DNA of 64,000 nt from Arthrobacter sp. JZ12 (lineage in GTDB: Bacteria > Actinomycetota > Actinomycetes > Actinomycetales > Micrococcaceae). Below, piece by piece: positions 1 to 64,000 of the stretch. Each line of letters starts with the position of its first letter. Positions within the stretch are counted from its first letter, which is position 1. A program made the translations under genes and the position numbers. The DNA is taken from NCBI RefSeq assembly GCF_035189165.1, contig NZ_CP045246.1, forward strand, positions 868,001 through 932,000, in the 5' to 3' direction. Under the pieces are notes generated by a model that saw only the letters and a program-made list of their open reading frames with translations, did no database searches and had not been told where the DNA came from.

Positions 1-2
1 CC

Positions 3-203
3 TGCCACCTGTGCCACGCGGAAACGGCAGGGCACGAGGCTGTGGTGTGGCCCGTGGCGGAACAGGACGCGCATGCCATCCTGTGCGGAGTCTGCAAGGG
101 GACCATGTCCATCGAGGAGTACCTGGAAGCCGCTTGCTGCTCCTCCTGCAAGGCGCCCTTCAATCCGGGCTGCCGCCTGCACAAGCACCTGTACTTCGGC
201 TAG
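3..203 (+). CDS. C-terminal part of a cysteine-rich putative zinc-binding protein (5' end outside window)
   Basis: The reading frame is open from the window edge to the TAG at 201-203, and 66 residues are visible. It holds a dense set of possible metal ligands: CHLCH at the visible start, CGVC in the middle, CCSSC followed by a conserved-looking FNPGC, and HKH near the end. That is about four Cys/His pairs, consistent with a double zinc ribbon. I do not recognise the family, and the start lies upstream of the window. The gene ends 27 bp before the tRNA on the opposite strand, so the two converge. The function is unknown. Confidence 0.6.
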   Translation, partial: CHLCHAETAGHEAVVWPVAEQDAHAILCGVCKGTMSIEEYLEAACCSSCKAPFNPGCRLHKHLYFG

Positions 204-230
204 CTTCCGGCCGTTCGACGCCGGCCCGGT

Positions 231-302
231 GCCCCAGGTGGGACTCGAACCCACACTGTGAAGATTTTAAGTCTCCTGCCTCTGCCATTGGGCTACTGGG
301 GC
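231..302 (-). tRNA. tRNA-Leu(UAA), class-I-shaped
   Basis: The reverse strand folds into a 72-nt cloverleaf. The acceptor stem GCCCCAG/CTGGGGC has 7 bp, the D arm is GCC...GGC with GG in the loop, the anticodon stem is GGAGA/TCTTC (one G-T pair), the loop is CTTAAAA and the T arm is GTGGG-TTCGAGT-CCCAC. Anticodon positions 34-36 are TAA, which reads UUA leucine codons. The base after the acceptor stem is A (A73, as in tRNA-Leu), followed by CC then G, so CCA is not fully encoded. The variable loop is only ACAGT (5 nt), whereas bacterial tRNA-Leu normally has a long variable arm. The cloverleaf is clear; the amino acid identity is inferred from anticodon and A73. Confidence 0.85.
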
Positions 303-537
303 GTAACTTCCCGCGAACGCAGGTTGCGGGAAAGCACTCATCAAGACTACGCGAACGTATACAGCACAGGCTCATTTCGCGGAACTGCGCACGGGAAGAC
401 CTGTGACGAGCGTTACAAGGATGTAACCAGATTTGCTTATCTTGGACACGTTTTTGCACTAGCTTTTTCACATACCAGGAACACCTGGATATCGCATCAA
501 AGGCTCATTCCGCCTTTCGATCGAGGAGATAAATTTC

Positions 538-1920
538 ATGACAGCAACACGTACCTCCGCGCGGTTCAGCATCGGGGAGAATGCACCGCGCGCAGCGAAG
601 ATTGCGGCGCTCAGCCTGGGCGTGGCACTCTTCGCTTCGGCCTGTGGTGGGAACCCCACCCCTGAAGAAGGAGGCGGCGAGACTTCGGCAGCTGCAGCAT
701 CGGGGCTGACCTGTCCTGAGAGTCAGGGCGGCCAGGCTCCCGAGCCCGGTGAAAAGGGCGACCCGGGTGCGGTTCCTGAAGCGGAAACCACGTCGGAAAC
801 TCCCCTGAAGCTCGGCTCCATCCTGCCGACAACCGGCGCCCTCGCATTCCTCGGTCCTCCAGAAATCGCAGGTGTGAACCTTGCGGTCCAGGAAATCAAT
901 GAGGCCGGCGGCGTGCTCGGCCAAGATGTGGAAATCATTCACCGCGACTCCGGCGACACCACTACCGACATCGCCACGCAGTCTGTCACCGACCTCCTGT
1001 CGCAGGATGTCAGCGCAATCATCGGCGCTGCCTCCTCCGGCGTCTCCCAGACGGTCATCAACCAGATCACCGGAGCCGGCGTCATCCAGATGTCGCCCGC
1101 CAACACGTCCCCGGACTTCACTGATTGGGACGACAACGGGCTGTACTGGCGCACAGCTCCCTCAGATGTTCTGCAGGGCCGTGTGCTCGGCAACTACATC
1201 ATGTCCTGTGGCGCACAGACCGTAGGCATGATCGTCCTCAATGACGCCTATGGAACCGGCCTGCAGGCCAGCATCAAGGAAGCTGTTGAGAGCGCGGGCG
1301 GTCAGGTCGTGGCAGAGGAACTCTTCAACGAGGGCGACTCGCAATTCAGCAGCCAGGTCGATGCGCTTGTTGCAGCGGATCCTGACGCCTACGTTGTCAT
1401 CAGCTTCGACCAGGCCACCAGCATCATCCCGCTGATGACCGGCCAGGGCGTTGAGCCGGGCCAGATGTTCTTCGTTGACGGCAATACCGCCGACTACAGC
1501 GGAGACCTTGATCCCGGTACCCTTGAGGGCGCTCAGGGCACCCAGCCCGGATCCTTCGCAGGTGACGAATTCAAGGAAGCACTGGCCGAGATAGATGACA
1601 GCCTGAACGTTTGGAACTACGCGGGCGAAAGCTACGACGCCGTGAACCTCATCGCCCTGGCAGCAGACGCAGCTGGCAGCATCGAGGGCGCGGACATCGC
1701 AGCCGAGCTCGAGGCGGTCTCCAAGGACGGCGAGAAGTGCTACGACTACGCGGGCTGCATCACCTTGCAGCGCAACGGTGAGGATATCGACTACGACGGC
1801 ATCTCCGGCCCCATCTCCTTCGATGAGAACGGTGACCCGACCGAAGCCTTCATCGGTATCTACCAGTTCGATGAGAACAACGTTCCGCAGCCCAGCCGCT
1901 CCGAAGCAGGTCAGCTGTAA
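538..1920 (+). CDS. Branched-chain amino acid-type ABC transporter substrate-binding lipoprotein
   Basis: This 460-residue lipoprotein is the extracellular solute receptor of a HAAT/Liv-type ABC transporter. The N-terminus has a basic segment, a hydrophobic stretch and a lipobox (FASAC, Cys about residue 36), followed by a low-complexity acidic linker and then a Peripla_BP_6 (Leu/Ile/Val-binding) fold from about residue 90. Typical elements include LGSILPTTGALAFLGPPE at the start of the fold. GGAG at 524-527 precedes the ATG. The permease and ATPase genes lie on the opposite strand and converge on this gene (livHMGF, 6438-2261), so receptor and translocator are expressed from separate promoters. 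The substrate cannot be told from sequence: branched-chain amino acids, other amino acids or amides are all possible. Confidence 0.9.
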   Translation: MTATRTSARFSIGENAPRAAKIAALSLGVALFASACGGNPTPEEGGGETSAAAASGLTCPESQGGQAPEPGEKGDPGAVPEAETTSETPLKLGSILPTTGALAFLGPPEIAGVNLAVQEINEAGGVLGQDVEIIHRDSGDTTTDIATQSVTDLLSQDVSAIIGAASSGVSQTVINQITGAGVIQMSPANTSPDFTDWDDNGLYWRTAPSDVLQGRVLGNYIMSCGAQTVGMIVLNDAYGTGLQASIKEAVESAGGQVVAEELFNEGDSQFSSQVDALVAADPDAYVVISFDQATSIIPLMTGQGVEPGQMFFVDGNTADYSGDLDPGTLEGAQGTQPGSFAGDEFKEALAEIDDSLNVWNYAGESYDAVNLIALAADAAGSIEGADIAAELEAVSKDGEKCYDYAGCITLQRNGEDIDYDGISGPISFDENGDPTEAFIGIYQFDENNVPQPSRSEAGQL

Positions 1921-1940
1921 GGACCGTCAGCCCCGCTGAC

Positions 1941-1975
1941 AAAGGTGCCCCTCCCGATGTGGGAGGGGCACCTTT
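1941..1975 (+). terminator. Terminator after the solute-binding protein gene
   Basis: Perfect 15-bp inverted repeat AAAGGTGCCCCTCCC / GGGAGGGGCACCTTT around a 5-nt GATGT loop, 20 bp after the stop codon. The A-rich and T-rich stem ends suggest it can act in both directions. Confidence 0.85.
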
Positions 1976-2198
1976 GCGTTGGGGCGCGTTGCGGCCTGGG
2001 CAGGATGCTGCAGCTTCTGGGGACAGATCACGACGGCGGTGCTTGCGTGGCGCTTGGGCTCGCCTGTGAGCGGCGGCTGGCTGCCCAGGACCTGCAGGAT
2101 TGTGCCCGTCTGCGCCGCCGCACCGTTCTCTGCATGGACTCGGGTGTCAGGCGGCTGCGTTTGCTCAATGTTGAGCAAACTGGGACACAAGGCCGGGC
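1976..2198. other. Intergenic spacer without a recognisable gene
   Basis: No convincing coding frame is present between the two facing terminators. One short palindrome, TTGCTCAA-TG-TTGAGCAA, lies at 2161-2178. Nothing else was recognised. Confidence 0.5.
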
Positions 2199-2240
2199 AC
2201 GGAGACGGCCCCGACTCACCTGAGTCGGGGCCGTCTCCGT
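2199..2240 (-). terminator. Terminator of the liv operon
   Basis: A perfect 20-bp stem begins ACGGAGACGGCC and has a two-base loop (2219-2220). It lies 20 bp beyond the livF stop codon. Confidence 0.85.
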
Positions 2241-2260
2241 TGAGCCGAAACCTTCGAAGA

Positions 2261-3034
2261 CTACGCGGTGTCGGCGAGCGTTCCGAGGTAAAGCTGAATG
2301 ACCTTGGGATCCTTCATGAGTTCCCGCCCGGTTCCGGTGTAGGCGTCCTTCCCCTGGTCCAGGACGTAGGCCCGGTCGCAGATCTGCAGGCAGCGGCGCG
2401 CGTTCTGCTCCACCATGATCACCGAGACGCCTGCACGGTTGATCTCGTGGACGCGGAGGAAGGTCTCGTCCTGCTTGACGGGGGAGAGACCGGCCGACGG
2501 CTCGTCCAGGAGCAGCACGGCAGGTTCCATCATGAGCGCCCTGCCCATCGCCACCATCTGGCGTTCGCCGCCCGAGAGCGATCCTGCCCGCTGCGCGCGC
2601 CGTTTGCCCAGCTCGGGGAACAGGCCGGTGACGAAGTCGAACCGTTCCTTGAAATCCTTGGGCCGCTGGTACATGCCCATCTGGAGGTTCTCCTCGATGG
2701 TCAGTGTGGCGAAGACGTTGTTGTTCTGCGGGACGAAGCCGACGCCGCGGCTCACCAGCTTGTTGGCCTTGAGGCCTGTGATGTCCTGGTCCCGCACCAC
2801 TACTGTGCCGGAGTGCACTTTCACCAGTCCGAACATCGCCTTGAGCAGGGTGGACTTGCCCGCACCGTTGGGGCCGATGATCCCGATCAGTTCGCCCGCG
2901 CGCGCCTCAATCGAACAGCCGTTGAGGATATTCACTCCGGGGAGGTATCCGGCAACCAGATCGGTCACCTTCACCACTGACTTGCCGGCGGGGGTCGGTG
3001 CTCCGGCGCCGGAGCTTCCTGCTGCGGTGCTCAT
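2261..3034 (-). CDS. livF: Liv-type ABC transporter ATP-binding protein LivF
   Basis: One of the two cytoplasmic ATPases powering a branched-chain amino acid-type importer; 257 residues. Visible motifs are Walker A GPNGAGKST (about residues 54-62), the signature LSGGERQ, and Walker B LLLDEPSAGLSP, the extended form typical of LivF. The N-terminal 20 residues form a variable lead-in. The start overlaps the livG stop by 4 bp (ATGA), implying translational coupling. It is the last gene of the livH-livM-livG-livF operon. Confidence 0.93.
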   Translation of the reverse strand: MSTAAGSSGAGAPTPAGKSVVKVTDLVAGYLPGVNILNGCSIEARAGELIGIIGPNGAGKSTLLKAMFGLVKVHSGTVVVRDQDITGLKANKLVSRGVGFVPQNNNVFATLTIEENLQMGMYQRPKDFKERFDFVTGLFPELGKRRAQRAGSLSGGERQMVAMGRALMMEPAVLLLDEPSAGLSPVKQDETFLRVHEINRAGVSVIMVEQNARRCLQICDRAYVLDQGKDAYTGTGRELMKDPKVIQLYLGTLADTA

Positions 3035-4110
3035 GGCCGCTTCTCCTCGGGTGTTGTGCCTGACGCTGTGTCGTGCGAGCGGTGTTCGAGTTCAGTGATG
3101 CTTGAGTGGCTGAGCAGCCCGGCGTCGTCGGTTCCGACTACAGACTCCTCGTCGCGGGACAGTTCCGCTTCCATAATCTCCACTCCGTGGGAGTCGCCGA
3201 GGTCGACGTCGTGGTGGGCCCCCAAGTAGGCGTCGATGACGGCAGGGTCTTTCATGACGACGTCGGGAGCGCCCTCCGCGACCACGCGCCCTTCTGCCAT
3301 GACCACTACCCAATCGGCGATGTGGCGGACCATGTGCATGTCGTGCTCAACGAACAGGACCGTCATGCCCTCGGCCTTCAGGTTCTTGATGTGGTCCAGC
3401 AGGGACTGGGTGAGGGCGGGGTTCACGCCGGCCATGGGCTCATCGAGCATCACCAGCTTTGGACGCACCATGAGGGCACGTGCCATCTCAAGCAACTTTC
3501 GCTGGCCGCCCGACAGCGACGCCGCGTAGTCCTTCGCCTTGGCGTCCAGCTTGAACTTCTCCAGCAGGACCTCGGCCTGGGAGGTGATCTCCTTTTCCCG
3601 TTTGCCCCACAGTCCGCGGAACAGTGCCCGCCCGAGGCTTTCACCCGGCTGGTCCTTGGCGCCCAGCCGCATGTTCTCCATGACGGTGAGCTTGCCCATC
3701 ACTTTTGTCAGCTGGAAGGTGCGAACCATGCCCAGGCGGGCCACCTTGTAAGGAGCGACGCCGGCGAGGGAGTGGCCGTCGAAGTCCCACTCACCGCTCT
3801 GCGGGGTGTCGAAACCCGTGAGCAGGTTGAACAGGGTGGTCTTCCCGGCTCCGTTGGGACCGATCAGCGCGGTGATCTTGTTGCGGGGGATTTCCAGGTA
3901 CTCCACATCGACGGCGTTGATGCCGCCGAAGCTTCGGGTGACGTTGCGGGCGGTGACGATCGGGTCCCGCTTGCGGCAGCCCGGCCCGGGGGTTTCCGAG
4001 GCGATCGGGCGGGAATCCGTCATGTAGTCGACGTTGTCGTCAACCGGCGTGGACGAGCCCGTTGCGCGGTGTGAACCGGCTGCCCTGGAATCTGATGCGG
4101 CTTCACTCAT
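3031..4110 (-). CDS. livG: Liv-type ABC transporter ATP-binding protein LivG, with long N- and C-terminal extensions
   Basis: Second ATPase of the importer. The ABC core runs from about residue 50 to 300, with Walker A GPNGAGKTT, signature LSGGQRK and Walker B VMLDEPMAGVNP, and the LivG-type end (DPAVIDAYLGA). At 359 residues it is about 100 longer than usual LivG proteins. The extra length is a polar N-terminal segment of about 48 residues and an acidic C-terminal tail of about 60, neither resembling a known domain. Internal starts (for example the Met in VDYMTDSRP) could shorten the N-terminus. It overlaps livM upstream and livF downstream by 4 bp each. Confidence 0.9.
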   Translation of the reverse strand: MSEAASDSRAAGSHRATGSSTPVDDNVDYMTDSRPIASETPGPGCRKRDPIVTARNVTRSFGGINAVDVEYLEIPRNKITALIGPNGAGKTTLFNLLTGFDTPQSGEWDFDGHSLAGVAPYKVARLGMVRTFQLTKVMGKLTVMENMRLGAKDQPGESLGRALFRGLWGKREKEITSQAEVLLEKFKLDAKAKDYAASLSGGQRKLLEMARALMVRPKLVMLDEPMAGVNPALTQSLLDHIKNLKAEGMTVLFVEHDMHMVRHIADWVVVMAEGRVVAEGAPDVVMKDPAVIDAYLGAHHDVDLGDSHGVEIMEAELSRDEESVVGTDDAGLLSHSSITELEHRSHDTASGTTPEEKRP

Positions 4111-5090
4111 GCGAACGCCAACTCCTTCTTGTTGCCGAGCACGCCCTGCGGCCTGAAGATCATCAGCAGCATGAGCGCGACCCCCACCAGGATGTACCGG
4201 AGCTGACCGGCCTGCACGTTGGTGAGGAATGTGATGGCACCGACTTCAATGGCGCCGAAAAGCAGGCTCTGGGTCAGCGAGAGGACAACCCAGAAGATCA
4301 TCGCCCCGATGACCGGGCCCAGCACGGTGGCCATGCCGCCGAGCAGCAGGACCGTGTAAAGGAAGAACGTTAATTCGGTGGCGTAGTTCGCCGGTTGGAC
4401 TGCGCCGCGGGGGATCGTGAAGATCATGCCCGCAACCGAGCCCATCAGGCCGCCGATAACCAGGGCCTGCATCTTGTAGGCGTACACGTTTTTTCCAAGA
4501 GAACGCACCGCGTTCTCGTCCTCGCGGATGCCCTTGAGCACGCGGCCCCAGGGGCTGCGCATGAGCAGCCAGACAGCAACGCACGCGAGCGCCACGATTG
4601 TCCAAGCGACAATGCGGATGTAGAGCCCGTTCTGGTTCATGCTCACCGGGCCGATGCTGTACTCGCCCTCGGGAATAAAGTTCAGCGCGAAGAAGCCCTG
4701 CTCAAATCCCTGGGCGAGGCCGTTGGCCGATCCGGTGACCTCGGTGAGGCTGTTGGTGGTCACTACGTACCGGACGATCTCGGCAGCAGCGATGGTCACG
4801 ATCGCCAGGTAATCGGCGCGCAGGCGAAGCGTGGGGATGCCCAGTATCACTGCGTAGATCACCGATGCGAGCAGCGCCACCAGCACTGCCACCGGCACAG
4901 GAGCATTGAACGTAAGCGTGGAGATGGCGTAACCGTAGGCACCCATGGCCATGAACCCTGCCTGCCCGAAGTTGAGCAGGCCGGTGTAGCCGAAGTGCAC
5001 GGCGAGGCCGAGGGCAGCCAGCGCGTACGCCGCCGTCGTCGGGCTGATTATTTCGCCGAAGGCGAGGGAGAGAATATTGCCGAAATCCAT
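4107..5090 (-). CDS. livM: Liv-type ABC transporter permease LivM
   Basis: A 327-residue inner-membrane permease of the branched-chain amino acid transporter family. It is strongly hydrophobic with about 8-10 membrane spans. It contains GYTGLLNFGQAGFMAMGAYGYA near the N-terminus and the cytoplasmic coupling segment around SPWGRVLKGIREDENAVRSLGKN that contacts the ATPases. It starts 10 bp after the livH stop and overlaps livG by 4 bp. It should pair with LivH to form the channel. Confidence 0.92.
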   Translation of the reverse strand: MDFGNILSLAFGEIISPTTAAYALAALGLAVHFGYTGLLNFGQAGFMAMGAYGYAISTLTFNAPVPVAVLVALLASVIYAVILGIPTLRLRADYLAIVTIAAAEIVRYVVTTNSLTEVTGSANGLAQGFEQGFFALNFIPEGEYSIGPVSMNQNGLYIRIVAWTIVALACVAVWLLMRSPWGRVLKGIREDENAVRSLGKNVYAYKMQALVIGGLMGSVAGMIFTIPRGAVQPANYATELTFFLYTVLLLGGMATVLGPVIGAMIFWVVLSLTQSLLFGAIEVGAITFLTNVQAGQLRYILVGVALMLLMIFRPQGVLGNKKELAFA

Positions 5091-5100
5091 GGAAGTGCCC

Positions 5101-6438
5101 CTAACCTATGCGCTCTCGGCGGCCGAGGATGCCCTGCGGCCTGAAGAGGAGAACAAGAATCATGATGAGCAGCGCGCCCACGTACTTCAGGTCCGCCTGC
5201 AGCCAGATGGTTGATACCTCGACGAACAGACCCACGATGATCGAGCCGAGCAGGGCGCCGAACACCGTCCCCAGCCCGCCGAGGGTAACTCCCGCGAAGA
5301 TCAGCAGCAGGATCTGCTGGCCCATGTTGAACGTCACGCCCGGCCGGTAGTAGGCCCACAGGATGCCGCCGAGGGCGGCAAGGGCTCCGCCGACCACCCA
5401 GACGAGCCGGATCACGCGGTCGACGTCGATGCCGGAGGCTGCCGCCAGTGCCGGGTTGTCGGCCACTGCGCGCGTCGCCTTGCCGATTCGCGTGCGCAGG
5501 AGCAGAAAGGCGATGACCAGAATGATGATGAGGCTGGTAATGAGGGAGTTCAGGTTGTTCTGCGTGATGGAAACGACGCCGAACTCCAGCACGCGGCCCT
5601 GGGCTCCGGGCAACTGCTCGGTGGCTCCGCCGAAGTTGAACTGGATGATGTAGCGCAGGGCCAGAGCGAGCCCGATGCTGACGATCATCATCGGAACCAG
5701 GCCGGAACCGCGCTTCCGCAGCGGCTTCCAGAGACCGGCATCCTGCATATAGCCGAGCGCCGCTCCGCCGATCACCGCCAGGACGATCGCCACGAAGATG
5801 GGTAGGCCCATGCCCGCGAACGCGAAGGCAAGCACCGCGCCGATGGTGACCATTTCACCGTGGGCAAAGTTTGTGAGTCCGGTGGTGCCGAAGATCAGGG
5901 ACAGTCCGACGGCGCTTAGTGCCAGGAGCAGGCCGAAACTCAGGCCCGCAACCGCGCGATCCACGAGGATGTTGAAGAAGCTGTTGGTTCCGGCGACGAT
6001 GCCCTCGCCAAACAGGAAGAGGGTGGTGACGTTGGTTGTGCCGGCAAAAGTGACCGTGCGGGGGTTCTGCTGGCCCTCCGCGAGCTCGACTCCCTCCGGC
6101 AACGTTGACTCGTCCAGTTCAACCTCGTACGAGCCCTGTTCCGGAACGTCGATGGACCAGCCGCCGTTCTCGTTGGAGGTGGTCTCACCTTCGAAGCCCT
6201 CGCCCGTGACCGAGATCCGGACATCTGCCAACGGGCCGTCCGCTCCGCGCAGAACACCGCTGATCCGGTTCTGGAATTCTCCTGCCTGGACGGAGGTCGG
6301 TACGGTTCCGTTCGAGGTGCTCGCCGCGGAGTAGGCGGTAGCTCCTGCGGCGGGCGCGCACATGAACAGTGCGGCCAGTAAACCGGCTGCCAGGAGGATA
6401 AGGCTCCTGTGCCATGCCGGCGTCGGCTTGGTTATCAA
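5101..6438 (-). CDS. livH: Liv-type ABC transporter permease LivH with an N-terminal extracytoplasmic beta-sandwich domain
   Basis: The C-terminal ~290 residues are a LivH permease (LSAVGLSLIFGTTGLTNFAHGE; DVDRVIRLVWVVGGALAALGG). Ahead of it sit a signal-peptide-like hydrophobic segment (about residues 12-35) and a ~90-residue domain (about 50-145) with the pattern RISGVLRGADGPLADVRISV...NGGWSIDVPEQGSYEVEL, which looks like a carboxypeptidase-regulatory/Cna-B-like fold. That domain would lie outside the membrane. I prefer the TTG at 6438 because GGAGG sits 8 nt upstream; the alternative GTG at 6453 contains that Shine-Dalgarno itself. First gene of the liv operon. Confidence 0.88.
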   Translation of the reverse strand: MITKPTPAWHRSLILLAAGLLAALFMCAPAAGATAYSAASTSNGTVPTSVQAGEFQNRISGVLRGADGPLADVRISVTGEGFEGETTSNENGGWSIDVPEQGSYEVELDESTLPEGVELAEGQQNPRTVTFAGTTNVTTLFLFGEGIVAGTNSFFNILVDRAVAGLSFGLLLALSAVGLSLIFGTTGLTNFAHGEMVTIGAVLAFAFAGMGLPIFVAIVLAVIGGAALGYMQDAGLWKPLRKRGSGLVPMMIVSIGLALALRYIIQFNFGGATEQLPGAQGRVLEFGVVSITQNNLNSLITSLIIILVIAFLLLRTRIGKATRAVADNPALAAASGIDVDRVIRLVWVVGGALAALGGILWAYYRPGVTFNMGQQILLLIFAGVTLGGLGTVFGALLGSIIVGLFVEVSTIWLQADLKYVGALLIMILVLLFRPQGILGRRERIG

Positions 6439-6524
6439 GTTATGAACCTCCACAGTGGTGGCTGGGCCGCCGAGGTACGGCAGCTCTAACGCCTGTGATC
6501 GATGTCACGCAGTGTGGAGATCAT

Positions 6525-6606
6525 GTTACCCGCGCGGTGTTACCACTTTTCGCTTATCTGATGCATCCAGATAGCGATTGGATAACAACTGTGAGGTCGG
6601 GTTACC
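6525..6606 (-). promoter_or_regulatory. Putative control region of the liv operon
   Basis: Upstream of livH the hexamer GTTACC occurs three times (6525-6530, 6539-6544, 6601-6606), the first two 14 bp apart, and an inverted repeat TATCTG-N7-CAGATA lies at 6555-6573. These are visible repeats. Which regulator, if any, reads them is unknown. Confidence 0.35.
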
Positions 6607-6652
6607 CGCCGGTAGGTTGGTGATCGAAAAGCTGACCGGGCGGGGACGGAAC

Positions 6653-7003
6653 CTAGAGATAGAGGCCGGTGCCGGCGTCGTCCGCGTCCGGCTGCGCCAC
6701 GGCGTGCACGTCGCGTTCACGCAGGAGGATGTAGTCGGTTCCTCCGACGTCCACCTCGGACTTGTCCTCGGGATCGAACAGGACCCGGTCCCCCCGGGAG
6801 ACCTGCCGGACGCTGGGCCCTGCGGCCGCGACGTCGGCCCAGGCCAGCCGCTTGCCCATCACCGCGGTGGCGGGGATGACAATGCCCGACGACGAACGCC
6901 GCTCGCTGCTGTCCTTGTCCAGGATGACCAGCAGGCGGTCGTGGAGCATCTTCAGGGGCAGTGCATCCGGCATGGAGGCTTTCATGGAAGGTTGGTTCGG
7001 CAC
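6653..7003 (-). CDS. GroES-like co-chaperonin family protein
   Basis: A 116-residue protein with a Cpn10/GroES fold: PLKMLHDRLLVILD near residue 15, a mobile-loop-like SSSGIVIPATAV, then DRVLFDPEDKSEVDVGGTDYILLRERDVHAV. It is not next to groEL and has a longer N-terminus than classical GroES, so it is probably the actinobacterial GroES-like paralogue rather than the housekeeping co-chaperonin. The GTG start at 7003 is favoured because TAAACT (7015-7010) ends six bases before it, the expected layout of a leaderless promoter. Met codons about 6 and 10 residues further in are alternatives. Confidence 0.8.
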   Translation of the reverse strand: MPNQPSMKASMPDALPLKMLHDRLLVILDKDSSERRSSSGIVIPATAVMGKRLAWADVAAAGPSVRQVSRGDRVLFDPEDKSEVDVGGTDYILLRERDVHAVAQPDADDAGTGLYL

Positions 7004-7137
7004 CCGGACAGTTTATCGTTTCGTGCCTCCGGAAATCCTTCCGGCAGCCCCAATCCGGCAGGAACAAACCGACCCCGAAAACGTTGATATTGGTAGGGTT
7101 GAAACATCTCAGCCCCCTAATGGAGGACTACTCAATA

Positions 7138-7989
7138 ATGGCACTCGGCGGTAACCCGGTTTTCAACGGTAAGAATTTCCGTACCGCTGCCCGCGGCGAC
7201 AATCCGGCAGCGTACGGTTCAACAGTTTTGGCCGGTCAGACGGTCATGAACCAGCAGCAGCTGGAGCACCTGTACAACCAGCCTTCGGCAGGTCCCGCAG
7301 AGACGGGACGAATGACTTTCGACGACGTCATCGTCAAGACCATCGCCACGATCGGCATGGTTCTGGTCGGCGCGGCGATCCCGGCGTTCCTGCTGCCGGG
7401 CCTGGCCCCGCTGCTGATGATCGTCGGCCTGATCGGCGGCTTCGTCCTCGGCCTGGTGAACTCCTTCAAGCGCGAGCCCGTGCCTGCGCTGATCCTGGCC
7501 TACGGCGCCCTCGAAGGCCTGTTCCTCGGCGGCCTGACCATGTTCCTTGAGCGGATGTTCCCGAACATCGCCATGCAGGCGCTGCTCGGCACCCTCTCGG
7601 TCTTCGCGGTGACGCTGCTCCTGTTCAAGAGCGGCAAGGTCCGTGCCACGCCCAAGGCCATGAAGACCTTCATGATCGCGCTCATCGGCTACGCACTGTT
7701 CAGCCTGGTGAACCTTGGCCTGATGGTCTTCGGCGTCAGTAATGATCCTTGGGGTCTTCGCACCGGTTTCGAGATCATGGGCATCCCGCTCGGCGTCCTG
7801 ATCGGCGTGCTGGCCATCGGTCTTGCCGCCTTCGCCCTGGTCATCGACTTCACGTCCATCAGCGAGGGTGTGCGCAACGGCGCTCCCCGCAAGTACTCCT
7901 GGACTGCAGCCTTCGGCCTCACGGTCACCCTTGTGTGGCTCTACGTCGAATTCCTGCGCCTCATCGCGATCCTGCGCGGCGACGAGTAA
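7138..7989 (+). CDS. Bax inhibitor-1/YccA family membrane protein
   Basis: A 283-residue Bax1-I superfamily integral membrane protein, whose relatives act as pH-sensitive calcium leak channels or protease modulators; the role here is unproven. A soluble N-terminus of about 75 residues is followed by seven hydrophobic spans, ending in FLRLIAILRGDE, with the family-like VIDFTSISEGVRNGAPRKYSWTAAFGL near the end. The ATG at 7138 is preceded by GGAGG at 7122-7126. Longer in-frame starts upstream would read through the intergenic region and are rejected. It is transcribed alone, divergently from the GroES-like gene. Confidence 0.88.
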   Translation: MALGGNPVFNGKNFRTAARGDNPAAYGSTVLAGQTVMNQQQLEHLYNQPSAGPAETGRMTFDDVIVKTIATIGMVLVGAAIPAFLLPGLAPLLMIVGLIGGFVLGLVNSFKREPVPALILAYGALEGLFLGGLTMFLERMFPNIAMQALLGTLSVFAVTLLLFKSGKVRATPKAMKTFMIALIGYALFSLVNLGLMVFGVSNDPWGLRTGFEIMGIPLGVLIGVLAIGLAAFALVIDFTSISEGVRNGAPRKYSWTAAFGLTVTLVWLYVEFLRLIAILRGDE

Positions 7990-8007
7990 CCAGTCCCGAT
8001 ACATAGC

Positions 8008-8042
8008 GAAGGCCCCCGGCAGTTGACCTGCCGGGGGCCTTC
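8008..8042. terminator. Bidirectional terminator between the Bax1-I gene and galK
   Basis: Perfect 15-bp inverted repeat GAAGGCCCCCGGCAG / CTGCCGGGGGCCTTC with a TTGAC loop, placed between convergent genes. Confidence 0.85.
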
Positions 8043-8056
8043 GTCGTTGGTAATCC

Positions 8057-9211
8057 CTAGGAAAACCGGGCGGCGCCGTCGGCCGGGGAGACGGCGAAAA
8101 TCACCGGTTCGGTGAACCCCGCCTCAGCGAATGCCTCCAGTACGGCAGCGCCCACGCGCTCAATGTCCTCTATCTGCGTCAGCGCGATTGCGGAGCCGCC
8201 GAAGCCTCCGCCCGTCATGCGGGCACCAAGCGCGCCGGCTCCGCGGGAGGAGTCGACGGCGAGGTCCAGCTCCGGGCAGGAAATCTCGAAGTCGTCGCGC
8301 ATGGACACGTGACTTGAGTCGAGGAGGGGAGCGATGGCCCTCGGGCCTTCCGCGCGCAGCAGTTCGACTGCCTCCTGAACGCGGGTATTCTCCGTGACGA
8401 CATGGCGCACCCTGCGGAATGTCTCGTCGTCCAGCAGCCCGGACGCTTCCTCCAGGTCCGCCTCGGAAAGATCGCGCAGGGCGGGCACACCCATAACGTC
8501 AGCGCCGACCTCGCACGCGCGGCGCCGCGCAGCGTAGCCTCCCGTGGCGTGGGCGTGACTGACCCGTGTATCGATCACCAGCAGCGCAAGCCCCTCATCC
8601 TGCAGGGGGAGGGGTACCAGTTCGGTCTCCCGGCTACGGCAGTCGAGGAACACCGCATGCCCCTTCTTGCCCAGGAGGGAAGCCGACTGGTCCATCAAAC
8701 CTGTGGGTGCGCCCACCATCTCGTTCTCGGCCCGCTGACCGATGAGCGCGAGGTCGGGTCCGGCAAGTCCGACGGCGAACAGTTCGTTGGCAGCAACAGC
8801 CACCGCACACTCAATCGCCGCGGAGGAGGACAGGCCGGCGCCGACCGGAACCTGCGAGTCGATCAGCAGATCCATGCCGCGAACGGGATGGCCGGCCTCG
8901 CGCAGCGCCCACAGTACGCCGACAGGGTAGGCGGCCCAGCCCTCGACGTCGCCGGCGGCCAGCCCGTCCAGCTCGGCCACGACAACGTCTCCGTCGGAGA
9001 ATGTTGAGCTGACCCGGACGGTGGAGTCCTCCCGCACCGATGCGGCCACCAGGGTGGCACGGTCGATCGCGAACGGCAGCACGAAGCCGTCGTTGTAGTC
9101 GGTGTGCTCACCGATTACGTTGACGCGCCCGGGCGCAGCCCAGATTCCTTCGGGCCTCTGCCCGAAGCGGCGGTGAAATTCTTCGGTGAGCATCTCGGGG
9201 GTGAGCGTCAT
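8057..9211 (-). CDS. galK: Galactokinase
   Basis: This 384-residue GHMP kinase phosphorylates galactose at C1 with ATP, the first committed step of the Leloir pathway. It has the galactokinase signature GRVNVIGEHTDYNDGFVLPFAID (about residues 25-47), the ATP loop GAGLSSSAA (about 118-126) and the GHMP C-terminal motif GGGFGGSAIAL. The ATG at 9211 overlaps the galT stop by 4 bp, which fixes the start; the longer upstream frame is galT in another register. Third gene of the deoR-galT-galK operon. Confidence 0.95.
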   Translation of the reverse strand: MTLTPEMLTEEFHRRFGQRPEGIWAAPGRVNVIGEHTDYNDGFVLPFAIDRATLVAASVREDSTVRVSSTFSDGDVVVAELDGLAAGDVEGWAAYPVGVLWALREAGHPVRGMDLLIDSQVPVGAGLSSSAAIECAVAVAANELFAVGLAGPDLALIGQRAENEMVGAPTGLMDQSASLLGKKGHAVFLDCRSRETELVPLPLQDEGLALLVIDTRVSHAHATGGYAARRRACEVGADVMGVPALRDLSEADLEEASGLLDDETFRRVRHVVTENTRVQEAVELLRAEGPRAIAPLLDSSHVSMRDDFEISCPELDLAVDSSRGAGALGARMTGGGFGGSAIALTQIEDIERVGAAVLEAFAEAGFTEPVIFAVSPADGAARFS

Positions 9212-10353
9212 GGTGTGTCCTTCCCTGCGGGTACTGCGGGTACTGCGGCACGCAGGGTTGCTGCGACCTGTTCGGGCGTCGTGTCGTTGATGAAGGCGCC
9301 CATGGCGGCTTCGGAGCCGGCCAGGAACTTGAGCTTGTCCTCGGCCCTGCGCGGCGAGGTGAGCTGAAGGTGCAGATAGCCGGCCTCCCGCAGCTCCGGG
9401 ACCAGCGGCGCCTGATGCCATGCGGCGATGTACGGCGTCGGTGTGCTGTAGATCCCGTCTACCCGCGCCAACAGGTCGAGGTACAGCGTGGTCAGCTCGT
9501 CCCTTTCCTCGCCCGTGAGCGCGGCGATGTCCGGTACGTGGCGGTGCGGCACCAGATGGACCTCCAGCGGCCAGCGCGCGGCGAAGGGCACGTAGGCGCT
9601 GAAGTGCTCACCCTCAAGCACCAGTCGTTCGCCCGAGTCGCGTTCCGACTTCAGAACCGAGCCCATCAGCGTCTGGCGGCCGTCCACGGCGTCGTAATAA
9701 CGGCGCGCCTGACGGCCCATGAGGGCCGCGCGGGGTGTGACGAAGGGGTAGGCGTAGATCTGGCCGTGTGGGTGAAGGAGGGTGACGCCGATCTCCGCGC
9801 CGCGGTTCTCGAACGGAAACACCTGGCGAATGCCCTCCATCGCGGAGAGCACCTCCGTGCGGTGTGCCCACGCGTCAATGACCGTGCGCGCCCGTTCCGG
9901 TGAAAGTGACCCGAAGGAGCCTTCATGGGAAGAATCGAAGGCGACCACTTCGCACCGCCCGTAGGCCGACGTCGTCGTGCCCCAGCCGCTGCTGCCCGCC
10001 TCGCTGTCCGGAAGGGGACCGAGGTCGGGGCCGAATGAGGAGAACCGGTTCTCGAACACCACCACTTCGTAGTCCGACGCCGGTATCTCCGACAGGTTCG
10101 CAGCGGTGGATGGGCAGAGCGGACACTGGTCGGCAGGAGGCAGGTGGGTGCGGGTCTGGCGGTGAGCCGCCACTGCAGTCCATTCGCCGGTCAGCGGATC
10201 GTAGCGCACGTCGCCGGTGCCACCGCGTGGCGGCAGCCCTCGGTGGTCGACGACGGCGGCCGGGTCCCGGTGCGCAGCGGCGGACTCTTCCGTGGCGTCG
10301 AAGTAGATGAGCTCGCGACCGTCGGACAGACGGGTAGGGGTTATCTGGGTCAT
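9208..10353 (-). CDS. galT: Galactose-1-phosphate uridylyltransferase
   Basis: A 381-residue HIT-superfamily enzyme exchanging UMP between UDP-glucose and galactose-1-phosphate. The active-site motif HPHGQIYAYPF is present, and CPLCPS (about residue 82) supplies the zinc-site cysteines of class I GalT. The second half has the conserved AYVPFAARWPLEVHLVPHRHV segment. The ATG at 10353 overlaps the regulator's stop codon by 4 bp, and its own stop overlaps galK in the same way. The whole operon should be translationally coupled and repressed by the first-gene product. Confidence 0.95.
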   Translation of the reverse strand: MTQITPTRLSDGRELIYFDATEESAAAHRDPAAVVDHRGLPPRGGTGDVRYDPLTGEWTAVAAHRQTRTHLPPADQCPLCPSTAANLSEIPASDYEVVVFENRFSSFGPDLGPLPDSEAGSSGWGTTTSAYGRCEVVAFDSSHEGSFGSLSPERARTVIDAWAHRTEVLSAMEGIRQVFPFENRGAEIGVTLLHPHGQIYAYPFVTPRAALMGRQARRYYDAVDGRQTLMGSVLKSERDSGERLVLEGEHFSAYVPFAARWPLEVHLVPHRHVPDIAALTGEERDELTTLYLDLLARVDGIYSTPTPYIAAWHQAPLVPELREAGYLHLQLTSPRRAEDKLKFLAGSEAAMGAFINDTTPEQVAATLRAAVPAVPAGKDTP

Positions 10354-11123
10354 TGCGTGTCCTCGGAATTGGATGGAGGGCTGAGGATGGTGGTGCTCTC
10401 TGCGAAGCGCGGGTCTTTCGGCGGGCAGTCGGTCACCAGGCAGTGCACCTCGTCGATCCCGGCGATCCGGGCCAGGCTCACGGTCCCGATCTTGGTGGAA
10501 TCCGCCAGCACCACGAGGCGGCCGCACTGCTGCGCAAATGCACGGTTGGTGTCTGCCTCGGCCAGGTTCGGAGTGGTGATCCCTGCTTCGGCATCAACCC
10601 CGTGGACACCCATGAAACAGACATCCACGTTGAGTGATTTCACCGTCGCCGTAGCGAGCGGCCCCACGAGCGCTTCCGACGGCGACCGCTCACCTCCGGT
10701 GAGCAGAACTGTGATTCCCGGTGCCGCGATCCGGTGCAGCTTTTCGGCCGCGGGAAGCGAATTGGTCAGGACGGTCAGTGGGCCCAACAGGTGCTCAACG
10801 AGCCGGTAGGTGGTGGTGCCGCCGGTGAGTGCGAGGGTCATGCCGGGCTCGATGAGCTGCGCCGCGGCCGCGGCGATGGCCTCCTTCGCGTCAATGCGCT
10901 GATCCGCGTTGGCCCCGAAGCCCGGCTCAAGTGCGTTGAGGGCCTGGCGCGAGGCGGCACCTCCATGGACCTTGCGCAACGCACCCGTCCCATGCAGGGC
11001 GTCGATGTCGCGGCGCACGGTCATCTCGGATACTCCGAGGTCTTCGGCCAGCTCGCTTACACGGACGGTGCGCCGGCCCGCGAGCTTCGCGAGGATAGCA
11101 GCGTGCCGGTCGGCAGCAAGCAT
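10350..11123 (-). CDS. DeoR-family transcriptional regulator of the gal operon
   Basis: A 257-residue DeoR-type regulator. The N-terminal helix-turn-helix is ILAKLAGRRTVRVSELAEDLGVSEMTVRRDIDAL, followed by the sugar-phosphate isomerase-like sensor domain (ALTGGTTTYRLVEHLL; GPLATATVKSLNVDVCFMGVHGV). DeoR proteins usually sense a phosphorylated sugar. Its position as first gene of a coupled operon with galT and galK suggests a galactose-related effector. GGAGA precedes the ATG. Probable operator repeats lie in the 11124-11246 intergenic region. Confidence 0.9.
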   Translation of the reverse strand: MLAADRHAAILAKLAGRRTVRVSELAEDLGVSEMTVRRDIDALHGTGALRKVHGGAASRQALNALEPGFGANADQRIDAKEAIAAAAAQLIEPGMTLALTGGTTTYRLVEHLLGPLTVLTNSLPAAEKLHRIAAPGITVLLTGGERSPSEALVGPLATATVKSLNVDVCFMGVHGVDAEAGITTPNLAEADTNRAFAQQCGRLVVLADSTKIGTVSLARIAGIDEVHCLVTDCPPKDPRFAESTTILSPPSNSEDTQ

Positions 11124-11166
11124 CGGGATCTCCAGGGGTAGGCGCCGCGGGTAGCGCGAGCGGGTG

Positions 11167-11194
11167 CTAACAAAATATAACGTGTCCTAACAAA
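11167..11194 (-). promoter_or_regulatory. Candidate DeoR operator
   Basis: CTAACAAA occurs at 11167-11174 and again at 11187-11194, exactly 20 bp (about two helical turns) apart, in an AT-rich stretch upstream of the regulator gene. Direct repeats on one helix face suit DeoR oligomers. The assignment is inferred. Confidence 0.45.
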
Positions 11195-11246
11195 TTCAAA
11201 CAATGGTTGCGGAAAGAGAACGCTGGCGTTGTGAAAAGATTGATTC

Positions 11247-12533
11247 ATGACGCCTCCTTCCCGGCGCACACCGCATCAGGCCATCCGGAGCGCTTTCGCC
11301 GCGCCCTCGGGCTGTGTGGCATCCGGCCGCGTGGCTGATCGGACAGGTGGAAGCGGCGGACGCAGGGCAAACAGCGACCGCGATGATGTGCCCTATGCTC
11401 TGCGGGTAAGCGCGGCATGGGCCTGGCGCCTCGGTCTGGTGCTCGGCGTCTCGGCAGCACTTGTTTGGCTGCTGAGCCAGATCACGCTGCTGGTGATTCC
11501 GCTGATGGTCGCCGGGCTGCTGTCCAGCCTCCTGACGCCGGTGGCTTCCTTCCTTCGCCGACTCATGCCCAGCGGGATAGCTGTGGCGTTGACCGTCGTA
11601 GGCTTCCTCCTTGCCGTCACCGCAACCCTGTCCCTGGTGGGGCAGCAGCTCGCGGTGGGCTTTGCCTCGCTGTGGGATGAGGCGCTCTCAGGAATCGAGC
11701 AGGTACAGGACTGGCTGTCGCAGGGTCCGCTCCGCCTCACGTCGTCACAGATCGACAGTTTCATCGACGAGGTCGCGGCCGCCGTCGAAAACAACAGCGG
11801 CGTCATCGTCAGCGGCGCCATTTCCTTCGGCAGCAGCGCCGGATACTTCCTGGCCGGACTGCTGCTGACCGTGTTTGCCCTGATTTTCTTCCTGCACGAC
11901 GGCGAGAAGATCTGGCGGTTCCTCGCCGGCCTCGCGCCGCGACGCGCACGGGCAGCGGTTACCGGTGCCGGCATGCAGGGCTGGACCTCGATGGCCAATT
12001 ACGTGCGTGTGCAGATCCTCGTGGCCTTCATCGACGCCGTCGGAATCGGATTAGGTGCAGTGATTATCGGCGTGCCGCTCGCGCTGCCCCTGACGGTCCT
12101 GGTGTTCGTCGGTTCCTTCATCCCGATCCTTGGGGCGCTGTTCACCGGCATGGTTGCGGTGCTGCTGGCCCTGGTGGCCAACGGCTGGGTCAACGCGCTG
12201 GTGATGCTCGCCATCGTATTGTTCGTACAGCAGGTTGAGGGTCACATTCTGCAGCCGTTCGTCATGGGACGGGCAGTGGCCCTGCACCCCCTCGCCGTCG
12301 TACTGGCAGTCGCGGGCGGATCGCTCGTGGCCGGCGTTGCCGGTGCTCTGTTCTCCGTGCCGCTGCTGGCGGTGCTGAACACCGTTGTCCGGTATATCTC
12401 CTGCCGCGGCTGGGAGACCGACCCGGCCCTCAGCGCGGCGGACTATACAGATCCCGGCACGCCCCGCGACTCCCTACCGTTAACCGGTGAGCCAACCGAA
12501 CCGGATACCTCCACGAAAGAAGCCTCCACGTGA
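11247..12533 (+). CDS. AI-2E family transporter (PF01594-type permease)
   Basis: A 428-residue polytopic membrane protein of the AI-2E exporter family. An ~50-residue charged N-terminus precedes hydrophobic spans; the family-typical C-terminal half contains LPLTVLVFVGSFIPILGALFTGMVAVLLALVANGW and VEGHILQPFVMGRAVALHPLAVVLAV. Members export diverse small molecules or ions, and the substrate here cannot be inferred. The start is not certain: a later GTG/ATG would trim the N-terminus. The stop overlaps the start of ilvA by 4 bp (GTGA). Confidence 0.85.
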   Translation: MTPPSRRTPHQAIRSAFAAPSGCVASGRVADRTGGSGGRRANSDRDDVPYALRVSAAWAWRLGLVLGVSAALVWLLSQITLLVIPLMVAGLLSSLLTPVASFLRRLMPSGIAVALTVVGFLLAVTATLSLVGQQLAVGFASLWDEALSGIEQVQDWLSQGPLRLTSSQIDSFIDEVAAAVENNSGVIVSGAISFGSSAGYFLAGLLLTVFALIFFLHDGEKIWRFLAGLAPRRARAAVTGAGMQGWTSMANYVRVQILVAFIDAVGIGLGAVIIGVPLALPLTVLVFVGSFIPILGALFTGMVAVLLALVANGWVNALVMLAIVLFVQQVEGHILQPFVMGRAVALHPLAVVLAVAGGSLVAGVAGALFSVPLLAVLNTVVRYISCRGWETDPALSAADYTDPGTPRDSLPLTGEPTEPDTSTKEAST

Positions 12534-13774
12534 CTACGGACCTTGCCCAGCTTGCGGTGACCCTCGAGGATGTCCTCGAAGCGCAGAAGATGCTCGACGG
12601 CGTCATTGCGTACACCCCGATCGAGGAGTCACGCGCGCTCGGCCGGATCACCGGCGCCCGGGTCTCCCTCAAGTGCGAGAACCTGCAGCGCGCCGGTTCC
12701 TTCAAGGTGCGCGGCGCCTATGTGCGCATGGCGCGGCTGTCACCGGAGGAGCGGGCACGCGGCGTCGTCGCAGCATCTGCCGGAAACCACGCCCAGGGTG
12801 TGGCGGTCGCGGCGAGCAGGCTCGGGATCAAGGCCCGTATCTACATGCCCCTCGGCGTTGCTCTGCCGAAGCTCGCAGCCACCCGCGGTCACGGTGCCGA
12901 GGTTGTCCTGCACGGCCATAACGTGGACGAAGCCCTGGCCGAAGCCAAGAGGTACGCCGATGAAAAGGGTGCCGTCTTCGTTCACCCGTTCGACAACGTC
13001 GACGTCGTTGCCGGCCAGGGAACGATCGGCCTGGAAATCCTTGAACAGGTGCCCGACGTCGACACCATCCTCATGGGCGTCGGCGGCGGAGGGCTCCTGG
13101 CCGGCGTGGCAGTAGCCGTCAAGGCTCGTGCCCGTGAGTTGGGGCGCGAGATCCGGGTAATCGGCGTCCAAGCTGAGAACGCTGCCGCCTACCCGCCATC
13201 CCTCGCAGCGGATGCACTGGTGCCGCTCAAGAAGGTCTCGACCATCGCCGACGGCATCGCCGTGGGCCGGCCCGGGCAACTGCCGTTCTCCATCATTCGG
13301 GAACTGGTCGACGACGTGGTGACCGTCAGCGAGGACTCGCTTGCACGGGCACTGATCTTCCTGCTCGAGCGCTCCAAAATGGTAGTGGAGCCCGCCGGCG
13401 CCGTGGGCGTCGCCGCCCTGCTGGACGGCAAGCTCGATAACCCGGGGAACACCGCCGTCGTACTCTCCGGAGGCAACATCGACCCCATGCTGATGCTGAA
13501 GGTGATCCAGCGCGGCCTGGCTGCCGCCGGCCGGTACCTAGTGGTGCGCATGCTGCTCGATGACCGTCCCGGTTCACTGGCAACGATCTCCCGGATCATC
13601 GCTGAATCGGATGCAAACGTGACCGGTGTGGATCACACCCGCGTGGGCGGCTCCATCAGCATGGGCGACGTCGCGATCACGATCAACATGGAAACCAAGG
13701 GCGAGGAGCACTGCGAGCAGGTCCTGAACAACCTGCGCGCGGAGGGCTTCCAACCGGTGGTTATCCAGGGCTGA
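12530..13774 (+). CDS. ilvA: Threonine ammonia-lyase with C-terminal ACT domain
   Basis: PLP enzyme of 414 residues converting threonine to 2-oxobutanoate and ammonia, the entry to isoleucine synthesis or threonine breakdown. The PLP lysine motif is GSFKVRGAYVRM (about residues 60-71), the phosphate-binding glycine loop is VGGGGLLAGV (about 184-193), and the last ~80 residues form one ACT domain (YLVVRMLLDDRPGSLATISRII). The single short ACT resembles TdcB-like or actinobacterial forms rather than the two-ACT E. coli IlvA. The GTG start overlaps the previous stop, implying coupling. Confidence 0.92.
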   Translation: MTTDLAQLAVTLEDVLEAQKMLDGVIAYTPIEESRALGRITGARVSLKCENLQRAGSFKVRGAYVRMARLSPEERARGVVAASAGNHAQGVAVAASRLGIKARIYMPLGVALPKLAATRGHGAEVVLHGHNVDEALAEAKRYADEKGAVFVHPFDNVDVVAGQGTIGLEILEQVPDVDTILMGVGGGGLLAGVAVAVKARARELGREIRVIGVQAENAAAYPPSLAADALVPLKKVSTIADGIAVGRPGQLPFSIIRELVDDVVTVSEDSLARALIFLLERSKMVVEPAGAVGVAALLDGKLDNPGNTAVVLSGGNIDPMLMLKVIQRGLAAAGRYLVVRMLLDDRPGSLATISRIIAESDANVTGVDHTRVGGSISMGDVAITINMETKGEEHCEQVLNNLRAEGFQPVVIQG

Positions 13775-13776
13775 CC

Positions 13777-14373
13777 ATGCTGGCCAAGCGCGCACGGAAC
13801 GGACTGGCAACGGTCGGGATCTTTGCTGCGCTCCTGTGGGCTGTGCACGTCTTCAATATGGTCACCGGCTTCCGACTGGTCCGCATGCTTGGGATCGAGC
13901 CGCGCGATGTGGACGGGCTCGACGGCGTGATCTTCGCCCCGCTGCTGCACGCCGACGTTGGGCACCTTTCAAGCAATACCCTCCCGCTGCTGGTGCTGGG
14001 GTTCCTCGCCTTCCTGGAGGGTGCGAAGCGATTCGTCATTGCGCTCGGAACCAGCTGGCTTGCCTCGGGGCTCGGCGTGTGGATCTTCGGCGGGGGCGTG
14101 ACCATCGGAGCGTCGGGCGTCGTCTTTGGGCTGTTCGCCTACCTGCTGGTGCGCGGCTTCTATAACCGGGACTGGAAGCAGATCCTCCTCGCGGTGGTCC
14201 TGTTCCTTGTCTACGGCTCGCTGTTATGGGGGTTGCTGCCCCAGTTCGGAACCAATATCTCGTGGCAGGCCCACCTGTTTGGAGCGCTGGGCGGCGTGCT
14301 GGCTGCCCTGATATTGAAGCGGCGGCCGGTTCCCTCAGGAACCGACCGCCTTCGTCAGGTGCGCAAGCGCTAG
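13777..14373 (+). CDS. Rhomboid family intramembrane serine protease
   Basis: A 198-residue protein with about six membrane spans. The catalytic pair is visible: serine in GASGVVFGLFAYL (about residue 112) and histidine in WQAHLFGALGGV (about residue 166), plus HADVGHLSSN (about 56-65) corresponding to the conserved HxxxN loop. It starts 2 bp after the ilvA stop, so it is cotranscribed. Substrates are unknown. Confidence 0.88.
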   Translation: MLAKRARNGLATVGIFAALLWAVHVFNMVTGFRLVRMLGIEPRDVDGLDGVIFAPLLHADVGHLSSNTLPLLVLGFLAFLEGAKRFVIALGTSWLASGLGVWIFGGGVTIGASGVVFGLFAYLLVRGFYNRDWKQILLAVVLFLVYGSLLWGLLPQFGTNISWQAHLFGALGGVLAALILKRRPVPSGTDRLRQVRKR

Positions 14374-14418
14374 CGCCCGCCGGCAGCATGCCGTTGCCGC
14401 TGTGTCTGCCGCTATGGA

Positions 14419-14910
14419 CTAGCCCACGTAGGGCTTGGCCGAGAGAATCTCGACCGTGATCTCCTTGCCGTTGGGCGCGGTGTACTTCACGACGTCGCCT
14501 GCCTTATGGCCCTGAATTGCGGCGCCAAGGGGGGACTTCTCACTGTAGACGTCCATGTCCGTGTCCCCGGCAACCTCGCGGCTGCCCAGGAGGAAGGTCT
14601 CCTTGTCGCCGGCGATATTCGCCTCAACCAGCATGCCCGGCTCTACGATTCCGTCATCGGCCGGAGCCTCGCCGACATGGGCGTTGTTGAGCAGTTCGGT
14701 GAGCTGGCGGATACGGGCTTCGGCCTTGCCCTGCTCTTCCTTGGCGGCGTGGTAACCGCCGTTCTCCTTGAGGTCACCCTCGGAGCGGGCCTGCTCGATG
14801 CGGGCGACGATCTCGGTACGGCCGGGACCGGACAGGTGGTCCAGCTCAGCCTTGAGGCGGTCGTAGGACTCCTTGGTGAGCCACGCGACGGGTGCGCTGT
14901 TGGTGGACAC
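14419..14910 (-). CDS. greA: Transcription elongation factor GreA
   Basis: A 163-residue factor that stimulates cleavage of backtracked RNA by RNA polymerase. The N-terminal coiled coil (LTKESYDRLKAELDHL ... EARIRQLTELLNNAHV) carries the acidic tip region (EGDLKENGGYHAAKEEQ), and the C-terminal FKBP-like domain ends near SPLGAAIQGHKAGDVVKYTAPNGKEI. The start is GTG at 14910, with AGGAG 7 bases upstream. A long leader (see 15001-15102) separates it from its promoter. Neighbours follow the conserved actinobacterial order greA-DUF4307-mca. Confidence 0.95.
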   Translation of the reverse strand: MSTNSAPVAWLTKESYDRLKAELDHLSGPGRTEIVARIEQARSEGDLKENGGYHAAKEEQGKAEARIRQLTELLNNAHVGEAPADDGIVEPGMLVEANIAGDKETFLLGSREVAGDTDMDVYSEKSPLGAAIQGHKAGDVVKYTAPNGKEITVEILSAKPYVG

Positions 14911-15000
14911 GGTTTCTCCTTTGGTACGTCGAATCCCCGGGTGGGGTTTCGGCTGTCGGCTTTGCCGGGATGTGTGCAGCCATGAGCGCACGCATCTACA

Positions 15001-15102
15001 AGCAAAGACCCCGCCTGCGGAATGGCCTTCTCCTGGGTCTCTCCAGAGAATGCTCTGGAGTCCTATCCGAAGGAAGCTACGGCGGGGCGGGGCGGAACGT
15101 AT
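15001..15102 (-). ncRNA. Candidate structured leader of the greA mRNA
   Basis: Nested inverted repeats on the greA strand: an outer stem CCCCGCC/GGCGGGG (15081-15087 with 15009-15015), an inner CCTTC/GAAGG (15069-15073 with 15026-15030) and a perfect 8-bp apical hairpin CTCCAGAG-CATT-CTCTGGAG (15041-15060). The outer stem is followed by TCTTTGCTTG, terminator-like. It does not match a riboswitch class I know. The pairing is seen in sequence; function is inferred. Confidence 0.5.
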
Positions 15103-15108
15103 CAGTTC

Positions 15109-15137
15109 ATTATAGTCAGCAGGGCAGGTTTACCCAA
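15109..15137 (-). promoter_or_regulatory. greA promoter
   Basis: On the reverse strand TTGGGT (15137-15132) and TATAAT (15114-15109) are separated by 17 bp, a near-consensus housekeeping promoter. The transcript would begin near 15102, giving a leader of about 190 nt. Confidence 0.7.
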
Positions 15138-15206
15138 TAACGGCGGGGTTTGCGGCTGCCGGTAATCGCTGAACCACCCGTTCAGCTACCCCTGACGGGG
15201 TGGGCG

Positions 15207-15659
15207 TTACTCCTGAATCCAGCAGGCGTTGATTCCGCCGCTGACGCCCTCGGATTCGGTGCGCACCTCGGTGCTGTGGGACGTGGACCTGCCGTCTCCC
15301 GGTGTATCGGCAGACGCCGGCGGAATGGTCACAACCTTCCAGCCGACCACTGCGTAGGAGGAGTTCAGCACCTGCACGGCGCACTGCGCTGTCTCCTCCG
15401 GATCCTTGGTCACCTCGTAGTCCACGCGTGCGAGGCCCGGTCCCTGGATTGAGAAGCCCACATCCTTCGAGGACACCGCGGGCGATCCGCTGAACAGACT
15501 GAAAATGCCGGTCGCGACGACGGCCGAACCGATAAGGACCCAGACCAGCCACCGGCGATGCTTGGCCGATCCCTCTCCTGCCGGTTCTTTGGATCCTGCA
15601 CGCTTGGGGGCACCGTAGCGATTGGCTACTCTTGGTACTGGCGCGTGGTCGGTGCTCAT
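15207..15659 (-). CDS. DUF4307 family membrane-anchored protein
   Basis: A 150-residue protein of unknown function with one N-terminal membrane span (about residues 40-60: WLVWVLIGSAVVATGIFSLF) and an exposed C-terminal domain (KDVGFSIQGPGLARVDYEVTKDPEETAQCAVQVLNSSYAVVGWK). Matches the DUF4307 family found between greA and mca in actinobacteria (M. tuberculosis Rv1081c position). ATG at 15659 chosen because TAAACT ends 7 bases upstream, consistent with a leaderless or near-leaderless start; a longer upstream frame lacks support. Confidence 0.85.
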   Translation of the reverse strand: MSTDHAPVPRVANRYGAPKRAGSKEPAGEGSAKHRRWLVWVLIGSAVVATGIFSLFSGSPAVSSKDVGFSIQGPGLARVDYEVTKDPEETAQCAVQVLNSSYAVVGWKVVTIPPASADTPGDGRSTSHSTEVRTESEGVSGGINACWIQE

Positions 15660-15768
15660 CGGTACCAGTTTACCAACGGGTGCGCAGCCCGCCTTTGCCC
15701 GGGTACACAGCTCGTTTCTACCCGGGTGCGCAGCCGCAACCAACGAGAAAACCCCTCAGGAGCATTGA

Positions 15769-16719
15769 TTGCCCAGTTCGGAGAACACTCCCGACACCGC
15801 GATGGCCGGTTACGCAGCCAGCGCAGCCGACGCCGGTTACCGCCTTCTGGCGGTGCACGCGCACCCTGACGACGAGTCGAGCAAGGGAGCGGCAACCATG
15901 GCCAGCTACGTTGCTGCCGGGGTGTCGGTCATGGTGGCCACCTGTACGGGCGGGGAGCGCGGGGACATCCTCAACGCGCAGATGGCGGGGGAGCCGCACG
16001 CCCTTCGAGACCTGGCCGGACTGCGCCGCCTCGAGATGGCCGAGGCTGCCGAGGCCCTCGGCATCCAGCACCGCTGGCTCGGTTTCATGGATTCAGGCCT
16101 GCCCGAGGGTGACCCGCTGCCTCCGCTGCCGTTCGGCTGCTTTGCACTGCAGCCGCTGGAACGTGCCGCTGCTCCGCTGGTGAAGTTGGTTCGCGAGTTC
16201 AGGCCGCATGTCATCCTGAGCTACGACGAGAACGGCGGCTACCCGCACCCCGACCACATCATGGCGCACAAGGTTGCCGTCGAGGCCTACGAGGCTGCCG
16301 GTGATCCAGCCCGCTATGTGGGGCTTGGCGAGCCCTGGGCTCCATCCAAGCTGTACTACGACCGTGCGTTCAACCCCGAGCGCTTCCGTGCCCTGCACTT
16401 CGCGCTGGAGGAAGCCGGCCTGCAGTCGCCCTACGCCGAGCGGATCGCCGCGTGGCTGGAGGCCGACGCCGAGGGACACCAGCCTGCGCGTCCCACCCAC
16501 TCGACCACCACGCAGATTGACTGCGGCGACTTCTTCGAGCACCGGGAACGGGCCCTCCTGGCCCACCGCACGCAGGTGGAACCGGGCGGCTTCTTCTTCG
16601 CCGTATCCTCCGACCTCCAGCGCAAGGTCTGGCCCTGGGAAGACTACTCGCTGATCCAGTCGCGAGTGCCGCACGAACTGCCCGAGAGCGACTTCTTCGC
16701 AGGCATAGAATTGAACTGA
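15769..16719 (+). CDS. mca: Mycothiol S-conjugate amidase
   Basis: A 316-residue zinc amidase that cleaves mycothiol conjugates of toxins and antibiotics, releasing a mercapturic acid for export. LmbE-fold motifs: AHPDDESSKGA (about residues 31-41, zinc site) and HPDHIMAHK (about 161-169, third zinc ligand). The length favours Mca or MshB, and the neighbours (greA, DUF4307, DUF255) favour Mca. The TTG at 15769 has AGGAG six bases upstream. The Met 11 codons in would also leave the catalytic domain intact. Confidence 0.92.
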   Translation: MPSSENTPDTAMAGYAASAADAGYRLLAVHAHPDDESSKGAATMASYVAAGVSVMVATCTGGERGDILNAQMAGEPHALRDLAGLRRLEMAEAAEALGIQHRWLGFMDSGLPEGDPLPPLPFGCFALQPLERAAAPLVKLVREFRPHVILSYDENGGYPHPDHIMAHKVAVEAYEAAGDPARYVGLGEPWAPSKLYYDRAFNPERFRALHFALEEAGLQSPYAERIAAWLEADAEGHQPARPTHSTTTQIDCGDFFEHRERALLAHRTQVEPGGFFFAVSSDLQRKVWPWEDYSLIQSRVPHELPESDFFAGIELN

Positions 16720-16793
16720 AGGCCCGCACGGCCTCCCGTCGTCCTGTAAGTCCTGCGGTCGCCGTCGGATTTCCCTGAAAGTGGTGCACTGGA

Positions 16794-17114
16794 GTGTTCT
16801 CCCTCATCAGCCTCGCGGCAACCGTCTCACCGGCCCCCGGTGAGGAGCCAACGTTGAGGCCCGGCCTGGATCCCGCTCAGGTCACCCCCGGCCTGCTCGG
16901 ATTCCTCGCCACCCTCTTCCTGGTGGTGGCCGTGATCTTCCTGATCCGCGACATGACCAGACGCATCCGCCGGGTGCGCTACCGCGAGATGGCGCGGGAA
17001 GAAGCCGAGCGGGAAGCGCTGGGAGGCGGCGGCCTCGAAGAACGTCCAGACGTCCCGGGGGAAGCGCGGAAAGGTCGCGCGCCGGGCGGCAAGTACGGAC
17101 CGGACTCTCCCTAG
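16794..17114 (+). CDS. Small single-span membrane protein of the mca cluster
   Basis: A 106-residue protein with one clear membrane segment (GLLGFLATLFLVVAVIFLIRDM, about residues 33-54) followed by a basic, Glu/Arg-rich cytoplasmic tail (RRIRRVRYREMAREEAEREAL). Its place between mca and the DUF255 gene matches M. tuberculosis Rv1083. Function unknown. GTG start at 16794. Only 3 bp separate its stop from the next ATG, so the two are cotranscribed. Confidence 0.75.
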   Translation: MFSLISLAATVSPAPGEEPTLRPGLDPAQVTPGLLGFLATLFLVVAVIFLIRDMTRRIRRVRYREMAREEAEREALGGGGLEERPDVPGEARKGRAPGGKYGPDSP

Positions 17115-17117
17115 GCC

Positions 17118-19208
17118 ATGGCTGAACGGCTACGCACCGAGGCGTCAGCCTACCTGCGCCAGCACGCGGACAACCCCGTGGACTGGTGGCCGTTCACCGA
17201 TGCAGCATTTGAAGAGGCCGTGCGGCGGGATGTGCCGGTCTTCATCTCCGTGGGCTACGCGGCCTGCCACTGGTGCCACGTCATGGCGCACGAGTCCTTC
17301 GAGGACGAGGGAATCGCCCGCTACCTGAACTCCCATTTCGTTCCGGTGAAGGTGGACCGGGAGGAACGCCCCGACGTCGACGCCGTCTATATGGCGGCCA
17401 CGCAGGCCATGACGGGGCAGGGCGGATGGCCCATGAGCGTGTTCACGCTACCGGACGGACGCGCCTTCTTCGCCGGAACCTATTTTCCGCCGGCGCCTCT
17501 CCGAGGCAGTCCCTCCTTCGCGCAGGTGCTCGAAGCGATTGTGCAGGCATGGACCCAGCGCCGCTCCGACGTCGAGAGCAGTGCCGCACAGGTCGCGGCC
17601 AGCCTCGGCCAGGCGCAGCAGAGCAGTGCAGGACTGTTCCTGCCCCTGGATTACGACGCCGGCGGGCTGGGGCTGGAGTCCGTCCTGCCGGACGCGGTGG
17701 CCGCGCTCGAAGCGCAGGAGGACACCACCCATGGCGGATTCGGCGGCGCACCCAAGTTTCCGCCGTCGTCGGTACTTGCCTTTCTGCTGGCCCGAGCCCG
17801 CACCGACGATCCGGACGGCACCGCGTCTGGCCTGGCCTCGCGGGCGCTGGAGGCGATGGCCGTGTCGGGAATGCACGACGTCGTAGGCGGGGGCTTCGCC
17901 CGCTACGCCGTGGATGCCGCGTGGGCCGTTCCGCACTTCGAGAAAATGCTCTACGACAACGCCCAGCTGATCCGGCTCTACGGGCGATGGGCCGTGCAGG
18001 CCGAAAGCGTGCACGCCCGTGCGCTCGCCAAGCGGACAGCGAGCGGCATTGCGACCTGGCTGCAGCGGGAGCTGACTGTGCCCGGCGGTGCGTTCGCCTC
18101 ATCGCTCGATGCCGATACCGTCCTGGACGGTACACGCGTTGAAGGCGGAACCTACACCTGGACCCGCAATCAGCTGCGCTCCGTCCTTGGGAACAGGGCC
18201 GATACGGTGCTTGGACTTTTCGACACCGAGGCCGGCCGCGTCGAAGGGGGTGCGTTCACGCTGCACGCAGGCCGGGCCTGGTCTGAACAGGAGCAGGCGG
18301 TGTGGGACGACGCCGCGCCTGCCCTTCTCGCGGCACGGAACCGGCGCCCGCAACCCGACCGGGACGACAAGGTTGTGGCGTGCTGGAACGGCCTTGCCAT
18401 CGGCGGGCTCGCGGAGGCGGGCGCCCTGCTGGGCGACGCTGAAATGCTTAGAATGGCCGACGGCGCCGCACGCTACCTGCTCGACGTGCACTGGGACGGC
18501 ACACGGCTGAGCCGGGTCTCCTTCGGCGGCAGGGCGGGCAACCACGACGGCAGGCTGGAGGATTACGCGGCCGTGGTCGACGGCCTCCAGGCACTGTACG
18601 CGGCCACCGGTGACGCATCCTGGTACCGGGCGGCCGAGGAAATCCTCGCCGCCGCATTGGACAGGTTCATCCAACCCGACGGCAGGGTGGTGGATTCAGC
18701 GGAGCTCGACGCGCCGCTTCGCTCGGCCCAGGCGAACCAGAACTCCGCGGACCCCTTCGACAACGCCACGCCCTCGGGCGTCGCGCTGCTGGCCGGCGCG
18801 CTTGCGACCTCCTCGGCGTACAGCGGGTCCAGCGAACAGCGCGCGCGGGCCGAGAAACTGCTGGCCCACGTCCCCGTCGTAGCGTCCCGTGCGCCACGCG
18901 CCGTGGGATGGGCACTGGCAACCGTACAGGCGCTTGCCGCCGGACCGCAGGAGGTGGCCGTCGTCGGACCCGCCGGACCGGAGCGGGACCTGCTGGCGGC
19001 AACGGCCCATCGCTCAGGCAAGGCCGGTCTGGCGCTCGCAGTAGGTGAGGGGAACGACGGCGACAGTGAAACCGAAGCCGGCGTGCCGCTGTTGGCCAAC
19101 CGGACCCCGGCGCACGACGGCGGTCCGCTGGCCTATGTATGCCAGTCGATGGTGTGCCGGCGGCCGGTGTCGGATCCCGGCGAGCTGGAGGCACAGCTCC
19201 GGGAGTGA
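17118..19208 (+). CDS. DUF255/YyaL-type thioredoxin-domain protein
   Basis: A 696-residue protein of the spermatogenesis-associated 20 / YyaL family. The N-terminal ~170 residues form the DUF255 thioredoxin-like domain with a CHWC redox motif (SVGYAACHWCHVMAHESFED, about residues 43-62) and GQGGWPMSVFTLPDGRAFFAGTYFP. The rest is an (alpha/alpha)6 barrel-like region similar to sugar epimerases (ARYAVDAAWAVPHFEKMLYDNAQL; DDKVVACWNGLAIGGLAEA). The biochemical role is not established. Cotranscribed with mca, in the Rv1084 position, suggesting a link to thiol metabolism. Confidence 0.88.
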   Translation: MAERLRTEASAYLRQHADNPVDWWPFTDAAFEEAVRRDVPVFISVGYAACHWCHVMAHESFEDEGIARYLNSHFVPVKVDREERPDVDAVYMAATQAMTGQGGWPMSVFTLPDGRAFFAGTYFPPAPLRGSPSFAQVLEAIVQAWTQRRSDVESSAAQVAASLGQAQQSSAGLFLPLDYDAGGLGLESVLPDAVAALEAQEDTTHGGFGGAPKFPPSSVLAFLLARARTDDPDGTASGLASRALEAMAVSGMHDVVGGGFARYAVDAAWAVPHFEKMLYDNAQLIRLYGRWAVQAESVHARALAKRTASGIATWLQRELTVPGGAFASSLDADTVLDGTRVEGGTYTWTRNQLRSVLGNRADTVLGLFDTEAGRVEGGAFTLHAGRAWSEQEQAVWDDAAPALLAARNRRPQPDRDDKVVACWNGLAIGGLAEAGALLGDAEMLRMADGAARYLLDVHWDGTRLSRVSFGGRAGNHDGRLEDYAAVVDGLQALYAATGDASWYRAAEEILAAALDRFIQPDGRVVDSAELDAPLRSAQANQNSADPFDNATPSGVALLAGALATSSAYSGSSEQRARAEKLLAHVPVVASRAPRAVGWALATVQALAAGPQEVAVVGPAGPERDLLAATAHRSGKAGLALAVGEGNDGDSETEAGVPLLANRTPAHDGGPLAYVCQSMVCRRPVSDPGELEAQLRE

Positions 19209-19249
19209 AGCGGGCAGCCGGGAGTGGTGCCAAATGGCACAGAGTGCGA

Positions 19250-19999
19250 TCAGCGCGCGTTCAGGACGGCGATCATGATGGCGATGAAGTGCGCCGCGAA
19301 CGCCGCCACGGTGAACGCGTGGAACAGCTCGTGGAATCCGAACCAGACCGGGCTCGGATTGGGCTTCTTCAATCCGTAGATGACGGCCCCGGCGATGTAG
19401 AGCACACCGCCCACGCAGATCAGCACGGTGGCCGGCACGCTGGCGGCCAGGAAGTCGGGCAGGTAGAGGAGTGCGGCCAGGCCCAGCACCACATAGATCG
19501 GGACATAAAGCCAGCGCGGGGCGTTGACCCAAAGCACACGGAAGAGCACACCGGCGATAGCGCCACACCAGATCAGCCAGAGCAGCACGGTGGCCTTGTC
19601 CGGCGGCAGCAGCGCCCAGGAGAGCGGGGTGTAGCTGCCGGCGATGACCAGCATGATGTTGGTGTGGTCCAGCCGCTTGAGGATTACTTTGGTGCGCGGG
19701 GCCCAGTTCCCGCGGTGGTACGTGGCGCTGATGCCGAAGAGGAGGATGCCGGTGAAAGCGTAGATGGCCGAGGTAATTTTCCCGGCGGTGCTGGGGGCAA
19801 GCGCAATGAGCACGATGCCTGCCGCGATGGCCAGGGGGGTGGCGCCAAGGTGGATCCAGCCACGCCACTTGGGCTTGATGTTCAGCGCATCGGCCGCCTG
19901 CTCAACGGCGGATTCGAGCGGGCCCGGAACGGGCGCGGACTCATCCGGAACACCGGCGGATCGGGAGGCGCCGGAAAGCGGAGAAACGCGTCGGCTCAT
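19250..19999 (-). CDS. Hemolysin III / PAQR family membrane protein
   Basis: A 249-residue protein with about seven membrane spans and the family's putative metal-site residues: FGISATYHRGNW (Ser/His) and HELFHAFTVAAFAAHF near the C-terminus. Named hemolysin III for the Bacillus relative, but such proteins are better seen as PAQR-type membrane hydrolase-like proteins; haemolytic activity should not be assumed. TAGAAT ends six bases before the ATG at 19999, a leaderless layout. It occupies the Rv1085c position, divergent from the isoprenyl synthase. Confidence 0.88.
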   Translation of the reverse strand: MSRRVSPLSGASRSAGVPDESAPVPGPLESAVEQAADALNIKPKWRGWIHLGATPLAIAAGIVLIALAPSTAGKITSAIYAFTGILLFGISATYHRGNWAPRTKVILKRLDHTNIMLVIAGSYTPLSWALLPPDKATVLLWLIWCGAIAGVLFRVLWVNAPRWLYVPIYVVLGLAALLYLPDFLAASVPATVLICVGGVLYIAGAVIYGLKKPNPSPVWFGFHELFHAFTVAAFAAHFIAIMIAVLNAR

Positions 20000-20118
20000 G
20001 GGGAAATTCTAGCGGACAGGAGGCCTAAGTTACTAATGAGTAACAACCGCTTACCCGTCATCGCGAGCCGGTGCCGGTACGGTAGGAGAACCATCCCTGC
20101 TAGCTGACCGAAGGACAG

Positions 20119-20892
20119 GTGGGCGCTGCCGTGAAGTTTCCGTCGTTTGCCTACAACTTCTATGAGCGCAGGCTGCAACGTTCACTGGCCGCCGACAGGA
20201 TCCCCCACCACGTCGGCGTCATGGTGGACGGGAACCGGCGCTGGGCAAAGCTGGCAGGAGCACCCACTCGGCACGGACACCAGGCCGGCGCAGACAAGAT
20301 TCTGGAGTTCCTCGGTTGGTGCGAGGAACTCGGTGTTGAAATGGTGACGCTGTATATGCTCTCCACGGACAACATGAACCGGTCCGCGGAGGAGATCGAG
20401 CAGCTGCTCGACATCATCGGAAACACGCTTGACCGGCTCGGCGAGACCCGCAGGGTGCGCGTCCAGCCCGTCGGGGCCCTTGACCTGCTGCCCGAGCACC
20501 TGGCCGCAAAGGTCACCGCGCTCGCAGAACGGACGGCCAGCATCGAGGGCGTACACGTCAACGTGGCCGTGGGCTACGGCGGGCGGCGAGAAATTGTCGA
20601 CGCCGTCAAGGAACTGCTGCGGGACGCCGATGAACACGGTTCTTCCCTGGCGGAGGTCGCCGAGAACCTGGACGCCGGGCAGATCTCCGAGTACCTGTAC
20701 ACGCGCGGCCAGCCCGACCCTGACCTGGTAATCCGCACCTCCGGCGAACTGCGGCTGTCGGGCTTCCTGATGTGGCAGAGCGCCTACAGCGAGTTCTACT
20801 TCTGCGAGGCGCTGTGGCCCGATTTCCGACGGGTCGACTTCCTGCGTGCCCTGCGTGACTACGGCAGGCGCCAGCGGCGCTTCGGCTGCTGA
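20119..20892 (+). CDS. Isoprenyl transferase (short-chain cis-prenyl diphosphate synthase)
   Basis: A 257-residue cis-prenyltransferase. The motif HVGVMVDGNRRWAK (about residues 31-44) carries the catalytic Asp and pyrophosphate site, and RTSGELRLSGFLMWQSAYSEFYFCEALWPDF (about 205-236) is the allylic substrate and Mg region. Its location beside hemolysin III corresponds to M. tuberculosis Rv1086, which makes Z,E-farnesyl diphosphate, so this may be the short-chain partner rather than UppS. The GTG at 20119 follows AAGGA; a GTG four codons later is an alternative. Confidence 0.9.
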   Translation: MGAAVKFPSFAYNFYERRLQRSLAADRIPHHVGVMVDGNRRWAKLAGAPTRHGHQAGADKILEFLGWCEELGVEMVTLYMLSTDNMNRSAEEIEQLLDIIGNTLDRLGETRRVRVQPVGALDLLPEHLAAKVTALAERTASIEGVHVNVAVGYGGRREIVDAVKELLRDADEHGSSLAEVAENLDAGQISEYLYTRGQPDPDLVIRTSGELRLSGFLMWQSAYSEFYFCEALWPDFRRVDFLRALRDYGRRQRRFGC

Positions 20893-21149
20893 ATCCGCCT
20901 CACGCGCGCTTAATCCAAAATTCACCGACACGCACCCGGGCGAGTTGCCGGCGTTGTCGTCTGCGGGCGTAATGTCGGTTCCATCAGCCGGCACCCGCCG
21001 ACTGGTCGGGGAGGCCACCAATGCAGACTTCGTGCTCCACAGCACAAGAGCTGAGTAGGGGAGGCCGCGCGCGGCCTTCTGGCCGGCCCGCCTCACCCAA
21101 GCCCTAGCAATTCCCGGGCGCCTCGACGCCCCGGGGAAGTGGAGTTGAA
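20893..21149 (+). other. Intergenic region before the phoH gene
   Basis: About 260 bp without a convincing gene. It has several GC-rich self-complementary patches (around 21063-21090, and CCCGGG...CCCGGGG at 21113-21135) that could form leader hairpins upstream of phoH. No specific element was recognised. Confidence 0.35.
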
Positions 21150-22553
21150 GTGGCCACATCTCGCACAACCCAGCGATCCGCAACCAGCACCAGCAAGGCC
21201 CGCCAGGCAGCAGAGACCGAACAGGATCTCTCAGCGGCGGGCCTTTCTGCTGTCGAAAGCATCGGCAGCCGCAGCTATGTCCTGGACACCTCGGTGCTGC
21301 TGTCGGATCCCCGGGCAATCACGCGCTTCGCTGAACACGAGGTGATCCTGCCTCTCGTGGTGATCACCGAGCTCGAAGGCAAGCGCCACGACCCTGAACT
21401 TGGCTACTTCGCACGCAAGGCACTGCGCCTGCTGGATGACCTGCGCGTCAAACACAACGGACTGAACCAGGCCATCCCGCTCGGAACCGAGGGCGGCACG
21501 CTCCGCGTGGAACTGAACCACATCTCCACCGAGGTGCTGCCCGTCGGCTTCCGCAACGGTGACAACGACTCACGGATCCTGGCCGTCGCCAAGAACCTCG
21601 CAGACGAGGGCCGCAACGTCACCGTGGTCTCCAAGGACCTGCCAATGCGCGTAAAGGCCTCCGCCATGGGGCTGCAGGCGGATGAGTACCGCAACGAACT
21701 GGTGAAGGACTCCGGTTGGACCGGCGTTGCCGAACTGGACACCCTGGACGACGACGTCGACGCCGTCTACACGAACGAGCCCGTCTTCCTGCCGGCCGCG
21801 GCGGAACTACCCGCCAACACCGGGGTGATCCTGCACTCCGGCAAGGGCTCGGCCCTGGGCAGGGTGGGTGCCGACAAGCAGGTGCGGCTGGTTCGCGGGG
21901 ACCGGGATGTATTCGGGCTGCACGGGCGGTCGGCTGAGCAGCGGCTCGCCATCGACCTGCTGCTGGATCCAGAGGTGGGCATCGTGTCCCTGGGTGGGCG
22001 TGCGGGCACCGGCAAGTCGGCGCTTGCTCTGTGTGCGGGGCTGGAAGCCGTCCTCGAGCGCCGGGAGCACCGCAAGGTGGTGGTCTTCCGGCCGCTCTAC
22101 GCAGTGGGCGGCCAGGAGCTCGGCTACCTGCCGGGCAGCGAGAGCGAAAAGATGAATCCCTGGGCGCAAGCGGTGTTCGACACCCTCGGCGCGCTCGTCT
22201 CACAGGAGGTTGTGGAGGAGGTGATGGACCGCGGCATGCTCGAGGTCCTCCCGCTCACCCACATCCGCGGCCGCTCCCTGCACGACTCCTTCGTGATCGT
22301 CGATGAGGCCCAGTCACTCGAGAAGAACGTGCTGCTCACCGTCATGAGCCGCATCGGGCAAAACTCCAAGATTGTCCTCACGCACGATGTGGCGCAGCGG
22401 GACAACCTGCGGGTGGGCCGGCACGACGGCATTGCCGCCGTCGTTGAAACGCTCAAGGGACACCCGCTCTTCGGACACATCACGCTCACCCGGTCGGAGC
22501 GCTCGCCCATCGCGGCGCTGGTGACGGACCTTCTCGAGGGCGCCGAGATCTAG
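21150..22553 (+). CDS. PIN-PhoH fusion protein (PhoH2-type RNA helicase/ribonuclease)
   Basis: 467 residues with two domains. The PIN ribonuclease domain (about 40-180) has acidic residues in [26 protein letters not shown] and VVSKDLPMR. The PhoH ATPase (about 245-460) has Walker [13 protein letters not shown] and Walker B FVIVDEAQ. PhoH2 proteins of mycobacteria unwind and cleave RNA. It sits in the Rv1095 position of the conserved block. GTG start at 21150 with GGAG upstream. No VapB-like partner gene is seen next to it. Confidence 0.92.
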
Positions 22554-22562
22554 GTGGGCAGC

Positions 22563-22594
22563 TTCCGTGGCAGGTCAGGAGACCTGCCACGGAA
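22563..22594. terminator. Bidirectional terminator overlapping a convergent gene end
   Basis: Perfect 14-bp stem TTCCGTGGCAGGTC / GACCTGCCACGGAA with an AGGA loop. The last codons of the reverse-strand gene ending at 22575 lie inside the hairpin. Confidence 0.85.
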
Positions 22595-23312
22595 TGTGTT
22601 CGCGCACATCGGTGAGCGTGGGCGGGGCGTCGGTGAACAGATCGTCGATCATGTACTCGTCCACGCCGCCGATGGCCAGGCGGTGCCCGCATCCTTCGAG
22701 CGGGCCGTCCAGAGCCGTGGTTGAGACGCAGATGGCGGTTGCGACGTCGACGGCCACGCGGGTGCGTCCACTCCCGATGAGCGGGCGTCCGGGTGTGAAC
22801 GGCTGGTAGGAGATGTTGGGCGTGGCGGTCGCGGCAAGGACGCGGCGGCCCTCGAACAGTTCCTCGGCAATGTCTTCGAGCTCCACCCGGTTGGCAAACG
22901 GCGTCTCGTAGGGGACGGGTGCGTCCCCGGCCAGTTCCACGGGGTCAAGCATCGCGGACCAGCGCGGGTCGCCGAAGGCCGGCTCTCCGTAGGCTGCCTG
23001 CGGGCGACGGTGGACAAAGCCGGCGTCGTTATAGACCGGGGTGACCAGCCGCGGCGGTACCAGCCAGGACTTGCGTGCCGATTTCGGGAGGAGCCCGTCC
23101 CGGGAGGTCTCCGGGCTGCTGTGGAGGAGCGCGCCGTCGGCGGTCTCCACGCGCAGTGCGGCAGGGCGGCGGACCCAGGCGCGAAGGGGATCGGACTCAC
23201 CCTCGGGGCTGATCCACGACACCGTGAACCGCACCGTCTCCCACCTCCAGGGCGAGGAACGGCACAGCGACCGGAACACGACGGCGGGGTTCGAACCGCT
23301 GGAAGCGGACAT
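22575..23312 (-). CDS. Hypothetical protein, actinobacterial
   Basis: A 245-residue protein, apparently soluble, with no signal peptide or membrane span. It is rich in Trp/Pro/Arg near the start (SPWRWETVRFTVSWISPEG) and has a C-terminal stretch VAVDVATAICVSTTALDGPLEGCGHRLAIGGVDEYMIDDLF. I do not recognise the family. ATG at 23312 preferred: TACACT ends exactly six bases upstream, a leaderless layout; the GTG two codons earlier would abut that box. It diverges from the A24 peptidase gene 60 bp away. Confidence 0.7.
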   Translation of the reverse strand: MSASSGSNPAVVFRSLCRSSPWRWETVRFTVSWISPEGESDPLRAWVRRPAALRVETADGALLHSSPETSRDGLLPKSARKSWLVPPRLVTPVYNDAGFVHRRPQAAYGEPAFGDPRWSAMLDPVELAGDAPVPYETPFANRVELEDIAEELFEGRRVLAATATPNISYQPFTPGRPLIGSGRTRVAVDVATAICVSTTALDGPLEGCGHRLAIGGVDEYMIDDLFTDAPPTLTDVREHIPWQVS

Positions 23313-23371
23313 ATCCACAGTGTAAGCCCGGGCATTCCGCCCGGTCCGGGGTCGTCAGTTACGGTAGGCAC
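23313..23371. promoter_or_regulatory. Divergent pair of leaderless promoters
   Basis: TACACT (reverse strand, 23324-23319) lies six bases before the ATG at 23312, and TACGGT (23360-23365) lies six bases before the ATG at 23372. Both genes thus appear to start at the transcription start point, and the whole control region is only 59 bp. Confidence 0.55.
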
Positions 23372-23875
23372 ATGCTGGCACTGATGGGGGAGTACTGGAG
23401 CGCGTCTCCGGTGGCGTTCTGGCTGTGCGCGGCGGCGCTGGCGCTGCTCGCCGTCGTCGGAATCTGGCTCAGCATCATCGACATCCTCAGCCACCGGCTG
23501 CCCAACCGGATCATCTTCCCGTGCTATCCAGCGGCAGGCGTGCTCCTGATCGGTGCAGCGCTCGCCGCACAGGACTGGATGCGGCTGATTTCCCTTGTCG
23601 GCGGAGCGGCCGTCCTCTGGATCTTCTACTTTCTCCTGCGCCTGATCTATCCCGCCGGGATGGGCTTCGGCGACGTGAAGCTCGCCGGGCTCCTGGGGCT
23701 ATACCTGGGATTTGTCGGATGGTCGTTCCTGCTCTGGGGAACGTTCGCGGCCTTCCTGCTCGGCGGGCTGTGGGGCGTGCTGCTCATTGTGAGCCGGCGG
23801 GCCACCGCGAAATCGGCGATTCCGTTCGGGCCGTTCATGATCGTCGGCGCTTCGCTGGTGCTCGCACTAGGCTGA
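23372..23875 (+). CDS. A24-type prepilin peptidase-like protein
   Basis: A 167-residue, short type of A24 aspartic peptidase that lacks the N-terminal methylase domain. Hydrophobic throughout, about six spans. The two catalytic aspartates are in SIIDILSHRLPNR (about residue 35) and GMGFGDVKLAGLLG (about residue 102). Such short forms process prepilin-like signal peptides of Tad/Flp or Com-type systems, but no pilin or secretion gene is nearby, so its substrate must be encoded elsewhere. TACGGT plus six bases before the ATG marks a leaderless start. Confidence 0.88.
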   Translation: MLALMGEYWSASPVAFWLCAAALALLAVVGIWLSIIDILSHRLPNRIIFPCYPAAGVLLIGAALAAQDWMRLISLVGGAAVLWIFYFLLRLIYPAGMGFGDVKLAGLLGLYLGFVGWSFLLWGTFAAFLLGGLWGVLLIVSRRATAKSAIPFGPFMIVGASLVLALG

Positions 23876-23880
23876 CAACC

Positions 23881-24351
23881 ATGCCTACACCCGATTTTGT
23901 GCTTGACCTGCGTTCAAGGATCGGTCACGACCCGCTCTGGCTGCCCGGGGCAGCTGCGGTGGTGTATGACGACGACGGCCGTGTCCTGCTCGGACGCCGC
24001 GCCGATACAGGTCAGTGGACACTCATCACCGGCATCATCGATCCCGGAGAGCATCCCGCGCAGGCGATCGTCCGGGAGGTGCACGAGGAGACCGGAGTGT
24101 CGGTCGAGGTGGAGCATCTGGTGAGCATCGACGTCGTCGGTCCCATGACCTTCCCCAACGGCGACGTCTGCCGCTTCCTGAGCATGGTCTTCCGCTGCCG
24201 CTACCTCTCAGGCGAGGCGCGCGTGAACGACGACGAGTCCATGGAAGTGCGTTGGTTCAGCCCCGAGGACCTCCCGGAGCTGAACCCTCTACACCGCAAG
24301 CACGCCGAGACGGCGCGCTATTCGACCGGCGTTCCGGACTTCGTGCGCTGA
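23881..24351 (+). CDS. Nudix hydrolase
   Basis: A 156-residue Nudix hydrolase with a complete Nudix box (G-x5-E-x7-REVHEETGV, about residues 57-79). The preceding LGRRADTGQWTLITGI is typical of ADP-ribose or NADH-type pyrophosphatases, but substrate specificity cannot be read from the sequence. The ATG at 23881 is 6 bp after the A24 stop. TAGGCT seven bases upstream, inside the end of the previous gene, may give it its own near-leaderless promoter. Confidence 0.9.
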   Translation: MPTPDFVLDLRSRIGHDPLWLPGAAAVVYDDDGRVLLGRRADTGQWTLITGIIDPGEHPAQAIVREVHEETGVSVEVEHLVSIDVVGPMTFPNGDVCRFLSMVFRCRYLSGEARVNDDESMEVRWFSPEDLPELNPLHRKHAETARYSTGVPDFVR

Positions 24352-24398
24352 GCCTGGCGGCCCCGCACCGCTGACCAGTTCCGATAGTTAAATTCGGG

Positions 24399-24488
24399 AA
24401 ACGTTTTCTTAATTTCCTGCCCCAGGCTTGTTATGCGATTCAGCTCACGGATAGGGTTACTTCCGTTGGTCTCCGTGAATCGTTTCAC
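24399..24488 (+). promoter_or_regulatory. Putative LacI-type operators upstream of the pectin-degrading enzyme gene
   Basis: GTGAA-TCGT-TTCAC at 24475-24488 is an inverted repeat containing TGAATCGTTTCA, the kind of site bound by LacI-family regulators of sugar genes. A second CG-centred palindrome AAACGTTT lies at 24399-24406. Both are within 170 bp of the start codon. No LacI gene is in the window. Confidence 0.55.
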
Positions 24489-24564
24489 CGCCTGATGCTC
24501 AGGCGCTCTCGGTCGGCCCTTGAACCACCCCAATTTCACTGTCGAAACTGCAAGGTGTGATGCA

Positions 24565-27500
24565 ATGACCCTCGGTAAACCGCGCCCGAATCCGGTGCGC
24601 ACCCTGATTGCAGGAACCGCAATAGTCGGTCTCTGCTCGGCGACGACGCCGGCTCTTGCGGCTGAGGAGGAGCCGCGAACCTGGTCCTTCGACTTCGGCA
24701 CGGCTTCCAGCCCTGTCGCGGACGGATGGACCGGCGTTGCTGAAGGCAGCCGCTACTCCACTGAGGCCGGCCATGGGATCGTTCCGGTCGACGGAGTGTC
24801 TCCGGTCTCAAGGAACCGGGCCTCTGACCCGGTGGATCCGCTCAACAATGACTTCGTCCTCGGAACCGCTTGGGGATTCGCCGTCGACGTGCCGAACGGC
24901 ACCTATGACGTCCGTGTCCTCTCCGGCGACCAGCTCGCCGGCACCAGCACGACGACGACGAACGTCGCCCTCGAAGGCACCGCCGCCGGGACCATCAAGT
25001 CCCGTCAGGCAGTGTCGGAGCAGACCTTCCCCGCCACGGTGCAGGACGGCCAGCTGACCATCGACCTGACCGGCGAGGGCGCCGGAGCCTACGTCAACGG
25101 CATCCAGATCACCGAAGCCGCCGAGCCGATCGAGGAACCGCAGCCCGAGCCGGAGGAGCCGGTATCGGCGCTTGCCGCTCCGCAGTCCGTACGCATGTCA
25201 AATGTCACCGCGGATGCCGTGACGCTGCGCTGGAACGAGGTGGCCGGCGCAACCGGCTACGTCGTCAGCCGCGCGAGCACCGTCGGCGGCCCCTACACCA
25301 GGGTCGCGGAAACCGCAGACCGGGTTGTCTACCTGACCGACGCCGTGGACACCACCAAGGCGCACTACTACAAGGTGCAGGCCCGCGGCGCCGACGGCCT
25401 GTCGCCGTCGTCGGCTGCAGCGGTATCCAGCCTGAGCACTGACGCACCGGCGCTGCCCGAGAATGGAGTGCTGTCGCTCGACCTCGGAAACGGCGCGACC
25501 GCTGCGGGGGCAGTGCGCATTGATGAGACGACGGCGTACACCACCGAGAATCGCGCCGGCTTCGTTGACGTGTCCCAGGTGAGCGCTACCGACCGCGGCG
25601 GTGAGAATGCCACGCGCTCCGACTTCGTGACGGTCGGGGACACCGAGCTGGTTGTCGATCTTCCGAACGGTAACTACACGGTTGACCTCATCGCCGGGGA
25701 TGCCGAGGGTGCCACGGACATCGCGATCACTGCCGAGCAGATGGCCAAGGTGCAGCGCACCGCGAAGAACGCCGGCGAGTACCTGGAGATGGCATTCAAC
25801 ATCGCCATCGTGGACGGTCAGCTGAACCTCGAGTTCGCCGGTGCTGCCGCCAACCTCAACTCTCTGGTGATCACCCAGCAGACCCCGAAGGAGGCCGCCG
25901 CTACCCCTACCGCCTGGATCACGGGTGACTCCACGGTCCAGAGCTACACCGCGGACTACGTGCCGCAGGCCGGGTGGGGCCAGATGATCGAGCGCTACCT
26001 GTCCGACGACGTCACGGTCGAGAACAAGGCCATCGGCGGACGCAGCTCGAAGAACTTCATCAGCCAGGGACGCCTCGACGAGGTGCTGCTGAACATCAAG
26101 CCGGGCGACTACCTGTTCGCGCAGTTCGGCCATAACGACAACAGTTACGGCGTGGACGACCGCTGGGCTGCCCCCGGTGACTACTACGAGTACCTGCGTA
26201 CGTTCGTGGACGGCGCGAAGCAGCGCGGTGCCACTCCCGTGATCGTCACTCCCGTTTCCCGCAGGTCGTTCAATGCCGAGACCGGCGAATTCAATGTCTC
26301 CTTCCCGGAGTATGTGGACGCTGCGAAGAAGCTCGCCGCCGAGACGGGCACGCCGCTGGTCGACCTGTCCGCATCGAGCCGTGCCTACCTGAACGAGATC
26401 GGACCGGAAGCGGCCAAGTCCGTGTTCCTGCACGTTCCGGCAGGCGTCTACGCGAACCGTCCCAACGGAACCGTTGACGACACCCACTTCCAGGAATACG
26501 GAGCCATCCAGCTCGCCCGCCTGGTCGCCACCGACGTCGCGAAGCTGGACATCCCGCTCGCCGCGGAGGTTGAATCGGTGGAGCCGCCGGCAGCGGTTCC
26601 CGCCGCACCCACCGGCCTGGTTGCCGGCAGTGTCTCCAACGCCGGTGCCCAGCTCACCTGGGACGCGGTGGAAGGTGCCGACATCTACAAGATCTTCAGC
26701 AAGAAGGCCGACGCCGGCGACGACGCCTACGCGCTCGTCACCACCTCCACACTGCCGCTGGCAGCAGTCGGCGGACTCGAGGAGGGCGCTTCCTACGACC
26801 TCCGCGTAGTGGCAGTGAACGGGCGGGGCGATTCCGCGCCGTCGGACGCTGTCCGGATCACCACCAAGGCGCCGCTGCACAAGTTCGACGTGCAGTTGCA
26901 GGGCAACCCGCTCATGCCCGGATACACAGAGGCACACCAGAACTCGCTCTACACCGAGGAGCTCGGCTGGGGCTGGCTCACGGGCGGAATGGGCGGCCGC
27001 GACCGCGGAATCAACTTTGATCCCGCGCCGACCGACCTTGAGCGCGACTTCCTGCTGCCCAGCCCGAGCCACGAGTTCGTGGTGGACGTTCCTAACGGCA
27101 GCTACGCCGTGAAGACGTACAACGGTGACTGGATCGGCACCAGCCGCTCCAACGTGCAGATTGAAGGGAAGGACTTCGGATCCTCGAACGCCGGCCGCGG
27201 CTCGGTGTCGCAGAAGATCAGCCAGCCGGTGCTCGTGACCGACGGCCAGATCAACCTGGTGATGACCGGCTCGTCCTCCCGCCTGAACGGCATCGAGATC
27301 ACCCCGCTGCTCCTGGCGCCCACCGGACTGGCTGCCGACGATGTCGCTATCGACGGCAGCAGCGTGGCAGTCTCACTGAGCTGGACCGGGAACGACGACG
27401 CCGCGGGCTACCGTGTCTACCGCAAGTCAGCGGAGGCGTCGGAAGCTGAGGCGATTGGCGACGTCGACGGCGTGTCCTTCGTGGATACGACGGCAGACAT

Positions 27501-30063
27501 CGGGCTTGAGTACACCTATACCGTTGTGGCCCTCGACGCAGCCGGAGCGGAATCCGTTCCCTCCAACGCCGTCGAGCTGACCACCGTGGATCCCGATGTT
27601 GCGAAGGCACCGGTTCCCACCGGACTGAACCTCGGCGAGGTCAACAAGAACGACGTCACCCTCAACTGGGAGGCTTCCGAGGGCGCCATTTTCTACCACG
27701 TCTTCCGTGCCGACCCCAACGCTGACGGCTCCATCGGAGAGATGAAGCTGATCGGCCGTGCCGATGGGACCACGTTCAAGGACACGGGCGTGCTCACCAC
27801 CGTCGAGTACGTGTACGCGGTGGCAGCGGTCAACGCGGGCGGCGTGTCCGCCCAGTCCGAGACCGTCACCTCGCCGGCCGTTACCACGCTGGCCCGTCAG
27901 GCCGAGCGGCTGGACCGATCGCCGGTGGCGGTAGTGTCCGACGGCGGTGTGTACGTCGGGTGGCGCATGCTGGGCCTCGACCCGGAGGAAATTTCCTTCC
28001 ACGTCTACCGGGACGGCAAGCGGATCACCACCGAACCTGTCACCGGAAGCACCAACCTGTTGGACACCGACGGAACGGGTGAGGCAACCTACCGCATCAG
28101 CACGGTGGTGAACGGCGTCGAACGCTGGGCGGGTGAAGAGTTCACCGTGTGGGATTCGCAGACCCTGGACGTACCGCTGGACAAGCCCGCCGACGGGGTG
28201 ACCAAGGACGGCCAGCCGTACAGCTACCGCGCCAATGACGCCTCCATCGGCGACCTCGACGGCGACGGGCAGTACGAGATCGTGCTCAAGTGGGATCCGT
28301 CCAACTCGAAGGACAACTCGAGCGGCGGCTACACCGGCAACGTCTATGTAGACGCCTACGAGCTCGACGGAACACGCCTGTGGCGGATCGATCTCGGCAA
28401 GAACATCCGGGCCGGCGCGCACTACACGCAGTTCCAGGTCTTCGACCTCGACGGCAATGGAACCGCGGAGGTCACCATGAAGACCGCCGACGGCACCGTT
28501 GACGGTGCTGGCACGGTTATCGGCGATGCACGTGCCGACTACCGCAACTCGGGCGGCTACGTCCTGACCGGACCGGAGTTCGTCACGGTGTTCAACGGTG
28601 CAACCGGTGCCGCCGTCGACACCACCGACTACATCCCCGCAAGGGGCGACGTGGGAGCGTGGGGCGACACCTATGGCAACCGCGTCGACCGGTTCCTGGC
28701 TGGCGTTGCGTACCTCGACGGCGAGAAGCCGAGCGTTGTGTTCAGCCGCGGCTACTACACCCGCACCGTAATCGCTGCGTACGACTTCGACGGCACCGAG
28801 CTCACCTCGCGCTGGACCTTCGATTCCGACGACGCCGGCGACGAGTACCGCGGTCAGGGCAACCACCAGTTCTCCGTGGCCGACGTGGACAACGACCAGA
28901 AGGACGAGATCATCTTCGGGTCGATGACCATCGACGACGACGGCACCGCGCTGTACAACACGGGATTGGGTCACGGCGACGCGCTGCATGTATCCGACTT
29001 CGACCCGGCCCGCCCCGGACTCGAGGTATTCGCCGCACACGAGAACATCTCGGCGTCGGGCGGCAAGGGCGCAACGTACCGCGACGCCGCCACCGGCGAG
29101 GTCATCTGGTCCATCCCGGCAACCCGGGACACGGGCCGTGCCGCCATGGGTGACATCGATCCCCGGCATCCCGGTGCCGAGGGTTGGGCCGTGGGCGGGG
29201 ACGCTGCCTGGAACTCACCCGTGGGCCAGCTCCGCGCAGCCAACGGCGACCTGATCGCTGAGCAGATTCCTGCGGCCAACTTCCTCACGTGGTGGGACGG
29301 TGACCTCCTGCGCGAGATCACCGACCACGAGTGGACTGAGACAACTCGCACCGGTGTTCCGACCATCTCGAAGTGGAACGTGGCGACCAACTCCTCGGAC
29401 CTGCTGTACCGGGCCGAAGGAACGCTGACCGGCAACGACACCAAGGGCAACCCCGCCCTGCAGGCCGATCTGTTCGGCGACTGGCGCGAGGAGATCGTCA
29501 CTCGCACCGACGACTCGACCGCACTGCGGATCGCGACCACCGTGAACGTGACCGAGCACCGGCTGCGCACCCTGCAGTCCGACCCGGTGTACCGCCTCGG
29601 CGTCGCTTGGCAGAACACCTCCTACAACCAGCCCCCGCACACCTCGTACTTCCTCGGCGAGGGCATGGAGAAGCCGAAGGCACCGAGCATCGTCTACACC
29701 GGCGAGGAGCCTGCTCAGGGTGAGCGCGTTGTCCCGCAGTTCACGCCGGACGCACCGGTGAAGGACAGCCTGACCGATGAGAATCAGATCGACCTCGGTC
29801 TCGCCGGGCAGAAGCTGCCGCGAGGGGCCTCCGAAGTCGTCCTGTCCAACCTGCCGGCCGACGAGTGGGTGCACGTATACCTCGGCTCCACCTCGTTGGG
29901 TTGGCACCTGGTGAACGACGGCGGCACCGTCACCGTCACGACACCGGAGGACACCCGCCCTGGTGACAACCGCGTGGCGGTGCTCACCGAGGACCGCGAG
30001 GTAGCCGAGCAAGCCACCCTCCTCGGATGGGACCGCCTGCAGGTGGTGGGCCCGGGACGCTAG
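24565..30063 (+). CDS. Secreted multimodular rhamnogalacturonan acetylesterase-lyase (CE12-like plus PL11)
   Basis: A 1832-residue exported enzyme against pectin rhamnogalacturonan I. Signal peptide about 1-33 (cleavage near PALAA). Order: beta-sandwich carbohydrate-binding-like module (about 42-182), FN3 (205-290), second such module (300-440), SGNH acetylesterase (450-665; TGDSTVQSY, FGHNDN and DDTHF giving Ser/Asp/His), FN3 (680-765), third binding-like module (772-912), two FN3 (917-1107), PL11 lyase (about 1112-1712; NDASIGDLDGDGQYEIVLKWDP, VFDLDGNGTAEVTMKTADG, many DxDxDG calcium loops), and a ~115-residue tail. Family calls rest on motif memory. The ATG at 24565 gives a clean signal peptide; the ORF could start 15 codons earlier. 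It seems monocistronic. Confidence 0.88.
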   Translation: MTLGKPRPNPVRTLIAGTAIVGLCSATTPALAAEEEPRTWSFDFGTASSPVADGWTGVAEGSRYSTEAGHGIVPVDGVSPVSRNRASDPVDPLNNDFVLGTAWGFAVDVPNGTYDVRVLSGDQLAGTSTTTTNVALEGTAAGTIKSRQAVSEQTFPATVQDGQLTIDLTGEGAGAYVNGIQITEAAEPIEEPQPEPEEPVSALAAPQSVRMSNVTADAVTLRWNEVAGATGYVVSRASTVGGPYTRVAETADRVVYLTDAVDTTKAHYYKVQARGADGLSPSSAAAVSSLSTDAPALPENGVLSLDLGNGATAAGAVRIDETTAYTTENRAGFVDVSQVSATDRGGENATRSDFVTVGDTELVVDLPNGNYTVDLIAGDAEGATDIAITAEQMAKVQRTAKNAGEYLEMAFNIAIVDGQLNLEFAGAAANLNSLVITQQTPKEAAATPTAWITGDSTVQSYTADYVPQAGWGQMIERYLSDDVTVENKAIGGRSSKNFISQGRLDEVLLNIKPGDYLFAQFGHNDNSYGVDDRWAAPGDYYEYLRTFVDGAKQRGATPVIVTPVSRRSFNAETGEFNVSFPEYVDAAKKLAAETGTPLVDLSASSRAYLNEIGPEAAKSVFLHVPAGVYANRPNGTVDDTHFQEYGAIQLARLVATDVAKLDIPLAAEVESVEPPAAVPAAPTGLVAGSVSNAGAQLTWDAVEGADIYKIFSKKADAGDDAYALVTTSTLPLAAVGGLEEGASYDLRVVAVNGRGDSAPSDAVRITTKAPLHKFDVQLQGNPLMPGYTEAHQNSLYTEELGWGWLTGGMGGRDRGINFDPAPTDLERDFLLPSPSHEFVVDVPNGSYAVKTYNGDWIGTSRSNVQIEGKDFGSSNAGRGSVSQKISQPVLVTDGQINLVMTGSSSRLNGIEITPLLLAPTGLAADDVAIDGSSVAVSLSWTGNDDAAGYRVYRKSAEASEAEAIGDVDGVSFVDTTADIGLEYTYTVVALDAAGAESVPSNAVELTTVDPDVAKAPVPTGLNLGEVNKNDVTLNWEASEGAIFYHVFRADPNADGSIGEMKLIGRADGTTFKDTGVLTTVEYVYAVAAVNAGGVSAQSETVTSPAVTTLARQAERLDRSPVAVVSDGGVYVGWRMLGLDPEEISFHVYRDGKRITTEPVTGSTNLLDTDGTGEATYRISTVVNGVERWAGEEFTVWDSQTLDVPLDKPADGVTKDGQPYSYRANDASIGDLDGDGQYEIVLKWDPSNSKDNSSGGYTGNVYVDAYELDGTRLWRIDLGKNIRAGAHYTQFQVFDLDGNGTAEVTMKTADGTVDGAGTVIGDARADYRNSGGYVLTGPEFVTVFNGATGAAVDTTDYIPARGDVGAWGDTYGNRVDRFLAGVAYLDGEKPSVVFSRGYYTRTVIAAYDFDGTELTSRWTFDSDDAGDEYRGQGNHQFSVADVDNDQKDEIIFGSMTIDDDGTALYNTGLGHGDALHVSDFDPARPGLEVFAAHENISASGGKGATYRDAATGEVIWSIPATRDTGRAAMGDIDPRHPGAEGWAVGGDAAWNSPVGQLRAANGDLIAEQIPAANFLTWWDGDLLREITDHEWTETTRTGVPTISKWNVATNSSDLLYRAEGTLTGNDTKGNPALQADLFGDWREEIVTRTDDSTALRIATTVNVTEHRLRTLQSDPVYRLGVAWQNTSYNQPPHTSYFLGEGMEKPKAPSIVYTGEEPAQGERVVPQFTPDAPVKDSLTDENQIDLGLAGQKLPRGASEVVLSNLPADEWVHVYLGSTSLGWHLVNDGGTVTVTTPEDTRPGDNRVAVLTEDREVAEQATLLGWDRLQVVGPGR

Positions 30064-30078
30064 AAGCGAGCCTTAAGT

Positions 30079-30114
30079 AGCGAAGGCCTGGACGGTAACG
30101 TCCGGGCCTTCGCT
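30079..30114 (+). terminator. Terminator after the pectin enzyme gene
   Basis: AGCGAAGGCC...GGCCTTCGCT stem, extended by a TGGACG/CGTCCG segment (one T-G pair), with a GTAA loop, followed by TCTT. Confidence 0.85.
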
Positions 30115-30146
30115 TCTTACGTTTCGGCTACTGCTGCCTGTGCTTG

Positions 30147-31577
30147 TTACTGGGGAGGCCGGGTCATGGACAGGACGTCCAGTGCTTCGTCCAGCTGTGC
30201 TTCGGTCAGCTCGCCACGCTCTACATAACCGAGTGCGACGACGGCCTCGCGGACGGTGAGCCCCTCGGCCACGGCCTTCTTGGCAATCTTCGCCGCGTTC
30301 TCGTAGCCGATGTACTTGTTCAGCGGCGTAACGATCGACGGCGACGCCTCAGCCAGGAAGCGGGCGCGCTCCTCGTTGGCGGTCAAGCCATCGATCATCT
30401 TGTCGGCCATGACGCGGCTGGTGTTGGCCAGCAGGCGGATGGACTCAAGCAGGTTAGCGGCCATCACCGGGATGCCGACGTTGAGCTCGAACGCGCCGTT
30501 GGTGGAGGACAGAGCGATCGTGGTGTCGTTGCCGATAACCTGGGCCGCCACCATGATGGCTGCTTCACAGATGACGGGGTTGACCTTGCCCGGCATGATC
30601 GAGGAGCCCGGCTGCAGGTCCGGGATAGCGATCTCGCCCAGTCCGGTATTCGGGCCGGAGCCCATCCAGCGCAGGTCGTTGTTGATCTTCATGAAGGAGT
30701 ACGCGATGTTGCGCAGCTGGCCGGAGGCCTCGATAAGGCCGTCCCGGTTGGCCTGGGCTTCGAAGTGGTTGCGTGCCTCGGTCAGCGGCAGGCCGGTGTC
30801 CTGGGCCAGCAGTTCGATCACCCGGGCGGAGAAGCCGGCCGGAGTGTTGATGCCGGTTCCAACGGCGGTGCCGCCCAGCGGAACCTCAGCGACGCGGGGG
30901 AGCGAAGCATTGATGCGCTCGATGCCGTAACGGACCTGAGCGGCGTAACCGCCGAACTCCTGGCCGAGGGTCACCGGGGTGGCGTCCATCAGGTGCGTGC
31001 GGCCGGACTTCACAACTCCCGCGAACTCCTGCTCCTTGCGCTCAAGGGACTCTGCCAGGTACTCAAGGGCGGGAATCAGGTCGTTGATGAGTGCCGAGGT
31101 GGCTGCAACGTGTACCGAGGTGGGGAACACGTCGTTGGAGGACTGCGATGCGTTGACGTGGTCGTTCGGGTGGACAACCTTGTCGCTGCCGCCGTCCTTC
31201 AGTGCACGGGAGGCGAGCTCGGCAATGACCTCGTTGGTGTTCATGTTCGAGGAGGTCCCGGAGCCGGTCTGGAACACGTCGATCGGGAAGTCGCCGTCGT
31301 ACTTCCCTGTGGCCACCTGGTCAGCAGCGGTTTCGATTGCGCGGGCAAGCTCGCCGTCGAGCACTCCGAGCTCGGCGTTCGCCGTTGCTGCAGCCTTCTT
31401 GATTCGTGCCAGGGCTTCGATGTGGGCCCGCTCCAGCGTCTTGCCGGAGATCGGGAAGTTCTCTACTGCGCGCTGCGTCTGCGCACGGTAAAGGGCGTTG
31501 ACCGGAACGCGGACCTCGCCCATGGTGTCGTGTTCGATGCGGAATTCAGCGACGTTTTCCTGGGAATCAATTGTCAT
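30147..31577 (-). CDS. fumC: Class II fumarate hydratase
   Basis: This 476-residue homotetrameric, iron-independent fumarase interconverts fumarate and malate in the TCA cycle. Motifs: [16 protein letters not shown] (about residues 105-120), [14 protein letters not shown], and the superfamily signature [11 protein letters not shown] (about 320-330). Start set at the ATG at 31577 ([17 protein letters not shown]); a frame extending to 31640 adds residues not typical of the family. It occupies the Rv1098c position next to DUF4245 and glpX, although here a carbonic anhydrase gene is interposed. Confidence 0.95.
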
Positions 31578-31684
31578 GCGCCCAATTGTGGTCCGTGGTG
31601 CGTCGGCGCTACAAATTGCGGCGCCGACGCTACGAATCACAGCACAGAATTACAGTGCGAGTGCCGGTCGAACTACAGGTCGAA

Positions 31685-32299
31685 CTAAAGCGTGCCGAAA
31701 GTGGAAACCAGGTCCGCCTTGCCTTCATTCAGGCGGTAGGTCACGCCAAGAACCGCGGTGGATCCCTTTTCGACGGCGTCGGAGATGACGCGCGACGAGT
31801 CGACCAGGCGCTGGGCCGTCTGGCGGATGTGTTCCTCGACGGTGTTGTTGACGTCCGTGATGCCGTTGCGGCGCGAGGTCAGGACCGAGGGCGTGATCCG
31901 CTCGACGAGGTCACGGATGAAACCGGTGGGCATGGTGCCGGATTCGACGGCATTCATTGTCGCGGTGACGGCGCCGCACGAGTCGTGGCCGAGGATAACG
32001 ATCAGCGGCACGTTCAGGACGCCCACGCTGTACTCGAGCGAGCCGAGGACGGCGTCGTCAATCACCTGGCCGGCGGTGCGGACCACGAAGACATCGCCGA
32101 GGCCGACGTCGAAAATGATTTCAGCGGCGAGGCGGGAATCCGAGCAGCCAAAGATGACCGCGAACGGATCCTGCGTCTCCACAAGAGAGGCGCGACGTGA
32201 CGCGTCCTGGTTGGGGTGGGACGATTCGGAGGAAATGAACCGGGCATTTCCGTCGGACAGCTTCTGCCATGCTTCGGCGGGGGTCAGTTGGTTGTGCAC
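31685..32299 (-). CDS. Beta-class carbonic anhydrase
   Basis: A 204-residue zinc enzyme for CO2/bicarbonate interconversion. Zinc ligands and catalytic dyad are in CSDSR (about residues 52-56) and HDSCG (about 104-108), with the typical LGDVFVVRTAGQVIDD between them. The GTG start at 32299 has TACAGT ending six bases upstream, a leaderless layout. It lies upstream of fumC on the same strand, 107 bp from its start. Confidence 0.92.
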   Translation of the reverse strand: MHNQLTPAEAWQKLSDGNARFISSESSHPNQDASRRASLVETQDPFAVIFGCSDSRLAAEIIFDVGLGDVFVVRTAGQVIDDAVLGSLEYSVGVLNVPLIVILGHDSCGAVTATMNAVESGTMPTGFIRDLVERITPSVLTSRRNGITDVNNTVEEHIRQTAQRLVDSSRVISDAVEKGSTAVLGVTYRLNEGKADLVSTFGTL

Positions 32300-32379
32300 G
32301 GGATCACTGTACTGTCCGAGCCGTCCTGAGCACGGGAAGTGACTCCACGTTGAGCGGTGTCAGCCAGTTGATGCGGGCG

Positions 32380-32967
32380 CTAGCCGAGCTTCTCCAGCAC
32401 TGCCGCGCCCACGACGTCGAACTGCGCCAGATCGGCGGTGCCGTTCAGAATCAAGGTGAATCCGTCGCGTTCGGTGGTGAGGTAGGCATCGCCGGAAGGG
32501 CTGTCCAGCATTTCCCAGGTGACGCCGTCGATAACCCGCTGGCCCGACGGCGCGGCCTCCTCGAGGCGCTGGGCGAACCAGGTGGGGTTGGACTGATTGG
32601 TCTGCGTGACCTGGATGAACTGGCGCTCAGGGGTGAGATATCCCACTTCCCAGAAGGCCACGCCGTCGCCCGATGCGCCTGTCCAGCGCGCGTAGTTGGC
32701 GGTCCAGCCTTCGGGCAGCTCTGCTGCGACGGGGAGGTAACCGGCAGCGTCCTCAGCTTCGGACGCGATGGTGGCCACGTCGACGTCGCGCGTGTAGGTC
32801 TCCGCAGTGTGCGTGGGGTTCAGCAGGTAGACAAAGAAGACCAGTCCAAGGGTGACTGTCGTGGCGATCAACATACCGATAGCGGAGGCGTTGGCGCGCT
32901 TGGCCTGCTTGGCCGTGAGCACCGGGGTCACCGGTGCTGACTGCTGGTCTTCCTGTGCTTCACTCAC
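32380..32967 (-). CDS. DUF4245 family membrane-anchored protein
   Basis: A 195-residue protein with one membrane span near the N-terminus (IGMLIATTVTLGLVFFVYLL) and an extracytoplasmic DUF4245 domain (LPVAAELPEGWTANYARW...GVAFWEVGYLTPERQFIQVTQT). Function unknown. The family is commonly encoded divergently beside glpX in actinobacteria, as here. Start uncertain: GTG at 32967 (VSEAQEDQQ) is used; GTG at 32985 is the main alternative. Confidence 0.82.
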   Translation of the reverse strand: MSEAQEDQQSAPVTPVLTAKQAKRANASAIGMLIATTVTLGLVFFVYLLNPTHTAETYTRDVDVATIASEAEDAAGYLPVAAELPEGWTANYARWTGASGDGVAFWEVGYLTPERQFIQVTQTNQSNPTWFAQRLEEAAPSGQRVIDGVTWEMLDSPSGDAYLTTERDGFTLILNGTADLAQFDVVGAAVLEKLG

Positions 32968-33116
32968 CCCTCTATTGTCGCTCACGCGGGGCGGCACCAG
33001 CGAACCGGGCGCTGAGCGCGTGCATGACGTGGGCGGCGTCACGGATCACGAGGTGGGAGAGCTGCCCCCTTAGAATGGCGGAACGAGGGAACCGCTAATT
33101 CAACGATGAGGTAAAC

Positions 33117-34154
33117 GTGTCCGACATTGCAAAAGAAGCGCAGTATTCCACCCTTTCGCCCGCTCTGGCGGTGGGGGATGACGAACCGGACCGCAACCTC
33201 GCACTCGAGCTGGTGCGTGTTACCGAAGCAGCCGCCATCGCCGGCGGCCACTGGGTTGGTTTCGGGGACAAGAACAAGGCCGACGGCGCAGCCGTGGACG
33301 CAATGCGCTCCCTGCTCTCCACCGTCCACTTCAACGGTGTCGTGGTGATCGGTGAGGGCGAGAAGGACGAGGCGCCCATGCTCTACAACGGTGAGCGCGT
33401 GGGTGACGGCAGCGGCCCTGAGGTTGACGTCGCGGTCGACCCGATTGACGGCACCCGCCTCACGGCGCTGGGCATCAACAACGCGCTGGCCGTGCTTGCT
33501 GTTGCGGAGCGGGGGACCATGTTCGATCCCTCCGCCGTGTTCTACATGGAGAAGCTGGTCACCGGTCCCGAAGCTGCCGACATGGTGGACCTGCGCCTGC
33601 CGGTCAAGCAGAACCTGCACCTGATCGCGAAGGCCAAGGGCAAGCGGGTGAACCAGGTCAACGTGATGATTCTTGACCGTGACCGTCACCGTCCGCTGGT
33701 CCAGGAGATCCGCGACGCCGGTGCCCGCACCCGCTTCCTCATGGACGGCGACGTCGCAGGCGCCATCGCCGCGGCCCGCGAGGGAACCGACATCGACGCC
33801 CTGATGGGCATCGGAGGAACGCCCGAGGGTATTGTCGCTGCGTGCGCCATCAAGTCCCTGGGCGGCGTGATCCAGGGCCGGCTGTGGCCCACCAGCGACG
33901 ACGAGAAGCAGAAGGCGCTCGACGCCGGCCACGACCTTGAGCGCGTCCTGTCCACCAATGACCTGGTCACCAGCGACAACTGCTACTTCGCTGCAACCGG
34001 CATCACCGACGGCGACCTGCTGCGCGGCGTCCGGTACCACGGCGGCAAGGTGCTAACCCAGTCGATCGTGATGCGCTCCAAGTCGGGCACCATCCGAGTT
34101 GTGGACGGCGAGCACCAGGCCCACAAGTGGGAGAGCTACGCGCGCATCAGCTAG
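33117..34154 (+). CDS. glpX: Class II fructose-1,6-bisphosphatase
   Basis: A 345-residue GlpX-type phosphatase hydrolysing fructose-1,6-bisphosphate in gluconeogenesis, the essential form in actinobacteria. Metal and substrate motifs are visible: VVIGEGEKDEAPMLYNGE (about residues 75-92), VAVDPIDGTR (about 104-113), and MGIGGTPEGIVAACAIK (about 237-253). GTG start at 33117 with a GATGAGG Shine-Dalgarno. A likely -10, TAGAAT, lies at 33071-33076, giving a short leader. Same order as Rv1098c-Rv1100 (fum, glpX, DUF4245). Confidence 0.95.
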   Translation: MSDIAKEAQYSTLSPALAVGDDEPDRNLALELVRVTEAAAIAGGHWVGFGDKNKADGAAVDAMRSLLSTVHFNGVVVIGEGEKDEAPMLYNGERVGDGSGPEVDVAVDPIDGTRLTALGINNALAVLAVAERGTMFDPSAVFYMEKLVTGPEAADMVDLRLPVKQNLHLIAKAKGKRVNQVNVMILDRDRHRPLVQEIRDAGARTRFLMDGDVAGAIAAAREGTDIDALMGIGGTPEGIVAACAIKSLGGVIQGRLWPTSDDEKQKALDAGHDLERVLSTNDLVTSDNCYFAATGITDGDLLRGVRYHGGKVLTQSIVMRSKSGTIRVVDGEHQAHKWESYARIS

Positions 34155-34172
34155 CGTGTTCTCGCTTTCGCC

Positions 34173-34258
34173 CGTTTAGCGTTAGCAGTCTGGCCATCCG
34201 ATAGCGGTAAACCCGTATCGGATGGCCTTTCTGCTATCGCGGGGCGGAATCGGTAACG
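34173..34258. repeat. 86-bp direct repeat, copy 1 (contains a hairpin)
   Basis: It matches 35323-35408 at 81 of 86 positions. It contains a perfect 12-bp stem GGCCATCCGATA/TATCGGATGGCC around 12 nt (34192-34227), so it may also serve as the glpX terminator. The two copies flank the AbiEi-like pseudogene. Confidence 0.9.
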
Positions 34259-34366
34259 CCGGGTACGACGACGGCGGCGCTCACTGGGCGGGCCTACGAC
34301 GACGGCGCCTGCACCTTGTCCACATAGCCCATCTCTGGCTGGTCCCGCTACACCGCGGCGGGCAGG

Positions 34367-35335
34367 GTGGATTGTGTGAATCTTCCCGCCATCTGGAGTG
34401 CATTGGACCGCCCACTCGATGAAGAATGGTCGCGCCGCTTGGCCAGGAGTGCGCGGCGAGGGAGCCGCATCCGCATCCGGCAGGGCTGCTACGTGGACGC
34501 AGCTGAGTGGAGCTCACTCGATGCGGACGGGCAGTACCGCCTGATCCTTTGGGCGGTATCTCGAACCTCCAAGACTCGACCCCTGCTGGGAGAGGAGTCA
34601 GCGGGCTTCCTGTGGGGCCTGCCGCTGCCCAACACGCCTTCGATGGTGGACGTCCTGGTTCCTCAGGGGTCGGGCCGCAGGTCAGGCAATGGCGTTCGCC
34701 GGATCGTGCGTCCCGACGTCGGGCCCTGCGCCGAAATCGGAGGATTCGCCGTGACTGGAAAGATTTAGACGGCGGTGGAGCTGGCCTTGCGTTATGACTT
34801 TCCCTGGGGCGTGGCGGTCATGGACCGGTTACTCAACGATGCGCGGTTGCCGGCCGAGCGTCGCGCGAACCCTGTCAGCAAGGACGACGTCGCCGCGCAC
34901 ATCGAGACTCTACCGACGGCGCGGGCGAGACGGCGGGCAGGTCGCGTTCTCGACTTCGCGGACGGTCTTGCCATGCTGCCGGGGGAGTCGCTCAGCCGAG
35001 TGCATATGGCGGCATGTGGCTTCGATGCACCCGTGCTGCAGCACGAAGTCTACGACTCTGCCGGTCTTGCGGGCACTGTCGACTTCTACTGGAAGGACGC
35101 CGGCGTTGTGGGCGAGTTCGACGGCCTGACCAAGTACCTGAAACCTGAATACCTGAAGGGTCGTACCCCTTCCCAGGTTGTTATTGACGAGAAGATCCGC
35201 GAGGACCGCATCCGCAGCATCGGTCTGCGCGTGGTGCGCTGGATATGGCCTACCGCTGTGTCGCCGGATGCCCTTCAGAGGTGCCTGCGGGCGGCCGGGG
35301 CACCGCAGAACCGGAAGCCGCTCGTTTGGCGTTAG
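34367..35335 (+). pseudogene. AbiEi-like / DUF559-like protein gene broken by an in-frame TAG
   Basis: The frame runs from GTG 34367 to TAG 34766-34768 (VTGKI-stop) and continues in the same frame (TAVELALRYDFPWGVAVMDRLL) to TAG 35333-35335, so one substitution, probably CAG to TAG, splits a ~322-residue protein. The N-terminal ~60 residues resemble the winged-helix AbiEi antitoxin domain (WSRRLARSARRGSRIRIRQGCYV). The C-terminal part has a DUF559/Vsr-like nuclease pattern (TVDFYWKDAGVVGEFDGLTKY, with EKIREDRIRSIGLRVVRWIW). Such genes are frequent accessory genes in Arthrobacter-like genomes. No partner toxin gene lies next to it. It sits between 86-bp direct repeats. Confidence 0.75.
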
Positions 35336-35408
35336 CAGTTTGGCCATCCGATAGCGGTAAACCCGTATCGGATGGCCAGACTGCTATCGCGGGGCGGAAT
35401 CGGTAACG
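35323..35408. repeat. 86-bp direct repeat, copy 2
   Basis: Starts within the last four codons of the pseudogene and continues beyond it. Its hairpin is longer than in copy 1: AGCAGTTTGGCCATCCGATA pairs with the strand ending at 35384 over about 20 bp with one G-T pair, consistent with a terminator. Confidence 0.9.
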
Positions 35409-35502
35409 GGAAGGGCGCGGGCCCCTTGGCCAGTAGCGCCTACTGGCCTCCCACACCTCGCTGGCGCTCGGCGCGGGTCCCTCGGCCAGTAGGCTTGAGT
35501 CC

Positions 35503-36567
35503 ATGAATCTCCTCATCTCTCCGTGCTGGAATGCTGCCGACTGGGACGCCGCCGTCAACCGACTGAACGGCCACCCGCAACAGCTGTGGGGCTGGGGACA
35601 GACAAAGGCCGATCACGGCTGGCGCGTGGAGCGGCTCCTCCTGAGCCGGAACGGGGAGGCCGTGGCGGCCGCGCAAATCCTGATCCGCAGCCTGCCGCTT
35701 CCGTTCCGGGCACTCGTGTACATTCCGCGCGGACCTGCATGTGCCGCAAGCGACGCACGTGCAGTCCTGGAAGCCGTGGCAGCCTACGCCCGCGAATCAT
35801 ATGCGGGGATTGTGCTCAGCATCGAGCCGGATTGGGACGCAGAATCCGAGTTCGCCGACGCCGTCCGTGCCGCCGGTTTCCGCCAGACCGACAACACCAT
35901 CCTGATACCGCGCACCCTCATCCTGGACCTGACGCGCAGCGAGGATGAACTCCTGGCGGACATGTCCAAGAAGCACCGCCAGTACATCCGCAAGTCGGGC
36001 CGTGAGGAACTCGAGTACCGCGAGGTGACGCGGGACGAGATCCAGGACTGCCTCGCCGTGTACAAGGAGACCGCGGAGCGCGCCGGATTCGGCATCCACG
36101 AGGACGGCTACTACCAGGACATCTTCGACAACCTCGGCCCCGCATCGCCCGTCTTCGCCGCATTCCAGGGCAGCACCATGGTGGCGTTCCTGTGGCTGTC
36201 GGCCAGCGAGTCCACCGCGTTCGAGCTGTACGGCGGTATGACCGACGAAGGTGAGCGCCTCCGCGCGAACTACGCGCTCAAGTGGCTTGCCATCCGCTCC
36301 ATGAAGGAACGCGGGATCACGCGCTACGACTTCAACGGGCTCCTGAACGACGGCGTGTCCAAGTTCAAGATGGGCTGGGCCAAGCATGAGGACATGTTGC
36401 TGGGCACCTGGGACAAGCCGCTCTCACCGCTTTACCCCGCCTACGCCACGGCGATGCCACTGGCCCGGCGCGGACTGTCGAAGGCGCGCAAGGCCGTGGG
36501 ATCGCTCCGGTCTAGGGCTTCGTCTCTTCGAGGCGGCCGCGCACAGGTCCCAACGCCCCAGGGTTAG
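35503..36567 (+). CDS. FemAB/FemX-type peptidoglycan bridge aminoacyltransferase
   Basis: A 354-residue protein with two GNAT-like domains. Visible: HPQQLWGWGQTKADHGWRVERLLL at the start, DMSKKHRQYIRKSGREELEYREV in the middle, and the FemAB C-terminal pattern YGGMTDEGERLRANYALKWLAIRSMKERGITRYDFNGLLNDG...FKMGWAKHE. These enzymes add amino acids from aminoacyl-tRNA to lipid II to build peptidoglycan interpeptide bridges; the amino acid used cannot be told. TAGGCT seven bases before the ATG suggests near-leaderless expression. The 3' end overlaps manA antisense by 56 bp. Confidence 0.88.
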   Translation: MNLLISPCWNAADWDAAVNRLNGHPQQLWGWGQTKADHGWRVERLLLSRNGEAVAAAQILIRSLPLPFRALVYIPRGPACAASDARAVLEAVAAYARESYAGIVLSIEPDWDAESEFADAVRAAGFRQTDNTILIPRTLILDLTRSEDELLADMSKKHRQYIRKSGREELEYREVTRDEIQDCLAVYKETAERAGFGIHEDGYYQDIFDNLGPASPVFAAFQGSTMVAFLWLSASESTAFELYGGMTDEGERLRANYALKWLAIRSMKERGITRYDFNGLLNDGVSKFKMGWAKHEDMLLGTWDKPLSPLYPAYATAMPLARRGLSKARKAVGSLRSRASSLRGGRAQVPTPQG

Positions 36568-37888
36568 GGTCCCCGGCCGCGCCCACCGTGACGGCGAAGG
36601 CGAGGGCGGTGCCGTCGTCGTCCTCGCCGGTTTGGTCCCCGGTGTCCGAGGCAAGGCGCGCCATCACGGGCGATTCGTTCGCGGGAATGAAGGCGCTCTG
36701 GCCGCGGTGGAGGATGAGATCCCCCTTGGGGGAGTCCAGCACCACGGTGCCCGAGACCACGAGGACAACCGCGGGTCCGTTCTGGGCGACGGGGATGTCG
36801 GCTGAAACGGCGTCGTCGCCGAAGGCAACCGGCAGTTCCAGGCGCTGGAGCTGGAACTCATCGAAGGGCGGGCAGTAGAGTTCCTGGCCCAGCGGAGTGG
36901 ACTCCGGCTGCAGCAGCGGAAGGTCCAGGGGTGCGAACTCGACTGTCTTCAGCAGCTCGGCGGTATCCACGTGCTTACCCGTCAGGCCTCCGCGCAGCAC
37001 GTTGTCCGACGACCCCATCACCTCGATGCCAAGGCCCTCGAGATAAGCGTGGATGTTGCCCGCCGGCAGGTAGAGCGCCTGCCCGGGGGTCAGTGTGATG
37101 CGGTTGAGTAGAAGCGCCACCAGGACACCCGGATCGCCCGGGTGGTGTCCGTTGAGCAGTCGGACGGTTTCGACGGCGGTGCGGAGCAGGCCGCCCTCGG
37201 CAGCGGACCCCGGGAAGCCCATTTCCGGCTCATTCTCGAGGGCGCCGACGACGGCCTCGACGGCGGCGCGGGTCCCCGCCCCGCCGGACAGCAGACGGGT
37301 GAAAGCCTCGCGCAGGGCGGTCACCTCGTCGGGGATGCGCAGGTCCGCTACGACGGCGGTCAGGATCCCCGGCGCCCACCCGCTGTGTTTCTCAAGGAGA
37401 GCCACCAGGCCGGCGAAGACCTCCGCAGCCTCCCGGGGGTGGCGGAAGCCGCACAGCGCGTCGAACTCGGTCAGCGCGAAGATCATCTCCGGCTTGGCGA
37501 AGGCGTCCCTGTAGTTACGGTGCGGAGCATCCTGGGGGACTAACGCCGCGTTCTCCCTCTCGAACCCCGCGGCGGCCTGGTCGGGACTGGGGTGCGCCTG
37601 CAGGGACAGCGGGGCGGCTGCGGCGAGCACCTTCATCAGGAACGGCAGCCGGTCGCCGAAGGCCTCGCGCGTGGGGGCGCCGAGCGTACGGTCCGGATCG
37701 GCATCCACCAGCTCGTTCAGCGGCGTGCCGCTATCACCGTGCCCAAGGACGGTTGACGGTGAATCGGGATGCGCCCCGATCCACAGTTCCGCCTCCGGTC
37801 CGCCGGACGGCGTCCGTCCCAGCAGTTCAGCGATTGCCGTCGCCGATCCCCAGGGGTAGGGGCGTAACGGGTTGTCCAGCAGGTACAT
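36512..37888 (-). CDS. manA: Mannose-6-phosphate isomerase, class I
   Basis: This 458-residue zinc isomerase interconverts fructose-6-P and mannose-6-P, feeding GDP-mannose, glycolipid and mannoprotein synthesis. Class I features: NPLRPYPWGSATAIAELLG at the N-terminus, SLQAHPSPDQA (zinc site, about residues 98-108), GQALYLPAGNIHAYLEGLGIEVMGSSDNVLRGGLTGKHVD (about 277-316, zinc ligands and signature). Starts 17 bp after the LCP gene stop, so it is the last gene of a purK-purE-lcp-manA operon. Its product supplies mannose donors that Pmt (60557-62182) ultimately uses. Confidence 0.93.
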   Translation of the reverse strand: MYLLDNPLRPYPWGSATAIAELLGRTPSGGPEAELWIGAHPDSPSTVLGHGDSGTPLNELVDADPDRTLGAPTREAFGDRLPFLMKVLAAAAPLSLQAHPSPDQAAAGFERENAALVPQDAPHRNYRDAFAKPEMIFALTEFDALCGFRHPREAAEVFAGLVALLEKHSGWAPGILTAVVADLRIPDEVTALREAFTRLLSGGAGTRAAVEAVVGALENEPEMGFPGSAAEGGLLRTAVETVRLLNGHHPGDPGVLVALLLNRITLTPGQALYLPAGNIHAYLEGLGIEVMGSSDNVLRGGLTGKHVDTAELLKTVEFAPLDLPLLQPESTPLGQELYCPPFDEFQLQRLELPVAFGDDAVSADIPVAQNGPAVVLVVSGTVVLDSPKGDLILHRGQSAFIPANESPVMARLASDTGDQTGEDDDGTALAFAVTVGAAGDPNPGALGPVRGRLEETKP

Positions 37889-37904
37889 GGCGTACGTCCG
37901 TTCG

Positions 37905-39524
37905 TCAGGCGGGGGAGCATTCCCCGTTGTCGGCCAACAGGCTTTCGAGAGTGGTCCAGTCCTGGTTCACCGCGAGCTGGTGCAGGTACTCCTCGGTGAT
38001 TCCGTCGGTACCCGTCTGTGAGGGAAGCTGGGCAGGAAGCTGTGCGGGTACCTCAGCAGGAAGCTGTGCGGGTACGGCTTCAACCAGTCCGGCCCGCTCG
38101 ACCGGAAGTACCCCGGACGCTTCCGGATCCTCGGGCGAGGCTTCGGCCAGCTTCTCCTGGACACGCTGGTGAATGAGCTCGAAGTCAGGGTAGGTGGAGA
38201 ACAGGTCGCCGGGCTCGCCGAAGTCAGGCGCGCCGATGGTGAGGCGGCCGACGTCGTTGTTCTTCGCCTTGATGGCGAGGTCCACGAAGCTGCCCAGCTG
38301 GTCGCGGGGGATGGAGGTCTCGACAATTTGCGTGCCGGCGGCGGCGATCTCCTGGAAACGGGTGAGCACCGTGGGCGGATCGAGCTGGGCGATCATGGCG
38401 GCCTGGACGCACTGCTGGCGCCGGATCCTCGAATAGTCGGTGGCGTACTCGCGGGATCGGGCGTACCAGAGGGCGTGGTATCCGTCGAGCTTCTGCACGC
38501 CCGGGGCAATCCATTCCGACGGCGGGTAGTACCGCTTCGGGTCGGTGCCCGGGATTTCCTGTGAGGTGACGGGGACCCAGCCGCCGGCGTTGATCGTGAT
38601 TCCGCCCATCGCGTCGATGAGCTTCTCAAAGCCGGCCATGTCCACCAGGATGTAAGCCTGCACTTCGATGCCGAGGATGCCGCTCGCCGCGTCCATCATT
38701 GCCTCGGCGCCCGGGTCCTGGGCGTCGGGGTAGAGGTCCGGGTAGTCCTGGCTGACCACGGGGTAGAGGCTGTTGATGATGCAGTCGTTGCCGCAGTTGT
38801 AGCCGTCGGGCCAAACCTGCCACAGCGGGGAGTTCTCGGAGAACGGCGCGTTCTGGAAGTCACGCGGAATGCTGAAGGTGACGGTGGCGCCGGTTTCGGC
38901 GTCGACGCTGACCACCGAGATGCTGTCGGGACGGCGGCCGGTACGGTCCTCGCCGGCATCGCCCCCCATGAGGAGGAAGTTGTAGCGGCCGTCCACCGGG
39001 TCGAAGGCGGGGCCGGCCTGGAAGATGGTGCCGAAGGTGTTCCGGCCGACGTTCAGCAGGTATGCGGCGTATCCCAGGCCGCCGCTGGTTACGAGCATCA
39101 GTACGGCGAGCGCTGCCGCGACGGTCGGACGCATGCCGCGGTCCAGCAGCGGCGGACGGATGATGCGGAGGGTGTTGATAAAGAGCAGGGCCCACGCGAC
39201 CGCGAGTGCCAGCAGCACTGCGATCAGCAGGAGCGAGAACCATTCGTTGGTGAGCAGGCTCACCAACAGTTGCCGGTTGACGACCGCTGTAACGACGGCG
39301 GCGATCACCAGGAGCCAGACGGTGAAGGTGATGCGCAGGGCACGGCGACCAAGCCGCCGGTCACCGGCAACGATTTGGGCGGCTCCGGGCAGGAGCAGGG
39401 TCAGCACCAGGAGCAGGAATGCCCTTTTGGTGCGGACGGGGGAAGGCGCCGATTCCGGATAGCGGACCGGGTCCGTGAGGATGGTCTGCGCCGACGGCCT
39501 TCCCGGGTGGACCGCCCGACTCAT
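37905..39524 (-). CDS. LytR-CpsA-Psr (LCP) family cell-wall glycopolymer ligase
   Basis: A 539-residue membrane protein with about four N-terminal spans (residues 30-170) and a large extracellular LCP domain from about 185: [37 protein letters not shown], and [24 protein letters not shown] (polyprenyl-phosphate site arginines). LCP enzymes transfer teichoic-acid-like or arabinogalactan-like polymers from lipid carriers to peptidoglycan. The tail has an 8-residue repeat (VPAQLPAE-like). Start at 39524 fixed by 4-bp overlap with purE; a frame running to 40256 is spurious. Confidence 0.92.
38032..38075 (-). repeat. Short tandem repeat in the LCP gene tail
   Basis: A 20-bp sequence GCAGGAAGCTGTGCGGGTAC is perfectly repeated at 38032-38051 and 38056-38075, a 24-bp period coding 8 residues of a Pro/Ala/Gln-rich tail. 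Confidence 0.7.
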
Positions 39525-40060
39525 GCGCCGCCGTCGCGGTTGCCGGCACGGGCCCGGAGCTTGGCGCCCTTGTCCAGTGCCGTCTGCCGCAGGTCCTTGG
39601 CGAACTCGGCAAGGCGGCCGGACAGTTCCTGGGCCCGCTCGCCGTCGCCCGAGGCCAGGATCCGGACCGCGAGCAGCCCCGCGTTGCGCGCTCCGCCGAC
39701 GGACACGGTGGCCACCGGAATGCCGGCGGGCATCTGCACGATGGACAGCAGGGAATCCATGCCGTCCAGGTGCTTGAGCGGAACCGGGACACCGATCACC
39801 GGAAGTGTGGTGAGGGAGGCAAGCATCCCGGGAAGATGCGCTGCTCCGCCTGCGCCGGCGATGATGACCTTGAGACCGCGGTCTGCCGCGTTTCGTCCGT
39901 AGGCCACCATGTCCTCCGGCATGCGGTGGGCGGAGACGACGTCGGCCTCGTAGGGGATGCCGAATTCGTCCAGCGCGCCCGCGGCGGCTTCCATGACGGG
40001 CCAGTCCGAGTCGGAGCCCATGACCAGGCCCACCAGCGCCGCGGGTGCGGGATTGTTCAC
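39521..40060 (-). CDS. purE: N5-carboxyaminoimidazole ribonucleotide mutase
   Basis: A 179-residue class I PurE, converting N5-CAIR to CAIR in purine synthesis. Motifs: [13 protein letters not shown] (phosphate site), [10 protein letters not shown] (His/Arg) and [16 protein letters not shown]. It overlaps purK upstream and the LCP gene downstream by 4 bp each. The C-terminus is slightly extended (AGNRDGGA). Confidence 0.95.
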
Positions 40061-41229
40061 AATGTTTCCTTCCGGGGATCGCGACCGTCCCGGAGGATAG
40101 CCGCAGCACGCTCTGCGCGCTCCCTGACCTGTGCCGTTGTGTCACCGGGCAAGGCGATGGCGTTGACGTGGCCGATCTTTCGGCCCGGCCGCACGCTCTT
40201 GCCGTAGGTGTGGATCTTGGCGGCGGGCTCTGCCTGCAACGCCGTCGGATAGGCACTATACAGCTCGGGGTTGTCGCCGCCGAGGATGTTCTTCATGACC
40301 ACCACGCCGGAAGCCAGTGAAGGGTCGCCGAGCGGCAGGCCCAGCACCGCGCGGAGGTGCTGCTCAAACTGGCCGGTAACGGCGCCGTCCATGGTCCAGT
40401 GGCCCGAGTTGTGCGGACGCATGGCGAGCTCATTGATAAGGAAGCCGGCTTCGCTGCCGGGCACCTCGAACATTTCAACGGCCATCACGCCCGTGACCCC
40501 GAGTTCCTCGGCGATGCGCAGCGCAGCTTCCGCGGCGGCCCGGGCGAGTGGTACAGGCAGTTCCTGAGCCGGTGCGATCACCTCGTCACACACGCCGTTG
40601 ACCTGGATTGAGTGGACAACGGGCCACGCGCGGGCCTCGCCGTGGGGCGAGCGTGCGACGAGTGCGGAGAGTTCCCGGCTGAACGGCACCTTCTCCTCCA
40701 CCAGGAGCGGGGCACCGGTGAACCAGTCGGACGCCTCCTGCGCTTCTTCTGGCGTATCAATGACGCGTACGCCCTTGCCGTCGTAGCCGCCGCGGGGGGT
40801 CTTGAGCACGACCGGCCATCCCACCTGATCGCCGAACGCACGTAGCTCCCCGAGGGAGGAAACAGCACTCCACCGCGGGTTGGGAAGCCCGAGGCGGTCG
40901 ATCGCGGCGCGCATCACCAGCTTGTCCTGGGCATGCCGTAGGGCATCCGGGCGCGGCTGAACGTTGACGCCGGCGCTTTCGAGGGCACGGAGGTGTTCCT
41001 CGGGCACATGTTCGTGGTCGAAGGTCAGGACGTCGACGTCCTTGGCGAAAGCCTTGAGGTCTTCCAGGTTCTTGTAGTCACCAACAGCGGCGTTGGCGAC
41101 GGCGGCAACCGCCGACACGTCCGGGCCCTCCGCCAACACACGAAGTTCCAGGCCAAGTTCGACGGCGGGCGGAGCCATCATCCGGGCAAGCTGGCCGCCG
41201 CCCACTACACCAATTACGGGAAAAGTCAC
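40057..41229 (-). CDS. purK: 5-(carboxyamino)imidazole ribonucleotide synthase
   Basis: A 390-residue ATP-grasp enzyme making N5-CAIR from AIR, bicarbonate and ATP. Motifs: [23 protein letters not shown] (about residues 5-27), [25 protein letters not shown] (ATP-grasp glycine loop) and [20 protein letters not shown] start at 41229 chosen because TACCCT (41241-41236) ends six bases upstream, a leaderless promoter layout; the frame continues upstream without family similarity. First gene of purK-purE-lcp-manA. Confidence 0.94.
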
Positions 41230-41419
41230 CCCTTCAGGGTACCTAGTGCGGATGGTGCCCCTTGTCCTGTGACCTGTTCGCAACCGCACCTTCCTAGGAA
41301 AGTCCCAAACCGGATCGGTAAACTGGCTCCCCAGTGCTTACCCGGATGCTTCCCGCCGGCGTGCGGCATCGCTTTCTACTGATTGCTTCCAACGAATGCT
41401 TCCTACCGACCGGAGGGTC

Positions 41420-41950
41420 ATGATCACCGAACTTGCTGACCGGGTCCGGGCCCTCGCTTCCCTGTTTTGGCGGGAACTAGCGAAGTTCGGAGCCGTAGGC
41501 GGTGTGGCCTTTGTCATAGACAAAGGTCTGTTCTGGATTCTGATCCACGGTCCCATGGCTGACAGCGAGGTCAAGGCGCAGGTGGTCTCGGCGGCCATTT
41601 CGACAGTCTTCGCCTGGATTGCGAACCGCTACTGGACCTTCCGTCACCGCCGCCGGGCGAACGTCGTCCGGGAGCTGGTGATGTTCCTGTTCATCAATGC
41701 CATCGGTCTCGGTATCGCGGCCGGATTCGTATGGCTCGCCAAGTACCCAATGGATATCTCGGACCGCACCGGGCTGTTCGTGGCCGGCGTCCTCGGCACG
41801 GTTGTTGCAACGGCGGTCCGCTTCGTTGCCTACCGCTTCTGGGTCTTCAACGAGGAGCTGGACCAGGAGCCGGAGTTCGCCCACGACCACGAGATCATCC
41901 ACCCGCACACCGCACCGCCCGAGCAGGTCAGGGAGCCAAGCGAGCAGTAA
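41420..41950 (+). CDS. GtrA family membrane protein
   Basis: A 176-residue protein with four membrane spans typical of GtrA-like flippase components (LAKFGAVGGVAFVIDKGLFWILI; ISTVFAWIANRYWTFRHRR; FVAYRFWVFNEE), which move polyprenyl-linked sugars across the membrane. The ATG at 41420 has GGAGG at 41412-41416. The last 23 bp overlap the opposite-strand TIGR03089 gene. Placed near purK in other actinobacteria too (Rv3277). Confidence 0.88.
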   Translation: MITELADRVRALASLFWRELAKFGAVGGVAFVIDKGLFWILIHGPMADSEVKAQVVSAAISTVFAWIANRYWTFRHRRRANVVRELVMFLFINAIGLGIAAGFVWLAKYPMDISDRTGLFVAGVLGTVVATAVRFVAYRFWVFNEELDQEPEFAHDHEIIHPHTAPPEQVREPSEQ

Positions 41951-42752
41951 CGCGCTCGCCGTCCACCAGCCGTTCGGTGATTTCTACGTCGGGGTGGACA
42001 AGGACGACGGCGCTCCCGCCTGCCCAGATCCGCACTGCAGCGCTGAGCACTGTTCGAAGCGGCAATCCAGCAGGAACAAGCCAAACTCCCGGCAGTGGTG
42101 GTTCCTTCCGGGCGTCGGTTCCGGCCGGGTCGGCGTCGAGCGGGGTAGCAGCCAGCTCCTGGAAGGTGTGGTTACGGCCTCCGGCTGCCATCAGCGGAGC
42201 AGCCCCATCGGCGACCGGGTCCAGATAGACATCACCGTACGAGCGCACAAGCGCCGCATAGTCCACCGCACCATCCGGCAGAGGTCCGGGCCAGCGCATG
42301 TCGAGCGCGCCGGGGGCCACGAGGACCTGCAGCGGGTTGCCCAGCGCTGAAGCCGCCTGGGCCGGGGAAGCCGTGTCAGCTGCGTCCATACTGACCACGA
42401 TGTCGGCCCGGCTCCGGGTCTCAGCGCCGATTCCCGCCGCAGGTTCCGCACCGGACCCCGACGTCGCGGTGTCCACATCATCCGGCACCCGCGTCAGCGC
42501 TCCGACCTGCCAGCAAGCCAATGCCCACACCAGTGATTTCCAATGAGGCGGCATGTCGAGGTGGACCACGGTGTCAGCTGTGCCGTCTAGTTCCTCGACG
42601 AGCAGGTTGGAGGTCTTGGCGACCCAGTTTTCCAGCACCCGGCCGGACAGCTCGACCCGTTCGTGGTTGGGGCCGTACCAGATCAGTCGGGGGCTCCCGG
42701 AGGCCTGCCGGAAGGATTCCAGCAATTCTTCGACGCTTTGCGATGACGTCAT
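41928..42752 (-). CDS. TIGR03089 family protein (AMP-binding-like fragment)
   Basis: A 274-residue actinobacterial protein resembling the N-terminal part of acyl-CoA synthetases: SPRLIWYGPNHERVELSGRVLENWVAKTSNLL, followed by HLDMPPHWKSLVWALACWQVGA. It lacks the P-loop-like and C-terminal domains needed for adenylation, so it is probably not a complete ligase. Function unknown. ATG at 42752 with an AAAGG-type Shine-Dalgarno. A 3' antisense overlap with gtrA suggests both ends are constrained. Confidence 0.82.
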   Translation of the reverse strand: MTSSQSVEELLESFRQASGSPRLIWYGPNHERVELSGRVLENWVAKTSNLLVEELDGTADTVVHLDMPPHWKSLVWALACWQVGALTRVPDDVDTATSGSGAEPAAGIGAETRSRADIVVSMDAADTASPAQAASALGNPLQVLVAPGALDMRWPGPLPDGAVDYAALVRSYGDVYLDPVADGAAPLMAAGGRNHTFQELAATPLDADPAGTDARKEPPLPGVWLVPAGLPLRTVLSAAVRIWAGGSAVVLVHPDVEITERLVDGERVTARLAP

Positions 42753-42912
42753 CGGGTGCTGCCTTTCGCTCGTGCTTTCGTCTGGTTTCATGCTCATCAG
42801 GGCTGCGGCCTGCGGGTTTGGTTGCAGAATCGTAAGATTTACTCCGCGTGGCGTGCCCGCGATCCGGGATTGCAACTCTATAAGATCACCTCCGCCGCTT
42901 GACTCCACCCGT

Positions 42913-42928
42913 ATTACACACGTGTAAT
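42913..42928. promoter_or_regulatory. Palindromic operator-like site upstream of whiB2
   Basis: Perfect inverted repeat ATTACAC-AC-GTGTAAT, 112 bp before the whiB2 start and in an otherwise GC-rich intergenic region. The binding protein is unknown. Confidence 0.5.
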
Positions 42929-43039
42929 TAGGACATCGGATTTGCTTCGGCAGGCGGGTGAATACGGGGCTTCAGCGACTTGCTGACGGTGCCTTTCCCG
43001 CCTTGGTTTCGGCCGAAGCTGCAACACCGGGAGGCTGAG

Positions 43040-43588
43040 ATGGGGCAGGCAGAGCACATTCAGGACCGCACATCCATTGCGGCCCAGGCGTCTGCGCGTT
43101 ATGGATCACGAGGGGTCCCGCAGGATTGGTATGTGGACCCGGCCGACCCGGGTGCTGCGGAGCGTTACCGTCAGCAGACCGAGGCCCTGGAAGATGAGGC
43201 TACCGCCTTCCTTGCCGCGCATGAGGCGCTCAGTGAGGGTTCCGACGTCGAAAACTTCCTGGATGCGGAGCCCGCCGTTGCGCCCCGCCGCCAGGGCGCC
43301 GTCGAGCGTGTTGAACAGGCCGTCTGGATTGGGCTGCCCGGCATCGGCGCAGGTTTCGAGGACGAGGGTGAGCTGGGCTGGCAGTCGGATGCACTGTGCG
43401 CCCAGACGGACCCGGAGGCATTCTTCCCCGAGAAGGGCGGTTCCACGCGTGACGCCAAGAAGGTGTGCGGCGCGTGCAACGTGAAGGCACAGTGCCTGGA
43501 GTACGCGCTTGCCAACGACGAGCGGTTCGGGATCTGGGGAGGGCTCTCTGAGCGTGAGCGCCGCCGGCTACGAAAGCGAGCGGTCTGA
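43040..43588 (+). CDS. whiB2: WhiB-family transcriptional regulator (WhiB2/WhmD-like)
   Basis: A 182-residue regulator whose C-terminal ~75 residues form the Wbl domain. The four [4Fe-4S] cysteines are in ALCAQTD (about 125) and VCGACNVKAQC (C-x2-C-x5-C), followed by the turn motif GIWGGLSERERRRLRKRA. An acidic ~110-residue N-terminal extension makes it longer than most Wbl proteins. WhiB2/WhmD controls septation and cell division in mycobacteria, and the neighbours (DUF3499, metallopeptidase-like gene, mannose metabolism genes) match the whiB2 locus (Rv3260c). GGGAGG precedes the ATG at 43040. Confidence 0.92.
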   Translation: MGQAEHIQDRTSIAAQASARYGSRGVPQDWYVDPADPGAAERYRQQTEALEDEATAFLAAHEALSEGSDVENFLDAEPAVAPRRQGAVERVEQAVWIGLPGIGAGFEDEGELGWQSDALCAQTDPEAFFPEKGGSTRDAKKVCGACNVKAQCLEYALANDERFGIWGGLSERERRRLRKRAV

Positions 43589-46500
43589 TTCATCCGCAGC
43601 AAAGGGTCACAGCTGTTGTCGTCGCCCACAACGGCGCTGAGCATCTTCCCCAAACGCTTCAGGCGCTGGGGCAACAGACCAGACCCGCAGATTTTCATGT
43701 AGGAGTAGACGCCGGTTCAACAGATGAATCGGCGTCAATTCTGCAACTTCAGCTTCCGGTGGGTTCGCCCGTAGTCGGCGCATCCTCCCGCGCCGGGTTT
43801 GGTGCAGCTGTCCGCACGGGCCTGGCAGAGATTCCCCCCGGGCGGCGGGCAGACTCCGAGTCCTCCCAGTCTCAATGGATCTGGCTGCTCCACGACGATT
43901 CAGCTCCCGAACCCACTGCACTGGAAGAGTTGCTGCGGGCCGTTGAGCTTGCACCATCGGTAACGGTCGCAGGCGCCAAGCAAGTGGAGTGGGTTCACCG
44001 GCGGAAGCTGGTGGACGTTGGACTCTCGATCAGCAGGTGGGCCGAGCGGCTCACCCTTATCGACGTAGACGAACTGGATCAGGGCCAGTACGACGACCGC
44101 AGCGACATTTTTGCGGTCAACTCAGCCGGCATGCTCATCCGCCGAGATGTCTGGGATGAACTCGGCGGCTTCGATCCGGCGCTTCCGGGTACGGGCGACG
44201 ACGTCGACTTTTGCTGGCGGAACCGCCTGGCCGGACACCGGGTTGTTGTGGTTCCCTCCGCGATCATGCGCCACGCCAGTTCCCGACAGAGCCATACGGC
44301 CACAACCCGTGCAGCACGGCGTAGCGAGGTTTACCTTCGGCTGAAGCATTCACCCCTGTGGGCGGTCCCTTTCCTTGCAGTCGGAGCAGTGCTCGGCGGC
44401 CTTGCCCGCCTGATCCTGGGGCTGCTGGCCAAGGATCCCGGCTACGGACTGGGCCAGCTCGCATCCAGCATCGCCGCCGTCCTGAAGCCCTTTGACCTGT
44501 ATCGTTCCCGCCGTTCCGCCGCAAAAAGCAGGCGCCGTCCGCGCTCGGTGGTCCACGCTCTGCGTACCGAGCGCCGCGAGGTGTGGTCCCACCGGAAATC
44601 AGTGGTTGAAGCTTTTTCCGCCCGCGGTGTGGAGGACGAGTCCTATGCACAGAGCACGTCCGCCGAAGTTCCGTCCGGCGATGCCCATGACGACTTCGCC
44701 GCGCTCGAGGGGCCGTCCCGTCTCTGGGCCGGCTGGGGTGCGATTGTCGCCGCACTGCTGCTGCTCGGCGTCGCACTCGTCGGGCTGCGGAAGCTGATCG
44801 GCGCCCCGGCTCTCGGCGGTGGAGGCCTGCTTCCGCTCTCCGTCGACCCCGGCGAGATCTGGGCGAACGGCTCACGCTGGTGGATCGACCTCGGCGCCGG
44901 GATTGCCGGTCACGGTGACCCTTTTGCATACGTGCTGTGGCTGCTCTCGGTCCTCGGATTCGGCAACGGCAACGCCGCCGTCGTGATTTTGATGGTCTGC
45001 GCCACGCCGCTGGCGGGTCTCAGCGCCTGGTTCGGTGCGGGAGCGCTGGTGCGCGGACGCGGACTACGGCTGTGGGCGGCTCTCTTCTGGGGATCGCTGC
45101 CGGTCCTGCAGGTGGCCACCGGCAATGGCCGTCTGGGCGCCCTGCTGGTTCACCTCCTGCTGCCGTTGGTTGCGCTCGCTGTTGTGCGCGCAGTGGGCCG
45201 GGCTCCGGGACGTGCCGGCGCCCAGACATCCGGAGCGCAGGCTGATGACCCTGCAGATGCCCGGAACCGCCAGCGCAGCCTGCAGCTGCTGCTGAAGCCG
45301 GGAATCAACGGCGTCCCGAGCTGGACGGCAGCCGCGGCCGCCGGGTTGTTGCTCGCCGTCGTCGTAGCCGGCACACCGTCGCTCCTGGCATTCTTTGTCC
45401 TGGCCGTGGTCGTGATCAGCCTCGTGGCTCGTCGTCGGGCGAAGACGCTGTGGTGGGCTCTGCTGCCTTCGCTGGCGCTTTTCGTTCCGTTCGCCGTATC
45501 GACGCTGGACCGGCCGCGTGCAATTTTCGGTGATCCCGGTGTTCCTACACCCTTCGACGGCGCGCCGCTGTGGCAGCAGCTGCTTGGGTATCCGGTGTCC
45601 TTCCCCGCTTTCGGGCAGTTGGCCGCATTCCCTGAGCTTTCGGCCGGTGCCTGGCCGCTGGTCGCGTCACTGGTGATCGGACTTCCGGTACTGCTCCTCG
45701 CTGCCGCTGCGCTGTTCCTGCCAGGTAAGGGCAGGCCTGCGGCGCGCGTGCTGTGGGCGCTTGCCGTGCTGGCCCTTGTGGGCAGCGTAGGGACTTCCTT
45801 CGTGGCCACGGCGGTGGGCTCCTCGAGCATCATCACACCGTTCACCGGCCCGTGGGTCTCGGTTCTGTCCTTCGTGGTGTTGGCCGCGGCGCTGCTTGGC
45901 GGCGAAGCATTTCTGCAGCGGCTTAGCAGCCGCCGCACGTCGTCCGGCCGGGTCCAGAGCAGCTCGCGCGTACTGGTGACCGCTGTCGCCGTCGTGCTTG
46001 CCCTGGGTCCGGTGACCAGCCTGGTGCTGTGGCTGGTCCCGCAGGTCCGCACACCGGATCCTGCCGCTGAGGCCACCGACTTCGGCACGGCGCTGCAGAT
46101 ATTTCCGACCGCGGAGCGCGCACTGCCGGCCACGGCGGCCGACCGTGGTGCCAGCGCCCAGCGCAGCACAACGCTGGTGATAAACATCGACGGCGACAGC
46201 AACGTCGGAGCCGCCCTAATGCGCGGCACTGGAACCACGCTCGATTCCCTGTCCCAGATAGCTTCCGCCCAGCAGCTTCACGGTCCGCTCCTGGAAGCGC
46301 AGCTCCGCGAGGACGACGACGCCACCGCCGACCTCCGCCGCACGGTAGCCACGCTGGTGGCCGGCACCGGGGTAGATCCGCGGGCGGAACTGCAGCGGCT
46401 TGGTGTGGGGTTCGTGGTACTGCAGCAGTCCGATTCCGCGGCAGAAGTTCTTGCCGGGCAGGTCGACTCCGTTCCCGGCCTGGTGTCGGTGGGCAGCACT

Positions 46501-47130
46501 GAAGCCGGATGGCTGTGGCGGGTGGACATCCCATCGTCGAGCGAAGCGCCTGCAGGCGAGGGTGCAGCCGCTGCCCAACTGGGACGGTTGCGCGTTGTCG
46601 ACGAGGCCGGAGCTACGCTCAGCGTGCTGGAATCGGATTCCACAACAGCAGCTACGCAGGTGCCCGAGGGACCCGAAGGCCGGATGCTGGTCCTGGCCGA
46701 GCAGTCCGCGCCGGGCTGGGAAGCGACCCTTAACGGTGAGCGGTTGGAGCCGGCGTCGTCGGGGTGGAATCAAGCCTTTGCACTGCCGGCAACGGGTGGC
46801 TCGCTCCAGGTCCACTACGTCACGCCGTGGGAGCCCTGGTCGGGAATCGGTCAGGCGATCGTGTTCGGGCTGACGGTACTGCTGGCGGTCCCGATCCCTG
46901 CACGACCACGCTTTGTGCATATCCCGCAGGGGCGGGACAGGCAGGTCAGCGAGCCGGTCTCGACCGGCCGCAGGGCAGCAATTACAGGCGAAACCGCAGC
47001 CGTGTCCACGGCTGAACCAGTTGGGACCGGCGCTGCTGAGAACCGCGCCGCCACAGCCGGCCCCGACACCGACGGCCCCGACACCGACGGCCGCGAACCG
47101 GTGCTGACCGGCGGAAGGGCAGATGGCTGA
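43585..47130 (+). CDS. Large membrane glycosyltransferase (GT2 head plus polytopic domain), probable CTG start
   Basis: An 1181-residue protein. The GT2 domain starts at once (VTAVVVAHNGAEHLPQTL, DAGSTDES, WLLHDDSAPEPTA, GTGDDVDFCWRNRLAGH; residues about 9-225), followed by about 12 membrane spans (330-750) and a long extracytoplasmic C-terminal part. It probably glycosylates an envelope lipid or polymer. The first ATG/GTG (43759) would delete the nucleotide-binding strand. The frame upstream is open only to 43558 and has no ATG, GTG or TTG. CTG at 43585 overlaps the whiB2 stop as CTGA, so a CTG start by reinitiation is proposed; ATT at 43588 is the alternative. Confidence 0.82.
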   Translation: MIHPQQRVTAVVVAHNGAEHLPQTLQALGQQTRPADFHVGVDAGSTDESASILQLQLPVGSPVVGASSRAGFGAAVRTGLAEIPPGRRADSESSQSQWIWLLHDDSAPEPTALEELLRAVELAPSVTVAGAKQVEWVHRRKLVDVGLSISRWAERLTLIDVDELDQGQYDDRSDIFAVNSAGMLIRRDVWDELGGFDPALPGTGDDVDFCWRNRLAGHRVVVVPSAIMRHASSRQSHTATTRAARRSEVYLRLKHSPLWAVPFLAVGAVLGGLARLILGLLAKDPGYGLGQLASSIAAVLKPFDLYRSRRSAAKSRRRPRSVVHALRTERREVWSHRKSVVEAFSARGVEDESYAQSTSAEVPSGDAHDDFAALEGPSRLWAGWGAIVAALLLLGVALVGLRKLIGAPALGGGGLLPLSVDPGEIWANGSRWWIDLGAGIAGHGDPFAYVLWLLSVLGFGNGNAAVVILMVCATPLAGLSAWFGAGALVRGRGLRLWAALFWGSLPVLQVATGNGRLGALLVHLLLPLVALAVVRAVGRAPGRAGAQTSGAQADDPADARNRQRSLQLLLKPGINGVPSWTAAAAAGLLLAVVVAGTPSLLAFFVLAVVVISLVARRRAKTLWWALLPSLALFVPFAVSTLDRPRAIFGDPGVPTPFDGAPLWQQLLGYPVSFPAFGQLAAFPELSAGAWPLVASLVIGLPVLLLAAAALFLPGKGRPAARVLWALAVLALVGSVGTSFVATAVGSSSIITPFTGPWVSVLSFVVLAAALLGGEAFLQRLSSRRTSSGRVQSSSRVLVTAVAVVLALGPVTSLVLWLVPQVRTPDPAAEATDFGTALQIFPTAERALPATAADRGASAQRSTTLVINIDGDSNVGAALMRGTGTTLDSLSQIASAQQLHGPLLEAQLREDDDATADLRRTVATLVAGTGVDPRAELQRLGVGFVVLQQSDSAAEVLAGQVDSVPGLVSVGSTEAGWLWRVDIPSSSEAPAGEGAAAAQLGRLRVVDEAGATLSVLESDSTTAATQVPEGPEGRMLVLAEQSAPGWEATLNGERLEPASSGWNQAFALPATGGSLQVHYVTPWEPWSGIGQAIVFGLTVLLAVPIPARPRFVHIPQGRDRQVSEPVSTGRRAAITGETAAVSTAEPVGTGAAENRAATAGPDTDGPDTDGREPVLTGGRADG

Positions 47131-48775
47131 CATGAGCGCCACGAAAAAGCAACCCACGCCAACTGGCGAGATGCCCGAAAAGGGGCGCCGCGCCTGGGTG
47201 CGCAGTGCTACGGGGCTGGCAACCGGCGTCGTGCTTGTTTCGGCTACCGGGGCGCTGGCTGGGGCCAGCATCGTGCAGAATGTCGACGGCGCGACCGAGT
47301 CCTTTCCGGTACCTGCGGCAGCGGTGCCGGCGGGAGAATATTCCGCTGTCTGTCCAGAGCCGCTGCGACTGCTTGAGGGAACGATCGACGGAGGCGACCC
47401 GGAATTCAGTCCGGTCTCCCGGACAGCAGCCAACCGGGTGAGCGCCATGGTGCTCAGCGACCTCGGCGGTGTGGTTCCCGGATCAGCTTTGGTGCCGCTG
47501 GCCGGAGGGGATCCGCTGGCCGTGCTGGCCGACGCAGTGCCGGAATCGGAGCAAGCGGGTCCGCAGGTCAGTAACGAGGAGGGCCTCACCAACCGGGTTG
47601 CGGCGGTTTCAGCCGACCAGACGGTCGATGCCGCGAGTGTTCTGGGTGCCCAGGCTGTCGGCGATCAGCGTGCAACCGCGGGAGCCGCTTTCTCCTACAC
47701 TGCGACCGACGGTGACCTGGCAGGCCTGGCGGTCGCAGGGTGTCAGGTGCCGTCCAACGATTTCTGGTTGGTTGGAGCGGTCACCACGGTGGGCGCTGCG
47801 GCAGTCCTGAACCTGCACAATCCCACGGAATCGCCCGCCACCGTTAACCTCGATCTGTACGGGGCGAAGGGTGCTATCGAAGCGCCGGCCGGGCGGGACA
47901 TCCTGATTGCACCGGGCGCGTCGAAGCCGGTTGTTGTTGCGGCCCTCGCTGCCAATGAAGAGAACGTGGCGATCCGGGTCCGCAGCGACGGCGGCCGGGT
48001 CAGCGGATTCATTCAGCAGAGCGTGCTGCGCGGGCTGACCCCAGGCGGCGTGGAACTGATCCAGGCCTCCGCTCCCAGCGCTTCCACCCAGGTTGTTCCC
48101 GGTATCCCGATCCAGGATCCGGATGTCATGGAAGAACTTGTGTCGCAGGAGGGCTATGCCGGTGCTGCGCCGTCCCTACAGGTGGCTGTGCCCGGTGGAA
48201 CCGACGCCGTGCTCGACGTGCGGGTATTCGGGCCGAACGGTGAAGTGGAACTGCCCGGTGGGGGAGTCGTCACTGCTGCTGCGGGGGCGGTGACCGCGAT
48301 TCCGTTGGACTCGCTCCCGGAAGGCAATTATTCCGCCGTCGTGAGTTCAGACGTCCTGGTCTCGGCTTCCGCGCGTGCGGCTCGGGGGAGCGAACCGGAG
48401 GAGCCGCTCGATTTTGCGCACATTGCCTCCGCTGCGCGCCTCGGAAGCCAGCACGTGTCTGTGCTCCCATCGGGAGCGGGCGCCGCGTTCGTATTCAGCG
48501 CCCCGACCGGACGGGCGGAGGTTCGCCTCACTCCCGTGAACGCTGACGGTGTGCTGGGTGAGGAGCGGGTGTACGACGTCGCTGGCGGCACCACTGTGAC
48601 CGTACCCGCCGCGGATCTCGGCAAAGGAACCGCTGCAGCATTGATCGGTGTGTCGGGTGATCCGGTCTACGGATCGCAGCTGGCCACGCTGAGCGGCGGC
48701 CCGGGAATTTCCGTGGCGCCCATCCCGCCGGGAGGCGCGGGACAGCAGACCGTGCCGGTGAATCTCGGGTACTGA
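47123..48775 (+). CDS. DUF5719 family secreted or membrane-anchored protein
   Basis: A 550-residue protein with an N-terminal membrane anchor or signal (ATGLATGVVLVSATGALAGASIV, about residues 28-50) and a long beta-rich extracytoplasmic region of DUF5719 type, including CPEPLRLLEG and repeated Asx/Gly-rich strands (VDFWLVGAVTTVGAAAVLNLHNPTESPATVNLDLYG-like). Function unknown. The start overlaps the glycosyltransferase stop by 8 bp, and the pair is conserved after whiB2, so it likely works with that enzyme at the cell surface. Confidence 0.82.
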   Translation: MADMSATKKQPTPTGEMPEKGRRAWVRSATGLATGVVLVSATGALAGASIVQNVDGATESFPVPAAAVPAGEYSAVCPEPLRLLEGTIDGGDPEFSPVSRTAANRVSAMVLSDLGGVVPGSALVPLAGGDPLAVLADAVPESEQAGPQVSNEEGLTNRVAAVSADQTVDAASVLGAQAVGDQRATAGAAFSYTATDGDLAGLAVAGCQVPSNDFWLVGAVTTVGAAAVLNLHNPTESPATVNLDLYGAKGAIEAPAGRDILIAPGASKPVVVAALAANEENVAIRVRSDGGRVSGFIQQSVLRGLTPGGVELIQASAPSASTQVVPGIPIQDPDVMEELVSQEGYAGAAPSLQVAVPGGTDAVLDVRVFGPNGEVELPGGGVVTAAAGAVTAIPLDSLPEGNYSAVVSSDVLVSASARAARGSEPEEPLDFAHIASAARLGSQHVSVLPSGAGAAFVFSAPTGRAEVRLTPVNADGVLGEERVYDVAGGTTVTVPAADLGKGTAAALIGVSGDPVYGSQLATLSGGPGISVAPIPPGGAGQQTVPVNLGY

Positions 48776-48804
48776 GCGAGTACCCGGTTTTCTGGCTTGC
48801 GTGC

Positions 48805-49296
48805 TCAGGCGCGGGAGCGGCCGTAGGCGGGGTCCACTGCTTCCGGTGTCATCCCGAGCAGTTCGGCCATCTGTTCGACGACGACGTCGTGCACCAGTTC
48901 ATTTGCGGGAACGTATCCCTTGGCCGCCATCTCGATCGGCAGGCGGTACACGGTGATGGTTGCGGGACGTCCGGGCACGGCAGGTTCGCACGCGCCGAGC
49001 AGGCCGCGCAGAGCATCCCTCGACATCTGCTCCAGACCAGTGGGGATCTCCTGGACGATGATCTGAACGTCCTGGATCCGGTCGCCCCACAACCGCTCAA
49101 GGCGCTGCGCGGATTCCATCACCCAGTCCTCAAACCGTTCCGATCGGGTGCGCGAACCGGGAAGGTGGGACGGGATCAGTTCGCCACGCAGCCCCCGTCC
49201 ATGGCGGTTGCGACGTCGCGTGGCGAACCGAGACTCCCGGCCGATCGGACCATCCGGGACGGAGAGTCGAATGGAAAGTGGAGCGCTATCCCGCAT
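48805..49296 (-). CDS. Metallopeptidase-family (Zincin_1-like) protein with degenerate zinc motif
   Basis: A 163-residue protein with the fold landmarks of the PF06262-type metallopeptidase-like family (FEDWVMESAQRLERLWGDRIQDVQIIVQEIP, PATITVYRLPIEMAAKG). Where the family has HExxH, this copy reads ELVHDVVVEQMAELLG, so the catalytic glutamate and second histidine are missing and peptidase activity is unlikely. Position matches Rv3259, divergent from DUF3499. ATG at 49296 with TAGAGT ending six bases upstream, a leaderless layout. Confidence 0.8.
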   Translation of the reverse strand: MRDSAPLSIRLSVPDGPIGRESRFATRRRNRHGRGLRGELIPSHLPGSRTRSERFEDWVMESAQRLERLWGDRIQDVQIIVQEIPTGLEQMSRDALRGLLGACEPAVPGRPATITVYRLPIEMAAKGYVPANELVHDVVVEQMAELLGMTPEAVDPAYGRSRA

Positions 49297-49410
49297 GTAA
49301 AAACTCTAGTCCGATCGGGGTGGGGCTGCATCATGGCGCGCGTAGCTGTTTACGCATGGCTGCGCGTTGGTTTCCGCTTAGGTACCGCGAACGCGGTAGG
49401 CTGTTCAGTC

Positions 49411-49791
49411 GTGGGATCGATCCGGCAATGTTCACGTTCAGCGTGCCAGCGTGCTGCTGTTGCAACGCTTACCTACGTGTACGCCGATTCCACTGCAGTT
49501 CTCGGTCCTCTGGCTACCTACGCGGAGCCTCACTCCTATGACCTGTGTGCGCTCCACGCGGAGAAGCTCACGGTCCCACGGGGATGGGAGGTGCTCCGGC
49601 TGGCACTTCCGTCAGGACCGCCGGAGCCGAACCCCGACGACCTTCTCGCGCTAGCGAACGCCGTACGCGAAGCCGCGGTAGACCGTACAGCACCGGAACC
49701 TGCACCGCCCGGTTCCAAGACGCCGCTCACGCCTCCGCCAGGGGAGCAGGGTGCCCGGCGCGGCCACCTGAGGGTACTGCGCGAGCGCTAG
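49411..49791 (+). CDS. DUF3499 family protein
   Basis: A 126-residue actinobacterial protein. Four cysteine/histidine positions form a zinc-ribbon-like set: RQCSRSAC near the N-terminus and DLCALHAEKL about 35 residues later. After this comes a conserved TVPRGWEVLRL and a disordered Pro-rich tail. Function unknown; it matches Rv3258c in the whiB2 locus. GTG start at 49411 with TAGGCT eight bases upstream. The stop TAG is inside the first unit of the tandem repeat that follows. Confidence 0.85.
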   Translation: MGSIRQCSRSACQRAAVATLTYVYADSTAVLGPLATYAEPHSYDLCALHAEKLTVPRGWEVLRLALPSGPPEPNPDDLLALANAVREAAVDRTAPEPAPPGSKTPLTPPPGEQGARRGHLRVLRER

Positions 49792-49928
49792 GCCCGGCGC
49801 TGGTTGGAGCGCTAGGCCCGACGCTGGTTGGAGCGCTAGGCCCGACGCTGGTTGGAGCGCTAGGCCCGACGCTGGTTGGAGCGCTAGGCCCGACGCTGGT
49901 TGGAGCGCTAGGCCCGACGCTGGTTGGA
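49785..49928 (+). repeat. 24-bp tandem repeat (six units)
   Basis: Six head-to-tail 24-bp units (starting GCGCTAGGCCCG, ending CTGGTTGGA). The first differs by one base (GGCGC for GACGC) and units 2-6 are identical; one or two decayed units may follow to about 49975. The first unit carries the DUF3499 stop codon. One frame is open through the array (ALGPTLVG per unit) but has no start or Shine-Dalgarno, so it is not called coding. Confidence 0.95.
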
Positions 49929-50098
49929 TCGCAAGCCGCCGCTAGTTCGACTGCTAGCCGCGGCAGCTGCTTGCGAGAAGCACAGATTGTTGGAGCCGAT
50001 GCGCTCCGCGCTACCCTTGTGATGTTGCCTGTGTCGCCGCACTGCGTGCGGAGCGCCGCGGCGCTACTGCACCCGAAATCCTCGAAAGGCTGCATCCG
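49929..50098. other. Spacer between the tandem repeat and trm112
   Basis: Decayed repeat-like sequence (to ~49975) followed by GC-rich sequence with imperfect hairpins (around 50040-50070). No gene recognised. In many actinobacteria a phosphomannomutase gene follows DUF3499; none is present here. Confidence 0.4.
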
Positions 50099-50334
50099 TT
50101 GCCAAACCTTGCCCCTGATCTGCTGGCTGTCCTTCGGTGCCCTGTGACGGGATCTGCGCTGGTGCAGGACGGCAACGTACTTCGGTCCGCGGCACCTGGT
50201 GCCGACGGCATTCCCATCGAGTACCCGATCGAGGAATCGATTCCGGTGTTGCTCCCTCCAGAACTTCGGGCCGCGGCCAACCCCTCCGCTGCCCCCACCA
50301 GCCCAGCCCCTTCTTCAGAGGAACCCACCGGAAA

Positions 50335-50338
<4 letters not shown>
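50099..50338 (+). CDS. Trm112-like zinc-ribbon protein
   Basis: A 79-residue small protein with the Trm112p pattern [22 protein letters not shown]...[19 protein letters not shown] and a disordered tail. It retains only one of the usual cysteines (RCPVTG), so metal binding is doubtful. In other organisms Trm112 activates methyltransferases; it sits directly before the SAH-removing AhcY, which is suggestive. TTG start at 50099 with AAAGG about nine bases upstream. It overlaps ahcY by 4 bp. Confidence 0.8.
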
Positions 50339-51813
<1,475 letters not shown>

Positions 51814-51823
51814 CGCACAGTGC

Positions 51824-51849
51824 GCCGGGGAGGGGTGGGCCTCCCCGGC
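51824..51849 (+). terminator. Terminator after ahcY
   Basis: 10-bp perfect stem GCCGGGGAGG/CCTCCCCGGC with a six-base loop, 10 bp after the stop codon. No strong T-tract. Confidence 0.65.
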
Positions 51850-51947
51850 GGCATCTCAATTGCGTGTAGTTCCGGGTGTCCGGCGGTCGCCGGCTCAATG
51901 CCGGTCGTAAAATTCAAGTGGACAGCAACTAGCAGGCAAGGTAGGGC

Positions 51948-53228
51948 ATGTCGAATTTCAGCCAGGGGGACCAGCCGCGGCGGCGCGGCTGGAAGGTGGC
52001 CGCTCTCGTAACCGCGGGTGTGCTCGTTGCCGGCGGTGGCGCGGTCGGCGCGCTCACCGCGCCGAGTTGGGCAAACTTCGGATCTGACCCTGACGCCACG
52101 CCTGCGGCTGAGGCGACTGCGCCGTCGTCGTCCGCTACTGCTTCCGCAGCCGATGAGGCCGCAGAGAAGCCGACCTTCGGCGTCACGCCTACTGATGGAG
52201 CGACCGCGGTGAACCCGGCCACCGTCGTCGAAATCAAGGCCGAGCACTCCAGCATCGAGGACGTCCGTCTGGCTCCGGTGGGCGGGGGAGTGCCGGTTGA
52301 AGGCACACTGTCCGACGACGGTACCTCCTGGAAGGCGGACGCTCCCTTGAGCTTCGCCACCGAGTACGAGTTCGAGTTCGTGCTGGTCGACGCATCCGGC
52401 ACCGAGCACCGCCGTGCTCAGACCTTCACCACGGTGCAGCCCGCCAACGAGGCCAACGCGTGGATGTATCCGGCGGACGGGTCGACGGTGGGCACAGGAC
52501 AGGCCGTCGAGCTCACGTTCAGCGAGCCCGTGACCAACAAGGCCGAGGTTGAGAAGGCCATCACGATCACCAGTTCCTCCGGCCAGAAGGGCGACTTCTA
52601 CTGGCTGAACGACACCAAGGTCCGCTACCGCGCGGAGGAATACTGGGCGCCGCACAGCACCATTACGGTGGATGTGAAGCTGTTCGGGGTGGAGTTCGGT
52701 AACGGGATGATCGGTAACTTCAACGACACCTGGTCATTCAAGACGCACAACAACCGGTTGGCCGTGGTAGACAACGCCACCAAGGAGATGCAGGTCTTCA
52801 TCGACGGCAAGCTTGAGCGCACCTTCCCCGTGACGCTGGGGACCGAAGAATGGCCGTCCTTCTACGGCAAGTACACGGTGATGGAGCAGTACGAACGGAC
52901 CCGCTTCAGTGCCGAATCCATCGGTTTGGAGCGCGGGGATCCGGCCTATTACGAGGCTACGGACGTGAACTGGGCGAGCCGTATCTCCAACGGCGGTGCG
53001 TTTGTCCACGAGGCGCTGCCGGCAGCGCAGTCGGTTCTGGGCGTCTCCAACGTGTCCCACGGGTGTGTGGGGATGAGCCCGGAGGGCGCCAAGTACTTCT
53101 ACGACGTCTTCGGGCCCGGCGACATGCTCGAAATCCGCAACACCGATACCGGTCCGGTACAGGTGTGGGACGGCTTCGGCGACTGGAACGTGCCGTGGTC
53201 GGAATGGACCGGGCAGCAGGTCAGCTAG
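51948..53228 (+). CDS. L,D-transpeptidase (YkuD) with Ig-like domains
   Basis: A 426-residue membrane-anchored protein. N-terminal span (VAALVTAGVLVAGGGAVGALTA, about residues 17-38), Ser/Ala-rich linker, two Ig-like domains (about 75-265; the second matches the BIG-type domain of actinobacterial Ldt proteins), then the YkuD catalytic domain with AFVHEALPAAQS...SNVSHGCVGMSPEGA (His and catalytic Cys about residue 370). It cross-links peptidoglycan 3-3 or attaches proteins. The 3' end overlaps the opposite-strand RDD gene by 4 bp. Confidence 0.92.
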   Translation: MSNFSQGDQPRRRGWKVAALVTAGVLVAGGGAVGALTAPSWANFGSDPDATPAAEATAPSSSATASAADEAAEKPTFGVTPTDGATAVNPATVVEIKAEHSSIEDVRLAPVGGGVPVEGTLSDDGTSWKADAPLSFATEYEFEFVLVDASGTEHRRAQTFTTVQPANEANAWMYPADGSTVGTGQAVELTFSEPVTNKAEVEKAITITSSSGQKGDFYWLNDTKVRYRAEEYWAPHSTITVDVKLFGVEFGNGMIGNFNDTWSFKTHNNRLAVVDNATKEMQVFIDGKLERTFPVTLGTEEWPSFYGKYTVMEQYERTRFSAESIGLERGDPAYYEATDVNWASRISNGGAFVHEALPAAQSVLGVSNVSHGCVGMSPEGAKYFYDVFGPGDMLEIRNTDTGPVQVWDGFGDWNVPWSEWTGQQVS

Positions 53229-54028
53229 GAGCTGAACGGCAAGCGGTGTAGCTGTTCGCCGGTCCGGGCGGTGCGCTCGCGCTGCTTGAGGAGGCGCTCG
53301 TAGTCGCGATCCCGACGTTGTGCTACCACGGCGTTGAGAAAATCCTCGGGCAGGGTTCCGGGCGGCGGAACTGGGAACACGAAGGCTGACGCCTCCGTGG
53401 CAAGCTCGACCGCCAGGGTGGCCCTCGCTGAGGGCGTGAGCCGTCCGGACTGGCCAATGAACTGGGCGATGCGGCGGGCTAGCGGGTCGGGAAGTTGGGC
53501 GATGTCGGCTGTGCTGACCCATTCGCGCAACGACGGCGGCACCTGCGCCTGGATCCGCCGCTTCACCACCACTCGCTCGTGCATCGAGTAGGTGCCTGCC
53601 AACAGATCGCCTAGACGCTTGGAACGCTCGTTGAAGACAGCCACCAGGAAGGCGAGCGATCCGAGCAGGAAGTAGATCTCAAGCACGCCAACCATGCCGC
53701 GCATAAAGGCGTGCCGGAAGCGGATGGAGCCGCCGTCGTCGCGCACTATGCGCAATCCCATCACCAGCCGGCCGAGGGACTTGCCGCGCGTAACGGTTTC
53801 GACCGTCACCGGAATGATCACCAGAACCAGCACCAACAGGACGATCACCAGTGCCTGGGTAAGAGCGGGATCGAAGGAGCCGCCGAGCGTTTGACCGACG
53901 GCGACGATGATGCCGATGATCACCACGACCTGGGCGATGACATCGATCAGCAGGCTGACCGCGCGGGCTCCGAAGGACGCAGGGCGCAGCTCCAGAACAA
54001 CTGCTTCGCCTGTGATGACCGAACTCAT
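53225..54028 (-). CDS. RDD family membrane protein
   Basis: A 267-residue RDD protein: PASFGARAVSLLIDVIAQVVVII opens the domain (Arg/Asp positions), then VTRGKSLGRLVMGLRIVRDDGGSIRFRHAFMRG. The domain has about four membrane spans (to residue ~155) and a ~105-residue cytoplasmic tail. Transport or regulatory roles are described for some RDD proteins; none can be assigned here. It is paired with the divergent SpoIIM-like gene, a common actinobacterial arrangement. GGAGG precedes the ATG. Confidence 0.87.
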   Translation of the reverse strand: MSSVITGEAVVLELRPASFGARAVSLLIDVIAQVVVIIGIIVAVGQTLGGSFDPALTQALVIVLLVLVLVIIPVTVETVTRGKSLGRLVMGLRIVRDDGGSIRFRHAFMRGMVGVLEIYFLLGSLAFLVAVFNERSKRLGDLLAGTYSMHERVVVKRRIQAQVPPSLREWVSTADIAQLPDPLARRIAQFIGQSGRLTPSARATLAVELATEASAFVFPVPPPGTLPEDFLNAVVAQRRDRDYERLLKQRERTARTGEQLHRLPFSS

Positions 54029-54050
54029 TAATTGTCCTCCCCGTGGATCA

Positions 54051-54143
54051 GCTTCAGCTTAGCCGCCCCGCGTGCGTGCGGGCTTCCCTCCACAGGCGGA
54101 CAGGGTAGGGCAGCGGGATCTGCCGGCAGGGCTAAGCTGAAGC
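54051..54143. promoter_or_regulatory. Mirror-image -10 elements between RDD and spoIIM genes
   Basis: A perfect 14-bp inverted repeat (GCTTCAGCTTAGCC at 54051-54064, GGCTAAGCTGAAGC at 54130-54143) places TAAGCT facing outwards on both sides. On the right, TAAGCT is six bases before the GTG at 54145. The direct repeat CCGTGGATC also occurs on both sides. Confidence 0.55.
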
Positions 54144-54144
54144 C

Positions 54145-55137
54145 GTGGATCTGGACGCATTCGAAGCAGTCAACAGGGACGACTGGAACAGGCTCGATTC
54201 GCTGACCCGGCAGCGGCGGCTTCGTGGTGATGAGGCCGACGAGCTGCTCACCCTTTATCAGCGAACCTCGACGCACCTGTCGATGATGCGGTCCATCGCT
54301 CCAGAAAGTGCGTTGTCCAATGAGCTCTCGATGCGGCTCTCGCGGGCGCGTACCAAGTTCACCGGCGCCCGGTCCAACGCGCTGGAAGACATTGCGCGCT
54401 TCTTCGTCATCTCGTTGCCCGCTGCTTTTTACCGTATCCGCTGGCTCACGGTGATTATCGGGGTTGTCTTTGTGGGCGTCGGGTGGTTGTACGGGGCGTG
54501 GGTGGCCAATACTCCTGCCGTCATAGCGGCGCTGGGCAGCGACGAGCAGATCCGGCAGTACGTGGAGGAGGACTTCGTCAACTACTACTCCGAAAACCCC
54601 GCAGCGTCTTTCGCTGGCCTCGTCTGGACGAACAACGCGTGGATCGCGGTGCAGGCGGTCGCGTTCGGTGTCACCGGCATCTGGGGGCCGATAATCCTGT
54701 ACCAAAACGCACAGAACGTGGGGATCGCTGCCGGAATGATGGCGTCCTACGACCGGCTCGACGTCTTCTTCATCTACATCCTGCCGCACGGCTTCATGGA
54801 GCTCACCGCCATTTTCATTGCGACGGCGGCAGGTCTCCGGATCTTCTGGGCATGGGTTTCGCCGGGTCAGCGCACGCGTCCGCAGGCGCTGGCTGAGGAG
54901 GGCCGCTCGCTGATCACGGTGGCGCTGGGGCTGGTGTTGGTGCTGTTCGTGTCCGGTCTGGTGGAAGGCTTCGTCACGCCGAGCCCGCTGCCGGTCTGGC
55001 TCCGGATCACCATTGGATTCCTCGTCTTTGCCGCCTACTGGGTGTACACCCTGGTTCTCGGCCGGCGCGCAGTGCAGGCCGGCTACCGTGGCGACCTGTC
55101 CGAGGAGGACCGCGGCGCGTCCGTACTCACGGCCTGA
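54145..55137 (+). CDS. SpoIIM-like stage II sporulation protein M family membrane protein
   Basis: A 330-residue protein with about six spans: MDLDAFEAVNRDDWNRLDSLTRQRR at the N-terminus, TGARSNALEDIARFFVISLPAAFYRIRW, and the SpoIIM-type core FVNYYSENPAASFAGLVWTNNAWIAVQAVAFGVTGIWGPIILYQNAQNVG ... ILPHGFMELTAIFIATAAGLRIFWAW. The organism is presumably a non-sporulator, so the name reflects homology only. GTG start with TAAGCT six bases upstream (leaderless). The large antisense reading frame over this gene is a shadow. Confidence 0.88.
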   Translation: MDLDAFEAVNRDDWNRLDSLTRQRRLRGDEADELLTLYQRTSTHLSMMRSIAPESALSNELSMRLSRARTKFTGARSNALEDIARFFVISLPAAFYRIRWLTVIIGVVFVGVGWLYGAWVANTPAVIAALGSDEQIRQYVEEDFVNYYSENPAASFAGLVWTNNAWIAVQAVAFGVTGIWGPIILYQNAQNVGIAAGMMASYDRLDVFFIYILPHGFMELTAIFIATAAGLRIFWAWVSPGQRTRPQALAEEGRSLITVALGLVLVLFVSGLVEGFVTPSPLPVWLRITIGFLVFAAYWVYTLVLGRRAVQAGYRGDLSEEDRGASVLTA

Positions 55138-55326
55138 ATCGATGGCGGACCCCATTCGCTGACGGCGCGCAACGTTCGCGGACCGCCCCATTCGCTGACG
55201 TTGCGGACCCCCATTCGGTGCCGACGCGCAACCCTCAGGGATCAATCCCAACGGCACCTCGGTCCCCGCTTCCGCTATCTCGATTGCGGCAGCGGGGACG
55301 AAGTCGACTGCCCGCCCCACCTCCTT
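55138..55326. repeat. Degenerate short repeats downstream of the SpoIIM gene
   Basis: A GCGGAC-CCCATTCG(C/G)TG-like sequence recurs three times (around 55145, 55178 and 55203), twice followed by GCGCGCAAC or ACGCGCAAC. No gene is present here. Confidence 0.5.
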
Positions 55327-56862
55327 CTAGAAGGGCGGGGGCTGCGTTGTGTAGGTTTTGCCTGCGGGTGAGGTGGCGGTGACTGTCCCCGGTTCAGGCT
55401 GGCTATATCGCCAATGTCCATTGGTCTTCAATGCGTGGTGTCTGCGGCACAGGCACGCCAGGTTGTCATGGTCGGTGTGCCCGCCCTGATGCCAGGGAAC
55501 GGTGTGGTCGATCTCCGATGCGGTGGCGGTGCGATTGCATCCCGGATGCCTGCAAGTTCTGTCGCGGGCGCGGACCCAGTCCTGCAGATGTTTGGGTGGC
55601 CGATAACTCGTTCTGCCAACCGACAGGGGAGCGCCGGACTCAGGATGAGTAAGGATCCTGATGAAGGAGGACGCGTGTCCTGCAAGACGGGCGGCGGTGT
55701 CAGCGTCGATCGGACCGTATCCCTCGAGAACACTCGCTTCGCCGGCACCTGGCCCAGCACCCGCGTTGGTCGCCGCGCCAAGTCCAGCACCCGCCATGGT
55801 TCCGGAACCCGCACCTTCCACCACACCGGTGTTAGTACCCTCGCACGGTCCCGGTTCCCGACACGAGCCTGCCTCAGACCCCCGTAATCGCTCCAGCAGC
55901 GTCATGGCTGGAACTGTGATGTGCACCGTGGCGCCGACACTGCGGAAGCCTGTGCCGTCGTCGTTGTTTCCAGTACAGGTGTGCGTGAGCAGATCCGCAA
56001 AGACGTCGGCACGAAGCTGGGTGAGCGTGCGATCCTCGTCCGGGCACTGGAGGGAGCGCGCTGCGGCGTCCAATCGGTTATAGATCCCGCAGGCCTGCTC
56101 CGCGGGCAGGTAGGCGCTGAGCCAAGCCATGCCGTCGCGATCCGGTTCGAGCTGAACGCGACGGTCAGCCTCGGCCCGGGATTTTCGGACAGGCGCGGCC
56201 TGAGGATGCAGTAGTTCCCGGCGTACCCGCGCTCGACGAGCGAGTTTCGAAACCGTGGTGCACTCAGCAGCACTGACGAGGTCTTGTTCGAAGTCGGGCA
56301 GCACATCGGCCGGAACGCCCACACATTCCTCAACAACGGTGCTTGCATGCCGCCACGACATCTTGCCGTCCTCGAGGCTCGCCAGAGTGGGCTGATGACG
56401 TTGGACCAGAAGCCGGGACTGCTCAACAAGACTCCTGGCCGTTCTCATGGGAATGCGCAGCAGCGCTCCCACCTCTTCAGCTGCCAGGAACACCGCAAAG
56501 TCCTCGTCTGAATCAGCGCCACTGGGATCCTGCTTTCGGTCGTTACTCTGCTCGAAGAGTTCGCGAATCCGTTCGACCAGCCGGGCCTTTTGCGCGTCAG
56601 CCCAGCACTGCAGTTGGTTCAGGCGTTCGAGTGTGTCCACCGCCTGCTTCAAGTGCTCCAGGTCGCTGGTGACTGGCAACTCGACTACGCCCCACGGTCC
56701 GGCAGGAGCAGGCTCGTCAGTGCCTTCCCAAATCTGCCCCGGGGACGGCGGGACGGAGGGCTCTTCTGCCCACCCGTCCGTGGGTCCAGCGGATGAGCGC
56801 GCACGGGAGGCACCCGCACCGGAAGCCCCTCCAGCAGCCGCGAACCCCTCCGAATAACCCAT
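55327..56862 (-). CDS. DUF222 / HNH endonuclease domain protein (13E12-type)
   Basis: A 511-residue protein. DUF222 (about residues 80-380) is followed by a C-terminal HNH nuclease: DWVRARDRTCRHPGCNRTATASEIDHTVPWHQGGHTDHDNLACLCRRHHALKTNGHWRY, with the Cys and His metal residues intact. Between them is a Gly/Ala-rich insert (about 335-385). Related genes are multicopy in actinobacteria and often tied to mobile or intron-like elements; no such boundaries are seen. The first ATG in the frame is used. Confidence 0.88.
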   Translation of the reverse strand: MGYSEGFAAAGGASGAGASRARSSAGPTDGWAEEPSVPPSPGQIWEGTDEPAPAGPWGVVELPVTSDLEHLKQAVDTLERLNQLQCWADAQKARLVERIRELFEQSNDRKQDPSGADSDEDFAVFLAAEEVGALLRIPMRTARSLVEQSRLLVQRHQPTLASLEDGKMSWRHASTVVEECVGVPADVLPDFEQDLVSAAECTTVSKLARRARVRRELLHPQAAPVRKSRAEADRRVQLEPDRDGMAWLSAYLPAEQACGIYNRLDAAARSLQCPDEDRTLTQLRADVFADLLTHTCTGNNDDGTGFRSVGATVHITVPAMTLLERLRGSEAGSCREPGPCEGTNTGVVEGAGSGTMAGAGLGAATNAGAGPGAGEASVLEGYGPIDADTAARLAGHASSFIRILTHPESGAPLSVGRTSYRPPKHLQDWVRARDRTCRHPGCNRTATASEIDHTVPWHQGGHTDHDNLACLCRRHHALKTNGHWRYSQPEPGTVTATSPAGKTYTTQPPPF

Positions 56863-57019
56863 GACCCCACACCATCACCCACCTCCGACATTTCTGCAGC
56901 ACCCGATTCAAGCACCCAAGCCAGTCGCTCAAACCCCCGCAAACCGGCGTGCCCGAAAGCGCTCGTGGATGATGGCGCGGGTAGTGTCGTACGTAGGAAA
57001 ATCATGCAAGGAGACAGTC

Positions 57020-58540
57020 GTGGCTGACACAGCTGAGAACGAGAATCAGGGCGGTTCCGGCGGCGGAGAACGTCGTGCGGCGATGCGGTCCGAAGAGACC
57101 GTCGGCGGCTTCACCCGGGTTCGTGAGACCGGCTACCCCATGCGGAAGGCCAGCACGCTGCCCGATCTCAGCTCCTACTCCTCCGCGGAGGACCGCCCGC
57201 GTGGAGGTGCCTCCCGTGTGAACCGGCCCGATTCCAACGACGACGACGGCACTCGCAACGAGCCTTACACGCGTCTCATCGCCGCACCGTCTGAGGACGG
57301 ATCCACCCAGTTAGTGCCCGGCCGCGACGGTCAGGTGTCCGGCCGGAGCGAGACCGACGGCGAGGAGGTCGAGGCTAACCCAACCGAGCCCGACCGCCTT
57401 GCATCTGAAGATTCAGCAGCCGACGCCGCCCAATCTCCGACCGACTCCAGCGAGCCCACAAGCGATTCGAACCAGCTCGACCGCGACGAGCAGACGTCCG
57501 GTCTGCATGAGGCCGGCGCAAGCCGGGACGACGCGAGCACCGCAAGCCGTGACGAGGCGAGCACCGCTACGATCCCAGTCGCGATGCCGACAGGGTCCAC
57601 CCCGGCCGAGCTCGTCACCGCAGCCAACACCTCCGACCGGGTGGATTCATCCGGCAAGTCCGCCGGCGGCTCGCACGTTTACGGGGCACCCAACCCCCAG
57701 GACGCCACGAACAATTTGAGCCCCCGTCTCGGCGAAGACCCGAATCCCGACACCTCCAGCCTCTCCATCCGCCCGCCGGAGGAGGACGTCACCCGCAGGG
57801 CAAGCCAGCGCGACGAAGCCGCCGCCGCCAAGCCGCTCCTTCCCCGCATCCTACAGGTGGTGGTGGCCGTGTTCTTCCCGGTCATCCTCCTCGCGGCTGC
57901 GGTCCGTGCCGTCACCACCCCGCTGTTCCTCTGGATTGAATACCACCGCCCCGGATTCCCTGCCGACAGCTACGGTTTCAGTACCGAGGACCGGATGACG
58001 TACGGCTCCTACGCCATGGACTACATCGTCAACTGGGCTCCCGCACGCTACCTCGGTGACCTCGTCAACACCGACGGTGACCAACTCTTCCTCGACAGCG
58101 AAGTCGGCCACATGGCCGACGTGAAACTCGTGCTGTCCACCGGCTTTGTTGTGGCGACGGTACTGGCGCTCATCGCAATCCTCTCCTGCGTCTACCTTGC
58201 ACGCCGCTACCCGGGAGGTGTCCGCAGAGCACTCTTCGCAGGCGCCGCGGCAACCCTGCTTCTGGCTGTCGCGCTCGCCGTCGTTGCCATACTTGCCTGG
58301 GAAACGTTCTTCACCCAGGTGCACGCCCTGTTCTTCGCCGACGGCACGTGGACTTTCCGCCTCGACGACACCCTGATCAGGCTCTTCCCCGCACAGTTCT
58401 GGATTGACGCGGCCGGTGCAGTCGGCGCGCTGGTGTTGATCGTCGCCGGCCTCACACTCGCCTTCACCTGGCCCACGGGCTCGCGGCGAGACCGCTCTGC
58501 GCGTGCCTATGCCGCCCGTCGCGCCAACAGCGGCATCTGA
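57020..58540 (+). CDS. TIGR01906 family integral membrane protein
   Basis: A 506-residue protein. A ~270-residue acidic, Ser/Asp-rich disordered N-terminus leads to a TIGR01906-type domain: ILQVVVAVFFPVILLAAAVRAVTTPLFLWIEYHRPGFPADSYGFSTEDRMTYGSYAMDYIVN, then three more spans and GTWTFRLDDTLIRLFPAQFWIDAA. Function unknown. GTG at 57020 chosen because AAGGAG is six bases upstream; a longer frame to 56861 has no Shine-Dalgarno. A rare TTA leucine codon occurs in the disordered part (57310-57312), relevant to the tRNA at 231. Confidence 0.85.
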   Translation: MADTAENENQGGSGGGERRAAMRSEETVGGFTRVRETGYPMRKASTLPDLSSYSSAEDRPRGGASRVNRPDSNDDDGTRNEPYTRLIAAPSEDGSTQLVPGRDGQVSGRSETDGEEVEANPTEPDRLASEDSAADAAQSPTDSSEPTSDSNQLDRDEQTSGLHEAGASRDDASTASRDEASTATIPVAMPTGSTPAELVTAANTSDRVDSSGKSAGGSHVYGAPNPQDATNNLSPRLGEDPNPDTSSLSIRPPEEDVTRRASQRDEAAAAKPLLPRILQVVVAVFFPVILLAAAVRAVTTPLFLWIEYHRPGFPADSYGFSTEDRMTYGSYAMDYIVNWAPARYLGDLVNTDGDQLFLDSEVGHMADVKLVLSTGFVVATVLALIAILSCVYLARRYPGGVRRALFAGAAATLLLAVALAVVAILAWETFFTQVHALFFADGTWTFRLDDTLIRLFPAQFWIDAAGAVGALVLIVAGLTLAFTWPTGSRRDRSARAYAARRANSGI

Positions 58541-58652
58541 CCGGGCTTTTCAGAGCACGGACGACGACGCCGGCGGCGCGGGAAGCGGCCATCTCACCGC
58601 ACGCGCGCCGCCGCAAGCAGCTACCTCACCCCGCGCGCCGGCTCCAGCGCGG

Positions 58653-60446
58653 CTACTGCGCGTACAGCTTCTCGACGTCGGCGCTGTAGTCCTCCAGAAC
58701 AGCAGCTTTCTTCAATTTGAGGGTTGGGGTCAGGTGCCCCGAGTCGAGGGTGAACTCGGTATCGAGGATCTCGAACTTCCGGATCTGTTCTGCACGTGAC
58801 ACCATCTCGTTCGCTTCGTCGACTGCTTGCTGCACCTCGGCACGAAGCGCCTCGTGCGGCACTGGAGTGCTGTGTCCGTGTGCATGTGCCCAGGTCTGCA
58901 CCGCCTCGCCGTCGAGCGTTACCAGCGCTGCAATGAAGGGGCGGTTGTCGCCAACTACAAGCGCGTGCGCCACGAGCGGGTGTTCCCGCAGCTTCTCCTC
59001 GAGCGGACCCGGTGCCACGTTTTTGCCCGCGGCGGTCACCAACAGGTCCTTCTTGCGGCCGGTGATAGTGAGGAAGCCGTCTTCGTCGAGGCTGCCGAGG
59101 TCGCCCGTTCGGAAGAAGCCGTCCTCAGTGAAGGCTTCCGCGTTGGCGGCCTCATTGTTGTGGTAACCCTTGAAGACACCGACGCCACGCACCTGTACTT
59201 CACCGTCCGCGTCGATCCGGATGGTGCTGCCCGGCATGGGAATGCCCACGGTTCCGATCCGCGTAAGTGCCACCGGGTTGACCGTGCAGGGTGCGGTGGA
59301 CTCGGTCAGCCCGTACCCCTCCAGAACGTTCACGCCTGCACCGCGGAAGAAGTGTGCCAGATGCTCGCTGAGCGGGCTGGCACCGGATACCGTATACGTC
59401 ACCTCTCCGCCGAACACTGCACGGAGCTTCGGGTACAGCACCCGGTCGAACAGCGCGTGCTTCAACCGCAGCGGAAGCGACGGTCCCCGCCCGCCGCGCG
59501 CAGCGTTATCCAGCGCCTGCGAGTACGCCACAGCGGTATCCGCCGCGGCAGTGAACAGCTTGCCCTTGCCGGCGGCCTCGGCCTTCTGGGCTGCCGTACT
59601 GTAGATCTTCTCGAAGATCCGCGGCACCACCAGCAGGAACTTGGGCTTGTAAACCGCGAGATCCTCAAGAAGCTCCGTGGCGTTACTGGTGTGACCGAGC
59701 TTCACGCCCCCGGCAACACACACCAGCTGCACCGCCCGCGCCAGCACGTGCGCGAGCGGCAGGAACATGATGGTTCGGGCGTTCTCCTCGCGCAGCAGCT
59801 CGGGCAGGAACTCGATCGTGTTCACGGCAAACAGCGCGAAGTTTCCGTGCGTGATCTCGCAACCCTTGGGCCTGCCCGTGGTCCCCGACGTGTAGACCAG
59901 CGACGCAACATCCGCCAGCGTCCGGCTGCTCCGTGCCGCTTCCAGCGCCTCGTCCGTCACGGACTTGCCCTCGGCGACCAGCGTGGCGAAGGAGGTGGCG
60001 CCGTCGTCGTAATTCATCAGCACCGGCTCGACGTCCGGCCGTGCCTGCCGCACTATGGCTGCCTTCTCACCGTTCTCAACGAGAACGACGACGGCGGCAG
60101 CGTCCTCCAGAATCCAGCTAACCTGGTGTGCCGAGGAGGTTTCGTAGATGGGAACGGTGACGCCGCCGGCGAACCAGATTGCGAGGTCGGCCAGGGTCCA
60201 CTCGTAGCGGGTCTTCGACATGACGGCCACACCGTCACCCGGCTGCACGCCGCGGGCGAGCAGACCCTTGGCGAGTGCCCGGACCTGGTCGAGGAACGAC
60301 TCGGCGGAGATATCCCGCCAGGACCCCGCTTCCTTCACCGCATACAGCGGCGCCTGCGGAGCCCGCTGGTGCTGGGCGAGCAGCAGGTCGGTGACGTTTG
60401 ACTCGGCGGGCAGATCGACGAGGAGATCGGTGGAGGATTCACGCAT
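58653..60446 (-). CDS. Long-chain fatty-acid-CoA ligase-type AMP-binding enzyme
   Basis: A 597-residue adenylate-forming enzyme. Motifs: ADVASLVYTSGTTGRPKGCEITHGN (AMP-binding, about residues 170-194), VLEGYGLTESTAPCTVN (A4), GDLGSLDEDGFLTITGRKKDLLVTAAGKNVAPGPLEEKL (A7-A8, with the hinge). It is the FadD15-like type common in actinobacteria, activating long-chain fatty acids as CoA esters. ATG at 60446 (MRESSTDLLVDLP) preferred over one 10 codons earlier on family resemblance; neither has a strong Shine-Dalgarno. Confidence 0.92.
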   Translation of the reverse strand: MRESSTDLLVDLPAESNVTDLLLAQHQRAPQAPLYAVKEAGSWRDISAESFLDQVRALAKGLLARGVQPGDGVAVMSKTRYEWTLADLAIWFAGGVTVPIYETSSAHQVSWILEDAAAVVVLVENGEKAAIVRQARPDVEPVLMNYDDGATSFATLVAEGKSVTDEALEAARSSRTLADVASLVYTSGTTGRPKGCEITHGNFALFAVNTIEFLPELLREENARTIMFLPLAHVLARAVQLVCVAGGVKLGHTSNATELLEDLAVYKPKFLLVVPRIFEKIYSTAAQKAEAAGKGKLFTAAADTAVAYSQALDNAARGGRGPSLPLRLKHALFDRVLYPKLRAVFGGEVTYTVSGASPLSEHLAHFFRGAGVNVLEGYGLTESTAPCTVNPVALTRIGTVGIPMPGSTIRIDADGEVQVRGVGVFKGYHNNEAANAEAFTEDGFFRTGDLGSLDEDGFLTITGRKKDLLVTAAGKNVAPGPLEEKLREHPLVAHALVVGDNRPFIAALVTLDGEAVQTWAHAHGHSTPVPHEALRAEVQQAVDEANEMVSRAEQIRKFEILDTEFTLDSGHLTPTLKLKKAAVLEDYSADVEKLYAQ

Positions 60447-60556
60447 CGGCTGGAGCTCACTTTCCCTCGGAGGCATCTGGTTGCGTCGGTGGCGGCTGAT
60501 TGCTTCGGATAGTGGTCGAATCGTGAGCAGCGGCACGGCGGGAATTCCGAAACGCA

Positions 60557-62182
60557 TCAGACCCAGCTGGGCATCCACATGCGTACGTTCCACTGCTCGT
60601 AGGTGATGGTTTCGGCGGTCCAGATGGGCAGGAAGTACGCCGACAGCAACAGTGCCAGCGCAACATAGCCGCCCACGAGCACAATACCGCCCCGGCGCCG
60701 CCAGACGGCATCACCGGGACTGCCGAGCGCGAGCCCCAGAACGTAGGTGAGGGCAAGGATCAGGAAGGGTTCGAAGGAGATGGCGTAGAAGTAGAACATG
60801 GTGCGGTCGGGGAACAGGAACCACGGCAGGTAGCCGGCAGCAACACCGGAGAGGATGGCCCCGGCCCGCCAGTCGCGCCTGCCGAGCCAGAACAGCAGCA
60901 CCGCGATCAGCGAAAGCGCAGCCGCCCACCAGATCAGCGGGTTCCCCACCACGTTCACGGTCTGGGAACAGGCGTCGGCTCCGCAATCCAGCCCCTCGTT
61001 CTCATAGAGAAAAAGCGTGGGCCTGCCGAGCAGCAGCCAGGACCAGGCCGTTGCCTCATACGGGTGCTCCGAGCTGAGCCCCTGGTGGAACGAGTACGCG
61101 CTGCGGTGATACTCCGCGAGCGACCGCAGGGGAGCCGGGACCCAGTCCCACAAAGGATCAGGATTCTGCTCGGCCCACTGCCGGTTGTAGGCGTCGGAGG
61201 ACAGGAACCAGCCCGTCCAGGTTGCCAGGTACACGGCCAGTCCCAGCGGCACGATCGAAACGAAAGCCTGCAGCCCGTCACGCACGATAGCGCCACGCAC
61301 CCAGCGCCGCACCCCCACCGTTCGACGCGCTGCCATATCCCACAGCACCGTCATGAGCCCGAAGACCGCGATGAACGGCAGCGCGGACCACTTGGTTCCC
61401 AACGCCAGTCCTAGCGCCACTCCGGCGGCTATGCGCCACGGCCGCAATCCAAGCCAGGGGCCGTACAGCAATTCCTCGCGGCTCGGCATGCCACGCACCT
61501 GGGCCGACCGGGCCAGCAGGGCGGCCAGCCGCCGTCGTGCCTGGAAGCGATCCTGTACCAGGGCAGCGAAAGCGACCAGCACCCAGAACATGAGGAAGAC
61601 ATCGAGCAGCGACGTACGTGAGTGGACGAGGTGGTGGCCGTCCACCGCCATCAGCAAGCCGGCGATGGCACCCAGCACCGGCGACCCGAACAGCCGCTGC
61701 GCCACGAACGCCAGGATGAGGATGGAGAGCGTACCCACCACGGCCGCTGAAAACCGCCAGGCGAACGGATTTTCCGGGCCGAACAGTGCGAGCCCGACCG
61801 CGATCATCCACTTGCCCACGGGAGGATGCACCACATAATCAGGGGTTCCGAGGATGATGTCCACATTCCCCGTGTTGAAGTCCGCATCCGCCTCTTCGGG
61901 CCACTCGCGCTCGTAGCCGGAGAGCAGGAAGGAGTAAGCGTCCTTCACGTAATAGGTCTCGTCAAACACCAGCGAATCCGGCTCACCGAGCCGGACGAAC
62001 CGCAGTACCCCGCCGATCAGCGAAACCAGTACCGGCAGCAGCCAGCCCCACAGTCCAAAGCGCAACTGCTCGCCGAGGAGCCGTCTGCGCAGCACCCGCT
62101 CGGAGAAAGCCGTTCTCGCCGGAACAACCCACTGCCGCTGAAAGTCCTGGCGAGGGACGGTGGCTGTGGTGGTTTGGCTCAC
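60557..62182 (-). CDS. pmt: Polyprenyl-phosphate-mannose-protein mannosyltransferase
   Basis: A 541-residue GT39 enzyme that O-mannosylates secreted proteins at the membrane. About ten spans, with the acidic FDETYYVKDAYSF in the first loop (about residues 73-85), DFNTGNVDIILGTPDYVVHPPVGKW, and the C-terminal AAGYLPWFLFPDRTMFYFYAISFEPFL. Divergent pairing with rsmI is the same as Rv1002c/Rv1003. GTG start at 62182: TACGAT ends six bases upstream (leaderless). A frame reaching 62353 runs into rsmI and is rejected. Confidence 0.94.
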   Translation of the reverse strand: MSQTTTATVPRQDFQRQWVVPARTAFSERVLRRRLLGEQLRFGLWGWLLPVLVSLIGGVLRFVRLGEPDSLVFDETYYVKDAYSFLLSGYEREWPEEADADFNTGNVDIILGTPDYVVHPPVGKWMIAVGLALFGPENPFAWRFSAAVVGTLSILILAFVAQRLFGSPVLGAIAGLLMAVDGHHLVHSRTSLLDVFLMFWVLVAFAALVQDRFQARRRLAALLARSAQVRGMPSREELLYGPWLGLRPWRIAAGVALGLALGTKWSALPFIAVFGLMTVLWDMAARRTVGVRRWVRGAIVRDGLQAFVSIVPLGLAVYLATWTGWFLSSDAYNRQWAEQNPDPLWDWVPAPLRSLAEYHRSAYSFHQGLSSEHPYEATAWSWLLLGRPTLFLYENEGLDCGADACSQTVNVVGNPLIWWAAALSLIAVLLFWLGRRDWRAGAILSGVAAGYLPWFLFPDRTMFYFYAISFEPFLILALTYVLGLALGSPGDAVWRRRGGIVLVGGYVALALLLSAYFLPIWTAETITYEQWNVRMWMPSWV

Positions 62183-62234
62183 CGGATCATCGTAGCGAGC
62201 GCCTCTGACAGTTCCCGGACAGTAGGCTGAACTG
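62183..62234. promoter_or_regulatory. Divergent leaderless promoters of pmt and rsmI
   Basis: TACGAT (reverse strand, 62194-62189) is six bases before the pmt GTG, and TAGGCT (62223-62228) is six bases before the rsmI GTG at 62235. Only 52 bp separate the two starts. Confidence 0.55.
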
Positions 62235-63176
62235 GTGACGGAACATAACGACGACGGCGGTGACCGGGCGGCAGGGCGGGCCGACACCGACGACGCAGAG
62301 GCAACCCTCGAATCGGCAGTCCTCCCAAACTCCACCTCCGGGCGCGGCACCATCGTGCTCGCCGCAACGCCGATCGGGAACCTGGGGGACGCGACCTATC
62401 GTCTGGTCTCGCTCTTGGAGACCGCCGACGTCATCGCAGCCGAGGACACCCGCCGGCTCCAGCGGCTGATTTCCGCCCTCGAGGTGACACCGCGGGGCCG
62501 AACGCTCAGCTATCACGAACACAATGAAGCTTCCCGCACTCCGGAACTGCTGGACCTGGTCAACGCCGGCGCAACCCTCCTGCTGGTGACCGACGCCGGC
62601 ATGCCGTCCGTCTCCGATCCCGGCTTCCGACTGGTCGAGGCGGCAGCCGAACGCGGCATCCCGGTCACCGTGGCGCCCGGCCCGTCCGCTGTCCTCACCG
62701 CGCTCGCGCTGTCGGGACTTCCCACGGACCGTTTCTGCTTCGAGGGCTTCCTGCCGCGCAAGACGGGGGAGCGGTCCGCCCGGCTGTCCGATCTTCGCGC
62801 CGAGCGCCGCACCATGGTGTTCTTCGAAGCGCCCCATCGTCTCGAGGCGATGATCCGCGCCCTGCACACCGAGTTCGGGCCCGACCGTCCAGCCTGTGTC
62901 ACGCGCGAGCTCACCAAGCTCCACGAGGAAGTGATCCGAGGGCCCCTCCAGCACCTGCTCGAGTGGGTGGAAGGTGCCTCAGTGCGCGGGGAGATCGCCG
63001 TCGTCGTCGGTGGTGCGCCGGAAGAGGCGCCGTCCGCGCCGGAAGACCACGTGGGCGCGGTGAACGAGCTGATGAATCAGGGCTTGCGCCTCAAGGAGGC
63101 CGTGGCGGCTGTTGCGGAGGACGCGCGGGTGAGCAAGCGCGAGCTGTACGCCGCCGTCGTCGCTGCCCGGAAGTAG
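62235..63176 (+). CDS. rsmI: 16S rRNA (cytidine(1402)-2'-O)-methyltransferase
   Basis: A 313-residue SAM-dependent methyltransferase acting on C1402 in the ribosomal decoding centre. Tetrapyrrole-methylase fold motifs: GTIVLAATPIGNLGD (about residues 37-51), DVIAAEDTRRLQRL, LLLVTDAGMPSVSDPG (about 116-131) and APGPSAVLTALALSGLPTDRFCFEGFLPRK. The N-terminal ~35 residues are a polar extension. GTG start with TAGGCT six bases upstream. Confidence 0.95.
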   Translation: MTEHNDDGGDRAAGRADTDDAEATLESAVLPNSTSGRGTIVLAATPIGNLGDATYRLVSLLETADVIAAEDTRRLQRLISALEVTPRGRTLSYHEHNEASRTPELLDLVNAGATLLLVTDAGMPSVSDPGFRLVEAAAERGIPVTVAPGPSAVLTALALSGLPTDRFCFEGFLPRKTGERSARLSDLRAERRTMVFFEAPHRLEAMIRALHTEFGPDRPACVTRELTKLHEEVIRGPLQHLLEWVEGASVRGEIAVVVGGAPEEAPSAPEDHVGAVNELMNQGLRLKEAVAAVAEDARVSKRELYAAVVAARK

Positions 63177-63362
63177 TTGCGCGTCGCCCGGAAGCGGCTG
63201 CCCGAAAGTAGAGGCCTCAGCCGCTGTGCAGAATCACAGAGGTTCCGGGCATCCGTGGTGCAGGTTTGCATGGACAGTGTTGAGAACGCGGGGCTAGCGT
63301 GAGTGTCCGAAGGCACATTTCTCGCCTCGAACACCTGCACCGTCGATCGTAAAGGCTCCGGC
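63177..63362. other. Intergenic region before the aldehyde dehydrogenase gene
   Basis: 186 bp with no gene recognised. An AAAGGC Shine-Dalgarno-like site lies just before the ATG at 63363. No clear operator was seen. Confidence 0.4.
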
Positions 63363-64000
63363 ATGACCATCACCGCCCAGCGCGAACAAGATCTCCTGTC
63401 CACGGTTCCCACGGGTCTGCTGATCGGCGGCCAGTGGCGCGATGCTTCGAACGGCAAAACGTTCGACGTCGAGGACCCCGCAACCGGCAAGACCCTCGTC
63501 TCCATTGCCGACGCAACCCCCGAGGACGGCAAGGCTGCACTCGACGCCGCCGTCGCCGCTCAGGACGAATGGGCCCGCACCGCACCCCGCGAGCGCGGTG
63601 AAATTCTGCGCCGCGCCTTCGAGATGGTGACCGAGCGCGCCGAGGACTTCGCCCTCCTCATGACCATGGAAATGGGCAAGCCCCTGGCCGAGGCACGCGG
63701 CGAGGTCACCTACGCCGCCGAGTTCCTCCGCTGGTTCTCGGAGGAAGCCGTCCGCATGTCCGGACGTTACTCCACCTCGCCCGACGGCAAGTCCCGCATC
63801 CTCGTGACCAAGAAGCCGGTGGGCCCGTGCCTGCTCATCACGCCGTGGAACTTCCCCCTGGCGATGGCCACGCGCAAGATAGCTCCCGCCGTCGCCGCCG
63901 GCTGCACCATGGTTCTCAAGCCCGCCAACCTGACTCCGCTCACCTCGCTACTGTTCGCCACGGTCCTCGAGGAAGCCGGGCTGCCCGCAGGCGTCCTCAA
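63363..64000 (+). CDS. gabD: Succinate-semialdehyde dehydrogenase (3' end outside window)
   Basis: The first 212 residues of an aldehyde dehydrogenase oxidising succinate semialdehyde to succinate in GABA breakdown. Seen: GLLIGGQWRDASNGKTFDVEDPATG at the start, MTMEMGKPLAEARGEVTYAAEFLRWFSEEA, and the NAD(P)-site region PVGPCLLITPWNFPLAMATRKIAPAVAAGCTMVLKPAN with the conserved Asn and Lys. The catalytic Cys/Glu lie beyond the window. The overall pattern (MEMGKP, WFSEEAVR) favours GabD over other aldehyde dehydrogenases. Confidence 0.87.
   Translation, partial: MTITAQREQDLLSTVPTGLLIGGQWRDASNGKTFDVEDPATGKTLVSIADATPEDGKAALDAAVAAQDEWARTAPRERGEILRRAFEMVTERAEDFALLMTMEMGKPLAEARGEVTYAAEFLRWFSEEAVRMSGRYSTSPDGKSRILVTKKPVGPCLLITPWNFPLAMATRKIAPAVAAGCTMVLKPANLTPLTSLLFATVLEEAGLPAGVL

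Follow-up and report, generated by a model that had tools for sequence, protein, structure and literature searches.

Introduction

The RAYT gene of REP/RAYT systems has a palindrome at either end and keeps its place, whereas the palindromes themselves spread (PMC2817692, PMC8049555). The locus described here was compared with these systems (REP/REPIN-RAYT, or REPtrons), and also with the AbiE type IV toxin-antitoxin systems, the nucleases Vsr and I-Bth0305I, homing endonuclease genes and the Pfam families DUF559 and REase_MTES_1575. It lies in a stretch of DNA of 64,000 nucleotides (the window) belonging to a genome of 3.31 Mb in a single contig (G000), and the relatives in the collection were Micrococcaceae, with Arthrobacter and its allies among the nearest named loci. 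The locus is a unit of palindrome, gene and palindrome. It probably embodies a relation of the REP/RAYT kind that was built independently on a sequence-specific nuclease, by which the spread of the palindromes would be driven. In the literature, no description of DUF559 or AbiEi associated with palindromes, REP, RAYT or inverted repeats was found; subscription journals and preprints were thinly covered, and novelty is unproven.

The interrupted gene and its neighbours

The gene was located at 34376-35335 of the forward strand, between glpX on the left (fructose-1,6-bisphosphatase class II, 33117-34154; PF03320, E 1e-138) and a FemAB-family gene on the right (35503-36567; PF02388, E 3e-33), both on the same strand. 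It comprises about 319 codons, from a GTG start at 34376 to a TAG stop codon at 35333-35335. As the original prediction had stated, the frame is open apart from a single in-frame TAG at codon 131 (34766-34768), and intact orthologues were found in two genomes of the same genus, G002 and G034. The remainder after this stop restarts at a GTG six bases on and stays open for 186 amino acids (34775-35335), so that the nuclease domain and its conserved acidic residues are retained. The dN/dS of the window gene against its orthologues was about 0.086, compared with 0.10-0.12 for the adjoining femAB, both being rough ratios since synonymous sites were near saturation. Because the two values resemble each other, the stop is either recent or the function is kept in part. 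Judged from its sequence, the copy in the window looks like a recently disabled member of its family, with the substitution pattern of a constrained gene.

Immediately 5' of the FemAB gene, a short near-duplicate (21/23 identical) was observed at 35414-35436 and 35470-35492. Relatives have similar tandem stretches ending CCGATAGGCTTAG ahead of the start codon of the FemAB gene, and this may be a duplicated promoter region.

Flanking palindromes of the window gene

The gene is flanked by two direct repeats at 34169-34258 and 35319-35408, which are identical at 84 of 90 positions without gaps and contain the 86-bp repeats (81/86 identical) that had been noticed before. Both are near-perfect, strong palindromes, with cores at 34179-34240 and 35329-35390. 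In RNA folding, the left repeat reached -62.1 kcal/mol (z -6.6 against shuffles) and the right one -69.2 kcal/mol (z -7.8). The right repeat begins within the last codons of the gene, as was also predicted, so the palindrome provides the stop codon of the gene.

The repeats had been described as terminator hairpins. This was not borne out: the hairpins are strong, yet they carry no T-tract, and the consensus of an intrinsic terminator (a G+C-rich stem and then a T-run) was found on neither strand in 34100-35520. Rfam gave no match up to E 1 in 33900-35700. A conserved T-T mismatch in the palindromes of this type (class A, the window's own) was considered as a feature and dropped, as it was not constant.

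The glpX-femAB interval in relatives

Twenty glpX-femAB intervals from same-genus genomes with a femAB orthologue were compared. In G002 and G034 the interval holds the intact orthologue (78-80% identical) with a palindrome on either side, and the gene is absent from this site in the other 18. Among these, the nearer relatives G017, G022 and G024 and the outgroups compared contained no such palindrome in the interval, which is short in G017 and most outgroups (about 85-140 nt), has different content in G024 and G022, and holds 3.3 kb of other sequence in G012 and G006. Based on this comparison, the gene and its palindromes co-occur at the site. The suggested tie between the repeat and the gene family was thus found again in relatives at the same position. 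Two outcomes had been named beforehand as speaking against the prediction, a repeat that is simply a widespread terminator and an uninterrupted gene at this site without the repeat, and neither was observed.

The G024 interval (L058) contains a perfect 17-bp inverted repeat, CGTCCCGATCTGCTCAG..CTGAGCAGATCGGGACG, with its arms about 100 bp apart, which is possibly a different miniature element.

Predicted fold and distribution of the protein

The structure of the intact G034 orthologue was modelled with a pLDDT of 94.4. Residues 2-196 of the model align with the AbiEi antitoxin of S. agalactiae (6y8q; Z 11.7 over 171 residues), and residues 197-310 with the catalytic domain of I-Bth0305I (3r3p; Z 10.5), NGO0050 (Z 9.9) and Vsr (1cw0; Z 9.7). 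E204, D236, E247 and K253 are invariant across 49 members. The protein is thus modelled as an AbiEi-type N-terminal part fused to a nuclease of the Vsr/I-Bth0305I type, and these folds would imply DNA binding and cleavage.

At the level of sequence the relations are faint. The search of solved structures by sequence profile returned nothing meaningful, and so the domains were placed by fold comparison only. Neither half of the window gene matches Pfam, and NCBIfam gave no match. Of the 49 relatives, 15 are matched by AbiEi_4 at E<=0.01 and up to 40 by the AbiEi models of PADLOC. A related nuclease-type domain connects the family to Pfam through a distant paralogue in the same genome (G000 321424), which matches REase_MTES_1575 (E 5e-6) and DUF559 (0.018); both values, however, are below the curated cut-offs, and the close relatives of the window gene match neither model. 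The earlier label "DUF559-like" is fair, if weak by sequence, and the predicted fold of the intact orthologue is clear.

The family is common in Actinomycetota, with matches at E<=1e-10 in 112 of 396 sampled genomes, many of which carry several copies. Searches of the phage collection and of viral contigs gave no relative, and those of plasmids two weak matches; on these grounds a phage or plasmid origin was rejected.

With the AbiE systems the protein shares the AbiEi fold over its N-terminal part of about 196 residues, and differs from them in the fused nuclease domain. That the gene is an AbiE-like antiphage or toxin-antitoxin system, as this fold and the PADLOC matches would suggest, was nevertheless considered scarcely credible: the window gene adjoins glpX and femAB and no AbiEii-type nucleotidyltransferase toxin, no viral relative was met with in the searches above, and defence would leave unexplained the private palindromes dispersed in these genomes.

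Matched private palindromes around family members

Among the paralogues whose flanks were read, nearly all were bracketed by a matched hairpin pair whose sequence differs by gene lineage. This was quantified in 76 loci from the genome scan, with mismatched pairs and 166 other ORFs of the same loci as controls. The similarity between upstream and downstream flanks exceeded the 99th percentile of mismatched pairs in 31/76 loci, compared with 5/166 control ORFs (Mann-Whitney P = 6e-14). When the upstream flank was compared with all windows of its own locus, the downstream flank matched it best in 40 of 73 cases, where 2.4 were expected (P = 5e-40). In a sample from the whole phylum 24/29 loci exceeded the same percentile, the true count being somewhat lower since a few of these matches resemble coding sequence or assembly duplication (e.g. 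L235). The median hairpin score was 28.0 for family flanks and 16.4 for control flanks (P = 4e-29). Repeat similarity tracked protein similarity (Mantel test, 0/999 permutations), and palindromes were related in 86% of the protein pairs at 60-90% identity and in none below 40%.

Across Actinomycetota, bracketing by a lineage-private palindrome pair is thus a well-supported tendency of the family, as an association. The position of the gene between two cognate palindromes is shared with REPtrons; here it is a strong tendency and is not established as obligate, because about half of the loci miss the strictest cut-off. The original prediction had seen in the window repeats the trace of units that were once tandem, with a remnant left at 34173. 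This found no support: members of the family normally have a palindrome on each side, and the arrangement is no leftover.

The distant paralogue mentioned above (G000 321424-322254, L053) was also seen to have its own, differing pair of flanking palindromes, of the AAAAGCGCCG..GTGGGG type.

Dispersal of the palindromes

The genome-wide dispersal was measured for four repeat classes. The class A palindrome also occupies intergenic places elsewhere in G000, and likewise in G002, G034 and G024, the last of which lacks the close gene; the repeat is limited to the three gene-bearing genomes and G024 (Fisher P = 6e-4). The class B motif occurred in 3-18 copies in the seven genomes bearing a class B gene, against a median of 0 across the 31 remaining genomes (P = 2e-6), and the co-occurrence persisted after the two flanking copies were left out (P = 9e-6). 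All these P values are optimistic, because the genomes are related and not independent. Among gene-poor genomes, G004 had four class B motifs, G057 three and G059 two, so that motif and gene do not coincide perfectly; the motif has 13 nt, and chance or in-gene occurrence is also possible at this length. The palindrome of Glaciibacter superstes was present at 21 sites, including the two that flank its gene, and was absent from six other genomes. Its dispersed copies are about 60 bp long with sharp ends in unrelated surroundings, all ten of those examined were intergenic by a simple ORF test, and they showed neither a target-site duplication nor any other direct sign of transposition. The palindrome of Paenarthrobacter PH39-S1 was present at five sites. 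A rough caller placed 31 of the 36 class A and B sites inspected, all of them dispersed copies, between genes. Most dispersed palindromes are solitary, with no gene beside them.

A palindrome that looks like a full class B copy was observed at L094 in G004, a genome without a close class B gene, and is perhaps an orphan relic.

Ordinary terminators or insulators that flank an accessory gene by chance would be hairpins, many of them intergenic, as these are. In addition to the missing T-tract, the left and right copies share lineage-private sequence, unlike the flanks of control genes, and their dispersal follows the presence of the gene. This explanation was accordingly judged very improbable.

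In a second explanation, the AbiEi-like part would bind the palindromes and thereby regulate its own gene and the genes near dispersed copies, with the nuclease acting elsewhere. The AbiEi family, which the N-terminal part resembles, autoregulates through binding repeats at its own promoter. Read by eye, the class A and B repeats also contain short units at regular spacing (GATAGC every 19 bp, and GAGCAA..GGAC about every 21 bp). Such a regulator, however, would have no need of a copy past the stop codon of its gene, and here the palindrome downstream proved no less constant than that upstream. In nine of the classified arrangements the dispersed copy lies between converging genes, and the sharp-edged copies at unrelated sites resemble sequence that was moved and not operators that evolved. 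Regulation of this kind is therefore regarded as unlikely, though it is the most probable of the alternatives.

Stationary genes and a possible case of exchange at the repeats

Class A and class B genes retain the same neighbours between species, from which it follows that the gene itself rarely moves. As regards the suggested spread of this accessory family, the palindrome is the dispersed part, and the gene is mostly stationary. In G000, two class A palindromes with 98% identity surround a gene for a bPH-domain protein of 127 amino acids (2990032-2990645; L009 3033-3646), and the counterpart in G002 (L023 1473-1593) has one palindrome and lacks the bPH gene. This pattern of one versus two palindromes is the single case found in favour of the proposed exchange by recombination at the repeats, which may occur.

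The same pattern would also be produced by a homing or selfish nuclease that cuts gene-less palindrome sites and is copied in by repair, since repair at a single palindrome would yield palindrome-gene-palindrome, and the closest fold of the catalytic domain is that of the homing endonuclease I-Bth0305I. Homing was nonetheless considered quite improbable, less so than chance terminators and more so than regulation, as the genes keep their neighbours between species and most dispersed palindromes are without a gene. The locus also departs from such systems in its architecture. The C-terminal nuclease fold is shared with Vsr and I-Bth0305I, while the gene here lies outside introns and does not split its own target. 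Taking the palindrome as the target, no split recognition site like that of homing endonuclease genes is present, and a full palindrome copy stands on each side.

Discussion

Set beside REP/REPIN-RAYT systems, the family shares more than the position of its gene. The palindromes are dispersed and mostly intergenic, here in four repeat classes of low copy number; gene and palindrome co-vary; and the gene is stationary while the palindromes spread. The differences are equally distinct. The enzyme is an AbiEi-nuclease fusion and not a Y1/HUH tyrosine transposase, the palindromes are longer (about 60-90 bp) and fewer (3-21 sites), and the GTAG (or CGTC) head is not evident in them by eye. Classical REPs usually occupy more than 100 sites. 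The Y1 transposase (PF01797) was absent from all 38 genomes of the genus, with positive controls working, and a RAYT was thus rejected as the mover of these palindromes. By analogy, the family appears to be an equivalent of REP/RAYT that has gone unrecognised, based on an unrelated enzyme.

The association of gene and palindrome is compatible with either direction of causation, and we infer that the nuclease is the spreader. In the mechanism we propose, the AbiEi-type part would recognise the cognate palindrome, and the nuclease would nick or cut it, probably in its extruded or single-stranded form. Repair or replication by the host could then copy the palindrome into new intergenic sites, and the same process would keep the two flanking copies alike. 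Occasionally, DNA between two palindrome copies would be moved, and homologous exchange between copies may contribute too, as at the bPH site. Whether Actinomycetota hold a second, independently evolved REP-type system, in which AbiEi-type/nuclease fusions generate and maintain lineage-specific palindrome populations with no transposase, is in our estimate an evenly balanced question.

Genes of this family, common in Actinomycetota and annotated as stray AbiEi antitoxins, carry no assigned job. The private palindrome of each gene offers a concrete, testable substrate and would explain a class of dispersed palindromes in genomes without RAYT. From naturally diverged pairs of protein and palindrome, new sequence-specific nucleases would also become available. 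If the nuclease does spread the palindromes, the REP way of life arose twice, on unrelated enzymes, and the host role of REP-type elements becomes testable through comparison.
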